From positions 372,001-436,000 of the forward strand of contig NZ_JACHOU010000001.1 of assembly GCF_014206975.1 (NCBI RefSeq): a stretch of 64,000 bases of DNA, read 5' to 3'. The translations under genes and the position numbers were made by a program. Shown here piece after piece: positions 1 through 64,000 of the stretch; position 1 is the first letter of the stretch; each line of letters begins with the position of its first letter. Origin of the DNA: Aminobacter aganoensis (GTDB taxonomy: Bacteria > Pseudomonadota > Alphaproteobacteria > Rhizobiales > Rhizobiaceae). The notes beneath the pieces were generated by a model, which was given only the letters and a program-made list of their open reading frames with translations, was not told where the DNA came from and did not search any database.

Positions 1-89
1 TGCCAAGTCACGGACCGGCCGGTACAGCATTAACGGTTGCCGCAAGGCACGCTTGCAGCTACTCCCTTGGCAGGCCGGAACGAGCGGGA

Positions 90-395
90 ATGTCGATGCA
101 GAAGAGCCAAGCAAATCAGGATCACGCCGAGGCGCTGGCAGTCCAGGCGCTGGCTTTCGTCGCATCCGATCCCGAGCTTCTGCCGCGGTTTCTCGCCATT
201 ACCGGCATCGAGGCGCAACATGTTCGGCTTGCGGCCCAGGAGCCGGGCTTCCTGGCAGGCGTGCTGCAATTCATCCTCGCCCACGAGCCGACGCTGCTGC
301 GGTTTTCGCAAGAAGCAGGCATAGCGCCAGGCGAAGTCGGCATCGCCGCCCGCGCCCTGCCCTTGGGCAATGACGACCACGAACGTTCGGCATGA
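90..395 (+). CDS. DUF3572 family protein
   Basis: A 101-residue soluble protein with no signal peptide or membrane segment. The sequence fits the DUF3572 family: an N-terminal helix (EALAVQALAFVASDP), a central LPRFLAITGI segment and a helical C-terminus. The family is largely restricted to Alphaproteobacteria and in rhizobia is often found beside divK-pleD; those genes are not in this window. Its biochemical function is unknown. A purine-rich CGAGCGGGA precedes the ATG, and a second in-frame ATG lies six bases downstream. The stop overlaps the next start by four bases (ATGA), so it is translationally coupled to the HAD gene. Confidence 0.85.
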   Translation: MSMQKSQANQDHAEALAVQALAFVASDPELLPRFLAITGIEAQHVRLAAQEPGFLAGVLQFILAHEPTLLRFSQEAGIAPGEVGIAARALPLGNDDHERSA

Positions 396-1045
396 GCGAA
401 GATCCTGAGACGGCGCGCCAGATCGCCGAACTTGCCCGCGACACCCGCCCGCTGCTCGTGCTCGACGTCGACGAAGTGCTGCTGGAATTCATGGTCCCCT
501 TCATGCGCTTCCTCGACGCGCAGGGGCTGGTGTTCCTGGCCAAGTCGTTCAAGCTGACCGGCAACATCGTCGACCGGAAAACCCAAATCGCGGTCGACCA
601 GGAAGCGGTATCAGGGCTGCTCGACGGCTTTTTCCTTGCTCAGCGCGAATGGCAGACCGCAGCCCAGGGGGCGGCAGACGCCGTGGCAACCCTCGCCGGC
701 AGCGCCGAAGTGGTCATGCTGACGGCGATGCCACACAGGCATCGCGACGTCAGGCGGCTGCATCTCGACGCGCTCGGCTTTCCCTATCCGCTGCTGACCA
801 CCGAAGCGGCAAAGGGACCGGCCCTCAGGCAACTGAGAGGCGAAAGCCCTCGCCCGGTCGCCTTCGTCGACGACATTCCGTACAATCTGGTTTCGGTACG
901 CGACGCCGTCTCCGACGCGCATCTGTTCAACCTGATGTCCTATCGCGAAATGCGCCTGCTGATGCCGCCCATGCCGGACGGCATCGTGGTGGCAGAAGAT
1001 TGGACCGAAGCCGCGCCGAAGATCGCCGCGGCCCTTGGCCTCTAG
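392..1045 (+). CDS. HAD-superfamily hydrolase
   Basis: A 217-residue cytosolic protein. Motif I is LVLDVDEVLLEF near residue 24, with the two aspartates expected of a HAD nucleophile pair. Motif II is probably VMLTAMPH (residues 110-117), and motif IV is AFVDDIP near residue 155, which binds Mg2+. This suggests a small-molecule phosphatase, but the substrate cannot be read. It is coupled to the upstream DUF3572 gene by an ATGA overlap and converges with folK after a gap of only 9 bp. Confidence 0.75.
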   Translation: MSEDPETARQIAELARDTRPLLVLDVDEVLLEFMVPFMRFLDAQGLVFLAKSFKLTGNIVDRKTQIAVDQEAVSGLLDGFFLAQREWQTAAQGAADAVATLAGSAEVVMLTAMPHRHRDVRRLHLDALGFPYPLLTTEAAKGPALRQLRGESPRPVAFVDDIPYNLVSVRDAVSDAHLFNLMSYREMRLLMPPMPDGIVVAEDWTEAAPKIAAALGL

Positions 1046-1054
1046 CCGGGCCGG

Positions 1055-1579
1055 CTATTCACCCAGATTGCGCCACCAGTCGCGGCCGGAATCGAGCCTT
1101 TCGATACCGGCGCTGTCGAGCGCCGTCGCCCACTCGGCCGACGACTTTCCAGCCAGCACGAGGTCCGGCGCGATTTCCGCGAGCGGCACCATGACGAAGG
1201 CCCGGTCGAGCATGCGCGGGTGCGGAATTTCCAGCCCGACGTCGCTGACATTGCTTTCCCCGTGCAAAAGCACGTCGATGTCGATCAGCCGTGGCCCCCA
1301 CCGCTCGACGCGCACCCGCTTGAGCCTGCGCTCCACCTCCAGACAAAGCTCCAGGAGTTCGAGCGGCGAAAGCGACGTCGCAACCTCGGCGGTGACGTTG
1401 AGAAAATCCGGTTGGTCGACCTTGCCCCAGGGCGGCGTGCGGTGGAGCGACGAAACCGTCACGACACGCGTCTGGCCGCTGGCATCCAGCATGTGCAGCG
1501 CCGCAGCCATCGATTTCGCCGGGTCGCCAAGATTGCCGCCGAGACTGAGAAACGCCCGCTCCTCAGCCTGGCCAGACAA
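1055..1579 (-). CDS. folK: 2-amino-4-hydroxy-6-hydroxymethyldihydropteridine pyrophosphokinase
   Basis: Folate biosynthesis: transfers pyrophosphate from ATP to 6-hydroxymethyl-dihydropterin. At 174 residues it is of normal length. Visible signatures are LSLGGNLGDP near the N-terminus, the HPPK signature RWGPRLIDIDVLLHG in the middle, and IPHPRMLDRAFVMVPLAEIAPD-like sequence afterwards. It is the last gene of a folP-folB-folK operon on the minus strand, and its start overlaps the 3' end of folB by 17 bp, implying coupled translation. Confidence 0.96.
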   Translation of the reverse strand: MSGQAEERAFLSLGGNLGDPAKSMAAALHMLDASGQTRVVTVSSLHRTPPWGKVDQPDFLNVTAEVATSLSPLELLELCLEVERRLKRVRVERWGPRLIDIDVLLHGESNVSDVGLEIPHPRMLDRAFVMVPLAEIAPDLVLAGKSSAEWATALDSAGIERLDSGRDWWRNLGE

Positions 1580-1922
1580 CGGTCACCTCTACATAGTCCA
1601 GGACACCAGGCACCGGCGCATTCGGCTTGCGAACGGTGATCTCCGCCTTCTTGATCTGCGGGAAACGCTCGGCCAGCGCCCTGCCGCATTCCTGCGCCAG
1701 CGCTTCGATGAGGAAGCGCCGCTCGCCGGTGATGATCGATTCGATGACCTGGAAGGCAACGCCGTAGTCGACGGTGCTCTCCATCGAATCGTCCCCCAAC
1801 GGACGCGTCGGGTCTACGGTCAATTCGGCATCGACATAGAAGCGCTGGCCAAGCGTCTCTTCTTCGTCGAACAGACCGTGCCGCGCAAAGAAAGCGCAGT
1901 TTTTCATTCGGATGAGGTACAT
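1563..1922 (-). CDS. folB: dihydroneopterin aldolase
   Basis: A 119-residue cytosolic enzyme that cleaves dihydroneopterin to 6-hydroxymethyl-dihydropterin and glycolaldehyde, supplying the FolK substrate. Family features are FFARHGLFDEEETLGQRF with the catalytic-region glutamate, ERRFLIEALAQ, and the C-terminal ITVRKPNAPVPG segment containing the conserved lysine. It lies between folP (5-bp gap) and folK (17-bp overlap). Confidence 0.96.
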   Translation of the reverse strand: MYLIRMKNCAFFARHGLFDEEETLGQRFYVDAELTVDPTRPLGDDSMESTVDYGVAFQVIESIITGERRFLIEALAQECGRALAERFPQIKKAEITVRKPNAPVPGVLDYVEVTVVWPG

Positions 1923-1927
1923 CGAAG

Positions 1928-2776
1928 TCAGTGTCCCGGCAGGTTGGTCTGGCGCGCTAGCATAGCATCCGCGAATGCCAGCGCGTCCACGTTGATTGCG
2001 ACATTATGGACGCGGAATATCTGCGCGCCCTTCATGCGGAGAATGACGCTCGTCGCCGCCGTGCCCGCATCGCGGTCGGCAGCCTCGCGTCCGATGATAT
2101 GGCCGACGAAACGCTTGCGCGACGTGCCGGCGAGCAGCGGATAGCCTAGTTCGGAAAGCTCCGAGAAGCGTGCCATCAGCTCAAGGTTCTCGTTTTCGTC
2201 CTTTGCAAAGCCGAAGCCGGGATCGAGCATGACCTGCTCGTCGCGAACGCCGGCCGCGCGCGCGATCTCCAGCGAGCGGCGCAGGAAGGCAAACTGATCG
2301 TCGATCACGTCGCCCAGCTTGGCGCGGTCGCGGCCGGTATGCATGATGACCAGCCCTGCCCCGGTCTCGGCGGCGACCCTTGCGATGCCGGGCTCGCGCT
2401 GCACGCCCCACACGTCGTTGACGATATGGGCACCGGCGGCCACGGCGAGGCGCGCCGTCTCCTCGCGATAGGTATCGACCGAAACCAGCACGTCGCCTGA
2501 ACGGGCGAGCTGGGAGATGATCGGAAGGACACGGTCCTGTTCTTCCGCTGCCGAAACCGGTGCGGCACCGGGCCGCGTCGATTCACCGCCGACGTCGACG
2601 ATGGCTGCGCCTTCGGCAACCATCCGCATGGCCTGTTCAAGCGCCAGCTCAGGCGCGTCGAACGCGCCGCCATCGGAAAAACTGTCAGGCGTGACGTTGA
2701 GGATGCCCATGACAAGCGCCCTGTCGCCGAGATCGACATGGCGCCCATGCGCCAGTTGCCATCGTTTGCCGGTCAT
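1928..2776 (-). CDS. folP: dihydropteroate synthase
   Basis: Condenses p-aminobenzoate with the FolK product to give dihydropteroate; it is the sulfonamide target. The frame is open for 22 more codons upstream, but the ATG at 2776 (MTGKRWQLAHGR) gives the usual family N-terminus and a 282-residue protein. Signatures are MGILNVTPDSFSDGG, then VDVGGESTRPGA, and a C-terminal GTSRKRFVG. It is the first gene of the fol operon. The 149-bp intergenic space to the divergent DUF922 gene should hold both promoters. Confidence 0.95.
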   Translation of the reverse strand: MTGKRWQLAHGRHVDLGDRALVMGILNVTPDSFSDGGAFDAPELALEQAMRMVAEGAAIVDVGGESTRPGAAPVSAAEEQDRVLPIISQLARSGDVLVSVDTYREETARLAVAAGAHIVNDVWGVQREPGIARVAAETGAGLVIMHTGRDRAKLGDVIDDQFAFLRRSLEIARAAGVRDEQVMLDPGFGFAKDENENLELMARFSELSELGYPLLAGTSRKRFVGHIIGREAADRDAGTAATSVILRMKGAQIFRVHNVAINVDALAFADAMLARQTNLPGH

Positions 2777-2925
2777 GCCGTCGCCACAAAAGAACTCCAG
2801 AGCACAGACCGCGTCACGAAATATCAACGCTTGCAGCATCAACTCGCCGTGCGGCCACTTCTTGCGGCACCGATTTCCGTTGCGCCGCCAACGCCCCTAA
2901 CGCAAGGTAGGCCAAGAGGCAACTA

Positions 2926-3540
2926 ATGAAGCAACTCTTCCTCGCCGCCCTGCTCACTGGAGGCATTTGCCTACCCGTTCAGGCGGCAACTGTGTCGAAA
3001 TCCTACAGCTATTTCACCATCACCGGCAAAACGCTCGACGAGATCGAACAGCAGCTGATGACGCGCGGGCCCGAGGTCAAGAGCACCGGTGGCAGGCATC
3101 CCGGCGCGACGCAGATGGAGTTCACCAGCCGGATCGGCTACGCCGAGGTCAAGGGCGGCTGCGCCATCGTCTCGGCGCAGGTCAGCGTCAAGGCCAAGGT
3201 GATCCTGCCGCGCTGGCGCCAGAACGGCAAGGCGGCACAGGACGTCAAGCTGATCTGGAACACGCTGTCATCCGACATCAAGCGCCACGAAGAAAGCCAT
3301 GTGGTAATCGCCAAGAACCACGCCCGCGAGTTGGAGCAGGCGCTGAAGGCTATTGGCAGGCAGAAGACCTGCGCCATCGCCGCCGCCAAGGCCAAGGCGA
3401 CCAGCGATCGTATCCTCGGCGCGCACGACCGCGCGCAGGAAGAGTTCGATCGCATCGAGGGCATCAATTTCGAAAGCCGCATCATCAGGCTGCTGCGTTA
3501 CCGCCTGGAGCGCATCGACGCCGGCAAGATCAAGGGCTGA
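2926..3540 (+). CDS. DUF922-family secreted putative Zn-protease
   Basis: A 204-residue protein with a clear Sec signal peptide (MKQLFLAALLTGGICLPVQA), so it is exported. The mature part resembles DUF922, a family of predicted zinc peptidases. The zinc-binding HExxH appears as RHEESHVVIAK near residue 123. A helical C-terminal region follows (AHDRAQEEFDRIE). The start is preceded by GAGGCAACTA. Substrate and physiological role are unknown. It converges with the ferredoxin reductase gene after 15 bp. Confidence 0.8.
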   Translation: MKQLFLAALLTGGICLPVQAATVSKSYSYFTITGKTLDEIEQQLMTRGPEVKSTGGRHPGATQMEFTSRIGYAEVKGGCAIVSAQVSVKAKVILPRWRQNGKAAQDVKLIWNTLSSDIKRHEESHVVIAKNHARELEQALKAIGRQKTCAIAAAKAKATSDRILGAHDRAQEEFDRIEGINFESRIIRLLRYRLERIDAGKIKG

Positions 3541-3555
3541 GGGCGGACCTCGCCG

Positions 3556-4599
<1,044 letters not shown>

Positions 4600-4669
4600 T
4601 CACGCACGCACATATAAGGAATGTGCATGAGATGCACGGCCATGCCAAGCGAGGCGCAGATGGGAAGGC

Positions 4670-5008
<339 letters not shown>

Positions 5009-5090
5009 TCACCCGGCAGATAATCACTCCACCGTGCAAGTCAACTGCGGCGCGTACGCGCCGCCTCATGTCGGGATCGAGATGGAAGCC

Positions 5091-5465
5091 CTAGCGGCTG
5101 ATGGCGGCGAGGAAGTCGCGCAGTTCGTCGATCAGGCCGGCAAGGCGTTTGAGCAGCCTGGCGTCGTCCGGACGCTCCTCCAGTTCGGCGACACAATCGG
5201 CGATCGGAAAAGCGCCGACGCCCCGCGCTGCGCCCTTGAGGGCATGGCACAGCCTGAGGCGTTCGGCCAGGTCAGCCGGTACGATGGCATCGCGGACGGA
5301 AAGCGCCTGGTGGACGAACATGTCGAGCACTTCGCGCTCGACATCGCGGTCGCCGATGGTCTGCCGCGACAGGTGTTCGAAGTCGATTGGACGGCCATGC
5401 GACGCGCCAGAAGATTCGCCCCCCGGCATGCCGAAGGCCACCGAACCGGTTTCGCGCATTACCAT
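5091..5465 (-). CDS. Hpt-domain phosphotransfer protein
   Basis: A 124-residue single-domain histidine phosphotransfer protein. The phosphorylatable histidine lies in LCHALKGAARGVGAF near residue 70, within a four-helix Hpt fold. There is no kinase or receiver domain. An AGGGG Shine-Dalgarno sequence lies eight bases before the ATG. It is transcribed away from the gpr gene across a 279-bp shared upstream region. A role in a phosphorelay is certain from the motif; its partners cannot be identified here. Confidence 0.85.
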   Translation of the reverse strand: MVMRETGSVAFGMPGGESSGASHGRPIDFEHLSRQTIGDRDVEREVLDMFVHQALSVRDAIVPADLAERLRLCHALKGAARGVGAFPIADCVAELEERPDDARLLKRLAGLIDELRDFLAAISR

Positions 5466-5744
5466 TCAACCCCTGCCTCGCCACTCGCCCATGGGTTGGT
5501 AACCTAGGGCGACCATGTGGATAACCCGTTAACCCGGCAACCCCAGCAAGCGCATGGCGTCGGGCCCAATAATCACTCCAGTGTTAACCTTATATTTAAA
5601 CTTTTACGTATCGGGGCGAATGCATGTTTTCTTTACCCGATTGTGTCACTACGATACGGGCGGTCCATATTGAGCCTCGGACGCGGTCAAAAATAGGACA
5701 AAAAGTCCAGAGATTCCGCGTCTTTAGTACAGGGTAGCGAAGGC
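5466..5744. promoter_or_regulatory. Divergent hpt/gpr promoter region with TAACC half-sites
   Basis: No gene lies in this 279-bp region, which is more AT-rich than its surroundings, especially 5575-5710. TAACC occurs four times in the same orientation, at 5500, 5522, 5530 and 5585; two copies extend to TTAACC (5529 and 5584). TTAACC resembles the half-site of the cell-cycle regulator CtrA. The spacing is not the canonical TTAA-N7-TTAA (one near-match has an eight-base gap), so CtrA control is only a suggestion. Confidence 0.4.
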
Positions 5745-8700
5745 ATGGCGAAGAAATCCACTCCGACAAAAAACCTCGATCTCGACGTAGCCAAGGAGCT
5801 CGAGCAGGCGCTCGATCTCGACCTGAGCGGCGCCGATGACGGCGGCCTCGACATGGCCGCATCGATGGACGATCTCGAAGCTCAGATTTCCCAGGCAGCT
5901 GAGGAACTGGCGCGCGAAAGCGGCAACAAGAAGCCCGCAGCGCCCAAGCCGGAACCGGCGCCGATGGCACGCGCCGCGGCCGAGCCGCCGACCCAATTGC
6001 GCCCCGTCGAAACCCGCCCGCTGCAGCCCGAAGGCTTCAAGCCGGCCAATGACGATCGCCAGAAAGACTACAAGTCGCTGCTTCACAGCCTCAACCGCCG
6101 TGCATCCAGCACCATCTACTGGATGGTCGGCCTTGTCTCGGTCGCCTGGGTCGCAGGCGCCTTGGCCCTCGCCGACCGTGTCGTCAGCCCGAGCATCTGG
6201 ACCATTCGCTCGATCGACGACATCTTCGCGCGTCCGGGCCTGCTGATGCTGCTGGTCGCCACCGTGGTGCCCATCGCTCTGTTCTGGGCCTTCGCCGCGA
6301 TGATCCGCCGCGCCCAGGAAATGCGCATTGCAGCGCAGTCGATGACCGAAGTGGCCTTCCGCCTCGCCGAACCCGAAAACATGGCACAGGACCGTGTCAT
6401 GATGGTCGGCCAGGCCGTGCGCCGCGAAGTCGCCGCCATGGGCGAAGGCATCGAGCGCACGCTGGCCCGCGCCGTCGAGCTCGAGACGCTCGTCCACACC
6501 GAGGTCAACCAGATCGAGCGCTCCTATTCGGAAAACTCCGCCCGCATCCGTTCGCTGGTCGACGGCCTCGGCAGCGAGCGCGAGGCCGTTGTATCGCACG
6601 CCGAGCGCGTACGCGCCTCGATCGCCGGCGCGCATGAGACGCTGCGCGACGAGCTTGGCTCGGCTAGCGACATCATTCGCGACAGCATCCTCAACGCATC
6701 GACCAAGCTGTCGATGACGATCACCAATTCCGGCGACACGCTGATCGACCGCATCAACGAAGGCGGCATGGGCCTGTTCGAAGCGATCGACAACCGCATG
6801 GATTCGATCAGCGACCGCCTGTCGACCTCGGGCGAGGCCTTCGCCAGCCTGCTCGACACGCGCATCGCCAAGCTGACCCAGAGCACGGACGAAGTTACCC
6901 GCTCGCTGACCGACATGCTCGACGACCGTACCTCGGGCATGGTTTCGCTTCTCGGCGGCGCTGCCAAGACCATCAATTCCGAATTCGAGGCGAGCCTGCA
7001 CGGCATCGAGCGCACCCTGGCCGAACGTGGCCAGGCGCTCATCGGCGAGTTCCAGACGCGCGCCGAAGCACTCGACACCGGCACCGCCAAGCTCAATGCC
7101 GCGCTCGAAGCCCGCGCCCGCCAGATCAACGAGACGCTGGTCGAACGTGCCCGCGAGATTGCAACGACCTTCGTCGAGGGCCGCGATTCGCTGTCGGCGA
7201 TGATCGACCAGGGCAAGACCCAGATCGGCACCGACCTCGCCGACATCATCACCTCGACCTCGACCATGCTCGAAGCCCGCGCGACCGACTTCGCCGGCCG
7301 CATGGAGGCTGCCCGTCACCAGGTGTCTCGCGCCTTCGACGGCGACATCCAGCGCCTTTCCGACGCCCGCGTCGGCATCGAGCAGGCGGTCGAAGATCAC
7401 ACCCGCAAGCTGTCGGACGCCCGCGACCGGATGGCAGCGGCACTCAAGGACGATCTCAGCAAGTTCGCCGAAGGCCGCGCCAGCATCGAAGCCGCCGTTG
7501 GCTTCCAGGTCCAGAAGCTCGCCGAAGGCCGCAGCCTGATCACGCGCGCCCTCGACGACGACATGCGCAAGCTGGACCAGTCGCGCCAGGCCATCGACGA
7601 AACCCTCACCGGCCAGTTCCGCCAGTTGGCCCAGGGCCGCGAACAACTCGCCCAGGCGCTCGTGGAAGACTCCGAGAGACTCGTCCAAGCCCGTACGAAC
7701 ATTGACGAAATGGTCGCCGGTCATGTCGGCAAGCTGGCCGAGGGCCGCTCGATCCTGACGCGTGCACTCGAAGCCGACCTGACCAAGCTGGCCGACAGCC
7801 GCAGCAGCATCGACGGCCTGGTCGCCGGTCAGGTCGAAAAGATCGCCGAAGGCCGCGCCATCCTGGCATCTGCCCTGGAACGCGACCTCGATGGCATCAA
7901 GGCGCTCGTCGACGGCCACTCCTCGAAGATCGCCACAGACCGTGCCGGCCTTGCCAAGGCACTCGAAACCGATCTCGACGGCATCAAGGCACTGGTCGAC
8001 GGCCATGCGTCGAAGATTGCGACCGACCGCGCCGAGCTGTCGCGCAGCCTGGAAGCCGACATCTCGAACATCCACGGCCTGATGGAAGGCCATGCCGACA
8101 AGCTCGCGGAAGAGCGCACCCTGCTCTCCAAGACGCTGGAATCCGACCTTGCCAAGCTGGCCGACAGCCGCGCCGGCATCGACGGCCTGGTCGCGGGCCA
8201 GGTCGAGAAGCTCGCCGAGGGCCGCGACATCCTCAAGCGTGCGCTCGAAACCGATCTCAACGCCATCCGCAGCACCATCGCTGCACAGTCGGAGAAGCTC
8301 GCCGAAGACCGTTCGCTGCTGTCCCGCTCGCTCGAGGCCGATCTCGACAACGTCAAGAGCCTGGTCTCCAACCACGCCGAACGACTCGTCGCCGAACGCG
8401 GCGCGTTGTCCAAGGCGCTGGAAGACGATCTTGCCAAGCTGGCGGAAAGCCGCTCCGGCATCGACGGCCTGGTTGCGGGCCAGGTCGAGAAGCTCGCCGA
8501 AGGCCGCGACATCCTCAAGCGCGCGCTCGAGTCGGATCTGAACACCATCCGCAGCACCGTCGCCTCGCAGTCGGAGAAGCTGGCCGAGGACCGCGCCATG
8601 CTGGCCCGCTCGCTCGAAGCCGACCTCGACAGCGTCAAGGGCCTTGTGTCGAGCCATGCCGAGCGCCTGGTCGCCGAACGCGGCACCCTGTCCAAGGCGC

Positions 8701-11700
8701 TTGAAGACGACCTCGCCAAACTGGCGGAAGGCCGCTCCGGCATCGACGGCCTCGTTGCCGGCCAGGTCGAAAAGCTGGCCGAAGGCCGCGACATCCTGCG
8801 CCGCGCCCTGGAAGCCGACCTCGCCAAGATCGACGGCATGATGCTCGGCCAGGTCGACAAGCTGGCTGCCGGCCGCGACGCGCTGACCAAGGCGCTCGAA
8901 GCCGACCTTGCCATGCTGAACGACAGCCGCTCCAGCATCGACAGCATCGTCGCCGGCCAGGTCGACAAGCTGGCCGCTGGCCGCGACGCCCTGACCCGGG
9001 CGCTCGAAGCCGACCTCGCCTTGCTGAACGACAGCCGTACCAACATCGACGGCATGGTGGTCGGGCACGTCGGCAAGCTCGCCGAAGGCCGCGACACCTT
9101 TGTCCGCGCCCTCGATGCGGATCTCGGCAAGCTGGGCGACGCCCGCCGCGAGATCGACCTTGCTATCGCCGGTCATATCGACCAGATCGCCGCACGCCGC
9201 GTCGACATTTCCGACGCGATCGCCAGTGATGTCGAAAAGATCGAGGAAGCCTTCCGCCGCCAGACCGGCGTCATCGAAGAGCGCACCGGAACGATGGAAC
9301 GCGCGCTGTCGCTCGGCGTCGACAACGTCCGCGGCGTGCTCGAAAAGAGTGCCGTCTTTGTCGCCGGCGCCCTGCGCGACAAGGTCATGGAAGTGACATC
9401 CGCCCTGCACGAGCAAGCCGGCCAGGCCTTCAGCGACGCCGACCGTGTCATCGCCGAGCGGGCCGAACAGACGTCGAATGCCCTGCTTGCCCGGGCCGAA
9501 GACATCGCCCGTGCGTTCGAGGAGGCCGACGGCCGTCTCGCGGCCAGGGCACACGAGACGTCGAACTCGCTGCTGGCCCGCGCCGAAGAAACCGCCGATA
9601 CGCTGTCGGCCAAGGCGGGCGAGATCGCCCAGACCTTCGACGCAGCCGACCGCTCGCTGATCGCGCGCGCCATCGAGACCGCGGAATCGCTGTCGGCCCG
9701 TGCCGGCGACATCCTGCGCAACTTCGACAACGCCGACGAGCGCCTCGGCCTGCGCATCGGTGAATCTGCCGATGCATTGGCTGCCCGTGCCGCCGAACTC
9801 GGCCGTATCTTCGACACTGCCGACGAAAAGCTCGCGGCGCGCATTGCCGAAGGCGCCGACTCGCTCGGCGACCGTGCCGGCGAACTCAGCCGCATCTTCG
9901 ACGCGGCCGACGAGCGCATTGCCGCCCGCGTCGCCGACAGTTCAGCGACGCTCGGCAGCCGCGCCGGCGAAATCGTCCGCAACTTCGAGGAAGCCGACGA
10001 GCGTCTTGCGGCGCGCGCCGCGCAGACGGCCGACACCCTGTCCGGTCGCGCCGCCGACATCGGCCGTGCCTTCGAGGAAGCCGACAGCCGGATTGCGGCT
10101 CGCGTCGACCAGACGGCGGAATCGCTGCTTGGCCGTGCCGCCGAAATCAGCCGCGCCTTCGACGAAGCCGACGGCAGGATCGCCGCTCGCGTCGATCTCA
10201 CCTCGCAATCGCTGCTCGGCCGCGCTTCGGAAATCGGCCAGGCCTTCGACGAAGCCGGCCAGCAATTGGCGGCCCGCGTGACCGAGAGTACCTCGGGCAT
10301 CGGCGAGCATGCGGCATTGATCGCCAACGCCTTCACCGAGACCGAGCAGCGCGTCGTTGCCCGCGCCCAGCGCACGGCGGCGGATCTTGATGCCCGCGCC
10401 CGCGCCATCGAGGAAACGCTGGCCAATGTCGACGAGCGCCTGGCCGCTGGCGCCGAAGGCGTCGCGACCCGCATCGGCGAGCACCTGTCGAGCGCGGAAA
10501 ACCGCCTCGCCCATGGTGCCGAGTCGATGGGCCAGAAGCTCAACGATCAGGTTGCCCAGGCCGAAGCCCAGCTGGTCGCCCGCGCCAACGTGATTGCCGA
10601 GACCTTCACCGCCGTCGGCCAGCACATCGGCCAGAGCACCAATGAGGCCGCGCGCACCATCGGCACCAACACGCGTGAACTCAACGCCATGCTGGCCGAA
10701 CGCTCGAACGAGATCGCCAAGATCCTCGACGAGACGGCGCGTCCCCTGGTCGACCGCTTCGCCGAAAGCGGCAACGACCTGCACCGCTCGATGGAAGAGG
10801 CGACCGCCCGCGCCACCGAAAAGCTGCGCAGCGAAAACGCAATCCTCGCCGACGCGCTTGCCAGCCGCACCGCCGAGACGCTGTCTGCCGTCGAGGGCGC
10901 ACGCTCGACGCTTGCCGACAGCGTGGCCGATCTCATCGGCCGGATGACAACGTCGAGCTCGCAGCTCGGCGAACTGATCGAACGCGCGGCGCAGAACCTC
11001 GCCACCGTCGACGATCGCCTCACCGGCAGCACGACGAACTTCTCGGCCACCACCGAGAAGGCAGCGCAGACCTTCGCCAGCGCCGCGCGCCTGGTCGACT
11101 CGAACACCAACCGGCTGACCGACCTGTCGTCGAGCACGCTGCGCGAAGTGGCCTCCATCGCCACCAAGTTCGACGAGCACAGCCGCCTGCTGTCGAGCGC
11201 GTCCAACCTGCTGTCCTCGGCGCAGAGCAATCTCGAGCACACACTCGAACGCCAGTCGTCGCTGGAGGACCTGGCCGTCGGTCTCGTCAAGAAATCGGAA
11301 GACCTCGAGCGCGTCATGCAGTCGTTCGAGCGCCTGGTCGGCCAGACGCTGGAAAGCGCCGAAGGCAAGACCATGGAATCGGCCGAGAAGATCCGCGCCG
11401 CTATCTCCGATGTCGTCGAAACCGCGACAAAGCGCTTCGCTGACGCCACCGAGGACATGCGCCGCACGGCCGGCTCGATCAAGACCGAGCTCGAAAGCAC
11501 TCGCGCCGAGCTCAAGAAGGGCGTGCTCGACATGCCGGAGGAGGCCAAGGAATCGACCACGGCCATCCGTCGCGCCGTCTCCGAGCAGATCAACGCGCTC
11601 AAGGAACTGTCGGCGATCGTCGCCAAGTCGGGCCGCACCGTGGACGTCTCCGACGCCTCGCTGCGCAACACGCAGCCGCCGGCGCAGCAGCCGCGCCGCC

Positions 11701-12296
11701 CGGCCCCGCAGCCCGAGCAGCGTCGCGAGCCGCCGGCAGCACCGTTGGGCGGTAACGCCGGCCTGCGCGGCACGCTCGACATCGAGCGCCCGGCAGCCCA
11801 GCCGCAGCCGCCGGTCCGCGAGCCTGCCAGCCGCGGCCAGCAGGGTGGATGGGTGCGCGACCTGTTGACCGGTGCCTCGCGCGAGGAGCAGCCTGCCCGC
11901 CAGGCGGCCCAGCCCGAGCCGCGCGCCGTGCCCGCACAGCGTTCGCCGATGCATGTGGTGGAATCGCTCAACTCGCTGTCGGTCGACATCGCCCGCGCCA
12001 TCGACCACGAAGCCTCGATCGAGCTTTGGGACCGCTATCGCCGCGGCGAGCGCGACGTCTTCACCCGCCGGCTCTACACGCTGAAGGGCCAGCAGACCTT
12101 CGACGAGATCCGCCGCAAGTATCAGTCCGACGGCGAATTCCGCACGGCCGTCGACCGCTACTGCGACGACTTCGAGAAGCTGCTCAAGGATGTCTCGCGC
12201 AGCGACCGCGACAGCATCATGACCAAGACCTACCTGACCTCGGATACCGGCAAGGTCTACACCATGCTGGCCCACGCGGCGGGACGCCTGAAGTAA
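5745..12296 (+). CDS. gpr: Growth-pole ring protein (GPR/RgsE-like giant coiled-coil membrane protein)
   Basis: A 2183-residue protein matching the architecture of Agrobacterium GPR and its Sinorhizobium orthologue RgsE, which form a ring at the growing pole and are required for polar wall synthesis. An acidic, proline-rich cytosolic N-terminus (1-120) is followed by two membrane segments (about 123-146 and 165-186). A very long alpha-helical region comes next, containing two repeat families (592-1147 and 1232-1561). A Pro/Gln-rich linker (about 1976-2066) leads to a conserved-looking globular C-terminus (2067-2183). No enzymatic motif is present. The start has GCGAAGG just before it, and a strong terminator follows the stop. 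Annotations such as kinesin-like or apolipoprotein-like reflect only coiled-coil similarity. Confidence 0.82.
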   Translation: MAKKSTPTKNLDLDVAKELEQALDLDLSGADDGGLDMAASMDDLEAQISQAAEELARESGNKKPAAPKPEPAPMARAAAEPPTQLRPVETRPLQPEGFKPANDDRQKDYKSLLHSLNRRASSTIYWMVGLVSVAWVAGALALADRVVSPSIWTIRSIDDIFARPGLLMLLVATVVPIALFWAFAAMIRRAQEMRIAAQSMTEVAFRLAEPENMAQDRVMMVGQAVRREVAAMGEGIERTLARAVELETLVHTEVNQIERSYSENSARIRSLVDGLGSEREAVVSHAERVRASIAGAHETLRDELGSASDIIRDSILNASTKLSMTITNSGDTLIDRINEGGMGLFEAIDNRMDSISDRLSTSGEAFASLLDTRIAKLTQSTDEVTRSLTDMLDDRTSGMVSLLGGAAKTINSEFEASLHGIERTLAERGQALIGEFQTRAEALDTGTAKLNAALEARARQINETLVERAREIATTFVEGRDSLSAMIDQGKTQIGTDLADIITSTSTMLEARATDFAGRMEAARHQVSRAFDGDIQRLSDARVGIEQAVEDHTRKLSDARDRMAAALKDDLSKFAEGRASIEAAVGFQVQKLAEGRSLITRALDDDMRKLDQSRQAIDETLTGQFRQLAQGREQLAQALVEDSERLVQARTNIDEMVAGHVGKLAEGRSILTRALEADLTKLADSRSSIDGLVAGQVEKIAEGRAILASALERDLDGIKALVDGHSSKIATDRAGLAKALETDLDGIKALVDGHASKIATDRAELSRSLEADISNIHGLMEGHADKLAEERTLLSKTLESDLAKLADSRAGIDGLVAGQVEKLAEGRDILKRALETDLNAIRSTIAAQSEKLAEDRSLLSRSLEADLDNVKSLVSNHAERLVAERGALSKALEDDLAKLAESRSGIDGLVAGQVEKLAEGRDILKRALESDLNTIRSTVASQSEKLAEDRAMLARSLEADLDSVKGLVSSHAERLVAERGTLSKALEDDLAKLAEGRSGIDGLVAGQVEKLAEGRDILRRALEADLAKIDGMMLGQVDKLAAGRDALTKALEADLAMLNDSRSSIDSIVAGQVDKLAAGRDALTRALEADLALLNDSRTNIDGMVVGHVGKLAEGRDTFVRALDADLGKLGDARREIDLAIAGHIDQIAARRVDISDAIASDVEKIEEAFRRQTGVIEERTGTMERALSLGVDNVRGVLEKSAVFVAGALRDKVMEVTSALHEQAGQAFSDADRVIAERAEQTSNALLARAEDIARAFEEADGRLAARAHETSNSLLARAEETADTLSAKAGEIAQTFDAADRSLIARAIETAESLSARAGDILRNFDNADERLGLRIGESADALAARAAELGRIFDTADEKLAARIAEGADSLGDRAGELSRIFDAADERIAARVADSSATLGSRAGEIVRNFEEADERLAARAAQTADTLSGRAADIGRAFEEADSRIAARVDQTAESLLGRAAEISRAFDEADGRIAARVDLTSQSLLGRASEIGQAFDEAGQQLAARVTESTSGIGEHAALIANAFTETEQRVVARAQRTAADLDARARAIEETLANVDERLAAGAEGVATRIGEHLSSAENRLAHGAESMGQKLNDQVAQAEAQLVARANVIAETFTAVGQHIGQSTNEAARTIGTNTRELNAMLAERSNEIAKILDETARPLVDRFAESGNDLHRSMEEATARATEKLRSENAILADALASRTAETLSAVEGARSTLADSVADLIGRMTTSSSQLGELIERAAQNLATVDDRLTGSTTNFSATTEKAAQTFASAARLVDSNTNRLTDLSSSTLREVASIATKFDEHSRLLSSASNLLSSAQSNLEHTLERQSSLEDLAVGLVKKSEDLERVMQSFERLVGQTLESAEGKTMESAEKIRAAISDVVETATKRFADATEDMRRTAGSIKTELESTRAELKKGVLDMPEEAKESTTAIRRAVSEQINALKELSAIVAKSGRTVDVSDASLRNTQPPAQQPRRPAPQPEQRREPPAAPLGGNAGLRGTLDIERPAAQPQPPVREPASRGQQGGWVRDLLTGASREEQPARQAAQPEPRAVPAQRSPMHVVESLNSLSVDIARAIDHEASIELWDRYRRGERDVFTRRLYTLKGQQTFDEIRRKYQSDGEFRTAVDRYCDDFEKLLKDVSRSDRDSIMTKTYLTSDTGKVYTMLAHAAGRLK
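7518..9185 (+). repeat. gpr coiled-coil repeat family 1 (17 units of 36 or 29 residues)
   Basis: Read in frame, the protein divides without remainder into units beginning (L/I)A-x-x-R. The unit lengths in order are 36,36,36,29,29,29,36,29,29,36,29,29,36,29,36,36,36, totalling 556 residues. The consensus start is LAEGRDILKRALEADL; the long form adds seven residues around LADSRSGIDGL before VAGQVEK. Seven is one heptad, so both lengths could keep the same helix face outward. Confidence 0.85.
8103..8861 (+). repeat. 282-bp tandem superrepeat inside gpr
   Basis: Three consecutive blocks are highly similar at DNA level. The GACGGCCT segment recurs at 8181, 8463 and 8745, exactly 282 bp apart. Each complete block encodes one 36-residue and two 29-residue units (94 residues). 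Copies are 8103-8384 and 8385-8666, then a partial third copy to 8861. This points to recent in-frame duplication. Confidence 0.8.
9438..10427 (+). repeat. gpr repeat family 2 (11 units on a 29-residue period)
   Basis: Units begin at AD-x-R-(L/I)AAR and continue with TAESLLGRAAEI and AFDE. Ten of the eleven are exactly 29 residues (87 bp); the second, at 9525-9644, is 40, an insertion of 11. The motif differs from family 1 but shares the same 29-residue period. The last two units (10254-10427) are more diverged. Confidence 0.82.
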
Positions 12297-12326
12297 GGCT
12301 GTCCGAAAGGACGCATGGCACGAATC

Positions 12327-12360
12327 AAAAGGGCAGCAGGTACCACCTGCTGCCCTTTTT
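12327..12360 (+). terminator. Rho-independent terminator of gpr
   Basis: AAAAGGGCAGCAGGT and ACCTGCTGCCCTTTT form a perfect 15-bp stem around a 3-base loop, ending in TTTTT. It begins 30 bp after the gpr stop codon and is the strongest terminator in the window. The A-rich left side may also stop transcription from the opposite strand. Confidence 0.92.
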
Positions 12361-12534
12361 GCCATCCGGGCCTCACGTCTTGGATGACTGGAACGTGCAA
12401 GGGGTCCAATTCCGGCCGACAGGCAGACGAAACAGCAATCGCGCAATCGGACCAACGATCGGGGAGAGAAGGTAGGCGGAAACGCGTCAGCCGGGCCCCC
12501 GTTGCCCTGCTGGCCTACCCGACTGCCCGAGTTG

Positions 12535-13134
12535 TCAGATCAGTCCTTCAGTCCACTGGACGATGTCGGACGCAGCCTGGCCGAAGGCAGCGTCGAGGGC
12601 AGCGACGTAGGCGTCGTTGCCGGTGCCGGAAACCGGCGCCGTGGCGTTGAACACGCGCGAGGCGCGAACCTGGCCGTTGCGGTCGTTCAGCAACCTGACG
12701 AACAGCTCGACCTCGGCCTGGGCGCTGCCGCCGACCTTGATCTCGAAGCTGCGGACCTCCACGATGACCTGGTAGTCGATCGCCAGCCCCTCGCCCGGCT
12801 TGCCTATGCCGACATAGCCGCCCGCGCGCTGGAAGGTCTCGGCAAGCCGCGCCTGCAGGATGCGCGGCAGCCGGTCGGACCACTGCGCGCCCTTGAGGAA
12901 CTGGATCGAGCCGGGCGACGGCTTGATGACGATGCTCTGGCCATCGAGCGACTTCAGCGCCGAAGGTTCAGCGATCAGGATCTGGCGGCGGCTCGAACCG
13001 CTGCGGCCAGTCACCGAAGGCGCAGTCAATTCGTAGGTATCGAGTGGCGGCGGCGTGCTGACGAACAGCGAGGTGCAGCCGGACAGCGTCAGCGCCACTG
13101 CAGCAAGCAGCAATGTAGATCTAGCAGACTTCAC
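12535..13134 (-). CDS. ABC-type transport auxiliary lipoprotein (Mla/Mce system)
   Basis: Last gene of the Mla-type operon, encoding an outer-membrane-directed lipoprotein of the ABC auxiliary (PqiC-like) family. I chose the GTG at 13134, giving 199 residues, because it yields a textbook lipoprotein signal (VKSARSTLLLAAVALTLSGC) and has GGGGA eight bases upstream. An ATG at 13218 is open and overlaps the upstream stop by four bases, but it would place the lipobox about 48 residues in. The mature protein has the family's YELTAPS and RSGSSRRQILIAEP segments. It probably links the MCE protein to the outer membrane. Confidence 0.8.
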   Translation of the reverse strand: MKSARSTLLLAAVALTLSGCTSLFVSTPPPLDTYELTAPSVTGRSGSSRRQILIAEPSALKSLDGQSIVIKPSPGSIQFLKGAQWSDRLPRILQARLAETFQRAGGYVGIGKPGEGLAIDYQVIVEVRSFEIKVGGSAQAEVELFVRLLNDRNGQVRASRVFNATAPVSGTGNDAYVAALDAAFGQAASDIVQWTEGLI

Positions 13135-13214
13135 ATGCTGTCCCCGGATACGACTCACTCGCACCTTGCGCGAACCACCCTCAAGCAACTTCATGGTGCG
13201 GCAGGCAAACGATG

Positions 13215-14588
13215 TCAACGACGCACCCGCCCGTCGAATTCACGCACGGTGCCCTCGCCGCCGGTGATGATGCGCTGCGGATTGCGCTCCAGGTCGGAGA
13301 TCGCTTGCTCAATGCGGGTGATCGAGCGGCGGCTGTCCTGGACGAGCGATTCGACGTCGCGCAGGCCCTGCCCCGAAAAGCGTGCCAATCCGTCGGTGAT
13401 CGTGCCCAGGCGCGCATTCAGCGTGTCGGCGACCTGCTTGAACGCCTTCAGCGTCTCGCTGGCATCGGACATCACGCCTTCCGCCTCGCCCGAGCCCAGC
13501 AGCTTGTCGACCTTGGCCAACACGCCGTCGACGCGGACGGAAGCCTGGTTGAGACGCGACGCCAGTTGCTTGGCGTCGGAGACGATCTGGTCGATGTCGT
13601 CGGCGCGGTCACCGAACTTCTCGGTCACCTTGGCGACGTCGGCGGCCGCCTTGTTGGCGTTTTCGCTGGCCTTGCGGATGTTGTCGAGGGACTCCTTGAC
13701 GCTCGCCGCATCCACACCTTCCAGCACACCGTCGACCTTGGTCAGGGTCTGTTGCGTCTTCTGTGCGAAGTCGTTGATCGAGGCGACGGTGGTGTTGACG
13801 CCCTTGACGATGTCGTCGATCTGGTCGCTCTGCGCGCTCAGGTTCTTGGTGAAGGTGTCGACACTGGCGACGATGTTCTTCACCTTGTCGCGGTCGACCG
13901 ATTTGAGCAGCCCTTCCGCCGCCTCGATGGTGCCGTCGAGCTTGCCCGACACGGTGGACAGCTGCTCCGAAAGCGCGCTCACGCTGGCCAGGAACTTGTC
14001 CACGCCGTCGGCATTGCGTGCCAGGGATTCCGAGAATTTCTGGGCATTGCCGACGGTTGCCGTCAGCGGGCCGCGGACATCGTTGGTGAAGCCTTCGAGA
14101 TTGTTCAGCACCGTGTCGGCGCGCTTGAAAATGTCCTGCGCCGTCTGCAGCAGGTTGGTGACTGCGGACGGATTGGCGACGATCTCGGCAACGGTGCCGT
14201 CAGCCTCGGCCTTGTCGAGCAGGTTCGGTTCCTTGATGTTGGCACCCTTGAGCTCGATGTTGGCCTGTCCGGTCAGGCCGGCAAGGCCGATGTCGGCCTG
14301 CGTCGACTGCGTGATCGGCGTCAGCCTGTCGATCTCCGCGTCGGCGATCGCCACCTGGGGATTGCTGACGTCGAGATAGACGCGACGGACATCGCCGACC
14401 TTGACGCCGTTGAACAGCACGAAGCTGCCCCTGGCCAGCCCCGAGGCCGAGCCCGGAATGCGCACGCGCAGCGTCGCTGTTTCGCCTCTCTCGCCGATCG
14501 CCGCCGTCCAATAGACGAAAGCAAACGCGGCCAGGATCGCAAACAGCGTGAAGATACCGACGACGACGTAGTTGGCCCTGGTCTCCAT
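13215..14588 (-). CDS. mlaD: MCE-domain phospholipid transport protein (MlaD family)
   Basis: A 457-residue inner-membrane protein. A single N-terminal membrane anchor (NYVVVGIFTLFAILAAFAFV) leads into an MCE domain (about 40-120) with GLARGSFVLFNGVKVGDVRRV and VNIELKGANIKEP-type sequence. About 300 residues of coiled coil follow. The periplasmic MCE ring and helical barrel carry lipids between the membranes. The track-length GTG at 14591 is possible, but the ATG at 14588 is simpler. It is longer than E. coli MlaD (about 183 residues), as is usual in rhizobia. Confidence 0.88.
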   Translation of the reverse strand: METRANYVVVGIFTLFAILAAFAFVYWTAAIGERGETATLRVRIPGSASGLARGSFVLFNGVKVGDVRRVYLDVSNPQVAIADAEIDRLTPITQSTQADIGLAGLTGQANIELKGANIKEPNLLDKAEADGTVAEIVANPSAVTNLLQTAQDIFKRADTVLNNLEGFTNDVRGPLTATVGNAQKFSESLARNADGVDKFLASVSALSEQLSTVSGKLDGTIEAAEGLLKSVDRDKVKNIVASVDTFTKNLSAQSDQIDDIVKGVNTTVASINDFAQKTQQTLTKVDGVLEGVDAASVKESLDNIRKASENANKAAADVAKVTEKFGDRADDIDQIVSDAKQLASRLNQASVRVDGVLAKVDKLLGSGEAEGVMSDASETLKAFKQVADTLNARLGTITDGLARFSGQGLRDVESLVQDSRRSITRIEQAISDLERNPQRIITGGEGTVREFDGRVRR

Positions 14589-14602
14589 CACATCATTCCA
14601 TT

Positions 14603-15424
14603 CTATGCCCTTGCGGCAAGATCAAGTTGCCGCGCGCGTTTTCCGCGGAAATACGACCTCACCCATGGTTCTTCGCTCTTCAGCATGTCGGCGATCGTGC
14701 CTTCGACCAGCACCTTCTTCTTGCCGAGCACGGCGACCCGGTCGCAGACCGAAAACAGGCTGTCGAGATCGTGCGTCACCATGTAGACGGTCAGGCCCAT
14801 CGTATCGCGCATCTTGGCGACCAGTTCGTCGAACTCGGCAGCACCGATCGGATCGAGACCGGAAGTCGGCTCGTCGAGAAAGACGATGTCGGGGTCGAGC
14901 GCCAGCGCCCGCGCCAGCGCAGCGCGCTTGATCATGCCGCCGGACAGCTCGGACGGATACTTGCCCGCCGCATCCGGCGGCAGGCCGACCAGCTCGATCT
15001 TCAGCATCGCAAGCTCGTTCATCAGCTTCCGCGGCAGGTCGAGATATTCGCGCATCGGCACCTGGACGTTCTCAAGCACCGTCAGCGCCGAAAACAGCGC
15101 GCCGTGCTGGAACAAGACGCCAAGCCGCATGTCGATCCTGAGCCGCTCTTCCTCGCTTGCGCTCTCCAGATCGACGCCGAACAGCTTGATCGTGCCTGAG
15201 CGCTTGCGGATCAGCCCAAGTATGGTGCGCAGCAGCACCGATTTGCCGGAACCGGAGGCGCCGACGAAACCGAGAATCTCGCCGCGCTTGATGTCCAGAT
15301 CGAGCTTTTCCAGGATGACCTTTTCTTCGAAGGCAACCGTCAGGTCTCGAACCGACAGCAGCACGTCGCCCTTGCCATTCAGGCTCTGGCCTTCCGATTG
15401 AATGGTCTTTGTCCCGCTCGCCAT
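14603..15424 (-). CDS. mlaF: Mla-type ABC transporter ATP-binding protein
   Basis: A 273-residue ATPase driving lipid movement through the MlaE permease. Walker A is GASGSGKSVLLR, the signature is LSGGMIKRAALARALAL, and Walker B with the D-loop is IVFLDEPTSGLDP. VYMVTHDLDSL carries the H-loop. GGMIKR is typical of the MlaF branch. The frame extends 14 codons further upstream, but the ATG at 15424 sits immediately after the permease stop and is preferred. It lies between the permease and MCE genes. Confidence 0.92.
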   Translation of the reverse strand: MASGTKTIQSEGQSLNGKGDVLLSVRDLTVAFEEKVILEKLDLDIKRGEILGFVGASGSGKSVLLRTILGLIRKRSGTIKLFGVDLESASEEERLRIDMRLGVLFQHGALFSALTVLENVQVPMREYLDLPRKLMNELAMLKIELVGLPPDAAGKYPSELSGGMIKRAALARALALDPDIVFLDEPTSGLDPIGAAEFDELVAKMRDTMGLTVYMVTHDLDSLFSVCDRVAVLGKKKVLVEGTIADMLKSEEPWVRSYFRGKRARQLDLAARA

Positions 15425-15425
15425 G

Positions 15426-16613
15426 TCAGAAATTGATCGCTGCGTAAAACATGGCAAACAGGCCATCGAGAATGATGACGACGAAGATGGCCTTGACCAC
15501 CGACGCGGTGACGTGGCGGCCCAGCGATTCCGCGCTGCCGCCGACCTTGAGGCCTTCGACGGACGCGATGGTGCCGATGATGATGGCCATGAACGGCGCC
15601 TTGATCAGCCCGGCAAAGATGGTGCTGAGATCGATCGCAACGCGCAGGCGGTCGATGAAAGCCGCCGGCGGAATGTCGGAGTAGAACCAGGCCGTGGCCA
15701 TGCCGCCGCCAAGGGCGGCGAAATTGGCCAGGATCGAAAGGCAGGGCAGCGCAATGACCAGCGCCACCAGCCGTGGAAACACCAGCACGCCGATCGGGTT
15801 GAGGCCGATGACCGTCAGCGCGTCGACCTCCTCGCGCATCTTCATCGAGCCGATTTCCGCGGTGATCGCGCTGCCCGAGCGGCCGGCGATCATGATCGCC
15901 GTCATCAGCACGCCGAGTTCGCGCAGCACCAGCACGCCGATCAGGTCGACGACGAAGATGTCGGCCCCGAAATAGCTGAGCTGGAACGCGCCCTGCTGGG
16001 CGACGATGGCGCCGACGATGCCGGACATCAACAAGACCACGGGAATCGCGCCGACGCCCATGCGGTCGATCTGGGCGAAGATGGCCGCCGGGTTGACCGC
16101 ATGGCCGCGCCCGAGCTTCATCTGGGCGCCACGGATGGTCGCGCCCAGAATGTTCATCGAAGACAGGAAGTCGTCGCGCATCTCATAGACACGCCGGCCC
16201 ACCGCCTCCAGCATACGGATGACGATGTTCGGCTGGACCACGGCAGCCGAATCGCCCTCGCGCCGCACGGCCTCGCCAACGGCACCAAGCAGGACGTTGG
16301 CCGCTTCGCTGCGGCCTTCCATCTTGACCTCGACGCCCCTTTTTTCATTGGCGCAGACCAGCCTGTCGATGACCCAGGCGCCGGCAGTGTCCATCTTCTC
16401 GATGCCGGACAGGTCGAGCGCCAGTGCCGCAAAGCCCTTGCGGGCTTCGAGCGTGCGCATTTCAGCATCGACGAGGGCTACGGTGCGGGTGGTCCAGATG
16501 CCGGTGAAGACGCAGGCAAGCACGCCCCCACGCTCCGCCACAGCAACCTGCGGTCGGTGATCTCGGCCGTCGGCTGCCCCGCCGCTTGCTTCCCGTTTGC
16601 CGATGGTCAACAT
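15426..16613 (-). CDS. mlaE: MlaE-family ABC permease with N-terminal STAS-like domain
   Basis: First gene of the Mla-type operon; 395 residues. The first roughly 130 residues resemble a STAS domain (GFAALALDLSGIEKMDTAGAW). The remainder is an MlaE permease with several membrane segments, including GVGAIPVVLLMSGIVGAIVA and FVVDLIGVLVLRELGVLMTA. The fused form is common in Alphaproteobacteria, whereas E. coli has separate MlaB (STAS) and MlaE. The operon order is permease, ATPase, MCE protein, lipoprotein. It is divergent from dgcA across 77 bp. Confidence 0.9.
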   Translation of the reverse strand: MLTIGKREASGGAADGRDHRPQVAVAERGGVLACVFTGIWTTRTVALVDAEMRTLEARKGFAALALDLSGIEKMDTAGAWVIDRLVCANEKRGVEVKMEGRSEAANVLLGAVGEAVRREGDSAAVVQPNIVIRMLEAVGRRVYEMRDDFLSSMNILGATIRGAQMKLGRGHAVNPAAIFAQIDRMGVGAIPVVLLMSGIVGAIVAQQGAFQLSYFGADIFVVDLIGVLVLRELGVLMTAIMIAGRSGSAITAEIGSMKMREEVDALTVIGLNPIGVLVFPRLVALVIALPCLSILANFAALGGGMATAWFYSDIPPAAFIDRLRVAIDLSTIFAGLIKAPFMAIIIGTIASVEGLKVGGSAESLGRHVTASVVKAIFVVIILDGLFAMFYAAINF

Positions 16614-16690
16614 GGCACCCTACTTAACGTGTCGGCTGCTGCCTGTCGATTTTCGCAACCCCGCCAAGCAGTTGAACGGAGAAGATTTTC

Positions 16691-17674
16691 ATGGTGCGTG
16701 TCCTTTCGGTCGAAGATGAGCGCTTTCCCATCGCCGGAACGTTCACGATCTCGCGCGGTTCCAAGACCGAAGCCGAGGTCATCACCTGCACGATCACCGA
16801 ATCAGGCTTCACCGGACGCGGCGAATGCGTGCCCTACAAACGCTACGGCGAGACCATGGCCAGCGTCCGTGAGGCAATCGAGCAGGCGCGGCATGCAGTC
16901 GAATATGGCGCCAATCGGACGGACCTGCTCTCTCTCATGCCTGCAGGCGCGGCCCGCAACGCCGTTGACTGCGCCTTGTGGGACCTCGAGGCAAGGACGA
17001 CCAACACCGCAGTTGCCTCAAGGCTCGGCCTGACCTCGCCTCGCGCGATCGAGACCGCCTACACGCTGTCCCTGGGCGAACCCGAGGCGATGGCAGCACA
17101 GGCGCGCGCCAACGCCATGCGTCCGTTGCTCAAGGTCAAGATCGGCGGCGACAACGATATTGCCCGCATCCGCGCGGTGACCGAAGCGGCACCGCACAGC
17201 CGCATCATTCTCGACGCCAACGAAGGCTGGACCGACACCAACATCGCCGAAAACCTGGCTGCAGCCGCGGAGCTGCGGATCGCGCTGATCGAACAGCCGC
17301 TGCCGGCGGGGGCCGACCAGATCCTGGGGCGCATTCCGCACCCGGTGCCGATCTGTGCCGACGAAAGCGTCCACAGCGCCGCAGATCTTGACGGGCTCAA
17401 GGGCCTCTACGACGCCGTCAACATCAAGCTCGACAAGTCGGGCGGCCTGACGGCGGCGCTCGAACTGCGCGACCGCGCCCGAATGCTCGGCTTCCAGGTG
17501 ATGGTCGGCTGCATGGTCGGCACCTCGCTCGCCATGGCGCCGGCGGTGCTGCTTGCCCAGGATGCCGATTTCGTCGATCTCGATGGCCCCTTGCTCCTGG
17601 CGCGCGACCGCTCGCCGGGGCTCATCTACAACGGCTCAATGGTGTCTCCGCCCCTGTCCGCGCTCTGGGGCTGA
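16691..17674 (+). CDS. dgcA: Enolase-superfamily racemase, DgcA/dipeptide-epimerase type
   Basis: A 327-residue cytosolic enzyme. The enolase-superfamily catalytic apparatus is visible: LLKVKIG with the KxK base near residue 150, metal ligands in LDANEGW, LIEQPL and ADES, and the second lysine in NIKLDKSGGL. Sequence style and size fit DgcA (N-acetyl-D-glutamate racemase), close to L-Ala-D/L-Glu epimerases. Substrate cannot be decided from sequence alone, and dgcN is not adjacent. GGAGAAGA precedes the ATG. Its 3' end overlaps the convergent MFS gene by 39 bp. Confidence 0.8.
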   Translation: MVRVLSVEDERFPIAGTFTISRGSKTEAEVITCTITESGFTGRGECVPYKRYGETMASVREAIEQARHAVEYGANRTDLLSLMPAGAARNAVDCALWDLEARTTNTAVASRLGLTSPRAIETAYTLSLGEPEAMAAQARANAMRPLLKVKIGGDNDIARIRAVTEAAPHSRIILDANEGWTDTNIAENLAAAAELRIALIEQPLPAGADQILGRIPHPVPICADESVHSAADLDGLKGLYDAVNIKLDKSGGLTAALELRDRARMLGFQVMVGCMVGTSLAMAPAVLLAQDADFVDLDGPLLLARDRSPGLIYNGSMVSPPLSALWG

Positions 17675-18856
17675 GCGCGAAGCCAGCACCACGAGGACGA
17701 TGGCGCAAGCCGCGACACCGGCCATGAAAAAGAAGCCGTTGACGCCGAAGCGCTCGTAGAGCGGGCCCGAAACCAGCGTCACGATCGCCATCGACATGCC
17801 GTTGGTGAAATAGGCGGCGCCTTGTGCGGCGCCGGTGCGCTCTTCGGGGATGGACTCGGCAATCAGCTTCTGCACACCGATCAGCACCAGGGCCGTCGAC
17901 AGCGCGTGCAGGCTTTGCACCGCGAAGAAGCCCGGCACGCCAAGTCCCAGGGGCCAGATCAGCGGATACGCGATCCAACGGACGATCGCACCGGCGCCAG
18001 CCAGGACGAGCACCAGCGCCGTCGACCTGGAACCGAACAGCCGGGTGAAAAACATGAACATGACGATTTCCGCCGCCACCCCCCAGCTCCACAGCAGCCC
18101 GACAATGGTTTCGTCGATGCCGAGAGATTTCCAGTAGATCGACACGAAACCGTAAAGGAAACCGTGGCTGCCGATGATCACCCCGGTGCCACCGGCCATC
18201 AGCAGGAAGTAGCGGTTGAACAGCTTCGGCGCCTGCTGCATGTCGGCCGCCGACAACGGCGAAGCCTGTCTCGGCCTGCCCAGGCGAGGCGTGATGAACG
18301 ACATCAGGAAGCAGCCCAGAAGCCCGATCGAGATGATGACGGGCACCGCATCCGCGCCTGTCCATGACAGGATGAACCCTGCGCCCAGGCTGCCGGCGAG
18401 AAAGGCGATCGAGCCCCAAATGCGCATCGCCGCATAATCGGAACCGTAGCGGCGAACGCCCGACAGAGCCAGCGAATCGGCGATCGGCGAGTGCGGCGTC
18501 CAGACCACGGCAAGCGCCAGCGAGACGGCCAGCACGATGAGATAGGCAGGTTCCAGGAAATAGCCGAGCGAAAGCAACAGCGCCGAGGCGGCAAGGAAGA
18601 TGAAGACGTTGGCGCGGTCCCTGGCGCGGTCGGCCATCGCCGCGATCAACGGCGTGGTGATGACGCGCAGGAACATCGGTGCCGAAAGGATGATGGCGAT
18701 CTGTTCGGGATCGAACCCCTTGGCTTCGAGCCAGAGCGGGAAATACGGCAGGTGCACGCCCATCGGCACGAACAATGCGGCGAACAGCAGCGATATGCGC
18801 AGCTCGAAGCGCTGCGGCTTGACCTGCTGTTCTGGCGTGAGAGGCGGAAGTTTCAT
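17636..18856 (-). CDS. MFS transporter (PPP/HcaT-LacY-like)
   Basis: A 406-residue inner-membrane transporter with about 12 hydrophobic segments. The N-terminal LPYFPLWLEAKGFDPEQIAIIL and the ITTPLIAAMADRARDR loop are typical of the phenylpropionate permease (PPP) family, MFS_1_like. I start it at ATG 18856 (MKLPPLTPEQQ) rather than the upstream open codon at 18895. The substrate is unknown. The 3' end overlaps dgcA on the other strand by 39 bp. Confidence 0.85.
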   Translation of the reverse strand: MKLPPLTPEQQVKPQRFELRISLLFAALFVPMGVHLPYFPLWLEAKGFDPEQIAIILSAPMFLRVITTPLIAAMADRARDRANVFIFLAASALLLSLGYFLEPAYLIVLAVSLALAVVWTPHSPIADSLALSGVRRYGSDYAAMRIWGSIAFLAGSLGAGFILSWTGADAVPVIISIGLLGCFLMSFITPRLGRPRQASPLSAADMQQAPKLFNRYFLLMAGGTGVIIGSHGFLYGFVSIYWKSLGIDETIVGLLWSWGVAAEIVMFMFFTRLFGSRSTALVLVLAGAGAIVRWIAYPLIWPLGLGVPGFFAVQSLHALSTALVLIGVQKLIAESIPEERTGAAQGAAYFTNGMSMAIVTLVSGPLYERFGVNGFFFMAGVAACAIVLVVLASRSAPERGQGRRHH

Positions 18857-19166
18857 GGCAGGTATGCGGTCCGGGTGCAGACCCGATCCTAGCAAGCCTC
18901 ACCGATTTGCTGTTCCAATACCATGGCTGTCGGGGCGGCGAAAGCGGCCCGGATCGCCAAGCCGCCCAGGGGTTGGGCCACGCCTGCCGGTCCTGGTCGG
19001 CCAAGCCGACTTGCCGCTCGGGTCGCCAGGATGGTCATACACGCCGAGGCGCAACGCCCGCTCGTGCACTGGCAGCGTCTTGTCTGGCTCGCCGACGGGC
19101 GCATGGCCCGGCCCTTCCCGCCTGTGGCGGGAAGCATGTCTTGAACGGCACATCCGGGTTGTCCGT
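18857..19166. other. 310-bp region without a supportable gene
   Basis: Lies between the start of the MFS gene and the stop of the metallophosphoesterase gene. It is GC-rich and open in several frames (for example 18889-19137 minus and 18923-19144 plus), but none shows a recognisable motif or a convincing ribosome binding site. It should hold the MFS promoter near 18860-18910. The rest could be a gene remnant. Confidence 0.4.
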
Positions 19167-19985
19167 TCAGGCCGCCTTGTCGACGCGCTGGTCGACGACC
19201 ATCGGCACGAAGGGCTCGTTCACCAATTGCCCTGCCAGCACATGCGGCCAGCGCAGGATGACGAAGCTACCGTCGAAATTCTCGGCCACGGCCGTGCAGT
19301 TTTCCACCCAATCGCCGGTGTTGATGTACTGGATGCCGTCGAAGCTCTCGATCGCCGGATGATGGATGTGGCCGCAGATGACGCCATCGACCTCGGAACG
19401 CCTGGCCTCTTCGGTCAAAACGTCCTGGAAGGCGCCGATGAAGTTCACCGCCTTCTTGACCTTGACCTTGGCCCAGGACGAGAACGACCAGTAGGGCATG
19501 CCGAAGGTGCGGCGGAAACGCGCCACGATCCGGTTCGTCGCCATCGCCGCGTCGTAGGCGAAGTCGCCGAGATAGGCGAGCCATCGGGCATTTTGCACCA
19601 CGGCGTCGAACTGATCGCCATGGATGACCAGGAAGCGCTTGCCGTCGGCCGCTTCGTGGATGGCACGGTCGGCGACGACGATGCCGCCGAAATGCACGCC
19701 CTGGAACATGCGGGCGAACTCGTCGTGATTGCCGGCGATGTAGGTGATGGAAGTGCCCTTGCGGGCCTGGCGCAGCAGCTTCTGGACGACGTCATTGTGG
19801 GTCTGCGGCCAATGCCAGGAGCGGCGCAAGCGCCAGCCATCGATGATGTCGCCGACGAGATAGATAGCCTCCGCCTCGTGATGGCGCAGGAAATCGATCA
19901 GAAAGTCGGCCTTGGCACCCTTCGAGCCCAGATGGACATCGGAGATGAAGAGCGTTCGGAAACTGCGTGTGCTGGTGCCGGACAT
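19167..19985 (-). CDS. Metallophosphoesterase, UDP-2,3-diacylglucosamine diphosphatase-like
   Basis: A 272-residue calcineurin-like phosphoesterase. All metal-site motifs are present: FISDVHLGS, YLVGDIIDGW, YIAGNHDEF, LVIHGDQFD and ICGHIHHPAI. This arrangement matches COG2908, usually annotated as an LpxH-like UDP-2,3-diacylglucosamine hydrolase of lipid A synthesis. Rhizobia normally use the unrelated LpxI for that step, so the true substrate here may differ. It is preceded by an unlinked SDR gene on the other strand. Confidence 0.8.
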   Translation of the reverse strand: MSGTSTRSFRTLFISDVHLGSKGAKADFLIDFLRHHEAEAIYLVGDIIDGWRLRRSWHWPQTHNDVVQKLLRQARKGTSITYIAGNHDEFARMFQGVHFGGIVVADRAIHEAADGKRFLVIHGDQFDAVVQNARWLAYLGDFAYDAAMATNRIVARFRRTFGMPYWSFSSWAKVKVKKAVNFIGAFQDVLTEEARRSEVDGVICGHIHHPAIESFDGIQYINTGDWVENCTAVAENFDGSFVILRWPHVLAGQLVNEPFVPMVVDQRVDKAA

Positions 19986-20104
19986 GGCATTTCACCCGTT
20001 GCTGTCGCGGTGGCTATGCCCAGATTCATGCAACAGGCGTATGACGATTGCGGCGGCCGCGCCTTGGACCTAGGGTGGGCCATCACCGACAGGAGACGCA
20101 CATC

Positions 20105-20884
20105 ATGGATCTCGGCATCCGGGGCAAGAAGGCAATCGTCTGCGCGTCAAGCCGCGGACTGGGCAAGGGTTGCGCCATCGCATTGGCCGAAGCGGGATGC
20201 GAACTTTTCCTCAACGGCCGCGATGCGGGCGCGCTCAGCCGCACCGCGACGGAAATCCGCCAGCGCTTCGGCGTGGCCGTCACCGAAATCGCCGGCGACG
20301 TCTCCGATCCCCAGGTGCAGAAGGCGCTTCTCGCCGCCTGCCCGTCTCCCGATATCCTGGTCAACAACAATGGCGGCCCGCCCTATCGCGATTTTCGCGA
20401 GCTCGACCGGGCAAATATCCTCGAAGGCGTGACCAACAACATGGTCACCCCGATCGAACTGATCAAAGCGGTGATCGACGGCATGGCCGAACGCGGCTTT
20501 GGCCGCATCGTCAACATCACGTCGCTGTCGGTCTACACGCCGATTCCGGGCCTCGACCTTTCGTCGGGCGCGCGCGCCGGGCTCACGGCATTCCTGGCCG
20601 GCGTGGCGCGCACCGTCGCCAACCGCAACGTCACCATCAACAACATGCTGCCGGGCAAGCTCGACACCGACCGCCTTCGCGGTCCCCACGAGCCGGGCAG
20701 CATCGAGGACCCGGCCCAGGGAGCGGCCCGACGTGCCCGGTTGAGCGCCGAAGTGCCCGCGGGCAGGCTTGGAACGCCGGAAGAATTCGGCCAGATTTGC
20801 GCCTTCCTGTGCTCGGTTCACGCGGGATACATGACCGGGCAGAACGTTCCCGTCGACGGCGGACTGTATGTCAGTTCGTTCTGA
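20105..20884 (+). CDS. SDR-family oxidoreductase
   Basis: A 259-residue short-chain dehydrogenase/reductase. The cofactor loop is ASSRGLGKGCAIAL rather than the canonical TGxxxGxG. Next come the NNNGGPP segment and SLSVYTPIPGL; the serine and the following segment occupy the catalytic region, where the usual YxxxK is replaced by SSGARAG. The C-terminus (GQNVPVDGGLY) is typical. ACAGGAGACG precedes the ATG at 20105, which decides the start. The substrate is unknown. Confidence 0.85.
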   Translation: MDLGIRGKKAIVCASSRGLGKGCAIALAEAGCELFLNGRDAGALSRTATEIRQRFGVAVTEIAGDVSDPQVQKALLAACPSPDILVNNNGGPPYRDFRELDRANILEGVTNNMVTPIELIKAVIDGMAERGFGRIVNITSLSVYTPIPGLDLSSGARAGLTAFLAGVARTVANRNVTINNMLPGKLDTDRLRGPHEPGSIEDPAQGAARRARLSAEVPAGRLGTPEEFGQICAFLCSVHAGYMTGQNVPVDGGLYVSSF

Positions 20885-20965
20885 CCCTCGGAGAGGCTGA
20901 CTCAGCATCTCAACATCTGGCGCCAAGCCGCTGGAATGATTTCCGTTCCGGCGCTTGAAAGTGCT

Positions 20966-20986
20966 TCAATGCCGTTTTGGCATTGA
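20966..20986. promoter_or_regulatory. Inverted repeat upstream of the malic enzyme gene
   Basis: TCAATGCC-N5-GGCATTGA is a perfect 8-bp inverted repeat. Its right arm overlaps a TTGACA hexamer (20983-20988). It could be the SDR terminator, though it lacks a 3' T-run, or an operator for the malic enzyme gene 66 bp downstream. No good -10 was found at normal spacing from TTGACA. Confidence 0.35.
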
Positions 20987-21051
20987 CACCTCGAAATATG
21001 CGGCCGTCGTGCTAAGAACGGCCTTTGATGCGGATTCTAAAGGAGTTAGAG

Positions 21052-23370
21052 ATGGCCGGGGACAACAAGAAGAAGGAAGCGCTCTCCGATCTCGATCAGG
21101 CAGCGCTCTTTTTCCACAAACACCCCGTCCCGGGAAAGCTGGAAATCCAGGCGACCAAGCCACTGGGCAACCAGCGCGACCTGGCACTCGCTTATTCGCC
21201 CGGCGTCGCCGCCCCCTGCATCGCCATCAAGGAAGACCCCGAAACCGCCGCCGACTACACCGGCCGCGCCAACCTGGTGGCTGTCATCTCCAACGGCACG
21301 GCCGTGCTCGGCCTCGGCAATATCGGCCCGCTGGCGTCCAAGCCGGTGATGGAGGGCAAGGCCGTCCTGTTCAAGAAGTTTGCCGGCATCGACGTCTTCG
21401 ACATCGAGATCGATGCCCCCGAGATCGACCAGATGGTCAACACCATCTCGGCACTCGAGCCGACCTTCGGCGGCATCAACCTCGAGGACATCAAGGCACC
21501 CGAGTGCTTCGACGTCGAGGAGCGCCTGAAGGCGAAGATGCGCATTCCCGTCTTCCACGACGACCAGCATGGCACCGCGATCATCGTCGCAGCGGCGGTG
21601 CTCAACGGCCTGGAACTCGCCGGCAAGAAGATCGAGGATGTCAAGATCGTCACCTCGGGTGCGGGTGCCGCAGCGCTTGCCTGCCTCAACCTGCTGGTGT
21701 CGCTCGGCGCCCTGGTCGAAAACATCTGGGTCACCGACCGCTTCGGCGTCGCCCACAAGGGCCGTACCGAGGAGATGGACCGCTGGAAGGACCCTTACGT
21801 CAAGGACACCAATGCCCGCGTGCTGGCCGATGTCATCGGCGGTGCCGACGTGTTTCTCGGCCTGTCCGCCGCCGGCGTGCTGAAGCCGGAACTGCTCAGC
21901 CAGATGGCCGAAAAGCCGCTGATCCTCGCGCTCGCCAATCCCAAGCCCGAGATCATGCCCGAGGAAGCACGGGCCGCTCGGCCGGACGCCATGATCTGCA
22001 CTGGCCGTTCGGACTTCCCGAACCAGGTCAACAACGTGCTGTGCTTCCCCTACATCTTCCGCGGCGCGCTCGACTGCGGCGCCAGCGCGATCAATGAAGA
22101 GATGAAGATGGCTGCGGTGCGCGCGATCGCCGCCCTTGCCCGCGAGGAGCCGTCGGATGTCGCCGCCCGCGCCTATTCGGGCGAGACGCCGACCTTCGGT
22201 CCCGACTTCCTGATCCCGTCGCCTTTCGACCCCCGGCTGATCCTGCGCATCGCGCCTGCCGTCGCCCAGGCCGCCTGCGAGACCGGCGTCGCCACCCGCC
22301 CGATCACCGACTTCACCGCCTATGTCGAAAAGCTCAGCCGCTTCGTCTTCCGTTCCGGCCTGGTGATGAAGCCGATCTTCTCCAATGCCAAGCAGGCGAC
22401 GGCCAATCGCGTCATCTACGCCGACGGCGAGGACGAGCGCGTGCTCCGCGCCGCCCAGGTGGTGCTGGAGGAAGGCCTTGCCAAGCCGATCCTGATCGGC
22501 CGTCCGCATGTCATCGAGGTCCGCCTCAAGCGCTACGGCCTGCGCATTCGTCCCGGCGTCGACTTCGAGGTCATCAATCCCGAGGACGATCCGCGCTATC
22601 GCCACTATGTCGACCACCTGATCGATCTCGGTGGCCGCCAGGGCATCACGCCGGAGGCGGCACGCACCATGGTGCGGACCAACAATACGGTCATTGCATC
22701 CATTGCGCTGAAGCGTGGCGACGCCGACGCCATGATCTGCGGGCTGGAAGGCCGTTTCGAGCGCCATCTGCGCAATGTCACGCTGATCGTCGGCGCCCGC
22801 GACGGCGTCAAGGATCGTGACCTGTCGGCGCTTTCGATGCTGATCTCGCAGCGCGGCGTCCTGTTTTTCACCGACACCTATGTGACGGTCGACCCGAGCG
22901 CCGAAGAGATCGCCGAGATGACGATGCTCGCGGCCGACGAGATCCGACGCTTCGGCATCGAGCCGAAGGCCGCCCTGCTGTCGCATTCGAATTTCGGCTC
23001 GCGCGATTCGCAAAGCGCGCAGAAGATGCGGCAGGCAGCCGCGATCCTGAAGCGCATAGCGCCCGAGCTCGCCAGCGACGGCGAGATGCACGGCGATTCC
23101 GCACTGTCGGAAGTGTTGCGCCAGCGCGTCTATCCGCACTCGACGCTGAAGGGTGAAGCCAACCTTCTGGTCTTCCCCAATCTCGACGCCGCAAACATCG
23201 CGTTGACGACGGTCAAGACCATGATGGACGCGCTGCATGTCGGGCCGATCCTGCTCGGCACGGCCCAGCCGGCCCACATCCTGACGCCATCGGTCACGTC
23301 GCGCGGCATCGTCAACATGACGGCGCTCGCGGTGGTCGAGGCCTCGCAGCGGGCTCATACCGCCAGCTGA
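21052..23370 (+). CDS. maeB: Malic enzyme with C-terminal phosphotransacetylase-like domain
   Basis: A 772-residue two-domain protein that decarboxylates malate to pyruvate, making NAD(P)H. The malic enzyme domain (about 1-430) contains [21 protein letters not shown] and the nucleotide-binding [11 protein letters not shown]. The C-terminal part (about 440-770) is a phosphate acetyltransferase-like regulatory domain, as in MaeB and in rhizobial Dme and Tme. NAD versus NADP preference cannot be judged. AGGAG six bases before the ATG at 21052 fixes the start over the upstream TTG. In nodulating rhizobia the NAD form (Dme) feeds bacteroid metabolism. Confidence 0.93.
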
Positions 23371-23441
23371 AGGTTCGCCGTTACCAAACAAACGGCTAAC
23401 CTCGCTGGTACTAGGTTGAGTCGATCCTGCCAGGGAGCGGC

Positions 23442-24512
23442 ATGTTCGGGCGCGGCACAACGACAAGGACGATGAGGTGGCCGGCGCATGCGCTGGCCGC
23501 CGTCCTGTCGGTGTTCGTCGCATCAACCGCCCTGGCCGCCTCGCCACAATGCCTTCAACTCGAGGCGGAACTGGCCGGCTTGCCCGCCCAGCCAAGCGGC
23601 AGCTTCGTCCAGCCGGACGAATTCACCGCTGCCGCAAACACCCAGCGCGACCAGATCGACCTGGCCCGTATAAGGGCGGCCGACCTCGGCTGCGGCAGGG
23701 CCATTGCGCCCGGCATGGTTGCCGCCTGCGCCGACCTAAATGCCCGGATCGCCAGGATGGAGAACAATCTCGGCCATCTGGAAAGCAGGCCGGCGATGCG
23801 CCCCAACCGGAATGCCCGCGCCGAACGGATCCGTATCCTCGACGCACTCGAACGGGCTGGTTGCTACGATCAGCCTGAGGAAGAGGACGACGAGTCCGTC
23901 AGCGCTGAGCCAGCCGAGAACCAGGCCGGGGTCACGATCATTCGCGGCGGCAGTTCCGAAACCCTCGATGCCGACGAGCGCTACCCGCAGCGCATCGTGA
24001 TCGGCCGCGACCAGCAACAGGGAACGGGCGAATACCGCACGCTCTGCGTGCGGACCTGCGACGGCTATTTCTTTCCGATGTCGAATGCTGCCGACGTCTC
24101 GGATTTCCAGCGCGACGAGAAGAACTGCGAAGCGAGTTGCCCAGGCACCGACATCGAGCTGTTCTATCACCTCAATGGCGGCCAGCCGCAGGAAAGCATG
24201 GTTTCCGCCCGCTCCGGCCAACCCTACGGCAACCTGCCGACCGCCTACCGATACAAGCGGGTGGATTTGCCCCGCGTGCCGGCCTGCGGCTGCAACATCG
24301 GCCAGAACAGCAACTTTTCAATTGTCGGCGGCGAAGGACGTGCCGTGCCCAAGGCGGCCAGACCGGCCCAGAAGGACGAGGCGCCGATGCCGGTCGCTCC
24401 CAAGGCAGCACCCGACCCAGACCGAAAGGTCAGGGCCGTCGGGCCAGCGTTCCTTCCCGACCCACGAGCGGCAACAGATCTGCGAGCTCCGGGCCCGACT
24501 CCAGCCCGGTAA
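23442..24512 (+). CDS. DUF2865 secreted protein
   Basis: A 356-residue protein with an N-terminal signal peptide ([18 protein letters not shown]). The mature part contains the DUF2865 hallmarks: [31 protein letters not shown] and [13 protein letters not shown], with conserved cysteines that may form disulfides in the periplasm. The family is alphaproteobacterial and has no known function. The Pro/Ala-rich tail overlaps the convergent gltX by 83 bp. Confidence 0.8.
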
Positions 24513-25803
24513 GGGCGAGCCGCAGCGGCATGAACAGCGCCTTGCCCTTGCGGCCGGTCGCCTTTTTTACCTTGGCCGTCCAGTCCTTCCAGACATTGCC
24601 GTCCCATGGCTCGTCGGGCAGAAGATCGAAGGCCTGGCCGAGGAACTCGCGATCCTCGTCGGCGATCTCGGCCGCCGGCTGCGGCCCCTCGCGCAGGATC
24701 TTCCACCACGAAACCGCGTCCGCAAGCCGGTCGAGATTGCCGCGCACGGCCATCCAGAACGCCTCCGCATGCGGGCCACTGACGCCGAGCACCATCAGGC
24801 GGTCACGCACTTCGTCGAAGGACGTGTGGTGCAGGAGCGAGCGATTGAGCACGATGAGCTCGTCGGGATCGAATTTCGACGCCGACTTCGAGGTCGCCGC
24901 CGGATCGAATTTCTCGGCCAGTTCGGCAAGGCTCGGCACCGCCCTGACATTCTCCGACGTCCCGACAAGCACGGCGAGCGAAGCGACCGACAACGGCTCG
25001 ATGCCGCTGTCGCGCAGGCTTTCGATCGACAGCGCACCGGTGCGCTTGGAAAGCCCCTCGCCCGACGCCGTGGTCAGCAGGTTGTGGTGGCCGAATGCCG
25101 GCGGTTCGGCACCGAGCGCGCGGAAGATCGCAATCTGGACGCCGGTGTTGGTGACGTGATCGTCGCCGCGGATGACGTGGGTGATCCCCATCTCGATATC
25201 GTCGACCACCGACGGCAGCGTGTAGAGATAGGTTCCGTCCTCGCGCACAAGAACCGGATCGGACAGGGAGGCCAGATCGACGGTCTCCTCCCCACGCACG
25301 ACATCGTTCCAGTGGATTTCGGTGCGCTCGGTCTCGAACGGGTCCGACGTGAAATTGGGCAGCAGGAAGCGCCAGTGCGGCTTGCGCCCGTCATGTTCGT
25401 AGGACGCGCGTTCGGCATCGGTGAGCTTCAGCGCCTCGCGCCCGTAGACCGGCGGCAGGCCGCGGGTACGGCGCACCTTGCGGCGCAAGTCGAGCTCTTC
25501 CGTCGTTTCGTAGCAGGGATAGAGCACACCGGCCGCCTTGAGCCTGTCGACGGCCGCGTCATAGCTGGCAAAGCGGCGCGACTGGTATTCGGTCTGGTCG
25601 GGGAAGATGCCGAGCCAGTGCAGGTCGTAGAGGATCGAATCGGCGAATTCCTGGCGCGAGCGCTCGACATCGGTGTCGTCGAAGCGCTGGACGAAACGCC
25701 CCTTGTGCTTGAGCGCAAACAGCCAGTTGAACAGGGCCGTGCGCGCATTGCCGATGTGGATGCGTCCGGTGGGTGAAGGTGCGAAGCGAACTGTAACTGT
25801 CAT
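24430..25803 (-). CDS. gltX: glutamyl-tRNA synthetase
   Basis: Class I aminoacyl-tRNA synthetase of 457 residues. The HIGH motif is RIHIGNART near residue 16 and the KMSKS equivalent is GLSKRTGAL. Rhizobia usually carry two gltX genes; this shorter one resembles the second type and could be non-discriminating or charge a subset of tRNAs. The frame continues 33 codons upstream, but the ATG at 25803 gives the family N-terminus ([13 protein letters not shown]). Its 3' end overlaps the DUF2865 gene. Confidence 0.93.
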
Positions 25804-25931
25804 GATCGGGGCGTAGCGGAAGGCTTTTGCGTTGACAAGACGGCGCCCCCGCACCTCCTTTCCAGAAATAATGCAAGCTTGCTTCAAATGGAAGCCGACC
25901 AATAGGACTACTTCCGCCTATGAGACGAAGT

Positions 25932-25957
25932 AAGGGCCGCGATCACTCGCGGCCCTT
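25932..25957 (-). terminator. Stem-loop terminator after the ABC exporter gene
   Basis: AAGGGCCGCGA and TCGCGGCCCTT form a perfect 11-bp stem with a four-base loop, seven bases beyond the exporter stop codon. The U-tract in the minus-strand transcript is poor (CCCTTACTT), so termination may be partial. It separates the exporter from gltX downstream. Confidence 0.7.
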
Positions 25958-25963
25958 TCAAGA

Positions 25964-27766
25964 TCAGACCAGACCTTTCGTAAGCTCCAGTGCCTGGCGC
26001 TCGAACAGCCGGCGGTAAATACCGCCGTCGAGGCGGACCAGTGCCTCGTGCCGGCCCTCTTCGACGATCTCGCCCCGATCGAAGACGAGCAGCCGGTCGA
26101 GCGCCCGCACCGTCGACAGCCGGTGCGCGATGACCAGTGTCGTGCGTCCGACCATCAACCGCTCCATGGCCTCCTGGATCAGCACCTCCGATTCCGAATC
26201 GAGGCTGGAAGTCGCCTCGTCGAGGATCAGGATCGGCGCATCGGCCAGGAATGCCCGCGCGATGGCCACGCGCTGGCGTTCGCCGCCCGACAGCTTGACG
26301 CCGCGTTCACCGACAAGCGTGCCGTAGCCCTTGGGCAGGCGCTGGATGAAATCATGCGCGCTGGCGAGTTTCGCCGCGTGTTCGATCTCGGCCTGCGTCG
26401 CGCCCGGGCGGGCATAGGCGATGTTCTCGGCAAGCGACCGGTGGAACAGGATCGGCTCCTGCTGGACGATCGCCACCTGCGAACGCAGCGACGACTGCGT
26501 CGTCCTGGCGATATCCTGCCCATCGATGGTGATCCGGCCGCCGCCGACGTCGTACAGCCGCTGGATTAGCTTGACGAATGTCGTCTTGCCCGAACCCGAG
26601 TGACCGACAAGGCCGACACGCTCGCCCGGCCTGATCGACACGGAGAAATCCCGGTAGAGCGGCAACGCGTGAGTGCCATAGTGGAAGGTCACATTGTCGA
26701 ACTCGATGCCGCCATCGCGGATCTGGATCGGCTTGGCGCCCGGCCGGTCGGCGACGCCGAGCGGCTGGCCCTGGATGTCGACCAGTTCCTCCATGTCGTT
26801 GACCGAGCGCTGCAGGTTGCGGATGTGCATGCCAACATCGCGCAGATAGCCCTGCAGCAGGAAGAACGACGTCAGCACGAAGGCGATATCGCCCGCGCTC
26901 GCCTGTCCGCCCGCCCAGAGCGTCAACGCAAAGCCGATGATCGCGGCGCGCAGCAGAACCAGGGTGACGTTCTGCGACGTGCCGTTGATCGTCCCGCGCA
27001 TCCAGGTTCTCGCCGTGCGGTGGCGCCACTTGGCGATCACCTTGGCAAGCCGGCCTTCCTCACGCTCTTCGGCGCCGAACGCCTTGACCACGGAGTTGCA
27101 GCTGACGGCATCGGCGAGCGAACCACCCAGCCGCGTGTCCCAGCGGTTGGCAAGGCTTGCCGCCGGCGCGACGAAGCCGAGCGACATCACCACCGTCTGC
27201 GCGATGAAGATGAGCGAGCCCGCTGCAATGATCAGGCCCATCATCGGCCAGTGCCAGCCCAGCAGGAGTGTCGAGCCCACCAGCATCACGATCGACGGCA
27301 ACAGCGCCACCAGCAGCGTGTCGTTGAGCAGGTCGAGCGCCCACATGCCGCGCGTCACCTTGCGCACCGTCGAACCGGCGAAGCTGTTGGCATGCCAGTC
27401 GGTCGAAAAGCGCTGGACGCGATGGAACGCGTCTTGGGCAATGTCGGACATCATCTTGAGCGTCAGCTCGATGATGCCGGCAAACGCGATGTGACGGAAC
27501 ACCAGCGAACCGGTCGCCAGCGCCAGCAGCGTGAAGAACGCCGCCAGGGCAGCGTTCCACGCCACCTCATCGGTCGCAGCGCCACTGGCGACGGCGTCGA
27601 TCAGCCGACCCGAGTAGAGCGGCGTCATCACGTCGGCCATGGTCGAGACGAGAACGGCCGCCGAAATGACGACGAGCCGCACCGGCTGGTGCTTCCAGTG
27701 CCTGAAAGTGAATCCCAGAACGCTGCGGAAGGCGCCGCCGCGCAGGTCGATACGAAAACGAGCCAT
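25964..27766 (-). CDS. ABC exporter (fused permease and ATPase)
   Basis: A 600-residue half-transporter that would act as a homodimer in the inner membrane. The first roughly 330 residues carry six predicted membrane segments. The ATPase domain follows, with Walker A GHSGSGKTTFVK, Q-loop IVQQEPILFH, signature LSGGERQRVAIARAF, Walker B ILILDEATSSLDS and H-loop VIAHRLSTVRA. It resembles lipid or drug exporters of the MsbA/MDR group. The substrate is unknown, and no partner gene is adjacent. Confidence 0.9.
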   Translation of the reverse strand: MARFRIDLRGGAFRSVLGFTFRHWKHQPVRLVVISAAVLVSTMADVMTPLYSGRLIDAVASGAATDEVAWNAALAAFFTLLALATGSLVFRHIAFAGIIELTLKMMSDIAQDAFHRVQRFSTDWHANSFAGSTVRKVTRGMWALDLLNDTLLVALLPSIVMLVGSTLLLGWHWPMMGLIIAAGSLIFIAQTVVMSLGFVAPAASLANRWDTRLGGSLADAVSCNSVVKAFGAEEREEGRLAKVIAKWRHRTARTWMRGTINGTSQNVTLVLLRAAIIGFALTLWAGGQASAGDIAFVLTSFFLLQGYLRDVGMHIRNLQRSVNDMEELVDIQGQPLGVADRPGAKPIQIRDGGIEFDNVTFHYGTHALPLYRDFSVSIRPGERVGLVGHSGSGKTTFVKLIQRLYDVGGGRITIDGQDIARTTQSSLRSQVAIVQQEPILFHRSLAENIAYARPGATQAEIEHAAKLASAHDFIQRLPKGYGTLVGERGVKLSGGERQRVAIARAFLADAPILILDEATSSLDSESEVLIQEAMERLMVGRTTLVIAHRLSTVRALDRLLVFDRGEIVEEGRHEALVRLDGGIYRRLFERQALELTKGLV

Positions 27767-28082
27767 GATGTCATCGAGGCGTCGAAACCGACGCCATCCT
27801 CAGAGAAAAAAGATGTTCAAGGGCGCGACGAATAATTCTTATGGAATCAGGAAGTCGCGGTACGGCGGCGTCGGGAACAAAAGACACCGAAGGCGGTTCG
27901 CGAGGTCAATGGCCTCGGTTCGAACCTCGGGAGGACATGTCATATTCTGGCATTCAGACCTCCCTGTTAGTGGCCGCGAAGGAGTTGCTTATAACCGAGC
28001 AACTTTGCTTCGCCAAGTCCCGGTCTGGACCGAAGCCAATTGTGCCAGAACAAGCATGCCGACGAGTACCGCTTGCGCAATA
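27767..28082. other. Intergenic region between the ABC exporter and arsR
   Basis: A region without a convincing gene, somewhat lower in GC than its flanks. It should contain the exporter promoter at its left end and the arsR promoter at its right end. It holds a 10-bp palindrome GGTTCGAACC (27917-27926) and a short open frame at 27937-28083 described under findings. Confidence 0.5.
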
Positions 28083-28100
28083 GATAAGTGTATGCTTATC
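28083..28100. promoter_or_regulatory. Palindromic operator candidate for the ArsR-family regulator
   Basis: GATAAG-N6-CTTATC is a perfect inverted repeat ending eight bases before the arsR ATG. ArsR/SmtB proteins commonly bind such AT-rich palindromes at their own promoters, so autoregulation is likely, though inferred. Confidence 0.6.
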
Positions 28101-28108
28101 TGAAATCC

Positions 28109-28423
28109 ATGAACGAATCTGACGTATTCCGCGCCCTTTCCGACCCGACGCGACGTGCCGTGTTCGACAGGCTGCTGTCCGGCGGGAAGAACGCGACCGA
28201 ACTGCGCGAAGGCCTCGAAATCTCGCAGCCCGCCGTCTCGCAGCATATCGCGGTGCTGCGCGGCGCCGGGCTGATCAGTGAAGAACGGGCCGGCCGGCAC
28301 ACCAACTACAGCGTCAACCCCGACGGGCTGAAGCCGCTGTTCGACTGGCTGGCCCGCTATCGTGCCTTCTGGCCGGACCGCGTCGAGCGACTGAAGACCT
28401 TGCTCAAGGAGATGGACCAATGA
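28109..28423 (+). CDS. ArsR-family transcriptional regulator
   Basis: A 104-residue winged-helix regulator. FRALSDPTRRAVFDRL is the N-terminal hallmark, the recognition helix lies in ISQPAVSQHIAVLRGAGLI, and the wing is ERAGRHTNYSV. No cysteine metal site (CxC) is present in the recognition helix, so it is not an arsenic or metal sensor of the classical type. It belongs to the subgroup coupled to SRPBCC genes. The ATG at 28109 is preferred over a GTG at 28088, which lies inside the operator. It overlaps the next gene by four bases. Confidence 0.92.
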   Translation: MNESDVFRALSDPTRRAVFDRLLSGGKNATELREGLEISQPAVSQHIAVLRGAGLISEERAGRHTNYSVNPDGLKPLFDWLARYRAFWPDRVERLKTLLKEMDQ

Positions 28424-28803
28424 CGGACATGGCCGAAACCGACGACCGGAGCGAGGCGATCGTCGTCGAATGCGAACTTGAGGCAGACCCGGAGAAGGTC
28501 TGGCGTGCGCTGACCGTGCCTGAACTGATCTCGGCCTGGCTCGACGTGCCCGCAGCGGACGAGGTGTCCGCAGATACGAGCGGACCTGCCTACCGGATCG
28601 TCGAGGCCCTGCCCTTTTCACGTGTTCGCTATGCCTGGAACGACGCCTCGGCGAGCGAGCCGGAGAGTTTCGTGACCTTCGACCTCGAAGCGCAGCCGGG
28701 CGGCGGCACATGGTTCCGCCTGACCCACAGCGCCGAAAGCGGCCGACGGATCGGTGGCGCGGCCAACTCGAACAGCCCGCCGATCATGGCGCGCGCCGCC
28801 TAA
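28420..28803 (+). CDS. SRPBCC (AHSA1-like) domain protein
   Basis: A 127-residue protein of the START/Bet v1-like superfamily, closest in style to AHSA1 domains (AILVEC-type strand, then [19 protein letters not shown], and [19 protein letters not shown]). Such proteins have a hydrophobic ligand pocket. The gene is coupled to arsR by an ATGA overlap; ArsR-SRPBCC pairs are widespread and their ligands mostly unknown. Confidence 0.87.
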
Positions 28804-28838
28804 CCCAAACCACTCCCAACGATGGAAGGAACTCGCGC

Positions 28839-29459
28839 ATGCGCGACACGATGCAACTCGTCCCCATGGTCGTCGAACAGTCGCCCCGCGGCGAACGCTC
28901 CTTCGACATCTTCTCGCGGCTGCTGCGCGAGCGGATCGTCTTCCTCAACGGCGAGGTCGACGACAATTCGGCGTCGCTGATCTGCGCGCAGCTGCTGTTC
29001 CTCGAGTCGGAAAACCCCAATCGCGAAATCTCGTTCTACATCAACTCGCCCGGCGGCGTGGTGACCAGCGGCTTCGCCATCTACGACACCATGCAGTTCA
29101 TCCGCTGCCCTGTCTCGACCCTGTGCATGGGCACGGCGGGCTCGATGGGCTCGTTCCTGCTGATGGCCGGCGAGCCTGGCCGGCGCATTGCCCTGCCCAA
29201 TGCCAGCGTGATCCTGCACCAGCCCTCCGGCGGCTTCCGCGGCCAGGCTTCCGACATCGAGCGCCATGCCGAGGACATCCTCAAGCTCAAGCGCCGCATG
29301 ACGCGCCTCTATGCCGAGCACTGTGGACGAACCGAAGAGGAGGTTTCACGCGTTCTCGACCGCGACTTCTTCTTCACGGCGGAGGAAGCCAGGAACTGGG
29401 GCATCGTCGACCACGTCTACGACCGGCGCGAAACCGTCGAAGGCATTTCCGGAAAGTGA
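28839..29459 (+). CDS. clpP: ATP-dependent Clp protease proteolytic subunit
   Basis: A 206-residue serine peptidase. The catalytic serine lies in [16 protein letters not shown], the histidine in [10 protein letters not shown], and the aspartate is expected in the DRDFFF region. IYDTMQFI and [13 protein letters not shown] are standard ClpP sequences. GGAAGGA precedes the ATG at 28839. No clpX or clpA follows and rhizobia carry several clpP genes, so this is likely one of the paralogues and not the main clpP-clpX locus. Confidence 0.95.
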
Positions 29460-29469
29460 CCGGCCTCGC

Positions 29470-30705
29470 TCAGGCTGCGACAGGCGCAGCCTCGACATGG
29501 CTCCGCGCTCGTACCCGGCGCGACGCCAGCAGCAGGATGAATGAAACGGCAAAGCAGTAGAAGCCCATTGCCAAAATCTGGCCGGGATAACTCACGCCGC
29601 CATCGATCAGGAACCCGGTCAGGCCCGGTCCGATTGCAGAGGCGAGTACCCCGGCGGCCACGATCAGTGCCCTGATCGAGCCAAGGTGCTTCAAGCCGTA
29701 GACTTCGGGCCAGACGGCGCCGAACAGCATCGTCGACAAACCGTTCGAGACGCCGAGCAGCGCCATGAAGCCGAAGGCACTCCACTGCGCGTCGACGAGG
29801 CCCAGCAACAGGCAGGCGAGCCCCAGCGGCAGCAACACGAAAGGCAGCAGCGACAAGCCGGAAAAGCGGTCGATGAGTTGGCCGACCACCAGCGTGAAGG
29901 CGGCATTGACCAGCGCGGTCACCAGGTAGGACGAGGCGAAGACCTCGAGCGACCAGCCTCGCAACTCCACCAGATAGACCTGGTGGAAAAACAGGGTCGT
30001 CACGATCAGGCCCGGCGCCATCACGCCTAGCAGCAAGACATAGAAGATCGGATCGCGGACGACCTCGGCCCGCGTCCAGTCGCGCGCATCGACCCGGCGA
30101 GCCGCAGGGTCCGACGGGCGCGGCTTCCGGTCCCTGGCCACCAGAACGGCAATTGCCGGCACCGCGACAAACGCCAGCACGGCTGCCGACAGCAGCCAGC
30201 TGTTGCGCCAGCCGACCGCGGCGGAGATCAGCACGAATGCCATCGGCAGGATGCCGTCGCCGGCATTGTGGCCGAGGATGACGGTCGAAAGCGCGCGCCC
30301 CCTTTGCGCCGAAAACCAGCGCGCGGTCGCTGTGTAGGCGGCATGCACCATCATGCCCTGGCCGAACAGGCGCAGCAGATAGATCGTCACGAATAACAGC
30401 GCGAGGTGCTGCGACAGCGCCATCGAGGCGCTTGCCAGCGCCAGCATCGGCACGATGAACAGCGCCACGTTGCGCACGCTGCGGCGGTCGACGATCTGGC
30501 CGAGATACGGCAGGCTCAAGGCGCTGGCCAGTGTCGCAAACATGTAGATCGTGCCGAACTCGCCATGCGACAGACCATAGTCGCGGCGGATGTCGCCGGC
30601 CGACAAAGCGACGAACGATGTCATGCCGAAGGTCGAGAAGAAGGTGAGCAGGAACCCGCCGGCAAGCCAGCGCGGATTGTCTCGGACGAAGGCGATGTAA
30701 GACAC
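29470..30705 (-). CDS. MFS transporter
   Basis: A 411-residue inner-membrane protein with about 12 hydrophobic segments. GEFGTIYMFATLASALSLPY and LGQIVDRRSVRNVALF (loop 2-3 motif) are typical of the major facilitator superfamily, close to monocarboxylate-like MFS_1 members. The start is GTG (MSYIAFVRDNPRW). It lies nine bases after the GNAT gene on the same strand, so they probably form an operon. The substrate is unknown. Confidence 0.88.
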   Translation of the reverse strand: MSYIAFVRDNPRWLAGGFLLTFFSTFGMTSFVALSAGDIRRDYGLSHGEFGTIYMFATLASALSLPYLGQIVDRRSVRNVALFIVPMLALASASMALSQHLALLFVTIYLLRLFGQGMMVHAAYTATARWFSAQRGRALSTVILGHNAGDGILPMAFVLISAAVGWRNSWLLSAAVLAFVAVPAIAVLVARDRKPRPSDPAARRVDARDWTRAEVVRDPIFYVLLLGVMAPGLIVTTLFFHQVYLVELRGWSLEVFASSYLVTALVNAAFTLVVGQLIDRFSGLSLLPFVLLPLGLACLLLGLVDAQWSAFGFMALLGVSNGLSTMLFGAVWPEVYGLKHLGSIRALIVAAGVLASAIGPGLTGFLIDGGVSYPGQILAMGFYCFAVSFILLLASRRVRARSHVEAAPVAA

Positions 30706-30714
30706 CGGCCCGGT

Positions 30715-31134
30715 CTATGCGTGAGCGGCTGGCTGCCGCGCCAGGCGCATGTACATGCCGTCGTTCGAAACCTCGAAGCCAAACTTGTTGTAGAGGCCAT
30801 GCGCGTCGCTGGTGCGCAGGCTCCAGCCGGTCACGCTGGCAAGGTCCGGATGGTCGAGCAGCGCCTGCACGAGGCCCGTGCCGATTCCGAGGCCACGATG
30901 TTCGGGCCAGACGATCACATCGCAGACATAGGCGAAGCAGGCATTGTCGGTGACCACCCTGGCGAAACCGACCTGCCGCCGGTCGAGATAGGCGCCCACG
31001 CAGAGTGAGTTGTCGAAGGCGCGCCGGTTGATCTCGTCGCTTCGCTCCGCGCCCCAATAGCTCGCCTTGATGACTTCCGACGTCTTGCCGAAATCGATGC
31101 GCGACAGGTCAAAGCTGATCTCGACCACAGCCAT
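30715..31134 (-). CDS. GNAT-family N-acetyltransferase
   Basis: A 139-residue acetyltransferase. The acetyl-CoA-binding motif is VIVWPEHRGLGIGTGLVQALL (residues about 75-95), with VGFARVVTD before it and LRTSDAHGLYNKFGFE after it. GGAAGGA precedes the ATG. The acceptor is unknown. It heads a likely two-gene operon with the MFS gene, which suggests resistance or detoxification, but that is inference. Confidence 0.9.
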   Translation of the reverse strand: MAVVEISFDLSRIDFGKTSEVIKASYWGAERSDEINRRAFDNSLCVGAYLDRRQVGFARVVTDNACFAYVCDVIVWPEHRGLGIGTGLVQALLDHPDLASVTGWSLRTSDAHGLYNKFGFEVSNDGMYMRLARQPAAHA

Positions 31135-31189
31135 GGGTCATTCCTTCCGGCGGAAACCCGCCGCATGATATGCTATTGATTTCAGGCTT

Positions 31190-32872
31190 TTATCCGCGAT
31201 CCCTGAATCGATTTGTAATCGGGTAGCGCCGGTCGCGGCCAAAGTTTTTCTTGGTGATCTTCACGCCCGGCGCCGCCTGCCGCCGCTTGTATTCGGCGAT
31301 GTAAAGCAGGTGCTCGATGCGGTGGACGGTGTCGCGGTCATGGCCGCGCGCCACGATCTCGTCGACCCCCATCTCGTTCTCGACCAGGCACTCCAGGATG
31401 TCGTCGAGATCAGGATATGGCGGCAACGAATCCTGGTCGGTCTGGTTGGGACGCAGTTCGGCGGAAGGCGCCTTGTCGATGATGTTCTTGGGGATCACCT
31501 CGCCCGAGGGGCCGAGTGCGCCGGGCGGTACCTGGGTATTGCGCCAGCGCGACAGCGCATAGACCTGCATCTTGTAGAGGTCCTTGATCGGATTGAAGCC
31601 GCCATTCATGTCGCCGTAGAGCGTGGCATAACCGACCGACATCTCGCTCTTGTTGCCCGTCGTCACCACCATCGAGCCGAACTTGTTGGACACGGCCATC
31701 AGGATCGTGCCGCGGGCGCGCGACTGCAGGTTTTCCTCGGTGATGCCTTCCTTGGTGCCTTCGAACAGCTGCGTCAACGCATGCGAAAACCCATCGACAG
31801 GCTCGTGGATCGGCACGATGTCATAGCGGCAGCCGAGCGCGCGGGCGCAGTCCTCGGCATCTTTCAGCGAGTCGGACGAGGTGTAGCGGTAAGGCATCAT
31901 GATCGCCCGCAGCCGCTCCTCGCCCAGCGCATCGACGGCGAGCGCCGCGCAGATCGCCGAATCGATGCCGCCCGATAGGCCGAGCACAACGTTCTTGAAG
32001 CCATTCTTGTTGACGTAATCGCGCAGGCCCAGCATGCAGGCGCGATAATCGGCCTCTTCCCGCTCGGGTATCTTCGACATCGGCCCCTCGACGCAGGCCC
32101 AGCCTTCGTCGCCGCGCCGCCACAGCGTCATCGCCACCGTTTCCTCGAACTGGCTCATCTGGAACGCCAGCGAATGGTCGGCATTGATCGCAAACGAGGC
32201 GCCGTCGAACACCAGCTCGTCCTGCCCGCCAAGCTGGTTGGCATAGAGCAGCGGCAGGCCGCTCTCGATCACCTGGCGGATCGCCACCTGGTGGCGCACA
32301 TCCATCTTGGCGCGATAGTAGGGCGAGCCGTTCGGAACCAGCAGGATTTCGGCACCGCTCTCGGCCAGCGTCTCGCAGACGCCGAGTTCGCCCCAGATAT
32401 CCTCGCAGATCGGGATGCCGAGGCGCACGCCGCGGAAATTGACCGGCCCGGGCATGTCGGGACCGGCCTGGAAGACGCGCTTCTCGTCGAATTCGCCGTA
32501 GTTGGGCAGGTCGACCTTGAAGCGTTCGGCAATGACCTTGCCGCCATCGGCGACGATGATCGCATTGTGCACGCCGCTCTTGCGCTTGAGCGGCACCCCG
32601 ATGATGACGCCGGGGCCGTTGTCGGCGGTGTCCTTGGCAAAATCCTCTGCTGCCCGTTCGCACGCTGCCAGGAAGGCCGGCTTGAGCACGAGATCTTCCG
32701 GCGGATAGCCGGCCAGGAACAGTTCGGTGAACAGCACGAGGTCGGCACCCTGGCGTGCCGCATCCGCCCTTGCCTCACGCGCCTTGGCAAGATTGCCCTG
32801 GATGTCACCGACAGTCGGGTTCAACTGGGCGACAGCGACACGGAGGATATCGGGGATGGATTTTTTCGTCAT
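31190..32872 (-). CDS. nadE: glutamine-dependent NAD+ synthetase
   Basis: A 560-residue two-domain enzyme making NAD+ from deamido-NAD+ with glutamine as nitrogen source. The N-terminal amidase (carbon-nitrogen hydrolase) domain shows VAQLNPTVGD, LFTELFLAGYPPEDL (catalytic Glu) and GIPICEDIWGE (nucleophile Cys). The C-terminal synthetase has the PP-loop LGLSGGIDSAI. The length is standard for this fused type. Confidence 0.96.
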   Translation of the reverse strand: MTKKSIPDILRVAVAQLNPTVGDIQGNLAKAREARADAARQGADLVLFTELFLAGYPPEDLVLKPAFLAACERAAEDFAKDTADNGPGVIIGVPLKRKSGVHNAIIVADGGKVIAERFKVDLPNYGEFDEKRVFQAGPDMPGPVNFRGVRLGIPICEDIWGELGVCETLAESGAEILLVPNGSPYYRAKMDVRHQVAIRQVIESGLPLLYANQLGGQDELVFDGASFAINADHSLAFQMSQFEETVAMTLWRRGDEGWACVEGPMSKIPEREEADYRACMLGLRDYVNKNGFKNVVLGLSGGIDSAICAALAVDALGEERLRAIMMPYRYTSSDSLKDAEDCARALGCRYDIVPIHEPVDGFSHALTQLFEGTKEGITEENLQSRARGTILMAVSNKFGSMVVTTGNKSEMSVGYATLYGDMNGGFNPIKDLYKMQVYALSRWRNTQVPPGALGPSGEVIPKNIIDKAPSAELRPNQTDQDSLPPYPDLDDILECLVENEMGVDEIVARGHDRDTVHRIEHLLYIAEYKRRQAAPGVKITKKNFGRDRRYPITNRFRDRG

Positions 32873-32925
32873 GCCAGCGGTTTAGCCTGCGTCTTTGTGG
32901 GGGGCAATGGCGATCGATTGGACCA

Positions 32926-33636
32926 TCATTCGCCCATGTAGGCGCGGAGTTCGTCGGCCGGGTGGTTGACGCCGATCGACATCGACAGGATGCGCGAGAT
33001 ATGCGCTCGCGGCAGCCCGGTCGCCACCGCCCATTCGTTGATCTGTGCCTGCACCTTGGCGAGGTCCTTCTTCGACGTGGCCGCTTCGCCGATGTCGAGC
33101 CCGGCATCGCGCAACGCCAGGATCATGTCCTGCGACAGGATGAAGGTGTCCCAGCCGAGCCAGCGCAGCAGGTACTGCCCGGTGTTGCCACCAAGGCGGC
33201 TGCCGTGCTTGCCGAGATAGGCGGTGAGCCCGACCTGGTCGTCGGCCGGCCAGTCGGCCAAGAATTTGCCGAAGCCGCCATGCTCCTTCGATACGTGCTC
33301 GACGAAGGCGGCATTGTCGCGCACCGACCGGATTTTCTGCGGATTGCGCACGATGCGCTTGTCCGATGCCAAGTCGTGCCAGAAATCGTCGGGCTGGAAC
33401 AACAGCCGCTTCGGCTCGAACCCCAGAAAGGCTTCCTCGAAGCCCGGCCACTTCTGCTCGATGACCCGCCAGACGAAACCGGCCGCAAAGACCCGCTCGG
33501 CCATGGTGGAGAGGATGCGGTCGTCGCTGACCTTGGCAAGTGCTGCATTACCGGACACCGGTCCGAGCAGCGACTTCAGCACCGCCTCGCCGCCCTTGCG
33601 GTCGGCAGCCCGCGCCCTGATCTTCGCAAAATCCAT
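32926..33636 (-). CDS. tag: DNA-3-methyladenine glycosylase I family protein
   Basis: A 236-residue base-excision repair protein. LVSFLG-type helices, FVWRVIEQKWPGFEEAFLGF and the catalytic-region DFWHDLASDKRIVRNPQKI match the alphaproteobacterial branch of the Tag family. I chose the ATG at 33636 (MDFAKIRARA), preceded by GGAGGGACC; the frame itself runs much further upstream over the DUF1003 gene, which is a shadow. It removes alkylated adenine if orthologous. It is next to nadE but not clearly in its operon. Confidence 0.82.
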   Translation of the reverse strand: MDFAKIRARAADRKGGEAVLKSLLGPVSGNAALAKVSDDRILSTMAERVFAAGFVWRVIEQKWPGFEEAFLGFEPKRLLFQPDDFWHDLASDKRIVRNPQKIRSVRDNAAFVEHVSKEHGGFGKFLADWPADDQVGLTAYLGKHGSRLGGNTGQYLLRWLGWDTFILSQDMILALRDAGLDIGEAATSKKDLAKVQAQINEWAVATGLPRAHISRILSMSIGVNHPADELRAYMGE

Positions 33637-33735
33637 CCTGGTCCCTCCTCGCCCGCATTCTGGCGCCGCACGCGAATATCTTCTTATATGGATTTGCCGC
33701 TGCCAAGCAGCGCCTTCACCAGTGCGGAGCGGAAC

Positions 33736-34299
33736 ATGAACAAGACCGTAGCTGACCTTGCAGGCCGCTGGCTGGCCCGGAAATCCGAGAACCTGAGCGA
33801 GGTCGAGCACAAGGTGCTGCAAAGCGCGATCGACAGGAAGGCCGTCTCGCGCAACGTCAACGAAAGCGTGGAACGACACGAAGGCACCGGCGACCGCCTT
33901 GCCGATGCAATAGCCCGTATCGGCGGCTCCTGGAGCTTCATCCTTACCTTCCTGGCTTTCCTCGTAGCATGGACCGGGCTCAACGCCTGGATGCTTGGCC
34001 GCGAATCTTTCGATCCCTATCCATTCATCTTCCTCAACCTCATCTTGTCGATGCTCGCAGCAGTGCAGGCGCCGATCATCATGATGTCGCAGAACCGGCA
34101 GGCCGAGCGCGACCGCATCGATGCCGCACATGACTATGCGGTGAACCTCAAGGCCGAGATCGAGATCATGGCACTGCACGAGAAGCTCGACGAAATCCGC
34201 TTCCAGGAGATCATCCTGCTGCGCCAACAGCTCCGCGAGCTCGCCGAGCAAGTCGGCCGCATCGCCCCTCCCGCCGCCGGGCAGTCTCCGGCCCAATGA
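33736..34299 (+). CDS. DUF1003 membrane protein
   Basis: A 187-residue protein with two membrane segments (SWSFILTFLAFLVAWTGLNAW and FIFLNLILSMLAAVQAPII), the DUF1003 hallmark, followed by the conserved MMSQNRQAERDRIDAAHDY and a long C-terminal helix. The family's function is unknown. The start could instead be ATG 33688; 33736 is preferred because GCGGAGCGG precedes it. The stop overlaps the DedA gene by four bases. Confidence 0.85.
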   Translation: MNKTVADLAGRWLARKSENLSEVEHKVLQSAIDRKAVSRNVNESVERHEGTGDRLADAIARIGGSWSFILTFLAFLVAWTGLNAWMLGRESFDPYPFIFLNLILSMLAAVQAPIIMMSQNRQAERDRIDAAHDYAVNLKAEIEIMALHEKLDEIRFQEIILLRQQLRELAEQVGRIAPPAAGQSPAQ

Positions 34300-34877
34300 T
34301 CGACACGATCCACAGCCTCGTCGAGCGCTTTGGGCTTTTGGCGGTGTTCGTCGGCTGCATGGCCGAAGGCGAAAGCGTGGCTATCCTCGGCGGTTTCTTT
34401 GCCCATCAGCAGGTGTTTGCACCCTGGCAGGCCTTTGCCACGGCGGCGTCCGGCGCCTTTCTCGGCGACACGCTGTTCTTCGTGCTGGGCCGCCGGTTTT
34501 CGAACCACAAATGGGTGCGCTTGCTGCGTCGCCGGCCGGGATTCAGCCACGCTTATCGGATGGTGCAGTCGCATCCGTATCTGTTCGTTCTGGCCAACCG
34601 CTATATCTACGGCATGCGCCTGGCGGGCGGCATCGCCGCCGGGCTGTCGCGCATTCCCGTTCTCGTCTTCCTTGCGTTGAACGCACTGTCCGCACTGGCC
34701 TGGGCAGCGCTGTTCGTCAGCCTTGGCTACGTTTTCGGCCTCGGTGCCGAGCACATTATCGGCGACGCGCTGAAAGGACATCAGCGCCTGCTGATCGGGC
34801 TCGGCATCGGCGCGGTGGTGGCCGTCGCAGCTTGGCTGCTCGCCCGTCATGTCGTGAAGAAAGAACCGCGCGAGTAG
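34296..34877 (+). CDS. DedA-family membrane protein
   Basis: A 193-residue inner-membrane protein of the DedA/VTT (SNARE-associated) family. The signatures are CMAEGESVAILGGFFA, GAFLGDTLFFVLGRRF and FVLANRYIYGMRLAGGIAAG with its conserved arginine. DedA proteins help recycle undecaprenyl phosphate or scramble lipids. It is coupled to the DUF1003 gene by an ATGA overlap, suggesting joint membrane function. Confidence 0.9.
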   Translation: MIDTIHSLVERFGLLAVFVGCMAEGESVAILGGFFAHQQVFAPWQAFATAASGAFLGDTLFFVLGRRFSNHKWVRLLRRRPGFSHAYRMVQSHPYLFVLANRYIYGMRLAGGIAAGLSRIPVLVFLALNALSALAWAALFVSLGYVFGLGAEHIIGDALKGHQRLLIGLGIGAVVAVAAWLLARHVVKKEPRE

Positions 34878-34879
34878 AT

Positions 34880-35467
34880 TCAGCCGATGAGGTCGCGGTC
34901 GCCGCGATCCAGGATCAGCGGGATGATCAGGTCTTCCTCGTCGTCGAGATGCCTGGTCAGCATCGCCACCAGCCGCGCGTTCTCGTCGGCATAGGCGTCG
35001 GCGGCGAAGCGCTGGCTGTCTTCGCTTTCCTTGAGCGCACGAAGAAAGGCGCTTGCCGTCTCGGCATTGCGTTCCAGCGCCTCATGGATCAGGTGATGGT
35101 CGGCATCGAGGATCTCGAAGCCTGGCCTTAGCCGCGTTTCAGCGTTGGCGAAGACAGGAAAGTAGTGGTGGTCCTCGACATTGTGGTGCCCGTCGAGATT
35201 GCCGAGGAAGTGGTTGAGGCGCGGCGCAAACCAGCGGGCGAACTGCTGCGCATCCATGCGGCCCTCGCGATAGTCGCCGATGCCCGTGGTGAGCATGGCG
35301 CCCAGTTCGCGGAACATGTCATGCCGCTGCAGCCACATCGACGCCATGCCATGAACGTTGTCATGGTCGAACCAGTCCTCGCGCGGGTATTTGTCGACCA
35401 GCCAGCGCAGATCCTCGGGCAGGCCTGCCCTGGATTCGAGATGGTGGATATCGGCTTGATCAGCCAT
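34880..35467 (-). CDS. Hemerythrin HHE-domain protein
   Basis: A 195-residue cytosolic four-helix protein. Metal-ligand histidines are visible in DNVHGMASMWLQRHDMF, NLDGHHNVEDHHYFPVF, ADHHLIHEAL and RHLDDEEDLIIPLI. The ligands suit a di-iron site that could bind oxygen or nitric oxide or be used for sensing. No partner domain is fused. It is convergent with the DedA gene. Confidence 0.88.
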   Translation of the reverse strand: MADQADIHHLESRAGLPEDLRWLVDKYPREDWFDHDNVHGMASMWLQRHDMFRELGAMLTTGIGDYREGRMDAQQFARWFAPRLNHFLGNLDGHHNVEDHHYFPVFANAETRLRPGFEILDADHHLIHEALERNAETASAFLRALKESEDSQRFAADAYADENARLVAMLTRHLDDEEDLIIPLILDRGDRDLIG

Positions 35468-35507
35468 GTCGGTCTCCTTTGGTGACCGACATGTAGGTAC
35501 GGCTCCG

Positions 35508-35867
35508 TCAGATCGAAAGGCCGAGGAGGCGCTCGGCGATGGCGAAGCCCCAGACGCCGAGCACGATCACGATCGAGATCAGCACGGCAAGCGAGCCGCA
35601 GTCCTTGGCGAGTTGGATGTCGATGTTGAACTCACGGCTCACAGCATCGCATGCCGCCTCGATGCCGGTGTTGAGAACTTCGACGGTGACGAGGAAGAGG
35701 ATCGAGCCGATCAGCAGCGCATAGCCGCTCCAAGTCTCGGCCAGGAACCAGCCGATCGGGAGTGCAGCGACCAGCAGCATGATCTCCTGCTGGAACGCCG
35801 CTTCGGTGCGGATCAACCGCGAGAACGCCCGCACCGAATTCTGGAAAGCCTTGACCAGCCGATCCAT
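35508..35867 (-). CDS. dgkA: diacylglycerol kinase
   Basis: A 119-residue integral membrane kinase that phosphorylates diacylglycerol, recycling it from membrane-derived glucan or lipid modification. Family motifs are EAAFQQEIMLL, EVLNTGIEAACDAVS and AKDCGSLAV, and there are three hydrophobic segments. Length is as in E. coli DgkA. It is transcribed alone. Confidence 0.94.
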   Translation of the reverse strand: MDRLVKAFQNSVRAFSRLIRTEAAFQQEIMLLVAALPIGWFLAETWSGYALLIGSILFLVTVEVLNTGIEAACDAVSREFNIDIQLAKDCGSLAVLISIVIVLGVWGFAIAERLLGLSI

Positions 35868-35917
35868 GAAATGCCCTTTCAGCTCAATCGAAGGGGCATC
35901 ATTTAGCTGCTCGGCGA

Positions 35918-36715
35918 TCAGTCGAACAGATAGGAATCGTTGGCAAAGAAGCCGTGGTCGACCGAATCGTGCACGCGGCGCCCTTTTGCACCCTCGCCTG
36001 CCGCCCCATAGGCAAAGAAGATCGGCATCAGATGCTCGTCAGTCGGGTGGTTCTCCGACGGATACGGTGCCTCATCCTTCCAGTGGAGGATCGCATCGGT
36101 GTCACCCGAAACCAGCTTGCCGGCGAACCATTCTGTGAAGGCGTGCACCTTGCCGGCCAGAACCGGATCAGCCTCCGCGCCATGCCTCAACGTCGAGAAA
36201 TAGGCGCGCAGGTTGTGGGTGACGTGACCCGAACCGATCAAAAGGACGCCTTCGTCGCGCAACGGCGCCAGCGCCTTGCCGATGGCATAGTGCCACGCTG
36301 CATCGCGGTTCGGATCGATCGATACCTGCACGATCGGTATGTTGGCATCCGGGAAGGCAAGCTTCATCGGCGTCCAGGTGCCGTGGTCATAGCCGCGCTT
36401 CTCATAGGTGTGAGGATTGAGCCCGGCTGCCTCGAGCATGCCGAAAACTTTCGTCGCGAGCGCCGGCTCGCCCGGGGCTGGGTAAACCATCTTGTAGAGT
36501 TCCGGGGCAAAGCCGCCGAAGTCATAGATCATGCCAGGCTTGGGATCGGTCACCACCGCCACGCCGTCGGTCTCGAAATGGGCCGAAACGACGACGATCG
36601 CCTTCGGTTTAGGCATCAGATCCGCAACGGTTTCGAGATAGTGGCGGGCCGGCGTATCGGCCAGGACGATGTCCGGGCCGCCATGCGAAATGAACAGTGT
36701 GGGCAACGAGGTCAT
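35918..36715 (-). CDS. DODA-type extradiol ring-cleavage dioxygenase
   Basis: A 265-residue class III (LigB) dioxygenase. The iron-ligand regions are LFISHGGPDIV, VVSAHFETDG, DHGTWTPMKLAFP and GSGHVTHNLRAYF. It resembles YgiD and plant DODA proteins, which open catecholic rings. The physiological substrate is unknown, and no aromatic catabolic genes are nearby. Confidence 0.88.
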   Translation of the reverse strand: MTSLPTLFISHGGPDIVLADTPARHYLETVADLMPKPKAIVVVSAHFETDGVAVVTDPKPGMIYDFGGFAPELYKMVYPAPGEPALATKVFGMLEAAGLNPHTYEKRGYDHGTWTPMKLAFPDANIPIVQVSIDPNRDAAWHYAIGKALAPLRDEGVLLIGSGHVTHNLRAYFSTLRHGAEADPVLAGKVHAFTEWFAGKLVSGDTDAILHWKDEAPYPSENHPTDEHLMPIFFAYGAAGEGAKGRRVHDSVDHGFFANDSYLFD

Positions 36716-36819
36716 TTTCTTTCTCCTTGCCCTGAATATACGCCCTGCAGATGGTTTCGAGCAGACCGCCTCAAAGCGACGAAGCGTTCACCGCACGTGA
36801 ACGAAGAGCCTGTCGCTGT

Positions 36820-37239
36820 TCACTCCTCTGCTACGACAAAGTCCGGCGATGACCGTTCATATTGGGGCAAGCCGTCATCGATGTCGTAGTGGCCGGCCTT
36901 CTGACCGACAAAGATATGACAGGAGCCGGCAAGCCCGTTGGGATCGTCGAACAGACCGGCCATGATCGAGATGTCCGGCTCGCTATGCGCCTTCCAGAAC
37001 AGCAGCGAGCCGCAACAGCTGCAAAATCCTCGCCGGGCGAAATCCGAGGCTGCATACCAGGTGATGTGCTCGCTGCCCTCGATCTCCAGTTCGTCGTCGG
37101 CGACGCTGGTGGCAGCATAATAATGACCGCTCTGCTTCCGGCATTGCGTACAATGACAATAGACCACGCCGCGCAGCGGCCCCGTCGTAGTGAAGCGCAC
37201 GCCCCCACACAGGCATGATCCTTTGTTCGGCTTGTCCAT
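36820..37239 (-). CDS. GFA-family zinc-binding protein
   Basis: A 139-residue protein of the glutathione-dependent formaldehyde-activating enzyme (GFA/CENP-V) family. Cysteine ligands are in SCLCGGVRF, YCHCTQCRKQSG and FCSCCGSLLFW. Most GFA paralogues have no demonstrated formaldehyde activity, so the reaction is left open. It is a monocistronic gene. Confidence 0.9.
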   Translation of the reverse strand: MDKPNKGSCLCGGVRFTTTGPLRGVVYCHCTQCRKQSGHYYAATSVADDELEIEGSEHITWYAASDFARRGFCSCCGSLLFWKAHSEPDISIMAGLFDDPNGLAGSCHIFVGQKAGHYDIDDGLPQYERSSPDFVVAEE

Positions 37240-37562
37240 TTCCTGTCCTCTACTGGCCGGTCCCAGATTGGTCTTTCGCTAGACGGGATGCGCGTGAGAT
37301 TGCGACATCCGGCATGTTGACGTTGCCCAGGCAATGTCTGGCGCCGGAAAATACACCCTGTGGTAGAAAAATGAACGCAACATCCCTGCAAATTAAGGAA
37401 ACCTTAGCCAGCCTAAATTAGAGGTCAATACAAGTGATGAACGCAGAGGGGACCTGCGTCGTTGCAAAGCACTCTCATCTCGCCGCTCGCTCCCGACCGG
37501 TCGCCTGCCAGAATTTTGCCGGCATGGAAGCGATCGTTTGGCCAACTGAAAACGGGACATAC
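37240..37562. other. Upstream region of the GGDEF gene
   Basis: A 323-bp stretch if the GGDEF gene starts at 37563; the frame is open from 37434, so its right end could be coding. It contains overlapping short palindromes at 37394-37406 (TAAGG-N3-CCTTA) and CTAAATTAG near 37412, in an AT-rich patch suitable for a promoter. No separate gene is seen. Confidence 0.4.
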
Positions 37563-38633
37563 ATGCATTCTGCAGCCGCCCCGACAGACCGAGGCAATGA
37601 TATTGCGAGCACTGTCGTGGCGACGATGGCCCAGATGGGAGTCATCGGCCTGCCGCGCAACTACGAGATCTTCTATGAGGCGCTGACCGGCACCAACCCG
37701 GCGCTCAGCCTCGAAGTCATCGCGCTCGGCAATCGCCCGACCCAGGACCAGCTGGACCTTGTCGGCCAGAAGTTCTTCGCCTTGAACCATGGCCAGGGCA
37801 TCGTCGAACAGGCACGCGAGATCCTGGCACGCGAGCTCGAGGGCGTTGCCAGCCTGCTGCGCAACGAGCGCAGCCATCTGGAGCGCTACGGCAAGGTGCT
37901 CGACGAAACGTCGAGCGGCCTGAACAGCCGCACGGCGATGTCCCAGGAACTGCTGCAGAAGATCGTCGGCGTCATGGCGGTGGCCACGGCCTCGACCATC
38001 GATCACGGCAAGCAGGTGGCGAGCACGCTCGGCGACAAGTCGAGCGAACTCGAAAGCGTTAAGTCGAAGCTCGAAGAGTACAAGAAGCTCGCCGACACCG
38101 ACCCGCTGACCCACATCTGGAATCGGCGCGCCTTCGACCGAAGGATCGCCAGGATCTACAACGACAACAAGGGAATCCTGTTCAGCGCCCTGATCTTGGC
38201 CGACATCGACCGGTTCAAGGACATCAATGACCGGCACGGCCATCCCGTCGGCGACAAAATCCTGCGGATCATCGCTGACATCTTCCAGTCGAGCGTCCAT
38301 CGCGACATGTTCGTCGCCCGCACCGGCGGCGAGGAGTTTGCGCTGATCGTCGAAGGCACCACCGAGGAAGCCACCTTCGAGATCGCCGATCGGGTTCGCC
38401 TGCTGGTTGCGCAGACACAACTCAAGGATATCCAGCCCGGCGTGAACTACGGCCAGGTGACGGTTTCAATGGGCGTCTGCATGGCATCCGACGCCGAAAG
38501 CCCCGAAGACCTCTACGCCAAGGCGGACCGCGCGCTTTACCGTTCCAAGCTCATCGGCCGCAATCGCGTCACCCGCTATTCGACGATTGCGGAGCGCCAG
38601 GGCAAGAACTGGATGCTCTACAAGAAGGACTGA
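37563..38633 (+). CDS. GGDEF-domain diguanylate cyclase
   Basis: A 356-residue protein synthesising the second messenger c-di-GMP. The C-terminal GGDEF domain (about 190-350) has DPLTHIWNRRAFDRR, ILADIDRFKDIND and the active site RTGGEEFALI. The usual inhibitory I-site RxxD five residues before GGEEF reads HRDM, so product inhibition at that site is probably absent. There is no transmembrane or PAS domain; the N-terminal 180 residues are helical. The start is taken at ATG 37563 (MHSAAAP), which follows GGGAC; ATG 37437 is possible. Confidence 0.9.
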   Translation: MHSAAAPTDRGNDIASTVVATMAQMGVIGLPRNYEIFYEALTGTNPALSLEVIALGNRPTQDQLDLVGQKFFALNHGQGIVEQAREILARELEGVASLLRNERSHLERYGKVLDETSSGLNSRTAMSQELLQKIVGVMAVATASTIDHGKQVASTLGDKSSELESVKSKLEEYKKLADTDPLTHIWNRRAFDRRIARIYNDNKGILFSALILADIDRFKDINDRHGHPVGDKILRIIADIFQSSVHRDMFVARTGGEEFALIVEGTTEEATFEIADRVRLLVAQTQLKDIQPGVNYGQVTVSMGVCMASDAESPEDLYAKADRALYRSKLIGRNRVTRYSTIAERQGKNWMLYKKD

Positions 38634-38662
38634 TCGGCGACGGCGTTTCGGCAGCACCTCTT

Positions 38663-38706
38663 TCCATGTGAATTTATATGGACTATATTTTCCATAGAAA
38701 TGGAAA
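38663..38706. promoter_or_regulatory. Double palindromic operator upstream of the Xre-RES genes
   Basis: Four TCCAT/ATGGA half-sites occur in 44 bp: TCCAT at 38663 and 38691, ATGGA at 38678 and 38700. The right pair is embedded in a perfect TTTCCAT-N4-ATGGAAA repeat (38689-38706). The sequence is AT-rich and directly precedes the antitoxin ATG, fitting autoregulation by the antitoxin or the complex. Confidence 0.65.
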
Positions 38707-38711
38707 GACCG

Positions 38712-39092
38712 ATGCGGAACCACCTCGATCCAACACCAGCAGCCAGCCAGGGCACCGTCATCACCAAGGCGACCCTGCGCGCCGCCGACATGCTCGGCAT
38801 CACCGCCAAGGCCCTCGCCTCCGTCATCGGCGTCTCCGAAGCCACGGTATCCAGGATGCGCAAGCAGGAATTCGCCCTGGAAGCCGGCAGCAAGCCTTTC
38901 GAGCTCGCCGTGTTGTTCGTCCGCCTGTTCCGCTCGCTCGACGCCATAGTCGGCGGCGACGAGTCGGTCGCCCGGTCCTGGCTGCGCAACGACAACACAG
39001 CGCTCGGCGCCACGCCAATCGAGAAGATCGTCACCATTTCCGGGCTCGTCGATGTCATTGCCTACCTGGACGCCCGCCGCGCTCTCGTCTGA
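38712..39092 (+). CDS. MbcA/ParS/Xre-type antitoxin
   Basis: A 126-residue antitoxin. The central helix-turn-helix is LASVIGVSEATVSRMRKQEF, and the C-terminal DUF2384 portion has VGGDESVARSWLRNDNTALG and GLVDVIAYLDARR, which cover the toxin active site in known complexes. The ATG at 38712 has GGAAAG upstream; an earlier ATG at 38700 lies in the palindrome. Its 3' end overlaps the toxin start by 41 bases. Confidence 0.88.
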   Translation: MRNHLDPTPAASQGTVITKATLRAADMLGITAKALASVIGVSEATVSRMRKQEFALEAGSKPFELAVLFVRLFRSLDAIVGGDESVARSWLRNDNTALGATPIEKIVTISGLVDVIAYLDARRALV

Positions 39093-39822
39093 GGCGCGTG
39101 CGCTCGAAGGCCGTTGCTGGCGGCTGGTCGAGGCCCAGCATCGCGTGTCCACCCTAAAGCTCGTCGACGACCTCGACGAGCAGGCATTGCTGGAGGAATT
39201 GGTCGAGGCAACCAAGCCGGTCGTGCCGGTCGAATGCCGCAAGCTGCACTATCTGCTGGCGACGCCGTTCCGCTACGGCTCGAACTATCCAACCGGTTCG
39301 CGCTTCCGCCGCGCCGGCAAATCGCTTGGCGTCTACTACGCCGCCGAGAAAGTGCAGACCGCCGTCGCCGAGATGGCTTTCTACCGGCTGCTGTTCTTTT
39401 CCGAATCTCCCGACACGCCCTGGCCCAGCGACGCGGCCGAATACACGGCCTTCGCCGCTGCCTTCAAGACGACCCGCGCCATCGACCTGACCGCGCCGCC
39501 ATTCTCGGAGGATGCTGCAAGCTGGACGCATCCGACCGACTACGCTGCCTGCCAGCAAGTGACCGACGCCGCGCGCGAGGCCAATTTGCAGGCGATCCGC
39601 TATCGCTCGGTGCGCGATCCCCGGAGCGGTGCCAACCTGGCGCTTCTATCCTGCACGGTCTTTGCCAAGCCTGCACCCGTCGAGCGGCAGACCTGGCGTA
39701 TCCGCCTTGGCCCTTCCGGCGTCCAGGCCATCTGCGAATTCCCCGAGATCCGCATCGGCTTCGACCGCACCAGCTTTGCCGGCGATCCTCGCCTTCAAGA
39801 CATGCGCTGGATCAGAACATGA
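39052..39822 (+). CDS. RES-domain toxin (NAD+ phosphorylase family)
   Basis: A 256-residue toxin of the Xre-RES module. Characterised RES toxins (MbcT, ParT) deplete NAD+ or modify a phosphoribosyl enzyme. The conserved RES residues are in YGSNYPTGSRFRRAGKSLGVYYAAEKVQTAV (positions about 83-113, only part quoted by key residues R, Y and E) and in AVAEMAFYRL. It is longer than the minimal family (about 150-190 residues) through an N-terminal helical extension. It follows the antitoxin with a 41-base overlap and ends at a strong hairpin. Confidence 0.88.
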   Translation: MSLPTWTPAALSSEARALEGRCWRLVEAQHRVSTLKLVDDLDEQALLEELVEATKPVVPVECRKLHYLLATPFRYGSNYPTGSRFRRAGKSLGVYYAAEKVQTAVAEMAFYRLLFFSESPDTPWPSDAAEYTAFAAAFKTTRAIDLTAPPFSEDAASWTHPTDYAACQQVTDAAREANLQAIRYRSVRDPRSGANLALLSCTVFAKPAPVERQTWRIRLGPSGVQAICEFPEIRIGFDRTSFAGDPRLQDMRWIRT

Positions 39823-39823
39823 A

Positions 39824-39851
39824 AAAGGCGCCGGTCGAAACCGGCGCCTTT
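39824..39851. terminator. Bidirectional terminator between RES and DAHP synthase genes
   Basis: AAAGGCGCCGGT and ACCGGCGCCTTT form a perfect 12-bp stem with a four-base loop. It starts two bases after the RES stop. On the minus strand it ends in TTTTT, so it serves aroG best; on the plus strand it ends in TTT. Confidence 0.9.
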
Positions 39852-39874
39852 GACTTGAACTTGCCTACTGCGGA

Positions 39875-41248
39875 TCAGGCGTTGACTGCCTTCTTCTCGG
39901 CGGCCGGCGCGCTCTTCCTGAGCAGTTCCGACACCAGGAAGGCGAGTTCGATCGCCTGGTCGGCGTTGAGGCGCGGATCGCAATGCGTGTGGTAGCGATC
40001 CTGCAGCTCTTCGGCGGTGATGGCGCGGGCGCCACCTGTGCATTCGGTCACGTTGTTGCCTGTCATCTCGACATGAATGCCGCCCGGGTGAGTACCCTCG
40101 GAGCGGTGGATGTCGAAGAAGCTCTGCACTTCGCTCAGGATGCGGTCGAACGGACGCGTCTTGTAGCCGGCGGCGGTGATCGTGTTGCCATGCATCGGAT
40201 CGCATGACCAGACGACCTTGCGGCCTTCCTTCTCGACGGCGCGGATCAGCTTCGGCAGGTGGTCGCCGACCTTGTCGTGGCCGAAGCGCGCGATCAGGGT
40301 CAGGCGGCCAGCCTCGTTCTCCGGGTTCAGCACGTCGATCAGCTTGAGCAGGTTGTCAGGCGCGATCGACGGGCCGCACTTGAGCCCGAGCGGGTTCTTC
40401 ACGCCACGGCAGTATTCGACGTGGGCGTGATCGACCTGGCGCGTGCGGTCACCGATCCAGATCATGTGGCCCGACGTCGCATACCAGTCGCCCGAGGTCG
40501 AATCGACGCGGGTCAGCGCCTGCTCGTAACCGAGCAGCAGCGCCTCATGGCTGGTGTAGAAGTCGGTCTCGCGCAGCGCGTAGTTGGTCTCCGACGTGAT
40601 GCCGACGGCACGCATGAAGTCCATCGTCTCGGTGATGCGATTGGCCAGGGCCTCGTAACGCTCGCCCTGCGGGCTGTTCGACACGAAGCCGAGCATCCAG
40701 CGCTGAACATTCTCGAGGCTGGCATAGCCGCCCTGCGCGAAAGCGCGCAGCAGGTTCAGCGTCGCCGCCGACTGACGGTAGGCCATTTCCTGGCGCGCCG
40801 GATCGGGCACACGCGACTTTTCGTCGAATGCCGGGCCGTTGATGATGTCGCCGCGGTAGCTCGGCAGCGTCACGTCGCCCTTGGTCTCGTTGTCGGACGA
40901 GCGCGGCTTGGCGAACTGGCCGGCAATGCGACCGACCTTCACCACCGGCTGCGCGCCGGCGAAGGTCAGCACGACCGACATCTGCAGGAAGACGCGGAAG
41001 AAGTCGCGGATGTTGTCCGCGCCATGTTCGGCGAAGCTCTCGGCGCAATCGCCGCCCTGGAGCAGGAAGGCTTCGCCATTGGCGACGGCGGCGAGCTGCT
41101 TCTTCAGTTTTCGCGCTTCACCCGCAAAAACCAAGGGGGGAAAGGTGGCGAGACGAGCTTCCGTTTCCGTGAGCGCCGCAGCATCCGGATAAGCCGGGAC
41201 CTGCTGGATCGGCATGCTTCTCCAGGAATTCGGTGACCATTTCGTCAT
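39875..41248 (-). CDS. aroG: 3-deoxy-7-phosphoheptulonate synthase, class II
   Basis: A 457-residue enzyme for the first step of the shikimate pathway, joining PEP and erythrose-4-phosphate. It is the plant-like class II type: [11 protein letters not shown] near the N-terminus, then [32 protein letters not shown] and [18 protein letters not shown]. The frame opens 12 codons earlier, but the ATG at 41248 ([11 protein letters not shown]) matches the family. A long structured leader lies upstream (see the inverted repeat at 41302). Confidence 0.95.
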
Positions 41249-41301
41249 GTTCGCACCTAAAAGTTTTGCCAGCGGGCACCTCACCCGCGCTATGACCCGC
41301 C

Positions 41302-41355
41302 AATACGGGAACGCGGCTCCTTACACGATGAGGAGCCGCTATACTACCCCGTATT
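41302..41355 (-). promoter_or_regulatory. Nested inverted repeat in the DAHP synthase leader
   Basis: An outer pair AATACGGG/CCCGTATT (41302-41309, 41348-41355) encloses an inner pair GCGGCTCCT/AGGAGCCGC (41313-41321, 41331-41339). Both are perfect. In RNA they would make one long hairpin 53 bases before the aroG start codon. The element could be the gor-side terminator, an attenuator, or an operator. Confidence 0.55.
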
Positions 41356-41400
41356 AGGTGTACGACCGAACCCAGGATTGCACGTCGCCTGAACGCACAA

Positions 41401-42795
41401 TCAACCGTCGATGCGAACACCCTCCTTCACGAGATAGGTAGGCTTGTACATGGTCACAAGTTCTTCCGCCGCGGTCGGATGCACAGCCATGGTGCGGTCG
41501 AAATCGTCCTTGGTGAGACCCGCCTTCAGCGTGATGCCGAGCAGCTGCGCCATCTCGCCGGCATCGGGGCCCAGCACGTGGGCGCCCAGCACAAGGCGCG
41601 TGTCGCCATCGACGACCAGCTTCATCAGCATCTTTTCCTGCCTGCCAGACAGCGTGTGGCGCATCGGCCGGAAGCTGGTGCGGTAGATTTCGAGGTGCTT
41701 GAACCGCTTGGCCGCCTCGTCCTCGGAGAGACCGACGGTGCCGATCTCGGGCTGCGAAAACACCGCCGTTGCCACGCAATCGTGATCAGGCTCGGTCGGG
41801 TTGTTCTTGAACGCCGTCTCGATGAAGCACATCGCCTCGTGGATCGCGACAGGCGTAAGCTGGACGCGATTGGTGACGTCGCCGACAGCCCAGACGTTCT
41901 GCACGTTGGTGCGCGAGAAACGGTCGACGACGATGGCGCCCTGCCTGTCCATGACGACGCCCGCGGCTTCAAGGCCGAGGTTTTCGGTGTTGGGCGTGCG
42001 GCCGATGGCCAGCATGACCTGATCGACGGTCAGCACCTCGCCGGTGTTGAGACGCGCGTCGAGACGCCCGTCGGCCCGCTTGACCACCTCTTCCGAGACC
42101 GCCGGGCACAGGATGCGAATGCCCTTGGCAACCATCGTGTCGTGCAACGTGCGCCGCAGGTCCATGTCGAAGCGGCTGAGGATTTCCTTGCCGCGATAGA
42201 CCAGCGTCGTCTCGACGCCGAGGCCGTGGAAGATGTTGGCGAATTCAACGGCGATGTAGCCGCCGCCCTCGATCAGGATCGCCTTGGGCAATTCTGCAAG
42301 ATCGAAAACCTCGTTCGAATAGATGCAGTGCTCATGACCGGGAAGCGCCGGATGCGCGGCCGCCCGTCCGCCCGTGGCAATCAGAATCTGATCGGCGGTA
42401 ACGGTACGATTTTCCGCCTCAATCCTGATAGTATGGCTGTCGACGAGCACGGCGCGCGAATGGATCGTCTCGCCGCCGGAGCCTTCGACATTGCGCTTGT
42501 AGATCGCCTCGAGCCGAGAAATCTCACGCTCCTTGTTGGCGACAAGCGCTGCCCAATCGAACTTTGCTTCGCCCACTGTCCAGCCATAACCTGCGGCATC
42601 CTCGAAATGCTCGGGAAACTGCGAGGCATAGACATAGAGCTTCTTGGGCACGCAGCCGCGGATGACGCAGGTACCGCCGAAGCGGAACTCCTCGGCCAGC
42701 GCGACACGTTTTCCAAGTGCCGCCGCAACCCGTGCTGCACGCACCCCGCCGGAGCCGCCGCCGATGACGAAGAGGTCGTAGTCGTACTGAGCCAT
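41401..42795 (-). CDS. gor: glutathione-disulfide reductase
   Basis: A 464-residue FAD enzyme reducing GSSG with NADPH. The FAD motif is FVIGGGSGGVRAARVAA, the redox-active disulfide is in GGTCVIRGCVPKK, the NADPH site follows LIEGGGYIAVEFA, and the C-terminal catalytic histidine lies in AVHPTAAEELV. GGAAGGA precedes the ATG at 42795. The longer frame upstream is open only by GC bias. Confidence 0.96.
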   Translation of the reverse strand: MAQYDYDLFVIGGGSGGVRAARVAAALGKRVALAEEFRFGGTCVIRGCVPKKLYVYASQFPEHFEDAAGYGWTVGEAKFDWAALVANKEREISRLEAIYKRNVEGSGGETIHSRAVLVDSHTIRIEAENRTVTADQILIATGGRAAAHPALPGHEHCIYSNEVFDLAELPKAILIEGGGYIAVEFANIFHGLGVETTLVYRGKEILSRFDMDLRRTLHDTMVAKGIRILCPAVSEEVVKRADGRLDARLNTGEVLTVDQVMLAIGRTPNTENLGLEAAGVVMDRQGAIVVDRFSRTNVQNVWAVGDVTNRVQLTPVAIHEAMCFIETAFKNNPTEPDHDCVATAVFSQPEIGTVGLSEDEAAKRFKHLEIYRTSFRPMRHTLSGRQEKMLMKLVVDGDTRLVLGAHVLGPDAGEMAQLLGITLKAGLTKDDFDRTMAVHPTAAEELVTMYKPTYLVKEGVRIDG

Positions 42796-42935
42796 GGTGG
42801 TCCTTCCAGCGGTCGGAGCGCAGCCGCTCCGATGTCGTTTGAAGCAGCGCATTCCGGTCGCAGCAACCGTTTCCGATTGCCGGCCGGTCGCCGCGATTGG
42901 GTGGGTCACAGGTAGTGGCAGCGGCACCAAAAGAA

Positions 42936-42957
42936 AAGCCCGGCGACTGCCGGGCTT
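42936..42957 (-). terminator. Terminator of the DUF2059 gene
   Basis: AAGCCCGGC and GCCGGGCTT make a perfect 9-bp stem with a GACT loop. On the minus strand it is followed by TTCTTTT, a good U-tract. It lies 28 bp past the DUF2059 stop, isolating that gene from gor. Confidence 0.88.
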
Positions 42958-42985
42958 CTGGATCGTGACCGTTGGTCGCGGAAGA

Positions 42986-43537
42986 TTACGGCTTCGGCGT
43001 TTCCGGCGCCGCGCCTTCAGCTGCCGGAGCCTTGGTGCCGGCAACGGCCTTGAGCTTTTCGCCAACCTGTTCGGCGAGATCGCGGGCAATGCCGTTCTGC
43101 CAGATCTCGGCGGCCTTGACCAATTCGCGCGAGGCGATCGGACCGCTCTCGATCAGCTTCTTGCCGGCCTCGGAATTGTAGAAGGTGGCGATGTCGTTGA
43201 GGTTCTGCTCGGAGAAGGCCTTGGCATAGGCAAGCGCCGATTCCTTTTCGAGGTCGGCGCGGCGCGACGCCAGCGCCAGCGTGTTCTCGTCCACCGTCTG
43301 GGTGATCAGTTCCTGCATGTCCGGGTTCTGCTGGATCAGCTGCTGCTTCAGCGCTGCGGCCGCCTGCGGCAGGATCGAATCGAAGGAGTCCGTGGCGTGG
43401 ATCGCCGAAATCGCGGCATGAGCCGCCTTGAGATGGGATTCGCCGATCTCCTGGGCCTGTGCCGAGAACGCGATCGCCGCAAATGCCGAAGCCGCCACCA
43501 TGACGGAGAAGCCGCGAAGCCGGTTTGTCAAAATCAT
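42986..43537 (-). CDS. DUF2059 secreted protein
   Basis: A 183-residue exported protein. The signal peptide runs to about residue 28 (VAASAFAAIAFSAQA). The mature part is helical and contains the DUF2059 pattern: FDSILPQAA, LAYAKAFSEQNLNDIATFYNSEAGKKL, and the tail is rich in Ala and Pro. The function is unknown. It is 18 bp downstream of rpiA on the same strand, so it is probably cotranscribed. Confidence 0.85.
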   Translation of the reverse strand: MILTNRLRGFSVMVAASAFAAIAFSAQAQEIGESHLKAAHAAISAIHATDSFDSILPQAAAALKQQLIQQNPDMQELITQTVDENTLALASRRADLEKESALAYAKAFSEQNLNDIATFYNSEAGKKLIESGPIASRELVKAAEIWQNGIARDLAEQVGEKLKAVAGTKAPAAEGAAPETPKP

Positions 43538-43555
43538 GATGAATAGAACTCCTGT

Positions 43556-44254
43556 TTAGCGGGTCGGATGGACGGTCTTGACACCGTCTGTACCGGCGAT
43601 GACGGCAACGGTGGCCAGGCCGAGAAAGAGGCCATGCTCGACGACGCCGGGGATGGCGTGCAGGGCATCAGAAAGCGCTCTTGTATCGGGAATGCGGCCA
43701 AAAGATGCATCGATAATGAAATGTCCACCGTCGGTTACGAAGGTCTCCCCGCCTGTCTTTCGCAGCACCAGCGGGCCGGAAAGGCCGAGTTTTGCCGCTG
43801 CCTTGGCGATGGCGATTTCGGTTGCCTTGAGGCCGAACGGATTGACCTCGATCGGCAGCGGGAAGCGCCCAAGCGCCTCGACCAGCTTGGTCTGGTCGGC
43901 GATGACCACCATGCGCGCCGAGGCGGCCGCCACGATCTTTTCGCGCAGCAGCGCGCCGCCACCGCCCTTGACCAGCGAAAGAGCCGGGTCGATCTCGTCG
44001 GCGCCGTCGATGGTGAGGTCGAGCTCAGGCGTTTCGTCGAGCGTCGACAGCGGCACAGACAATTCGCGGCAAAGGGCAGCAGTGCGCTCGGATGTCGGCA
44101 CGCCGATCACCTTCATGCCGGCTGCAACCTTTTCGGCGAGCAGCCTGACGAACTCTTCGGCCGTCGAACCCGTACCGATGCCGAGGCGCATTCCGCTCTC
44201 GACATAGCCCAAGGCGGCTCGTGCCGCCTCGATCTTCAAAGCCTTGGCATCCAT
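43556..44254 (-). CDS. rpiA: ribose-5-phosphate isomerase A
   Basis: A 232-residue enzyme interconverting ribose-5-phosphate and ribulose-5-phosphate in the pentose phosphate pathway. Motifs are [41 protein letters not shown] and [11 protein letters not shown]. Length is typical. It is divergent from gph over 144 bp. Confidence 0.97.
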
Positions 44255-44398
44255 GATTTGTTCGCAAAATCCTCGAATTCAGGCTTGGCTCCTAGCATTT
44301 TTGCCCGTTGGGTCAAAGGCTTTATGACCCGTGGCTTGCGTCACGCCGGGCCCGGGGCTATCGGCTCTGGCAACGAAGAAACCCATGAAAGCGGCGCC

Positions 44399-45085
44399 AT
44401 GTCCAAACCGATCATTGTTTTCGACCTCGACGGCACGCTCGTCGACACGGCGCCCGACCTGCTCGACAGCCTGAACCATACGCTCGTTGCAGGCGGCCTG
44501 TCCCAGGTCGACGACACCGCCTTCCGCCGCTTCGTCGGCCAGGGCGGGCGCGTGATGATCGAGCGGGCCTACACCGCCCAGCGCAAGCAGCAGCTCGCCG
44601 CCCTCGAGCACGACCGCCTGCACGATATCTTCCTCGATCACTACACGCTCAACATTCCGGGCCGCTCGCAGCCCTATCCCGGCGTCATTGCCGCCATGGA
44701 TCGCTTTGCTTCGGCCGGCTACCTGCTCGCGGTCTGCACCAACAAGTATGAGACCCTCGCAACGGGCCTCATTCGGTCGCTGGGCCTGTCGGAGCGCTTC
44801 GCGGCGATCACCGGGCCCGAAACCTTCGGCATCCGCAAGCCGGACCCCCGCCACCTGACCGAAACCATCGCCAAGGCAGGCGGCGACGTGACGCGCGCTG
44901 TCATGGTCGGCGATTCGGTCACCGACATCGACACCGCCAAGGCAGCCGGCATCCCGGTCGTTGCCGTCGATTTCGGCTATACCGACCGTCACGTTAGCGA
45001 ATACGAGCCTTCGGTTGTCATCTCGCACTATGACGAACTGACGCTTGGCATGGCTCAGAAGCTGATAGAAGCGGCAAGTCGCTAA
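44399..45085 (+). CDS. gph: HAD phosphatase, phosphoglycolate phosphatase-like
   Basis: A 228-residue HAD-IA hydrolase. Motif I is FDLDGTLVDTAPDLLDSLN, motif II is AVCTNKYE, motif III is IRKPDPRHL with its lysine, and motif IV is VMVGDSVTDIDTA. This fits phosphoglycolate phosphatase (2-phosphoglycolate removal), but HAD-IA substrate calls are uncertain. The frame is open much further upstream over rpiA; the ATG at 44399 gives the proper N-terminus. Confidence 0.9.
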   Translation: MSKPIIVFDLDGTLVDTAPDLLDSLNHTLVAGGLSQVDDTAFRRFVGQGGRVMIERAYTAQRKQQLAALEHDRLHDIFLDHYTLNIPGRSQPYPGVIAAMDRFASAGYLLAVCTNKYETLATGLIRSLGLSERFAAITGPETFGIRKPDPRHLTETIAKAGGDVTRAVMVGDSVTDIDTAKAAGIPVVAVDFGYTDRHVSEYEPSVVISHYDELTLGMAQKLIEAASR

Positions 45086-45092
45086 AGCCGCC

Positions 45093-45122
45093 TTGACACC
45101 ACTCCCGCCCCTCCACTATATC
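45093..45122 (+). promoter_or_regulatory. Promoter of tRNA-Val
   Basis: TTGACA (45093-45098) and TATATC (45117-45122) are 18 bp apart, embedded in CTTGAC...CTATAT, close to the alphaproteobacterial housekeeping consensus. Transcription would begin near 45129, about 24 bases before the tRNA. Confidence 0.8.
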
Positions 45123-45152
45123 GCCCGGACGTTCGGCCCTCGGGCCTCGGAC

Positions 45153-45227
45153 GGGCGATTAGCTCAGCGGGAGAGCACACCCTTCACACGGGTGGGGTCA
45201 TAGGTTCAATCCCTATATCGCCCACCA
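45153..45227 (+). tRNA. tRNA-Val (anticodon CAC)
   Basis: A 75-nt cloverleaf: acceptor GGGCGAT pairs with ATCGCCC. The D-arm is AGCTCAGCGGGAGAGC, the anticodon stem CACCC/GGGTG encloses loop TTCACAC with anticodon CAC, and the T-loop is GGTTCAATCC. The 3' ACCA is encoded. No integrated element is visible at its 3' end. Confidence 0.97.
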
Positions 45228-45383
45228 TTCCGCTTCACTGAAATTGCTCACATGATCATGCTGCACAGCGTTGCCGTGCGGCCTGCCTGTGCATTTCGGC
45301 GCTGCAAATGCATCCCGACAACGAATCCGTCATTCCCAGCCGGCAATCCGCAGGCAGGGAATCAAATGGCCCATTTCCGAAAA

Positions 45384-47249
45384 TCAGATGCTCGGCGCCC
45401 TCGCCGCGTCGGTGCGGGTCATCGCGTCCTTGAGCCTGGCGTCGCGGTCGTAGACGTCGCCGAAATATTCAACCTTGCCGTCGAGCGTCGGCCAAGCCGT
45501 GAAATAGGCGACATAGACCGGGATCTTGCGCGTCACCTTCTCGAAGGAATGGCCCTGCTTCAGCTTGGCTGCTATATGGTCGACATCGGTGCCGAGCACG
45601 GCGGCCGCCATGCCGCGCGGATCCGAAAGCCGGATGCAGCCGTGGCTGAAGGCGCGGTTGTCGCGGTCGAACAGCGCCTTCTGTGGCGTGTCGTGCATGT
45701 AGATGGCGTGCTTGTTGGGGAACAGGATCTTGAGTTCGCCCAGCGCATTCGCCTCGCTCGGTGCCTGGCGCACGCTGAACGGCACCTTGGCGCCATACTG
45801 GCCCCAGTCGATCGACGACGACGGAATGCGCTTGCCGCGCGAATCGGTGACCTCGTAGCCGGCACGGTCGAGATAGCTCGGGTCGTTGCGCAGGCGCGGC
45901 AGCATCTCGTTGACGATGATCGACTGCGGCACGCCCCAATAGGGATTGTAGTCGACCTGCTCGATCTCATCCTGGAAGAAGCTGGTCTGGTTGGTGGTCT
46001 TGCCGATCACCGTCCGCATCTTGAGCTTCTCTGTGCCGCCGTCGATGTAGCTTGCGGTATAGGCCGGCTGGTTGATGAAGACGCGCGGGCTGCCGAGGTC
46101 GGAAGGCAGCCAGCGCAACTGCTCCAGCGCCACCAATACCTTGTCCAGGCGATCCGCCTTGGACGTGCCTGCGAGCGTCGCCACTGTGCGTGGTCCGACC
46201 ACGCCGTCGGGCTTCAACCCTGCCCGCTTCTGCACCGCCTCGATCACCGGCACCAGTTCAGGCACGTAGGTCTCGCTCGTGCCCAGCCTGGCAAGCGTCT
46301 CGCCGTAATCGCCGCCCATCTCGTCGTCGAGGTCGCGCGCGATCAGGTGCAGCAGCTTGGGCAGTTCCGGGCTGGTCTCGCCCGGCTTGAGCAGCAGCTT
46401 GGCATCGACGACGATGTCGTTTTCCTCGCTCGCCCGCAGCGCTTCCAGTTCGACGCGCAGCGCCTGGTATTCCGGGTTCTTCGGATGGTAGCCCTCCAGC
46501 AGGGCGCGCGCGTCCTGCGACTGGCTCAGGCTCTTCAGCACGCCGACCATGTCGAGCGGCTTGGCCGCGAAATCGTAGTAGCCGGAGATGCGGTTTGGAT
46601 CGATGCGGCCGCCCTGCGCGTCATGTACGTAGCGCAGCACGCGGGCCGACATTGCCATTTCGAAACGGATCAGCGCCTTCAACCGGCCCGCGCTGTTGTC
46701 TGCAGCGAAGGCGGCTGGCGGCACCGCAACGGAATAGTCCGCCGGCATCAGCCCGTGGTTTGCCGCATCGCTCAAGCTGCGGATCGCGTCTTCGGCGCGG
46801 CTGTTGGCCGCCTGGCCGGTAACCCAGATGAATTCGGGATTGGCCGAATAATAGTCGAGCAGCGCCTTGGCGATCTCTTTTTCGGCGACGAGGTTGAAAT
46901 CGCTCAGGCCGGCAAGCGCTTCACGAAACGCGGTGCCGGCGAGCGAGGGCTCCAGCGAAACCGATTGCGTGGTCGGCACCAGCTTGGCGAAGTCGACCGG
47001 CACCATCTGGTCTGTCTTGTAGGTATAATAGGACGGCGCGCTGATCCTGGCCGGCGCTGCCCGCTTCGGCGGCGCCTTGCGCGGCGGTGGCGGAAACTCG
47101 CCCTGGGGCTGCCTGTAGTTCCGGTTGTTGCCACCGAACAGGATGTCGAAGAAATTCTGCGCACCGGCCTGCGGCGCACCCATGGCGAGGCTGGCGGCCA
47201 AGGCGGCAAGTGGAAGAAAGATCGGCTTTTTCAGGAAAGAAAGCGTCAT
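45384..47249 (-). CDS. L,D-transpeptidase (YcbB-like)
   Basis: A 621-residue exported peptidoglycan cross-linking enzyme. It has a signal peptide (FLPLAALAASLAMGAPQAGA), a scaffold region, a peptidoglycan-binding-like segment (AVQKRAGLKPDGVVGPRTVATL) and a C-terminal YkuD catalytic domain with HDTPQKALF and the active-site cysteine in FSHGCIRLSDPRG. It forms 3-3 cross-links, which are abundant in polar-growing rhizobia. It is preceded by a 256-bp intergenic region and transcribed alone. Confidence 0.93.
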   Translation of the reverse strand: MTLSFLKKPIFLPLAALAASLAMGAPQAGAQNFFDILFGGNNRNYRQPQGEFPPPPRKAPPKRAAPARISAPSYYTYKTDQMVPVDFAKLVPTTQSVSLEPSLAGTAFREALAGLSDFNLVAEKEIAKALLDYYSANPEFIWVTGQAANSRAEDAIRSLSDAANHGLMPADYSVAVPPAAFAADNSAGRLKALIRFEMAMSARVLRYVHDAQGGRIDPNRISGYYDFAAKPLDMVGVLKSLSQSQDARALLEGYHPKNPEYQALRVELEALRASEENDIVVDAKLLLKPGETSPELPKLLHLIARDLDDEMGGDYGETLARLGTSETYVPELVPVIEAVQKRAGLKPDGVVGPRTVATLAGTSKADRLDKVLVALEQLRWLPSDLGSPRVFINQPAYTASYIDGGTEKLKMRTVIGKTTNQTSFFQDEIEQVDYNPYWGVPQSIIVNEMLPRLRNDPSYLDRAGYEVTDSRGKRIPSSSIDWGQYGAKVPFSVRQAPSEANALGELKILFPNKHAIYMHDTPQKALFDRDNRAFSHGCIRLSDPRGMAAAVLGTDVDHIAAKLKQGHSFEKVTRKIPVYVAYFTAWPTLDGKVEYFGDVYDRDARLKDAMTRTDAARAPSI

Positions 47250-47505
47250 AAATTACCCATCCCCTGCCGGAATCGCTCTACGCACCGATGGAAGAATTCT
47301 TGTCACCCCATGTCGGATGTAAGGCGCTCCTCCATCGATTCATACCGATAACGTTAAGCTTTCATAAATTTCCCGGCAGCTGTTGCCGAACAGTTTCACA
47401 TCATCGTGAGGCAGGCGGAGGGCTGGCACAATCCGATGCCAATGACAGGCGGCACGTCTTCATGCGAGAACTTCGCACTCCAAGACAAGTTGACGCGGGG
47501 TCAAG

Positions 47506-47901
47506 GTGAAACAGGGTTATCGCGAACTGCTCGACGAGGCCAACGCAGTGGTCGAAGTGGTCTCGCCCGAAGAAGCCGCGACCCTGCTCGACGACCCGGA
47601 CACCGTGTTCGTCGACCTCCGAGACCCACGCGAGGTTCAGCGCGAAGGCCGGATACCGGGCGCGCAGCACTGTCCGCGCGGTATGCTGGAATTCTGGATC
47701 GACCCCGAGAGCCCCTACCACAAACCCTTCTTCTCGAGCGGCAAGAGCTTCGTGTTCTTCTGCGCCGGCGGCTGGCGTTCGGCACTTGCGGCCAAGACCG
47801 CGCAAGAGATGGGGCTGGAGCCGGTGCGCCATATCCTGGGCGGCTTCACCGCCTGGCGAAGCGCCGGCCTGCCGACCGAAACAGGCGAGAAAAAGGGCTG
47901 A
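47506..47901 (+). CDS. Rhodanese-like sulfurtransferase
   Basis: A 131-residue single-domain rhodanese. The domain shows TVFVDLRDPREVQREGRIPGA and the active-site loop FFCAGGWRSALA, where cysteine carries the persulfide, then GGFTAWRSAGLP. The start is GTG at 47506, after GGGGTCAAG. Sulfur donor and acceptor are unknown. Confidence 0.9.
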   Translation: MKQGYRELLDEANAVVEVVSPEEAATLLDDPDTVFVDLRDPREVQREGRIPGAQHCPRGMLEFWIDPESPYHKPFFSSGKSFVFFCAGGWRSALAAKTAQEMGLEPVRHILGGFTAWRSAGLPTETGEKKG

Positions 47902-47930
47902 TCGCCACCATCGGCAAACAGCCGGGGCGA

Positions 47931-48860
47931 CTAGGCAACGCTCTCGCGCGGCATTGCCAGGGCTTCGAGCAGCAGCGAGTTCCTGACAAAGCCGACGCCC
48001 TCCTCGACAACGCGGGCGTCTGACAGGATGCGCCGATGGCCGAGGCCTTCTGCCCAAAACAGCCGGACATGACGCCCGGCTCCGGCCATCGCCCGCGCGT
48101 CCTTGGCCGACACCTCCCTGTCGTCGGGAGCATGGATGACCAGAGTCGGAATGGCCAGGCGCATCAGCAGCCTCGAGCTGATGAATTGATGGATCGGCGT
48201 TCCGGTCACGCGTTCGACCTGACCCGCGATGGCCTGCTGCGTCCGGGCGCCCAGATTGACGTAGCGGCCGAAATCTTCGAACAGCCGTGGCATCGAATCG
48301 GGCGCGGCGATGAGCACCAGCCGGTTTGCCGAAAGCGGCGCAAATCCCTTGACGGTTCCTGCCGCGGCGTTGACTGCGACGGCGCCGCCGAAGGAATGGC
48401 CGACGATCGCCTCGAACGGCCCGAACCATTGGCCGGCGAGCGTGGCCGCCTCGACCGCCTTTGCCATGTCGAGCGCGCGGCCGAGCGAGCCGCCATGGCC
48501 GGGCAGGTCGAGCGAGACCACGCGATAGCCGGCGCTGCAGTAGCCCTCGATCAGCGCCCGCATGTATTCGGTGCGCGACCGCCAGCCATGGATGACAAGC
48601 ACGGTTCCAGCCTGCCTTCCCTGGGACGGACGGAATTCATGCATGGCAACGCAGCCCGTCCGTGTCTTGATTCGGTGATGGCGTGCCTCGGCCATGAAGT
48701 CGGCAGCCCGGCCAATGGCCCGCCTTTCAGCCTCCGACAGCGACTTTTCGCTTGGCGTGCGCCGGAAAAGCTCGAATGCGGCGCGGCCGGCAAGCCGCGG
48801 CGAAACAACCTCGGCAGCCCCGAACAGCCGCCGGATGACCTTCAGCCCGATTGATGCCAT
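47931..48860 (-). CDS. Alpha/beta hydrolase
   Basis: A 309-residue hydrolase. The oxyanion region is VLVIHGWRSRTEYM, the nucleophile elbow is IVGHSFGGAVAV, the acid residue is in HAPDDREVS and the histidine in EGLGHRRIL. It is probably an esterase or lipase-like enzyme of unknown substrate. It is divergent from a MarR gene across 47 bp that contain two palindromes, so it is likely under MarR control. Confidence 0.88.
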   Translation of the reverse strand: MASIGLKVIRRLFGAAEVVSPRLAGRAAFELFRRTPSEKSLSEAERRAIGRAADFMAEARHHRIKTRTGCVAMHEFRPSQGRQAGTVLVIHGWRSRTEYMRALIEGYCSAGYRVVSLDLPGHGGSLGRALDMAKAVEAATLAGQWFGPFEAIVGHSFGGAVAVNAAAGTVKGFAPLSANRLVLIAAPDSMPRLFEDFGRYVNLGARTQQAIAGQVERVTGTPIHQFISSRLLMRLAIPTLVIHAPDDREVSAKDARAMAGAGRHVRLFWAEGLGHRRILSDARVVEEGVGFVRNSLLLEALAMPRESVA

Positions 48861-48878
48861 AGTGCGCGCCCATCCATA

Positions 48879-48914
48879 AGTTCAATCATGAACATAATAG
48901 TTCAATCATGAACA
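48879..48914. promoter_or_regulatory. Tandem palindromic MarR operators
   Basis: The 16-bp sequence AGTTCAATCATGAACA occurs twice, at 48879-48894 and 48899-48914, with a 20-bp period. Each copy contains the palindrome GTTCA-N4-TGAAC. The second copy covers the marR start codon. Two turns of DNA separate the copies, placing both sites on one face. Confidence 0.8.
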
Positions 48915-49357
48915 ATAAACAAGATTTGCCGTGGGAAAATCCGCGGTTCCGCAACTGGGTCGCGGTGGCGAAGGCGTGCCATTCGATGGAACGCGCCCTG
49001 GCGACCGCCTTGCAGCCCCACGATCTCAAGCCGGCGCAGCTGGATGTGCTGATGAATCTCTACCGGCATCCCGGCATGTCGCAGCACGACCTGGCGCGCA
49101 AGCTGCTGGTCGGCCGTTCGAACATCACCATGCTGCTGCCGCAGCTCGAGAAGCGCTCGCTGGTCAGTCGTGAGGCCGACGCCAAGGACAGGCGCATCAT
49201 GCGTCTAACGCTGACTGCGGACGGCGAAGCTTTGCTGATGCGGGCGCTGAAGGCTTATGGCGCGCTGATCGAAAAGGCGATGAGCGCCTCGACGCCCGAG
49301 CAATGCGACCTGATCGGCGCGCATATGCTGCGTGTCGCCGATGCCCTGAAGGACTAG
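48908..49357 (+). CDS. MarR-family transcriptional regulator
   Basis: A 149-residue winged-helix dimer. The pattern is standard: LKPAQLDVLMNLYRHPGMSQHDLARKLLVGRSNITMLLPQLEKRSL for helices 2-4 (key residues only), then DAKDRRIMRLTLTADGEAL for the wing. The ATG lies inside the second copy of a tandem palindrome, so the protein probably represses itself and the divergent alpha/beta hydrolase gene. Confidence 0.93.
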   Translation: MNNKQDLPWENPRFRNWVAVAKACHSMERALATALQPHDLKPAQLDVLMNLYRHPGMSQHDLARKLLVGRSNITMLLPQLEKRSLVSREADAKDRRIMRLTLTADGEALLMRALKAYGALIEKAMSASTPEQCDLIGAHMLRVADALKD

Positions 49358-49362
49358 AGGGT

Positions 49363-50247
49363 TCAGGCGCTAGCCCGGGCCACGCGCCTGCCTCGCGGCG
49401 CATCGGCCTTGCCCAACGACCTGACATAACCGAGCACGGCGGCGCCGAGCCCAGTCGCCAGGATCCACCACGCCGGCCGGATCGAATAGGAAAATTGCAA
49501 GTTGGCCGAAAGCACGCGGCCGGGCGGCACCCCTGTTGCCAACCCATACCAGGCCGCCTCGACGGCGACGGTCGCGAGCGCTGCGGCCACGGCGATTGCG
49601 ATCAACACCCACGGCGACGTCAGGCCCAGGCCGCGCCAATGCGCCAGCCGATAGAACATCAGCAGCATGAAGAAACCGGCCATCAGCGTCGGCTCGTAGA
49701 CATCGGCCTTCGATTGCATGAAGAAATGCAGCGCCGCCAGGATGCCTATGCCGTAGACGATCTTGTGCAGGCGGTTCCAGTTGCGCCCGAGCTTGCTGAT
49801 CGCCGCATCGGTGGAGGTCGCACCAAGCGCAACGAGGCCAAGCAATGCGACGAAGCCGATCGTCAGGTAGATGCGCAGCGCGATTTCGCTGACAACGCGC
49901 GCAACGTTCCAGTTCTGGTCGAAGAAGTAGAGGACGAGGTGGCCAAGCGCGTAGCAGAGCGCGGCGACACCGAGCATCCGGCGGATGAGGATGAGCTTCG
50001 GCCATTGGCCGATGCGCCGCAGCGGCGTAACCGCCAGCGACAACAGCAGGAAGCGGATCGCCCAGTCGCCGGTGTGATGGATGGCCGCCGTGAACGGTCG
50101 CGGGCCGAGCAGGCCCCCGGTCGGCGCTGCCGACGGGAACCCTGTCGCGGCGTAGTAGGCCAGAAGCAGCGCCGGCACGAGCGTTCCCACGAACGCGGCA
50201 GCCTTCAGCGGCGACAGTTTTCCGGCGCGGTCGGTCCAGGGCTTCAT
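49363..50247 (-). CDS. msrQ: MsrQ heme-binding membrane subunit
   Basis: A 294-residue integral membrane protein of the ferric-reductase-like family, the quinol-linked electron donor of the periplasmic methionine sulfoxide reductase MsrPQ. Membrane helices and heme-ligand histidines are visible in IHHTGDWAIRFLLL, YALGHLVLYFF and KIVYGIGILAALHFF. I start at ATG 50247 (MKPWTDRA). msrP is not adjacent, which is unusual. Confidence 0.88.
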   Translation of the reverse strand: MKPWTDRAGKLSPLKAAAFVGTLVPALLLAYYAATGFPSAAPTGGLLGPRPFTAAIHHTGDWAIRFLLLSLAVTPLRRIGQWPKLILIRRMLGVAALCYALGHLVLYFFDQNWNVARVVSEIALRIYLTIGFVALLGLVALGATSTDAAISKLGRNWNRLHKIVYGIGILAALHFFMQSKADVYEPTLMAGFFMLLMFYRLAHWRGLGLTSPWVLIAIAVAAALATVAVEAAWYGLATGVPPGRVLSANLQFSYSIRPAWWILATGLGAAVLGYVRSLGKADAPRGRRVARASA

Positions 50248-50360
50248 GCGACAAGTGGCTCCAGCAGCTTTGCCGGGTATACGTGGCGAAAGCCGCAAAA
50301 GTTACCTTAGCACGATCACGTTGTGTTGAGCCGCAAGGCCGCAACTCAAGCCAGCTGGGG

Positions 50361-50972
50361 CTACCACATCGACTTCTTGGCGCGCTCCGGCCATTCGCGA
50401 TCATATGTTTCGCCGTCGATGCCGTCCCGGCTGGTGACGGCGAGGATCTGTCCGGGGGTTGGCAGCGTCTTCGGGTCGACGTGCCTTTCCGGATTCCACA
50501 AATCGGACCGGACGATCGCGCGGGCGCACTGGAAATAGACCGACTGGACCTCGATGACAGTGACCGAGCGAGCCGGCTTGCCCTCGACGGTGAACGACGC
50601 GCAGCGCTTGGCATCGACGGTGACATGGGCACGGCCGTTGACGCGCAGCGTGGTGCCCGAGCCTGGCACGAGAAACAGCAATGCCACGCGGGGGTCGCGG
50701 ATGATGTTTCTCAGCGAGTCGGCACGGTTGTTGCCGCGCCGATCAGGCATCATCAGCGTGCGTGGGTCGTGGATGCGCACGAAGCCGGCAAGATCGCCGC
50801 GCGGCGAGCAATCGAGCCCCTCCGGTCCGCTGGTCGCCAGCGAAACGAAAGGCGAAGCCTCGATGAAGGCGGCATATTCGGGGATGATGTGGTCGAGTTC
50901 CTTGACCAGCGACGTTTCGCCGGGAAGCCCGTACAACGCTTCAAGCTGCTCAATCGTCGAGATGACCGACAT
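50361..50972 (-). CDS. Pyridoxamine 5'-phosphate oxidase-family (PPOX) protein
   Basis: A 203-residue FMN- or cofactor-binding split-barrel protein. The family pattern is ASPFVSLATSGPEGLDCSPRGD, LMMPDRRGNNRADSLRNII, VALLFLVPGSGTTLRVNG, and the C-terminal WPERAKKSMW. It is of the MSMEG_1061-like PPOX subgroup and not PdxH. The start is ATG 50972. Function in the cell is unknown. Confidence 0.85.
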   Translation of the reverse strand: MSVISTIEQLEALYGLPGETSLVKELDHIIPEYAAFIEASPFVSLATSGPEGLDCSPRGDLAGFVRIHDPRTLMMPDRRGNNRADSLRNIIRDPRVALLFLVPGSGTTLRVNGRAHVTVDAKRCASFTVEGKPARSVTVIEVQSVYFQCARAIVRSDLWNPERHVDPKTLPTPGQILAVTSRDGIDGETYDREWPERAKKSMW

Positions 50973-51031
50973 CACCCTGCCCTCAGTTTCCGCTCCCTTT
51001 AGCCAGACCATGTGAAAGGCCGACGACAGGC

Positions 51032-51385
51032 CTATCGATCGCGGCTCATGCCCTTCTGGGCAAGCTCGTCGAGATATTCCTGCCAGCGCCTGTCCTTCTC
51101 GTGGCCGAGCGTGTGGAGGTAGTTCCAGGTGAAGATGCCGGTGTCGTGGAAATCGTCGAAGGTGATGCGCACCGCGTAATTGCCCACCGGCTCGATCTTG
51201 AGGATCGCGACGTTCTTCTTGCCGGGCACGGTCACCCGCTGCTCCGGCGAATGGCCCTGCACTTCCGCCGAGGGCGAAAGCACGCGCAGCAATTCGGCCG
51301 GCAGTTCGAACGGCCGGTGATCGGGAAAGGTCACCGTCAACAGCTTGCGGTCTTTGGCGACCCGGAGTTCCTTCGGCGCGGTCAT
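51032..51385 (-). CDS. DUF971 family protein
   Basis: A 117-residue cytosolic protein of the DUF971/GBBH-like N-terminal family. Visible features are TFPDHRPFELPAELLRVLSP, AILKIEPVGNYAVRITFDD and GIFTWNYLHTLGHE. The fold is also found fused to Fe-S assembly or hydroxylase domains; the free protein is uncharacterised. It is transcribed with the PPOX gene on the same strand, 59 bp apart. Confidence 0.88.
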   Translation of the reverse strand: MTAPKELRVAKDRKLLTVTFPDHRPFELPAELLRVLSPSAEVQGHSPEQRVTVPGKKNVAILKIEPVGNYAVRITFDDFHDTGIFTWNYLHTLGHEKDRRWQEYLDELAQKGMSRDR

Positions 51386-51562
51386 GGCAATTCCTGTGTT
51401 GGCTGACCTTCCCTACCCCGCTTCGAAGCGCACGAAAAGCCGTAACCGGCGGCTCGCTGGCGTCAGCGGCGGATTCTACCCTGAGGCAATAATGTTGATC
51501 TTGATTGACAGCTCGCGCCTCACGACATAGCCCTATTATGGAGGGCGCGCAGAGGCCTTCGA

Positions 51563-52579
51563 ATGGGAACGGAAGCGCAGCGCATGGACATGATCGATCC
51601 TTTCGGTCGCTCGATCAGCTACCTTCGCGTGTCGGTTACGGACCGCTGCGATTTCCGTTGCACCTATTGCATGGCCGAAGACATGGCCTTCCTGCCCAAG
51701 AAAGACCTGTTGTCGCTCGAGGAAATCGACCGGCTCTGCACCGTATTCATCCAAAAGGGCGTCAAGAAGCTGCGCCTGACCGGCGGCGAACCGCTGGTTC
51801 GCAAGAACATCATGTACCTCGTCCGCCAGTTGTCGCGTCACCTCGACAGCGGTGCGCTCGAAGAGTTGACGCTGACCACCAACGGCTCGCAACTGTCGCG
51901 CTTCGCCAGGGAACTCGCCGATTGCGGCGTCAAGCGCATCAATGTGTCGCTCGACACGCTCGACGCCGACAAGTTTCACACCATCACGCGATGGGGCAAC
52001 CTCGCCAAGGTGATGGAAGGCATCGACGCTGCCCAGGCCGCCGGCCTGCACATCAAGCTCAATGCCGTGGCGCTCAAGGGCTTCAACGACCTCGAAATCC
52101 CCGAAATGCTGCGTTGGGCCAACGGCCGCGGCATGGACCTGACCGTCATCGAGACCATGCCGATGGGCGAGATCGATGGCGACCGCACCGACCAGTACCT
52201 GCCGCTGTCACTGCTCCGGGCCAATCTCGAGCGTCAGTTCACGCTGACCGACATTCCGTTCAAGACCGGCGGCCCAGCGCGTTATGTGCAGGTCGCCGAG
52301 ACCGGCGGCCGGCTCGGATTCATCACGCCGATGACGCATAATTTCTGCGAGAGCTGCAACCGCGTGCGGCTGACCTGCACCGGTACGCTCTACATGTGCC
52401 TAGGCCAGAACGACGACGCCGACCTCAGGGCGCCGTTGCGTGCGTCCGAGGGCAACGAGCTCCTGTCGAACGCCATCGACGAGGCGATCGGCCGCAAGCC
52501 CAAGGGTCACGACTTCGTCATTGACCGCCGAACCAACCGACCGGCCGTCTCGCGCCATATGAGCGTGACCGGCGGCTGA
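51563..52579 (+). CDS. moaA: GTP 3',8-cyclase
   Basis: A 338-residue radical SAM enzyme for the first step of molybdenum cofactor synthesis, GTP to 3',8-cyclo-GTP. The SAM cluster motif is CDFRCTYC near residue 27, [11 protein letters not shown] follows, and the C-terminal cluster is [20 protein letters not shown]. The essential GG is at the very C-terminus. An alternative start MDMIDPFGR lies 21 bases in. It leads a group with mobA and mobB downstream. Confidence 0.96.
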
Positions 52580-52635
52580 GCGGATCGGCATCCACCGCAT
52601 AGGCAAGACTGGTTTCCTCGAGGGGTACAGTTGGC

Positions 52636-53106
52636 ATGGCTTACCGGCTCGCAACGGCGCTGTCCGCCATCTTGCTCGCATTTCCGTTGGCCTCATCCGC
52701 GATGGCCGAGCCGTTCATCTACACCAATGCCCGCTTCGGCACGTCGGTAACGTTCCCGCTCGAGGTCTTCACCAGCCGAGCCGGGGAGCCGGCCAACGGC
52801 GACGGCATGACCTTCCTGGCCCCCGATGGCGCGAGCCTTGCCGTCTACGGGTCCAACAATGCCCTCGACCAGACACCCGAACAGCTGGCCGACTTCAGCT
52901 CCGAAGGCGTGACGATCACCTATCGCAAGGTCGGCAAGGATTGGGTCGTGCTCTCGGGGCACGACGGGCCTGACATCTTCTATCACCGCCTGGAGTTCGG
53001 CCGCGACGGCGTCATCCATGCGTTCCTGCTCAAATACCCTGCCACCACGCGGTCGAAATACGACCCGCTCGTTCGCGCGATCGCCGACAGCCTCGTCGGG
53101 CCGTGA
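52636..53106 (+). CDS. Secreted protein of unknown function
   Basis: A 156-residue protein with a clear signal peptide (LATALSAILLAFPLASSAMA). The mature part is beta-rich (IYTNARFGTSVTFPLEVF, YGSNNALDQTPEQLADF) with no cysteines and no recognised motif. It lies 57 bp after moaA and 92 bp before the EamA gene on the same strand. I do not recognise it; a link to molybdenum cofactor genes is only positional. Confidence 0.75.
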   Translation: MAYRLATALSAILLAFPLASSAMAEPFIYTNARFGTSVTFPLEVFTSRAGEPANGDGMTFLAPDGASLAVYGSNNALDQTPEQLADFSSEGVTITYRKVGKDWVVLSGHDGPDIFYHRLEFGRDGVIHAFLLKYPATTRSKYDPLVRAIADSLVGP

Positions 53107-53197
53107 TGACGTAGCAGCCACTGGTCCATGTGTTTGCCATTGCTGTTTCGCGCACCAATGCTAAAGCCGTAGGCAACAGCAGCAACGGAAAGCCCAA

Positions 53198-54118
53198 GTG
53201 CCACTTTCCTCGAATGTCCGCGGCGCCATGTTCATGGTGGTCGCAATGGCCGCCTTCACCTTCAACGACACGCTGAGCAAGCTCGCCGCCCAGACCATCA
53301 ATCCGGGCCAGCTCATGCTGGTGCGCGGGCTGTTCGCCACCACGTTGATCAGCCTGCTGGCCTGGCAGCAGGGCGCGCTGAAGGGCGCGGGCCAGTTCTG
53401 GCATCCGATGGTGTTCCTGCGCCTTGTCGGCGAGGTTGGCGCAACCGTGTGTTTTCTCGCCACCCTGCCGCATCTGCCGCTGGCAAACATCTCGGCCGTG
53501 CTGCAGGCGCTGCCGCTGGCGGTCACCATGGGTGCGGCGCTGTTCCTCGGCGAAGGCGTGGGCTGGCGCCGCTGGCTCGCCATCGTCGCCGGTTTCAGCG
53601 GCGTGCTGATCATCGTGCGACCGGGCTTCGACGGCTTCAACGCCTTTTCCCTGCTGGCTCTGCTTTCGGTCGCCTTCTGCGCCGTGCGCGACCTGGCGAC
53701 GCGCAAGATCCCCGATCACGTCCCGTCCCTGTTCGTCTCCACGGTCACCACCATCGTCATTACCGTCACGGGAGCGCTGACGATCGTGCCTTTCGGCGGC
53801 TGGGTGCCGATGACGTCCGAGCTCGTCCTCTACCTCGCCGGCGCCGCAGTCCTGGTCCTGTTCGGCTACCAGTTCGTCATCATGGCCATGCGCGAAGGCG
53901 AAATCTCCTTCATCGCACCCTTCCGCTACACGGCGCTGATTTGGGCGATCACGCTCAGCGTCGTCGTCTTCCGCGACATCCCCGACCTTGCCATGATAGC
54001 CGGGGCCGCGGTCATCGTCGCATCGGGCCTCTATTCGCTTTACCGCGAGCGCATCGTCGGCAAGGCCCGGCCGGCGGCCGAGAGCACCAGCGCCTCGATG
54101 GCGCCCGACGGGATCTGA
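53198..54118 (+). CDS. EamA/DMT-family transporter
   Basis: A 306-residue inner-membrane protein with ten hydrophobic segments in two EamA repeats (AMFMVVAMAAFTFNDTLSKL; then FPVFVSTVTTIVITVTG-like second half). These export amino acids, metabolites or other small molecules. The start is GTG at 53198 with GGAAA upstream. It sits between moaA and mobA, four bases from mobA, so it is likely cotranscribed with the Moco genes; the substrate is unknown. Confidence 0.88.
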   Translation: MPLSSNVRGAMFMVVAMAAFTFNDTLSKLAAQTINPGQLMLVRGLFATTLISLLAWQQGALKGAGQFWHPMVFLRLVGEVGATVCFLATLPHLPLANISAVLQALPLAVTMGAALFLGEGVGWRRWLAIVAGFSGVLIIVRPGFDGFNAFSLLALLSVAFCAVRDLATRKIPDHVPSLFVSTVTTIVITVTGALTIVPFGGWVPMTSELVLYLAGAAVLVLFGYQFVIMAMREGEISFIAPFRYTALIWAITLSVVVFRDIPDLAMIAGAAVIVASGLYSLYRERIVGKARPAAESTSASMAPDGI

Positions 54119-54122
54119 GAGC

Positions 54123-54740
54123 ATGGCAGGGCAGATCGCAGGCCTCATCCTCGCCGGCGGCCGTTCGAGCCGGATGGGCGGCACCGACAAGACGCTGTTG
54201 CCGCTCGGCGGGCGCCCTATGGTGGTCCGTGTGCTCGATCGTCTTCAGCCCCAGGCCGCTCCGATCGCCATCAACACGAACGCCGACGCCGCGCTCTTTG
54301 CCAATTTCGGCGCCGACATCGTCGCCGACACGATCGCCGGCCACCAGGGCCCGCTGGCGGGAATTCTCGCCGGGCTGGAATGGGCGGCACAAAAACCCGG
54401 CGTCAGCCACCTCCTCAGCGTCGCCGGCGACACACCGTTCTTTCCGGCCGACCTTGCCGTCCAACTGGCATCCAGAGGAGACCACGGCGCCGTTGCCGCT
54501 TCGAACGGGCGCATGCACCCCACTTTCGCGCTGTGGCCGCTGTCGCTGCGCGATGGCCTTGCGGCGTTTCTTGAAAGTGGCGATACCCGCCGGGTGATGA
54601 CGTTCATCGAACAGGCGGGCCTGTACGTGGTGGACTTTCCCACCGTGCCGTTCGGGGCGGGAACCGTCGACCCATTCTTCAACATCAATACGCCCGGGGA
54701 CCTCGCAGAGGCCGAACGGATTCTGGACGGAGCCAACTGA
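54123..54740 (+). CDS. mobA: molybdenum cofactor guanylyltransferase
   Basis: A 205-residue nucleotidyltransferase adding GMP to molybdopterin-Mo to form the guanine dinucleotide cofactor. The N-terminal signature is LILAGGRSSRMGGTDKTLLPLGGRP, quoted here by its GxGxxRMGGxDK core. Later motifs are GPLAGILAGL and SVAGDTPFFP. It is followed directly by mobB with a TGATG overlap. Confidence 0.94.
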   Translation: MAGQIAGLILAGGRSSRMGGTDKTLLPLGGRPMVVRVLDRLQPQAAPIAINTNADAALFANFGADIVADTIAGHQGPLAGILAGLEWAAQKPGVSHLLSVAGDTPFFPADLAVQLASRGDHGAVAASNGRMHPTFALWPLSLRDGLAAFLESGDTRRVMTFIEQAGLYVVDFPTVPFGAGTVDPFFNINTPGDLAEAERILDGAN

Positions 54741-55252
54741 TGGCGCATCGCGTATTCGGCATCACCGGCTGGAAGAACTCCGGCAAGACGACGCTGACCG
54801 AGCGTCTGGTCAGCGAACTGGCCGGGCGCGGCTGGAAGGTGTCGACCATCAAGCACGCGCACCATGACTTCGACATCGACAAGCCCGGCGCCGACAGCTT
54901 CCGCCACCGCGAGGCCGGCGCGACGGAAGTCGCCATCGTTTCGGGCCGGCGCTGGGCGCTGATGCACGAGCTGCGCGGCGAGGACGAGCCGACGCTGGAC
55001 GAGGTATTGGCAAGGCTCGGCCCATGCGACCTGGTGTTGATCGAGGGCTACAAGCGCGAAAACCATCTCAAGATCGAGGCGCGGCGGCTGGAGGCGAAAG
55101 ACCGTTCGCCGCTGACCGCCAAGGACCCCGCAATCGTCGCCATAGCTTCGGATCATCCCGTCGAGGGCGAGCAGGTGCCGGTGTTCGGCATCGACGACAT
55201 CAAGTCGATCGCCGACTTCGTCGAAGCAAGATCGGGCCTCGGCAAACGCTGA
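54740..55252 (+). CDS. mobB: molybdopterin-guanine dinucleotide biosynthesis adapter
   Basis: A 170-residue P-loop GTPase that assists MobA. The Walker A motif is ITGWKNSGKTTLTERLV near residue 7; GRRWALMHELRGEDEP and VLIEGYKREN (Walker B-like) follow. The start codon overlaps the mobA stop (TGATG), indicating coupled translation. Confidence 0.94.
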   Translation: MAHRVFGITGWKNSGKTTLTERLVSELAGRGWKVSTIKHAHHDFDIDKPGADSFRHREAGATEVAIVSGRRWALMHELRGEDEPTLDEVLARLGPCDLVLIEGYKRENHLKIEARRLEAKDRSPLTAKDPAIVAIASDHPVEGEQVPVFGIDDIKSIADFVEARSGLGKR

Positions 55253-55309
55253 CGCAGCGTCACCGGAGATGTTCACAACAGGCGCTGCAACAACCCTTTT
55301 TGCCATTGA

Positions 55310-55323
55310 TTTTCAACTGAAAA
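55310..55323. promoter_or_regulatory. Palindrome upstream of the amino-acid binding protein gene
   Basis: TTTTCA-AC-TGAAAA is a perfect 6-2-6 inverted repeat in an AT-rich patch 91 bp before the ATG. It may be an operator, or the base of an mRNA leader hairpin. Confidence 0.35.
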
Positions 55324-55413
55324 GAGTGGGAGTATCCGCCCCATCGGCGGAAATTCTCCGCTCAACGGCCGAAGGGACGGAACCGGCCGAAAGCGAAAAA
55401 AGAGAGGAACACT

Positions 55414-56193
55414 ATGGGTATTTCCATGCGTATCGCCCTGGCAGCATCGGCTGCACTTGCCCTGACCATCGGCATGGCCCAGGCGCAGGAGAAATCGATC
55501 AAGATCGCCACCGAAGGCGCATACCCTCCCTACAACAGCCTGACGTCCGACGGTAAGCTTGTCGGCTTCGACGTCGACATCGCCAATGCGCTCTGCGAGG
55601 AGATGAAGGCGAAGTGCGAGATCGTCGCCCAGGAATGGGACGGCATGATCCCCGCCCTGCAGGCCGGCAAGTTCGACGCCATCATCGCCCAGATGTCGAT
55701 CACCCCGGAACGCAAGGAGAAAATCGACTTCTCCAAGAAGTACATCAACACGCCGGCCGTGATCGCCGCCGCCAAGGACAGCGACATCAAGGGCGTGACC
55801 AAGGAAGACCTCGCCGGCAAGACGATCGGCGTCCAGGGATCGACCATTCACTACAACTACGCCGAGAAGGTCTTCACCGACAGCGAGATCAAGTCGTACC
55901 CGACCGCCGAAGAATACAAGCTCGACATGGCCAATGGCCGTCTCGATGCGGTCAGCGACGACGCCGTGACCATGGGCAACTGGCTGGAGACGGCTGATGG
56001 CGCCTGCTGCAAGATCGTCGGCACGATTCCGAACATGCCCGAAATCCACGGCGATGGCGCCGGCGTCGGCGTCCGCAAGGGCGACACCGCTTTGGCCGAT
56101 CAGTTCACCGCAGCGATCGCGGCTATTCGCGCTAACGGAAAGTACAAGGAAATCAACGACAAGTACTTCAAGTTCGACGTTTATGGCGATTGA
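55414..56193 (+). CDS. Amino-acid ABC transporter substrate-binding protein
   Basis: A 259-residue periplasmic protein with a signal peptide ending near AQAQ (residue 26). The family signature is IATEGAYPPYNSLTSDGKLVGFDVDIA, quoted by its core IATEGAYPPYN and GFDVDIA, then AIIAQMSITPERKEKIDFS. It resembles the lysine/arginine/ornithine and opine binding proteins. AGAGAGGAAC precedes the ATG. A hairpin (56222) separates it from the permease genes. Confidence 0.93.
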   Translation: MGISMRIALAASAALALTIGMAQAQEKSIKIATEGAYPPYNSLTSDGKLVGFDVDIANALCEEMKAKCEIVAQEWDGMIPALQAGKFDAIIAQMSITPERKEKIDFSKKYINTPAVIAAAKDSDIKGVTKEDLAGKTIGVQGSTIHYNYAEKVFTDSEIKSYPTAEEYKLDMANGRLDAVSDDAVTMGNWLETADGACCKIVGTIPNMPEIHGDGAGVGVRKGDTALADQFTAAIAAIRANGKYKEINDKYFKFDVYGD

Positions 56194-56221
56194 GCCGCCA
56201 TTGGCTTGAAAACGGATCAGG

Positions 56222-56242
56222 CGGCGGGACAAGTTCCCGCCG
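56222..56242 (+). terminator. Intercistronic hairpin after the binding-protein gene
   Basis: CGGCGGGA-N5-TCCCGCCG, an 8-bp perfect stem followed by TTT, 28 bp after the stop codon. Such stem-loops commonly stabilise the upstream mRNA or partly terminate, giving more binding protein than permease. Confidence 0.75.
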
Positions 56243-56326
56243 TTTGGCTAACATGGACATAACAACAAGCCGTCATCAAAGGCGGCGGCACTCCGGCCAC
56301 CGGAGGCCAAAGGGGACAGCCGACCG

Positions 56327-57040
56327 ATGCAAAGCGTCTGGGCGCTTCTGAGTTTCGGACCCGACGGGTGGGGCGACGATCTTGCCTATGGCGTGCTCGT
56401 CACCGTTTCGCTCGCGCTGGTCACATTGCCGCTCGGGCTTCTGATCGGTTTCCTGGTGGCGCTCGCCAAGCAATCCGGCGAAGCGTCGATGAGGCTCGCC
56501 GGCAACATCTACACGACCATCTTTCGCGGCCTTCCGGAACTGCTGACGCTGTTCCTGGTGTTCTACGGCGCGCAGATCGGCGTCCAGCAGCTGGTGCGGC
56601 TGGTGCGGCCCGAAGCGGTCGTCGAGATCAACAGCTTCGTCGCCGGAATGATCGCGCTCGGCGTGGTGTTCTCCTCCTACGCCAGCGAGGTTTTCCTTTC
56701 CGCCTTCCGCGCCATCCCCAGGGGCCAGTATGAAGGCGGCTATTCCGTCGGGCTGTCGTCGCGCCAGACCATGCGGCTGGTGATCCTGCCGCAACTGGTC
56801 CGCATCGCCCTTCCCGGCCTGTCCAATCTCTGGCTCATCCTGCTCAAGGACACCGCACTCGTCTCGGCCATCGGCCTGACCGACATCGTGCGCCAGAGCA
56901 GCATCGCCGCCCGCGTCACCAAGCACGCATTCATGTTTTTCGGCGTCGCCTGCCTCATCTACCTGGCGCTTGCCATCATCTCGTCCTTCGGCATCGGCGC
57001 CATCGAACGCTGGGTCGGCAAGCGGGAGGCGCAACGATGA
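56327..57040 (+). CDS. Amino-acid ABC transporter permease (HisQ/ArtQ type)
   Basis: A 237-residue inner-membrane permease of the HAAT family with about five membrane segments. The EAA loop is AIPRGQYEGGYSVGLSSRQTMRLVILPQ, with its core EGGYSVGLSS. RGLPELLTLFLVFYG is the typical N-terminal half. It pairs with the next permease, whose start overlaps its stop by four bases (ATGA). Confidence 0.93.
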   Translation: MQSVWALLSFGPDGWGDDLAYGVLVTVSLALVTLPLGLLIGFLVALAKQSGEASMRLAGNIYTTIFRGLPELLTLFLVFYGAQIGVQQLVRLVRPEAVVEINSFVAGMIALGVVFSSYASEVFLSAFRAIPRGQYEGGYSVGLSSRQTMRLVILPQLVRIALPGLSNLWLILLKDTALVSAIGLTDIVRQSSIAARVTKHAFMFFGVACLIYLALAIISSFGIGAIERWVGKREAQR

Positions 57041-57867
57041 GCGCGTCCAGCGATACGGCCGTCAAGGTCCAGCGCCCACCGTCACCGCCGCGCGGCTGGT
57101 CCCGCGAGCGCATCATGGGCTGGGCCCTGGTCGGGCTTTGGTCTGCCCTCGCCCTCAGCCTTGTCGTCTATCTGTTCCGCGCCTGGAACCCCGAACTCTT
57201 CGCCAAATACGCGCCGTCTTATCTCTCCGGCCTGCGCGTCACGCTGACGCTCGTCGCGGTGTCGATCGTGCTGGGCGCCATCCTGTCGCTGCCGATCTGC
57301 TACGCCCGCATGTCGAAGAACCGGGTGCTGAACGCAATTTCCTACGGCTACGTCTATTTCTTCCGCGGCACGCCGCTGCTCGCCCAGACCTTCCTGATCT
57401 ATTACGGCTTCGGATCCTTCAGGCCCCAGCTCGAGGCGATCGGCCTGTGGAGCTTCTTCCGCGAGGCCTGGTATTGTGCTGTCTTCGCCTTCGCGCTCAA
57501 TACCGCGGCCTATCAGGCCGAGATCCTGCGGGGCGCCATCGAAAGCGTCGGAAAAGGCCAGTGGGAGGCGGCTTCCGCCCTTGGTCTGTCGAAACTGCAG
57601 ACGCTCTACAAGATCGTGCTGCCGCAAGCGCTGATCGTCGCCCTGCGGCCTTACGGCAACGAGGTCATCCTGATGATCAAGGGCTCGGCCATCGTCGCCA
57701 TCATCACCGTCTACGACCTGATGGGCGAAACCCGCCGGGCATTCTCGCGCACTTTCGATTTCCAGACCTACCTTTGGGCGGCCCTGCTCTACCTGTCGCT
57801 GGTCGAGACATTGCGCCACCTTGTCGACTGGATCGAACGGCGCATCACGCGCCACCTGCATCGCTGA
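57037..57867 (+). CDS. Amino-acid ABC transporter permease (HisM type)
   Basis: A 276-residue second permease of the same transporter, translationally coupled to the first. Motifs are YFFRGTPLLAQTFLIYYG and the EAA loop SVGKGQWEAASALGLSK. It has an N-terminal extension of about 30 residues. No ATP-binding subunit gene follows; the next gene is a dehydrogenase, so the ATPase must be encoded elsewhere. Confidence 0.93.
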   Translation: MSASSDTAVKVQRPPSPPRGWSRERIMGWALVGLWSALALSLVVYLFRAWNPELFAKYAPSYLSGLRVTLTLVAVSIVLGAILSLPICYARMSKNRVLNAISYGYVYFFRGTPLLAQTFLIYYGFGSFRPQLEAIGLWSFFREAWYCAVFAFALNTAAYQAEILRGAIESVGKGQWEAASALGLSKLQTLYKIVLPQALIVALRPYGNEVILMIKGSAIVAIITVYDLMGETRRAFSRTFDFQTYLWAALLYLSLVETLRHLVDWIERRITRHLHR

Positions 57868-57964
57868 CCTTGCGGCCGCTGGCCCAACCAGGATCGTCTT
57901 GACGAATTCGTCCGATGGCATAGACCACGGGCACCAGAACATTTGCACTTCGAAAGGGTGAGCC

Positions 57965-58834
57965 ATGGCATCGGTCGCGTTCCTTGGTCTTGGAGTCATG
58001 GGCTATCCCATGGCGGGCCATCTCAAGAACAAGGGCGGGCACGACGTGACCGTCTACAACCGCACGGCGGCAAAGGCCCAGAAATGGGCCGACCAGCATG
58101 GCGGTGCGTTTGCGCCGACGCCGGCGGAAGCGGCCCGCGGCAAGGATTTCGTCTTCGCCTGCGTCGGCAATGATGACGACCTACGCGAAGTCACCATCGG
58201 TGCCCACGGTGCGTTCCAGTCGATGAACAAGGGCGCCGTATTCATCGACAACACCACGGCCTCGGCCGAAGTCGCCCGCGAACTCGACGCCGCAGCCCGG
58301 GCCGGCGGCTTCCATTTCCTCGACGCGCCGGTATCCGGCGGCCAGGCGGGAGCCGAGAATGGGATACTCACCGTCATGGTCGGCGGCGAACAGGACGCAT
58401 TCGACCGCGCCAGGCCGATCATCGATTCCTTTGCCCGCATGGTCGGCCTGATGGGGCCGGCGGGTGCCGGTCAGTTGACCAAGATGATCAACCAAATCTG
58501 CATCGCGGGCCTCGTCCAGGGACTCGCCGAAGGCATCCATTTCGGCAAGAAGGCCGGTCTCGACATCGAGAAGGTCGTCGACGTCATCTCCAAGGGGGCC
58601 GCCGGCTCCTGGCAGATGGAGAACCGCCACAAGACCATGAATGCCGGCAACTACGATTTCGGCTTTGCCGTCGACTGGATGCGCAAGGACCTCGGCATCT
58701 GCCTCGACGAGGCCGACCGCAACGGCGCCAGGCTGCCGGTGACCGCCCTCGTCGACCAGTTCTACAAGGACGTGCAGGCCATGGGCGGCAAGCGCTGGGA
58801 TACCTCGTCGCTGCTCGCCCGCCTCGAGAAATAG
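57965..58834 (+). CDS. 3-hydroxyisobutyrate dehydrogenase-family oxidoreductase (GarR-like)
   Basis: A 289-residue NAD(P)-dependent beta-hydroxyacid dehydrogenase. The cofactor loop is FLGLGVMGYPMAGHL, the substrate site is FLDAPVSGGQAGAENG and the catalytic lysine is in GAGQLTKMINQI. The candidates are tartronate semialdehyde reductase and 3-hydroxyisobutyrate dehydrogenase; sequence alone does not decide. It lies 97 bp after the permease genes. Confidence 0.9.
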   Translation: MASVAFLGLGVMGYPMAGHLKNKGGHDVTVYNRTAAKAQKWADQHGGAFAPTPAEAARGKDFVFACVGNDDDLREVTIGAHGAFQSMNKGAVFIDNTTASAEVARELDAAARAGGFHFLDAPVSGGQAGAENGILTVMVGGEQDAFDRARPIIDSFARMVGLMGPAGAGQLTKMINQICIAGLVQGLAEGIHFGKKAGLDIEKVVDVISKGAAGSWQMENRHKTMNAGNYDFGFAVDWMRKDLGICLDEADRNGARLPVTALVDQFYKDVQAMGGKRWDTSSLLARLEK

Positions 58835-58843
58835 CGTCGCGAC

Positions 58844-59545
58844 ATGGCGCTGTCGCCGGCATCGACCGCCGAGGAGATAGCAGCGCATCTGCTCACGCTC
58901 GCCTCGGAGGAAAAACGGGCCGGAATGGCGCGTTTCGGCATCGCCACCGACCGCGCCCTCGGCATCCCGAATGCCGTACTCAACCCGATCGCGCGACAGC
59001 TAAAGCGCGATCATGCCAGGTCGGCGGCCCTATGGACCACTGACCTCCGCGAGGCGCGCCTGCTGGCGATCCTGACCGACGAGCCTTCGCGGGTGACGAG
59101 GCCCCAGATCGACGCCATGGCGGCGGAGTTCGACAGCTGGGAGATCGTCGACCATGCCGCGCACCTCATTTGCGAGGCCAAGCTCGCCCACGAGATCATC
59201 CCGGCCTACGCCGCCGACCAACGCGAATTCATTCGCCGCACGGCCTTCTCGACCATCGCCACGGCAGCCATGCACCTGAAGAAGGAAACGGACGACACAT
59301 TCGTCGCCTGGCTCGGACTGGTCGAGGCGCACGCGGGCGACGGCCGGAACTTCGTCAAGAAGGCGGTCAATTGGGCACTCAGGCAGGTCGGCAAGCGCTC
59401 ACTTGCGCTCCACCCGCCGACACTGGCATTGGCGGAAAAACTGGCGGCATCACCCGACAAGACGGCAAGATGGATTGGCAAGGACGCAGTGCGCGAACTC
59501 ACCGATCCCAGGACGCTCGAGCGATTGAACGCAAAGAAGCGCTGA
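58844..59545 (+). CDS. DNA alkylation repair protein (AlkD-like)
   Basis: A 233-residue HEAT-repeat protein. The pattern DSWEIVDHAAHLI, then EFIRRTAFSTIATAAM and the conserved NFVKKAVNWALRQVGKRS are typical of the AlkD family, which excises N3- and N7-alkylated bases. It begins nine bases after the dehydrogenase stop, so it may share its transcript. It converges with the Lrp gene, separated by zero bases (59545/59546). Confidence 0.88.
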   Translation: MALSPASTAEEIAAHLLTLASEEKRAGMARFGIATDRALGIPNAVLNPIARQLKRDHARSAALWTTDLREARLLAILTDEPSRVTRPQIDAMAAEFDSWEIVDHAAHLICEAKLAHEIIPAYAADQREFIRRTAFSTIATAAMHLKKETDDTFVAWLGLVEAHAGDGRNFVKKAVNWALRQVGKRSLALHPPTLALAEKLAASPDKTARWIGKDAVRELTDPRTLERLNAKKR

Positions 59546-60037
59546 TCACGCTGCCGACGCGCCGCTTTCCTTGTCGAGAACCATGTAATCGAGCGGCATC
59601 TCGGTCGTGTACTTGATCTGCTCCATGGCGAAGGACGACGACACGTCGCGGATCTCGATCTTGGCGATCAGCCGCTTGTAGAAGGCGTCGTAGGCGGCGA
59701 TGTCGGGCACGACCACGCGCAGCAGGTAATCGACGTCGCCGCTCATGCGGTAGAATTCGATCACCTCGGGGAATTCCTGGATCACTTCGGAGAATCGGCG
59801 CAGCCATTCGTGGCTGTGCGAATTGGTGCGGATCGCCACGAAGACGGTGACACGCGCATTGATCTTCTCGGGGTCGAGCAGTGCAACGCGGCGCTTGATG
59901 ACGCCTTCTTCCTCAAGCTTCTGGATGCGGCGCCAGCACGGCGTGGTGGACAGTCCGACTTTCTTGGCGACGTCGGCGACGGCCAGTGTCGCGTCCTCCT
60001 GGAGGAGGCGAAGAATTTTCCTGTCGAGGCGGTCCAT
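59546..60037 (-). CDS. Lrp/AsnC-family transcriptional regulator
   Basis: A 163-residue regulator: N-terminal helix-turn-helix (LDRKILRLLQEDATLAVADVAKKVGLSTTPCWRRIQKLEEEG, key part VGLSTTPCWRRI) and C-terminal RAM ligand-binding domain (VTVFVAIRT, VIEFYRMSGDVDYLLRVVVPD). It would sense an amino acid. Upstream palindromes at 60053-60100 may be its own sites. Confidence 0.94.
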   Translation of the reverse strand: MDRLDRKILRLLQEDATLAVADVAKKVGLSTTPCWRRIQKLEEEGVIKRRVALLDPEKINARVTVFVAIRTNSHSHEWLRRFSEVIQEFPEVIEFYRMSGDVDYLLRVVVPDIAAYDAFYKRLIAKIEIRDVSSSFAMEQIKYTTEMPLDYMVLDKESGASAA

Positions 60038-60136
60038 ATGCGGGCTCCGTTAGAAAAGGTTCGCCATAATCCTTTCATTTACCACATCATACAAGAAAGG
60101 AATTCTCCACGCACCTGGCATCTTCGGTATTGATTT

Positions 60137-60763
60137 CTATTTCGTCGGGCCGAGACGATTTCGGATTTCTGCCTTGAGAAAAGGCAGCAATTCCATTTCG
60201 AACCAGGGATTCCGCTTGGCCCAAGCGAAGGTACGCCAGGAGGGATGCGGCAAGGGCAGCAGATGCGGCGATGACGAACGCTCCCAGATGCCGCGCCAGC
60301 CAGCCACGGTTTCAGTCAGCGTGCCGGCGCGCGTGTTCCCGAGATGCCATCGCTGCGCATACTGACCGACGGCCAGAACGAGGTCGACCTGCGGCATCAG
60401 CGCCATCAGTCGGGCTCGCCACGCCGGCGCGCACTCCCGCCGCGGCGGCAGGTCCCCGCCCTTGGCATCCTGCCCGGGAAAGCAGAAGCCCATCGACACG
60501 ATGGCAAACTTGGCCGGATCATAGAACTCCTCCGAACTGGCTCCCAGCCAGTCCCGCAGCCTGTCGCCGGAGGCGTCGGTGAAGGGCGCGCCGCTCAGGT
60601 GCACCTTGGTGCCGGGTGCCTGTCCGGCGATCAGTATCCGTGCCGTGGCAGACGGCCTCACCACAGGCCTGGGCTCATGCGGCATGGGCTTGCCCACAGG
60701 GTGCTCGACGCAGATGCGGCAGGCCATGATCTCGCTGAACAGGCGGTCGAGTTCCAGAGACAT
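60137..60763 (-). CDS. Uracil-DNA glycosylase family protein
   Basis: A 208-residue base-excision enzyme of the UDG superfamily. Family features are CRICVEHP at the N-terminus, ILIAGQAPGTKVHLSGAPFTDASGDRLRDWL (core GQAPGTKVH), VSMGFCFPG, LVLAVGQYAQRWHLG and the C-terminal LLPLPHPSWR. The frame runs on upstream, but the ATG at 60763, three bases after the GST stop, gives the natural start. It is the second gene of a GST-UDG operon. Confidence 0.88.
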   Translation of the reverse strand: MSLELDRLFSEIMACRICVEHPVGKPMPHEPRPVVRPSATARILIAGQAPGTKVHLSGAPFTDASGDRLRDWLGASSEEFYDPAKFAIVSMGFCFPGQDAKGGDLPPRRECAPAWRARLMALMPQVDLVLAVGQYAQRWHLGNTRAGTLTETVAGWRGIWERSSSPHLLPLPHPSWRTFAWAKRNPWFEMELLPFLKAEIRNRLGPTK

Positions 60764-60765
60764 GA

Positions 60766-61377
60766 TCAGGCGCCGGCGCTGGGCCGCGCCGCGAGTGCCC
60801 GATACCAGCGCCAGACGTTGGAAAGTTCTTCCGGAACGACGATCCGCGCGGGCTTCATGAAATCGATGGCAATCAGGCCGGTGATGTCGGCGATGGAATA
60901 GCTGTCGCCGGCTGCGAATTCGCGACCGCCGAGTTCCCTGTCGAGAAGCGCCAGGAATGCAAGAACCTTGGGTTTGTTCGCCTCGCCCCACTCGGGCACC
61001 TGCGGCACCTCCCATTCCCTCATGGCCGGATGGATGTGGCGGAACGCAAAACCCACCGGCAGGAACAGGTTGAGCTCGATGCGCCTCTGCCACATCTCGA
61101 CCAGCGCCTTGCCCACGGCGCCACGACCGAACAGGGCAGGCTCGGTATGGAATTCCTCGAAGTAGCGGCAGATCGCGATCGATTCGGTGAGGATCGTGCC
61201 GTCGTCCAGTTCGAGCACAGGCAGGCGCTGTAGCGGATTGCGCGAGGAAACGTCTTCCTTCCTGTGCTCCATCGCGCCCATGTCGACGCGGACCATGGGC
61301 ACTTCGATGCCTTTCTCCGCAAGGAACACACGGACACGCCTGGGGTTCGGCGCACGCCCTCCGTCAAACAGCTTCAT
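60766..61377 (-). CDS. Glutathione S-transferase
   Basis: A 203-residue thioredoxin-fold plus all-helical enzyme. KLFDGGRAPNPRRVRVFLAEKGIE starts the N-terminal domain, RNPLQRLPVLELDDGTILTESIAICRYFE holds the glutathione site (core LPVLELDDGTILTES), and ADITGLIAIDFMKPA is in the C-terminal domain. It may conjugate or reduce xenobiotics; specificity cannot be judged. Confidence 0.93.
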   Translation of the reverse strand: MKLFDGGRAPNPRRVRVFLAEKGIEVPMVRVDMGAMEHRKEDVSSRNPLQRLPVLELDDGTILTESIAICRYFEEFHTEPALFGRGAVGKALVEMWQRRIELNLFLPVGFAFRHIHPAMREWEVPQVPEWGEANKPKVLAFLALLDRELGGREFAAGDSYSIADITGLIAIDFMKPARIVVPEELSNVWRWYRALAARPSAGA

Positions 61378-61421
61378 CGGCTCCTCCCCGTGATTGCACT
61401 GCCCGGACTATAAGCCCCAAG

Positions 61422-62039
61422 CTACGAGAACCGAAAGATTTCCCGCAGCCAGTTGAGGATACGTCCGTAGCTGCCATGTTCGGCCTCGGCCATCGTTCCA
61501 TGCATGGTGCGCCAGTCGCGCGGGCGGTCGAACTTACCAGCCCAAAGCCCTCTGCGACCGCGCCGCGCCGCCGCCTCTTCAGCCTCGTAGCCGCCATAGG
61601 CGACGGCCCAGCCGGCATCCACCTGGGCACGATTGAGATCGGTGCTGCCGACACTGCATTCTCCAAGCAACCGTCCGTACTTGTCGCGCTCCCAACCGGT
61701 GCAGGTCACCTGGCGTCCGGCGACAAGCCTGGACAACGCCTCGCGCGAGCGCTTGCCGCACGGGTACTCGGCCCCGTCCTTCCTGCAGACCTGGCCGAAT
61801 TCCGGCGCATCGATACCGCGCAGGCGGATACGCTCGCTGCCAAGCGTGATCGAATCGCCATCGTTGATGACCGCCGCACCCTGGGTGCTGCGCGTTTCGA
61901 ACCGGTCCAGCCGCGCCGAAACAAGGAGCAGCAACCCCATCACCGCTGCTGCCAGCAAATAGTCGGCAAGCTTGCGCCAGCGGCTGCGCGGGCGCCTGAA
62001 ATACCGCTGCCGCGGCCTGCCCGGCCACGAACGGCTCAT
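61422..62039 (-). CDS. Membrane-anchored thermonuclease-family (SNase) protein
   Basis: A 205-residue protein with one N-terminal membrane segment (ADYLLAAAVMGLLLLVSARL), presumably anchoring it in the periplasm. The SNase-like domain has VINDGDSITLGSERIRLRGIDAPEFGQVC (core IRLRGIDAPE with catalytic Arg/Asp) and a second arginine region DKYGRLLGECSVG. It is a micrococcal nuclease homologue. Function in the cell is unknown. Confidence 0.9.
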   Translation of the reverse strand: MSRSWPGRPRQRYFRRPRSRWRKLADYLLAAAVMGLLLLVSARLDRFETRSTQGAAVINDGDSITLGSERIRLRGIDAPEFGQVCRKDGAEYPCGKRSREALSRLVAGRQVTCTGWERDKYGRLLGECSVGSTDLNRAQVDAGWAVAYGGYEAEEAAARRGRRGLWAGKFDRPRDWRTMHGTMAEAEHGSYGRILNWLREIFRFS

Positions 62040-62115
62040 ATGGCAAACAATCCCTTAATCATTCGGACGTAGCGTGCAGGTGTAATTGAGGCGCGCGCGT
62101 AAATCGAAATATCAC

Positions 62116-63633
62116 ATGCCGTTGCAACGCTCTAACACGGCGGACAAGATCATTGTGGACCGCAGGAAACGCCATCGCAACAGCGATGTCGCGCGTGCTG
62201 TGCGCAAGACACGCGATCGCCTGTCGCAACAGCCCGGCGGGCTGGTCTTCGACCGCGAGCTGCTGAAACTCCACGCCAATTCGATCGTCGCCAACTCGGC
62301 AACGCTTCCACTGCTGATCGTCATCTTCGCCGGCATCGGACTGATGCTTGGCGCCGACGGCGACATCCTGGCCTGGGCGCTGATCGCCATCCTGGCCTAT
62401 GTCGGCCTGGCCATCCTCGCGCGCCGCGCCGACGAGGCGGCAGCCGCCGTCATGCCGCCGTCGGCGATACGTCGCAATTTCCTCGTCGGCCACTTCGTCA
62501 CCGGCCTGTCCTGGGCCTATCTGGCGGCGATGACGTGCGCGGCATGCGGACCCGACGTGCTGGCGATCGCCAAGGGCGTCTTCCTGCTCGTCGCCATGGC
62601 CGCGACCGCTATCGTGGCATCCTCGCTGCGCGGCGCGCTGGCCGTGACCTTCGCCGTGCCTGTCGCCGCCTATGCCGCTTTTGGTGCCAGGTTGACCGAG
62701 CCGCTGGGCATGCTCTTGGTGGCGTTACTGGTGGTGGCCCTGCCCTTCTTCTCCTATGTCGCCAAGACCATGAACCGCTCGGCGCTGATGCTGATGTCGT
62801 TTCGCTCCGAAATGGACGCGCTCATCGCCGAGCTTGAAACGGCAAAGGCCATGTCCGACGAGGCGCGCCGTCGCGCCGAAGACGCCAACCTCGCCAAGTC
62901 GCGCTTTCTCGCCACGATGAGCCACGAACTGCGCACGCCGCTCAACGCCATCCTCGGTTTCTCCGAGGTCATGGCCGGCGAGGTGCTGGGCCCGATCAAC
63001 AGCCCGACCTACCGCGAATACTCCCGCGACATCCACGATTCCGGCCAGCATTTGCTCGATCTCATCAACGAGATCCTCGACCTGTCGCGCATCGAGGCCG
63101 GGCGCTACCAGCTCAATGAAGAACCCCAGCAGCTGCTTTCGATCGTCGAGGACTGCTGTCACATGATGGAGCTGAAGGCGCGCAACAAGGATTTGCGTAT
63201 CATCGAGCAATTCGAGCCGGCGTTGCCGCGCATGCTTGGCGACGAGCGCGCCATCCGCCAGATCACGCTCAACCTGTTGTCCAACGCCATCAAGTTCTCC
63301 CCGACCGGCGGCGACATCCGCGTGCGGGTGGGCTGGACCGCCGGCGGCGGCCAGTACATCTCGGTCAAGGACAACGGACCAGGCATCCCCGCCGAGGAGA
63401 TCCCGGTCGTGCTGTCGGCATTCGGCCAGGGCTCGATCGCCATCAAGAGCGCGGAACAGGGCACCGGCCTTGGCCTGCCCATCGTGCAAGGCCTGCTCGC
63501 GCTGCATGGCGGCGAGTTCGACCTTCGGTCGAAGCTGCGCGAGGGCACCGAAGCGATCGCCATCTTCCCGGCTGCGCGGGTGATCGACGGGTTGCCCAAC
63601 ATGCAGCCGCGCAGCGCGACGGGCAGCCGCTAG
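62116..63633 (+). CDS. PdhS/PleC/DivJ-family sensor histidine kinase
   Basis: A 505-residue membrane kinase with about six transmembrane segments (residues 50-230), no PAS or periplasmic sensor, a HisKA domain and an HATPase domain. The phospho-acceptor is in FLATMSHELRTPLNAILGFSEVM, and the following NSPTYREYSRDIHDSGQHLL (core quoted) is typical of the PdhS/PleC/DivJ group that controls DivK. The G-boxes DNGPGIP and GTGLGLPIVQGL are present. A TTG at 62086 is an alternative start. It is divergent from the nuclease gene over 76 bp. Confidence 0.9.
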   Translation: MPLQRSNTADKIIVDRRKRHRNSDVARAVRKTRDRLSQQPGGLVFDRELLKLHANSIVANSATLPLLIVIFAGIGLMLGADGDILAWALIAILAYVGLAILARRADEAAAAVMPPSAIRRNFLVGHFVTGLSWAYLAAMTCAACGPDVLAIAKGVFLLVAMAATAIVASSLRGALAVTFAVPVAAYAAFGARLTEPLGMLLVALLVVALPFFSYVAKTMNRSALMLMSFRSEMDALIAELETAKAMSDEARRRAEDANLAKSRFLATMSHELRTPLNAILGFSEVMAGEVLGPINSPTYREYSRDIHDSGQHLLDLINEILDLSRIEAGRYQLNEEPQQLLSIVEDCCHMMELKARNKDLRIIEQFEPALPRMLGDERAIRQITLNLLSNAIKFSPTGGDIRVRVGWTAGGGQYISVKDNGPGIPAEEIPVVLSAFGQGSIAIKSAEQGTGLGLPIVQGLLALHGGEFDLRSKLREGTEAIAIFPAARVIDGLPNMQPRSATGSR

Positions 63634-64000
63634 CTATTTGACGGCCGCGGCCATTCCGGAGCTGATCTGTGCCGCCGTCTTGACCAGGCCGGCGGCAAGG
63701 CCCGCCCCAACCGCTTCGCCATGGTCGATGCCGAGGCCCAGCAAGGGCCGGGCACCGAGCTTCGCCAGCAGCCGCGCATGGCCCGGCTCGGTCGACACAT
63801 GCGAAAACATGCAATGGTCGAGCGCGGCAGGATTGGCCGAGTAGAGCACGGCGGCAGCGGCCGACGTCGCAAATCCATCGAGCAGCACCGGGATCTTTTC
63901 CATGCGCGCGGCAAGGATGGCACCGGCGATCGCCGCGAATTCGCGCCCGCCGAGGCGGCGCAGCACCTCGAACGGATCGTGGAGATGATCGCCATGCAGC
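63634..64000 (-). CDS. cobT: nicotinate-nucleotide--dimethylbenzimidazole phosphoribosyltransferase, C-terminal part
   Basis: Incomplete: the frame runs off the end of the window, leaving about 121 C-terminal residues. LHGDHLHDPFEVLRRLGGREF (core LRRLGGREFAAI), VLLDGFATSAAAAVLY, HCMFSHVSTEPGHARLL and LGLGIDHGEAVGAGLA are characteristic of CobT, which makes alpha-ribazole phosphate in cobalamin synthesis. It converges with the kinase gene across one base pair. Confidence 0.94.
   Translation of the reverse strand, partial: LHGDHLHDPFEVLRRLGGREFAAIAGAILAARMEKIPVLLDGFATSAAAAVLYSANPAALDHCMFSHVSTEPGHARLLAKLGARPLLGLGIDHGEAVGAGLAAGLVKTAAQISSGMAAAVK

Follow-up and report, generated by a model that had tools for sequence, protein, structure and literature searches.

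A GPR/RgsE-like protein of Aminobacter aganoensis with a helical rod of 7- and 11-residue words and length changes near whole helical turns

Results

Gene and protein layout

The window analyzed here, a 64,000-nucleotide stretch of Aminobacter aganoensis DNA (contig NZ_JACHOU010000001.1, positions 372,001 to 436,000), contains an open reading frame of 2183 aa (5745..12296, forward strand, as are all features below) that adjoins an MCE/MlaD-type lipid transport operon. We refer to its product as GPR/RgsE-like, an assignment made by matching it to the descriptions of Atu1348 and SMc00190. It has the size (~2,100 aa) and the two N-terminal hydrophobic segments of these growth-pole proteins, the latter at residues about 122-146 and 162-186 (6108..6302), where hydropathy indicates a likely membrane anchor; 73 of 80 GPR proteins have at least two such segments within their first 330 aa. 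Its distribution across Rhizobiales agrees as well: the N-terminal 352 aa have one match each in 40 of 41 relatives' genomes and matches occur in 159 of 161 genomes family-wide, the own genome counted in both, with some of the family-wide genomes containing two or three matches.

Most of the protein is a helical rod with three prolines (residues 196-1960; 6330..11624) whose hydrophobic period varies locally. A hendecad-rich part (residues about 290-537; 6612..7355; period 3.64-3.67) is followed by array 1 (residues 538-1176; 7356..9272) and by array 2, a series of 29-residue units with limits drawn by eye (residues about 1230-1560; 9432..10424) and a period of 3.61-3.63, or 3.66-3.68 at its start. 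Near the rod end, around residues 1740-1880 (10962..11384), periods of 3.52-3.59 approach that of canonical heptads. A proline-rich linker (11697..11936) leads to a conserved C-terminal domain of about 119 aa (11937..12293) which AlphaFold2 models, at low confidence, as all-helical and which has no Pfam or PDB sequence match, the PDB search extending to E 1.

Repeat units of array 1

Nine units of 36 residues and eight of 29 account exactly for residues 592-1147 (7518..9185), 556 residues in all, and recomputed tiling thus bears out the seventeen units without leftover reported by the first-pass annotation. The true array is longer than that annotation proposed, being preceded by an 18-residue half (from residue 538) and a 36 (from 556) and followed by a 29 from 1148, giving the full order 18, 36x4, 29x3, 36, 29x2, 36, 29x2, 36, 29, 36x3, 29. 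Self-comparison of the segment against full shuffles revealed peaks at offsets of 94 (z 22.0), 36 (17.6), 29 (17.0), 65 (16.2) and 18 (9.6) residues, indicating regularity far above chance and supporting the claim of a periodic helical array. A long unit does exceed a short one by exactly seven residues, the extra stretch following column 16-18, and unit alignment resolves the 36 into two 18-residue halves (7+11 each) and the 29 into 18+11. Part of this regularity is recent duplication, visible in the DNA as a 282-bp tandem repeat (36+29+29 residues; 2.4 copies, 87% matches; 8127..8797) and a 108-bp tandem repeat (2.5 copies; 8824-9095). The nearly symmetrical unit order that had also been proposed was rejected as chance: five of eight mirrored pairs agree where shuffles average 3.8 (P 0.30). 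Adding the flanking 36 and 29 gives 5/9 (P 0.43), and adding the 18 as well gives 7/10 (P 0.07).

Hydrophobic period and register

The hydrophobic stripe has a period of 3.61 residues within the segment and of 3.625 across the rod rather than the heptad value of 3.5, which points to a mixed heptad/hendecad, nearly untwisted helix, with an oligomeric coiled coil and straightness as plausible consequences. A canonical heptad coiled coil for the whole rod was rejected on this period, on the power of 0.2 at 3.5 in the segment and on a grammar of repeat words, with weights set by hand, in which 7s and 11s together reach 21.4 per 100 rod residues (maximum 8.1 on 30 shuffles) whereas 7 only scores -2.3 and 11 only 0.3. 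The rod thus combines 7s and 11s with a period within 3.6-3.67, and among 80 GPR proteins, the window's included, the median period is 3.650 and 78 lie in 3.60-3.67. SMC arms, analyzed by the same method, gave mostly 3.4-3.6 in the three printed of 19 SMC proteins extracted, and the values that deviate sit mostly in weak windows around residue 500. In array 1 the 18-residue register places hydrophobics at positions 1, 8, 12 and 16 and arginine at position 5 in 28/28 halves, so that the hydrophobic face is narrow (-20, 0, 20 and 60 degrees) with the invariant arginine at 40 degrees.

The best Pfam match of the protein is PF01442 (E 3.2e-25, nine stretches), whose score of 89.4 narrowly misses the curated gathering cut-off of 90. 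A PDB sequence search with residues 556-1175 gave one match, an EnvZ fragment at E 0.073, taken as chance.

Units, order and size among orthologues

Among 69 complete orthologues from Aminobacter and near relatives, the array units are only 36, 29 and 18, in varying order. Of 1504 anchor spacings, 701 measure 36, 569 measure 29, 98 measure 18 and 6 measure 22; the remaining 130 are jumps of at least 106 that fall outside arrays or between them. We detected 31 unit orders in 70 proteins, a few of which differ solely by detection of the last unit. The opening LLLLSSL (L = 36, S = 29) is common to 65 of the 70, whereas the window's protein has LLLLSSSL; in this group the detected array spans 527-858 residues and the protein 1986-2316 aa, and the 80 GPR proteins range in length from 837 to 3387 aa. 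More distant orthologues repeat at 11, 22, 33, 40, 44 and 76 residues, with 11- and 22-residue periodicity dominant in many. This unit-length comparison, which the first-pass annotation had named beforehand as its refuting test, removes the special status of 29 and 36 beyond the closest genera, and the useful invariant is one level below: 7- and 11-residue words keeping whole helical turns. The length quanta differ by lineage (11/22, 29/36, 36/40), each near whole turns.

Gap lengths in the rod

In 192 nearest-neighbor pairs, 312 of 313 rod gaps deviate by no more than 0.16 turn from a whole number of turns, compared with 79 of 762 in the tails. Restricting the count to 35 disjoint close-relative pairs gave whole-turn gaps in 39/40 cases in the rod versus 11/115 in the tails of the same proteins (Fisher P 2e-25). 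None of the 313 rod gaps is shorter than 7 residues, the 762 tail gaps being mostly 1-6 residues long, and none of the 313 is 14, 21, 28, 35, 42 or 49 residues. Single 7-residue gaps account for 34 of the 313 and seem, from examples, to result largely from aligning 29 against 36. This argument rests on phase and on the lack of short gaps, decomposition into 7m+11n being weak as a sole test, since 75% of integers up to 120 qualify as opposed to 31% for helical phase.

Other genera behaved similarly, with in-phase gaps (at 3.64) in 42/47 cases in the rod versus 12/92 in the tails, counted in 20 of 23 same-genus pairs (identity 55% or more). Most of these pairs came from the family-wide set of 161 genomes, and four genera held 1-3 genomes each. 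Odd rod gaps among the 47 included two of 1 residue, which come from a single pair, and gaps of 15 and 26 residues, once each; the three most divergent pairs, dropped from the count, have many odd lengths. 

As a test of the aligner, deletions 1-60 residues long were planted, and it recovered 150/150. Lowering the gap-open penalty to -8 brings up odd lengths of 9, 32 and 74, one each of 46 gaps, and single longer out-of-phase lengths of 108, 180 and 245 come and go with gap penalties.

Two controls were evaluated. MlaD was uninformative (zero gaps in 173 pairs from 63 sequences). SMC proteins, useful as a control for period and partly for indels, have 26 of 36 gaps of 1-4 residues within residues 180-1000, or 13 of 22 when residues 500-690, which we take to be the hinge, are left out; most GPR pairs, however, are less divergent than the pairs that supplied these gaps, and no gap occurs in the five closest SMC pairs.

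Discussion

We consider it likely that the segment belongs to a nearly straight scaffold rod anchored in the membrane, free to vary in length but locked in facing, where the oligomer, the straightness, the anchor and the scaffold role are our reading of the features above. The rod, ~1,765 residues long and cytoplasmic, would mix heptads (7) and hendecads (11) such that its hydrophobic stripe follows the alpha-helix's own pitch of 3.61-3.65 residues per turn, and a helix of this kind could pair or bundle with little supercoil. At the alpha-helical rise of 1.5 A per residue, it would measure about 260 nm if fully extended. Modules of 11, 18, 29 and 36 residues correspond nearly to 3, 5, 8 and 10 turns, and their gain or loss, presumably by duplication and loss of similar repeats, would leave the distal part and the C-terminal domain unrotated relative to the membrane anchor; with whole-turn length changes the rod's sticky edge stays aligned. 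Out-of-phase variants are probably purged by selection for facing and for an unbroken helix. The most likely function is that of a phase-locked scaffold showing many identical faces to polar-growth partners.

Rather than extending straight, the rod may fold back into a bundle of ~180-residue helices. An AlphaFold2 monomer model of residues 538-1176, of low confidence (pLDDT 66.5, pTM 0.21), breaks the array at 719-728, 911-920 and 1102-1104 into four helices of about that length, an observation that bears, at this confidence, on the second refuting condition of the first-pass annotation, helix breaks inside units; published foci are 50 nm wide, the authors arguing in the excerpted text that GPR must fold (PMC8262873).

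More tentatively, we propose that the rod is phase-locked in evolution, with length nearly neutral, anchor-to-C-terminal register under strong selection and change occurring in whole turns. If so, out-of-phase chains would poison assembly with normal chains. In Agrobacterium GPR, according to the excerpted text, a 20-residue deletion disturbed the wild type more than loss of a 263-residue domain did (PMC8262873), an effect that phase locking could explain since 20 residues make 5.5 turns and would leave the chain half a turn off. The same excerpts also call this deletion 21 residues and give it as both 413-433 and 413-434 (PMC8262873); a 22-residue deletion would be in phase, making the explanation conditional on the true size. 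A second 20-residue deletion described there interfered too yet complemented well when expressed alone (PMC8262873), which speaks against a simple version of phase locking.

Turnover of repeats by recombination between similar copies, with quantized lengths meaningless beyond keeping the helix, seems unlikely to be the whole explanation, although several observations are in its favor: the tandem repeats at the DNA level, the fast change of unit order (31 detected orders in 70 proteins), the location of the first-set rod gaps at 0.3-0.7 of the protein, which is the repeat zone, and the resemblance of inserts to their surroundings. In 15 chosen pairs, 24 of 40 inserts share 60% identity or more with a piece no farther than 60 residues away, a count that carries no chance level (examples are 25/29, 29/36 and 10/11 identities). 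Whole-unit steps could accordingly be largely mutational. Turnover alone fits poorly with the complete lack of rod indels shorter than 7 residues beside tails dominated by 1-6, with quanta that vary by lineage yet stay near whole turns, and with the short indels accepted by SMC proteins, albeit from more divergent pairs.

The excerpts of the Agrobacterium GPR work propose instead that amphipathic helices bind lipid (PMC8262873). An apolipoprotein-like rod of this kind, with 11-based helices and GPR organizing membrane synthesis, strikes us as improbable. PF01442 is the best Pfam match, 11/22-residue periodicity dominates many orthologues and a lipid transport operon lies beside the gene, and loss of the A-IV-like regions damages cell shape in the portions of the report at hand (PMC8262873). 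However, the Pfam score stays just below cut-off and LIVMF make up merely 23-28% of the rod in the seven orthologues checked. Compared with the lipid face of an apolipoprotein, the narrow face with its invariant arginine in array 1 better fits a helix-helix seam. Finally, that 29 and 36 in symmetric order set ring geometry or binding-site spacing, as first annotated, is highly improbable and largely refuted by orthologues, for despite the exclusive use of 36, 29 and the half 18 in Aminobacter, Mesorhizobium and near relatives and the shared LLLLSSL start, absent from the window's own protein, the symmetry is at chance level, order differs between species, array and protein lengths vary even in the near-relative group, and other lineages use other units and protein lengths of 837-3387 aa.

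Excerpts of the GPR papers portray the protein mainly as apolipoprotein-like (PMC8262873, PMC7327166). If the rod is a nearly untwisted hendecad/heptad coil evolving by whole turns, length, register and lipid binding become separable, and the protein would provide a clean example from nature of indels limited by helical phase along about 1,700 residues.

Comparison with known systems

The ZorA family has a long helical membrane-anchored tail. Its profiles NF033916 and NF033914 are weakly similar to GPR (E 5e-4 and 2e-3), far below cut-offs (16.6-19 bits versus 190-250), so this profile search gave no evidence of homology. Apolipoproteins A1/A4/E (PF01442) show 11/22-residue periodicity, whereas the GPR array has 18/29/36 units and arginine in a narrow stripe. 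Scy of Streptomyces has a 51-residue repeat. FilP and Scy are likened to GPR by architecture, though they have a DivIVA-like N-terminal motif where GPR has a membrane anchor; as excerpted, they are long rods with heptads expanded by hendecads and little predicted supercoil (PMC9858780), linked to polar growth (PMC6599971). Among the publication matches listed, titles and abstract openings name neither hendecads nor unit lengths in GPR/RgsE. The excerpts of PMC8262873 and PMC7327166 term these proteins apolipoprotein-like, coiled-coil or repeat-containing and give no unit lengths or 7/11 phase rule; the word 'repeat' is absent from the main text of PMC8262873. In the same excerpts, the C-terminus is functionally important and the protein occurs across Rhizobiales (PMC8262873, PMC7327166). 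For Sinorhizobium meliloti Rm2011, the isolation of a strain lacking rgsE is described (PMC7327166). The closest likeness is to GPR of Agrobacterium tumefaciens (Atu1348) and RgsE of Sinorhizobium meliloti (SMc00190), which, as far as the excerpted descriptions go, share with the present protein a size of ~2,100 aa, an N-terminal membrane anchor and a very long helical region with PF01442 similarity.

The repeat array and its units

The GPR/RgsE-like growth-pole protein encoded at 5745-12296 (+) is 2183 residues long, and part of its helical rod (residues 196-1960) had been described in the first-pass annotation as tiling exactly into units of two lengths. This description holds: from residue 592 the units run 36x3, 29x3, 36, 29x2, 36, 29x2, 36, 29, 36x3 and finish at residue 1147. 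Self-similarity within this segment peaks at offsets of 94, 36, 29, 65, 123 and 18 residues (z 22 to 9.6 against shuffles), and an anchor profile made from the units indicates that the array reaches further, adding an 18-residue half (at 538) and a 36 (at 556) before the segment and a 29 (at 1148) after it. The near-symmetry also claimed for the unit order was not borne out, with 5/8 mirrored, the same as shuffling yields (P 0.30). Tandem DNA repeats of 282 bp (36+29+29; 8127-8797) and 108 bp (8824-9095) indicate that part of the regularity of the array is recent duplication. The opposite strand also carries a 1276-aa open frame (5724-9554 (-)), antisense to the beginning of the gene; high G+C and repeated codons probably account for it.

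When the 29s are aligned to the 36s, the heptad they lack falls after column 16-18, and a single 18-residue register, hydrophobic at 1, 8, 12 and 16, is common to both halves of a 36; thus a 36 equals 18+18, a 29 equals 18+11 and an 18 equals 7+11. Position 5 of this register is Arg in 28/28 halves and position 15 is Asp in 18/28. The invariant Arg (28 aligned halves, 7356-9272 (+)) is located within the hydrophobic stripe and, given antiparallel pairing of helices, would face the frequent Asp at position 15.

Unit turnover among orthologues

The N-terminal 352 residues find a match in 40/41 genomes and in 159/161 genomes of the family, the window's own counted in both; some of the 161 have two or three matches, possibly paralogues. 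We extracted 39 orthologues from the 41-genome set, one of which (locus L040) ends at a contig end. The near-relative set comprised the best 80 of 136 relatives (Aminobacter, Mesorhizobium, one Pseudaminobacter and two without a genus name), A. niigataensis reaching 98% over this part; the named hits put the window within or next to Aminobacter. Complete proteins were obtained from 69 of the 80, and the other 11 were set aside. Among 1504 anchor spacings in the 69 complete orthologues, lengths of 36 (701), 29 (569), 18 (98) and 22 (6) account for all but 130, which are jumps of at least 106. Counting the window's protein, 70 proteins show 31 distinct detected unit orders, a few differing just by detection of the last unit, and detected array lengths of 527-858 residues. 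Outside the near-relative group, locus L042 uses 36/40 units and most others use 11, 22, 33 and 44. Protein length among 80 proteins runs from 837 to 3387 aa. The reading frame of Mesorhizobium loti UFLA 01-765 (locus L115) stops at 738 aa within array-like sequence, either through an assembly error in the repeat or as a real truncation.

Length differences in whole helical turns

For gap counts the rod was delimited by residue 200 and a point 290 residues short of the C-terminus (230 and 320 in the comparison of other genera). Pairing the 70 proteins with their nearest neighbours (192 pairs) gives 313 rod gaps, every one a sum of 7 and 11 and none of them 14, 21, 28, 35, 42 or 49. At 3.625 residues per turn, 312/313 are at most 0.16 turn off whole turns, versus 79/762 for gaps in these proteins' tails; no rod gap is below 7 residues and most tail gaps are 1-6. 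These pairs overlap in members; in 35 disjoint pairs, counted separately, 39/40 rod gaps are in phase versus 11/115 tail gaps (Fisher P 2e-25), the smallest rod gap being 11. The main gap lengths are stable under other penalties: -8/-1 brings single gaps of 9, 32 and 74 among 46, -11/-1 adds a 108 and -20/-0.2 a 245. Planted random deletions were recovered in 150/150 cases, indicating that the aligner has no preference for whole-turn lengths. For other genera, 20 of 23 same-genus pairs, those with at least 55% identity, give 42/47 rod gaps in phase versus 12/92 tail gaps, the rod gaps including two of 1 residue, one of 15 and one of 26; the three pairs left out have many odd gap lengths.

Rod gaps of the first set sit at 0.3-0.7 of the protein, which is the repeat region, and 24/40 inserts from 15 chosen pairs share 60% identity or more with a piece close by, a count for which the chance level was not computed; duplication can therefore explain the supply of whole units. 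The near absence of short rod indels, and the closeness to whole turns across lineages with different units, are beyond what duplication by itself explains.

The hydrophobic period is 3.61 residues in the segment (power 78, versus 0.2 at 3.5), 3.65 in residues 191-591, 3.63 in 1148-1560, 3.64 in 1561-1960 and 3.625 over the entire rod. With hand-set residue weights, a mixed 7/11 register fits the whole rod and registers of 7s only or 11s only fail, residues 196-540 being partly fitted by 11s only. Three of 19 extracted SMC proteins, treated by the same method, fall mostly at 3.4-3.6, with a few windows elsewhere. A hydrophobic period near the helix's own 3.63 implies little supercoil, as is explained for hendecads in PMC9858780. 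Towards its C-terminal end (10962-11384 (+)) the rod's period drops to 3.52-3.59, approaching canonical heptads, perhaps marking a different oligomerisation part.

Proposed rod and alternatives

The rod sequence is very long, almost without proline, and made of 7s and 11s with a single in-line hydrophobic stripe. Chains pairing or bundling along this stripe would form a nearly straight rod of ~1,765 residues, ~260 nm when extended at the usual helix rise per residue. Two hydrophobic segments may anchor it in the membrane (from hydropathy alone), a conserved ~119-residue domain would form the far end, and gain or loss of modules would alter rod length while leaving its facing unchanged.

AlphaFold2 models residues 538-1176, with low confidence, as long helices interrupted three times, so a folded-back bundle in place of an extended rod is possible, and published GPR foci are small (PMC8262873), which favours some folding. 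An apolipoprotein reading of the rod remains a rival, with a PF01442 match scoring 89.4 against a cut-off of 90.

For the rod with whole-turn facing, published deletions agree in part. In Agrobacterium GPR (PMC8262873), of all deletions made, one of 20 coiled-coil residues interfered most severely with wild type, more so than deletion of the 263-residue domain containing that stretch, and the authors suggested mixed multimers. Twenty residues correspond to 5.5 turns; the same deletion is also given there as 21 residues, with ranges of 21 or 22, and a second 20-residue deletion interfered beside wild type yet complemented well when expressed alone (PMC8262873). The 5.5-turn deletion is a testable lead, short of proof. 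The putative orthology to Atu1348 (GPR of Agrobacterium tumefaciens) and SMc00190 (RgsE of Sinorhizobium meliloti) rests on architecture and wide presence across the order.

Neighbouring genes

Divergent from the GPR gene is a gene for a small HPt-domain protein (PF01627; 5091-5465 (-)). An HPt homologue lies upstream on the opposite strand in 30/39 loci of the wider set (nine of them same-genus; 31/39 have at least 700 bp upstream; one of the 30, L057, shows an odd distance) and in 78/80 loci of the Aminobacter/Mesorhizobium group. A phosphotransfer neighbour conserved beside a polarity protein seems worth testing. Convergent to the GPR gene are genes for a PqiC-like lipoprotein (PF03886) and an MCE/MlaD protein (PF02470) at 12535-14591 (-), found downstream in 19/39 and 18/39 loci of the wider set and in 65/80 near loci, 65 of the 80 having at least 900 bp downstream. 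A lipid-transport operon adjoins the gene of a proposed membrane-growth organiser. The MlaD protein (13215-14591 (-)) is 457 aa in 62/63 near-relative sequences that passed the filter, and 173 pairs of these align with no gaps, a constancy of length that contrasts with the fast length change in the adjacent GPR rod.
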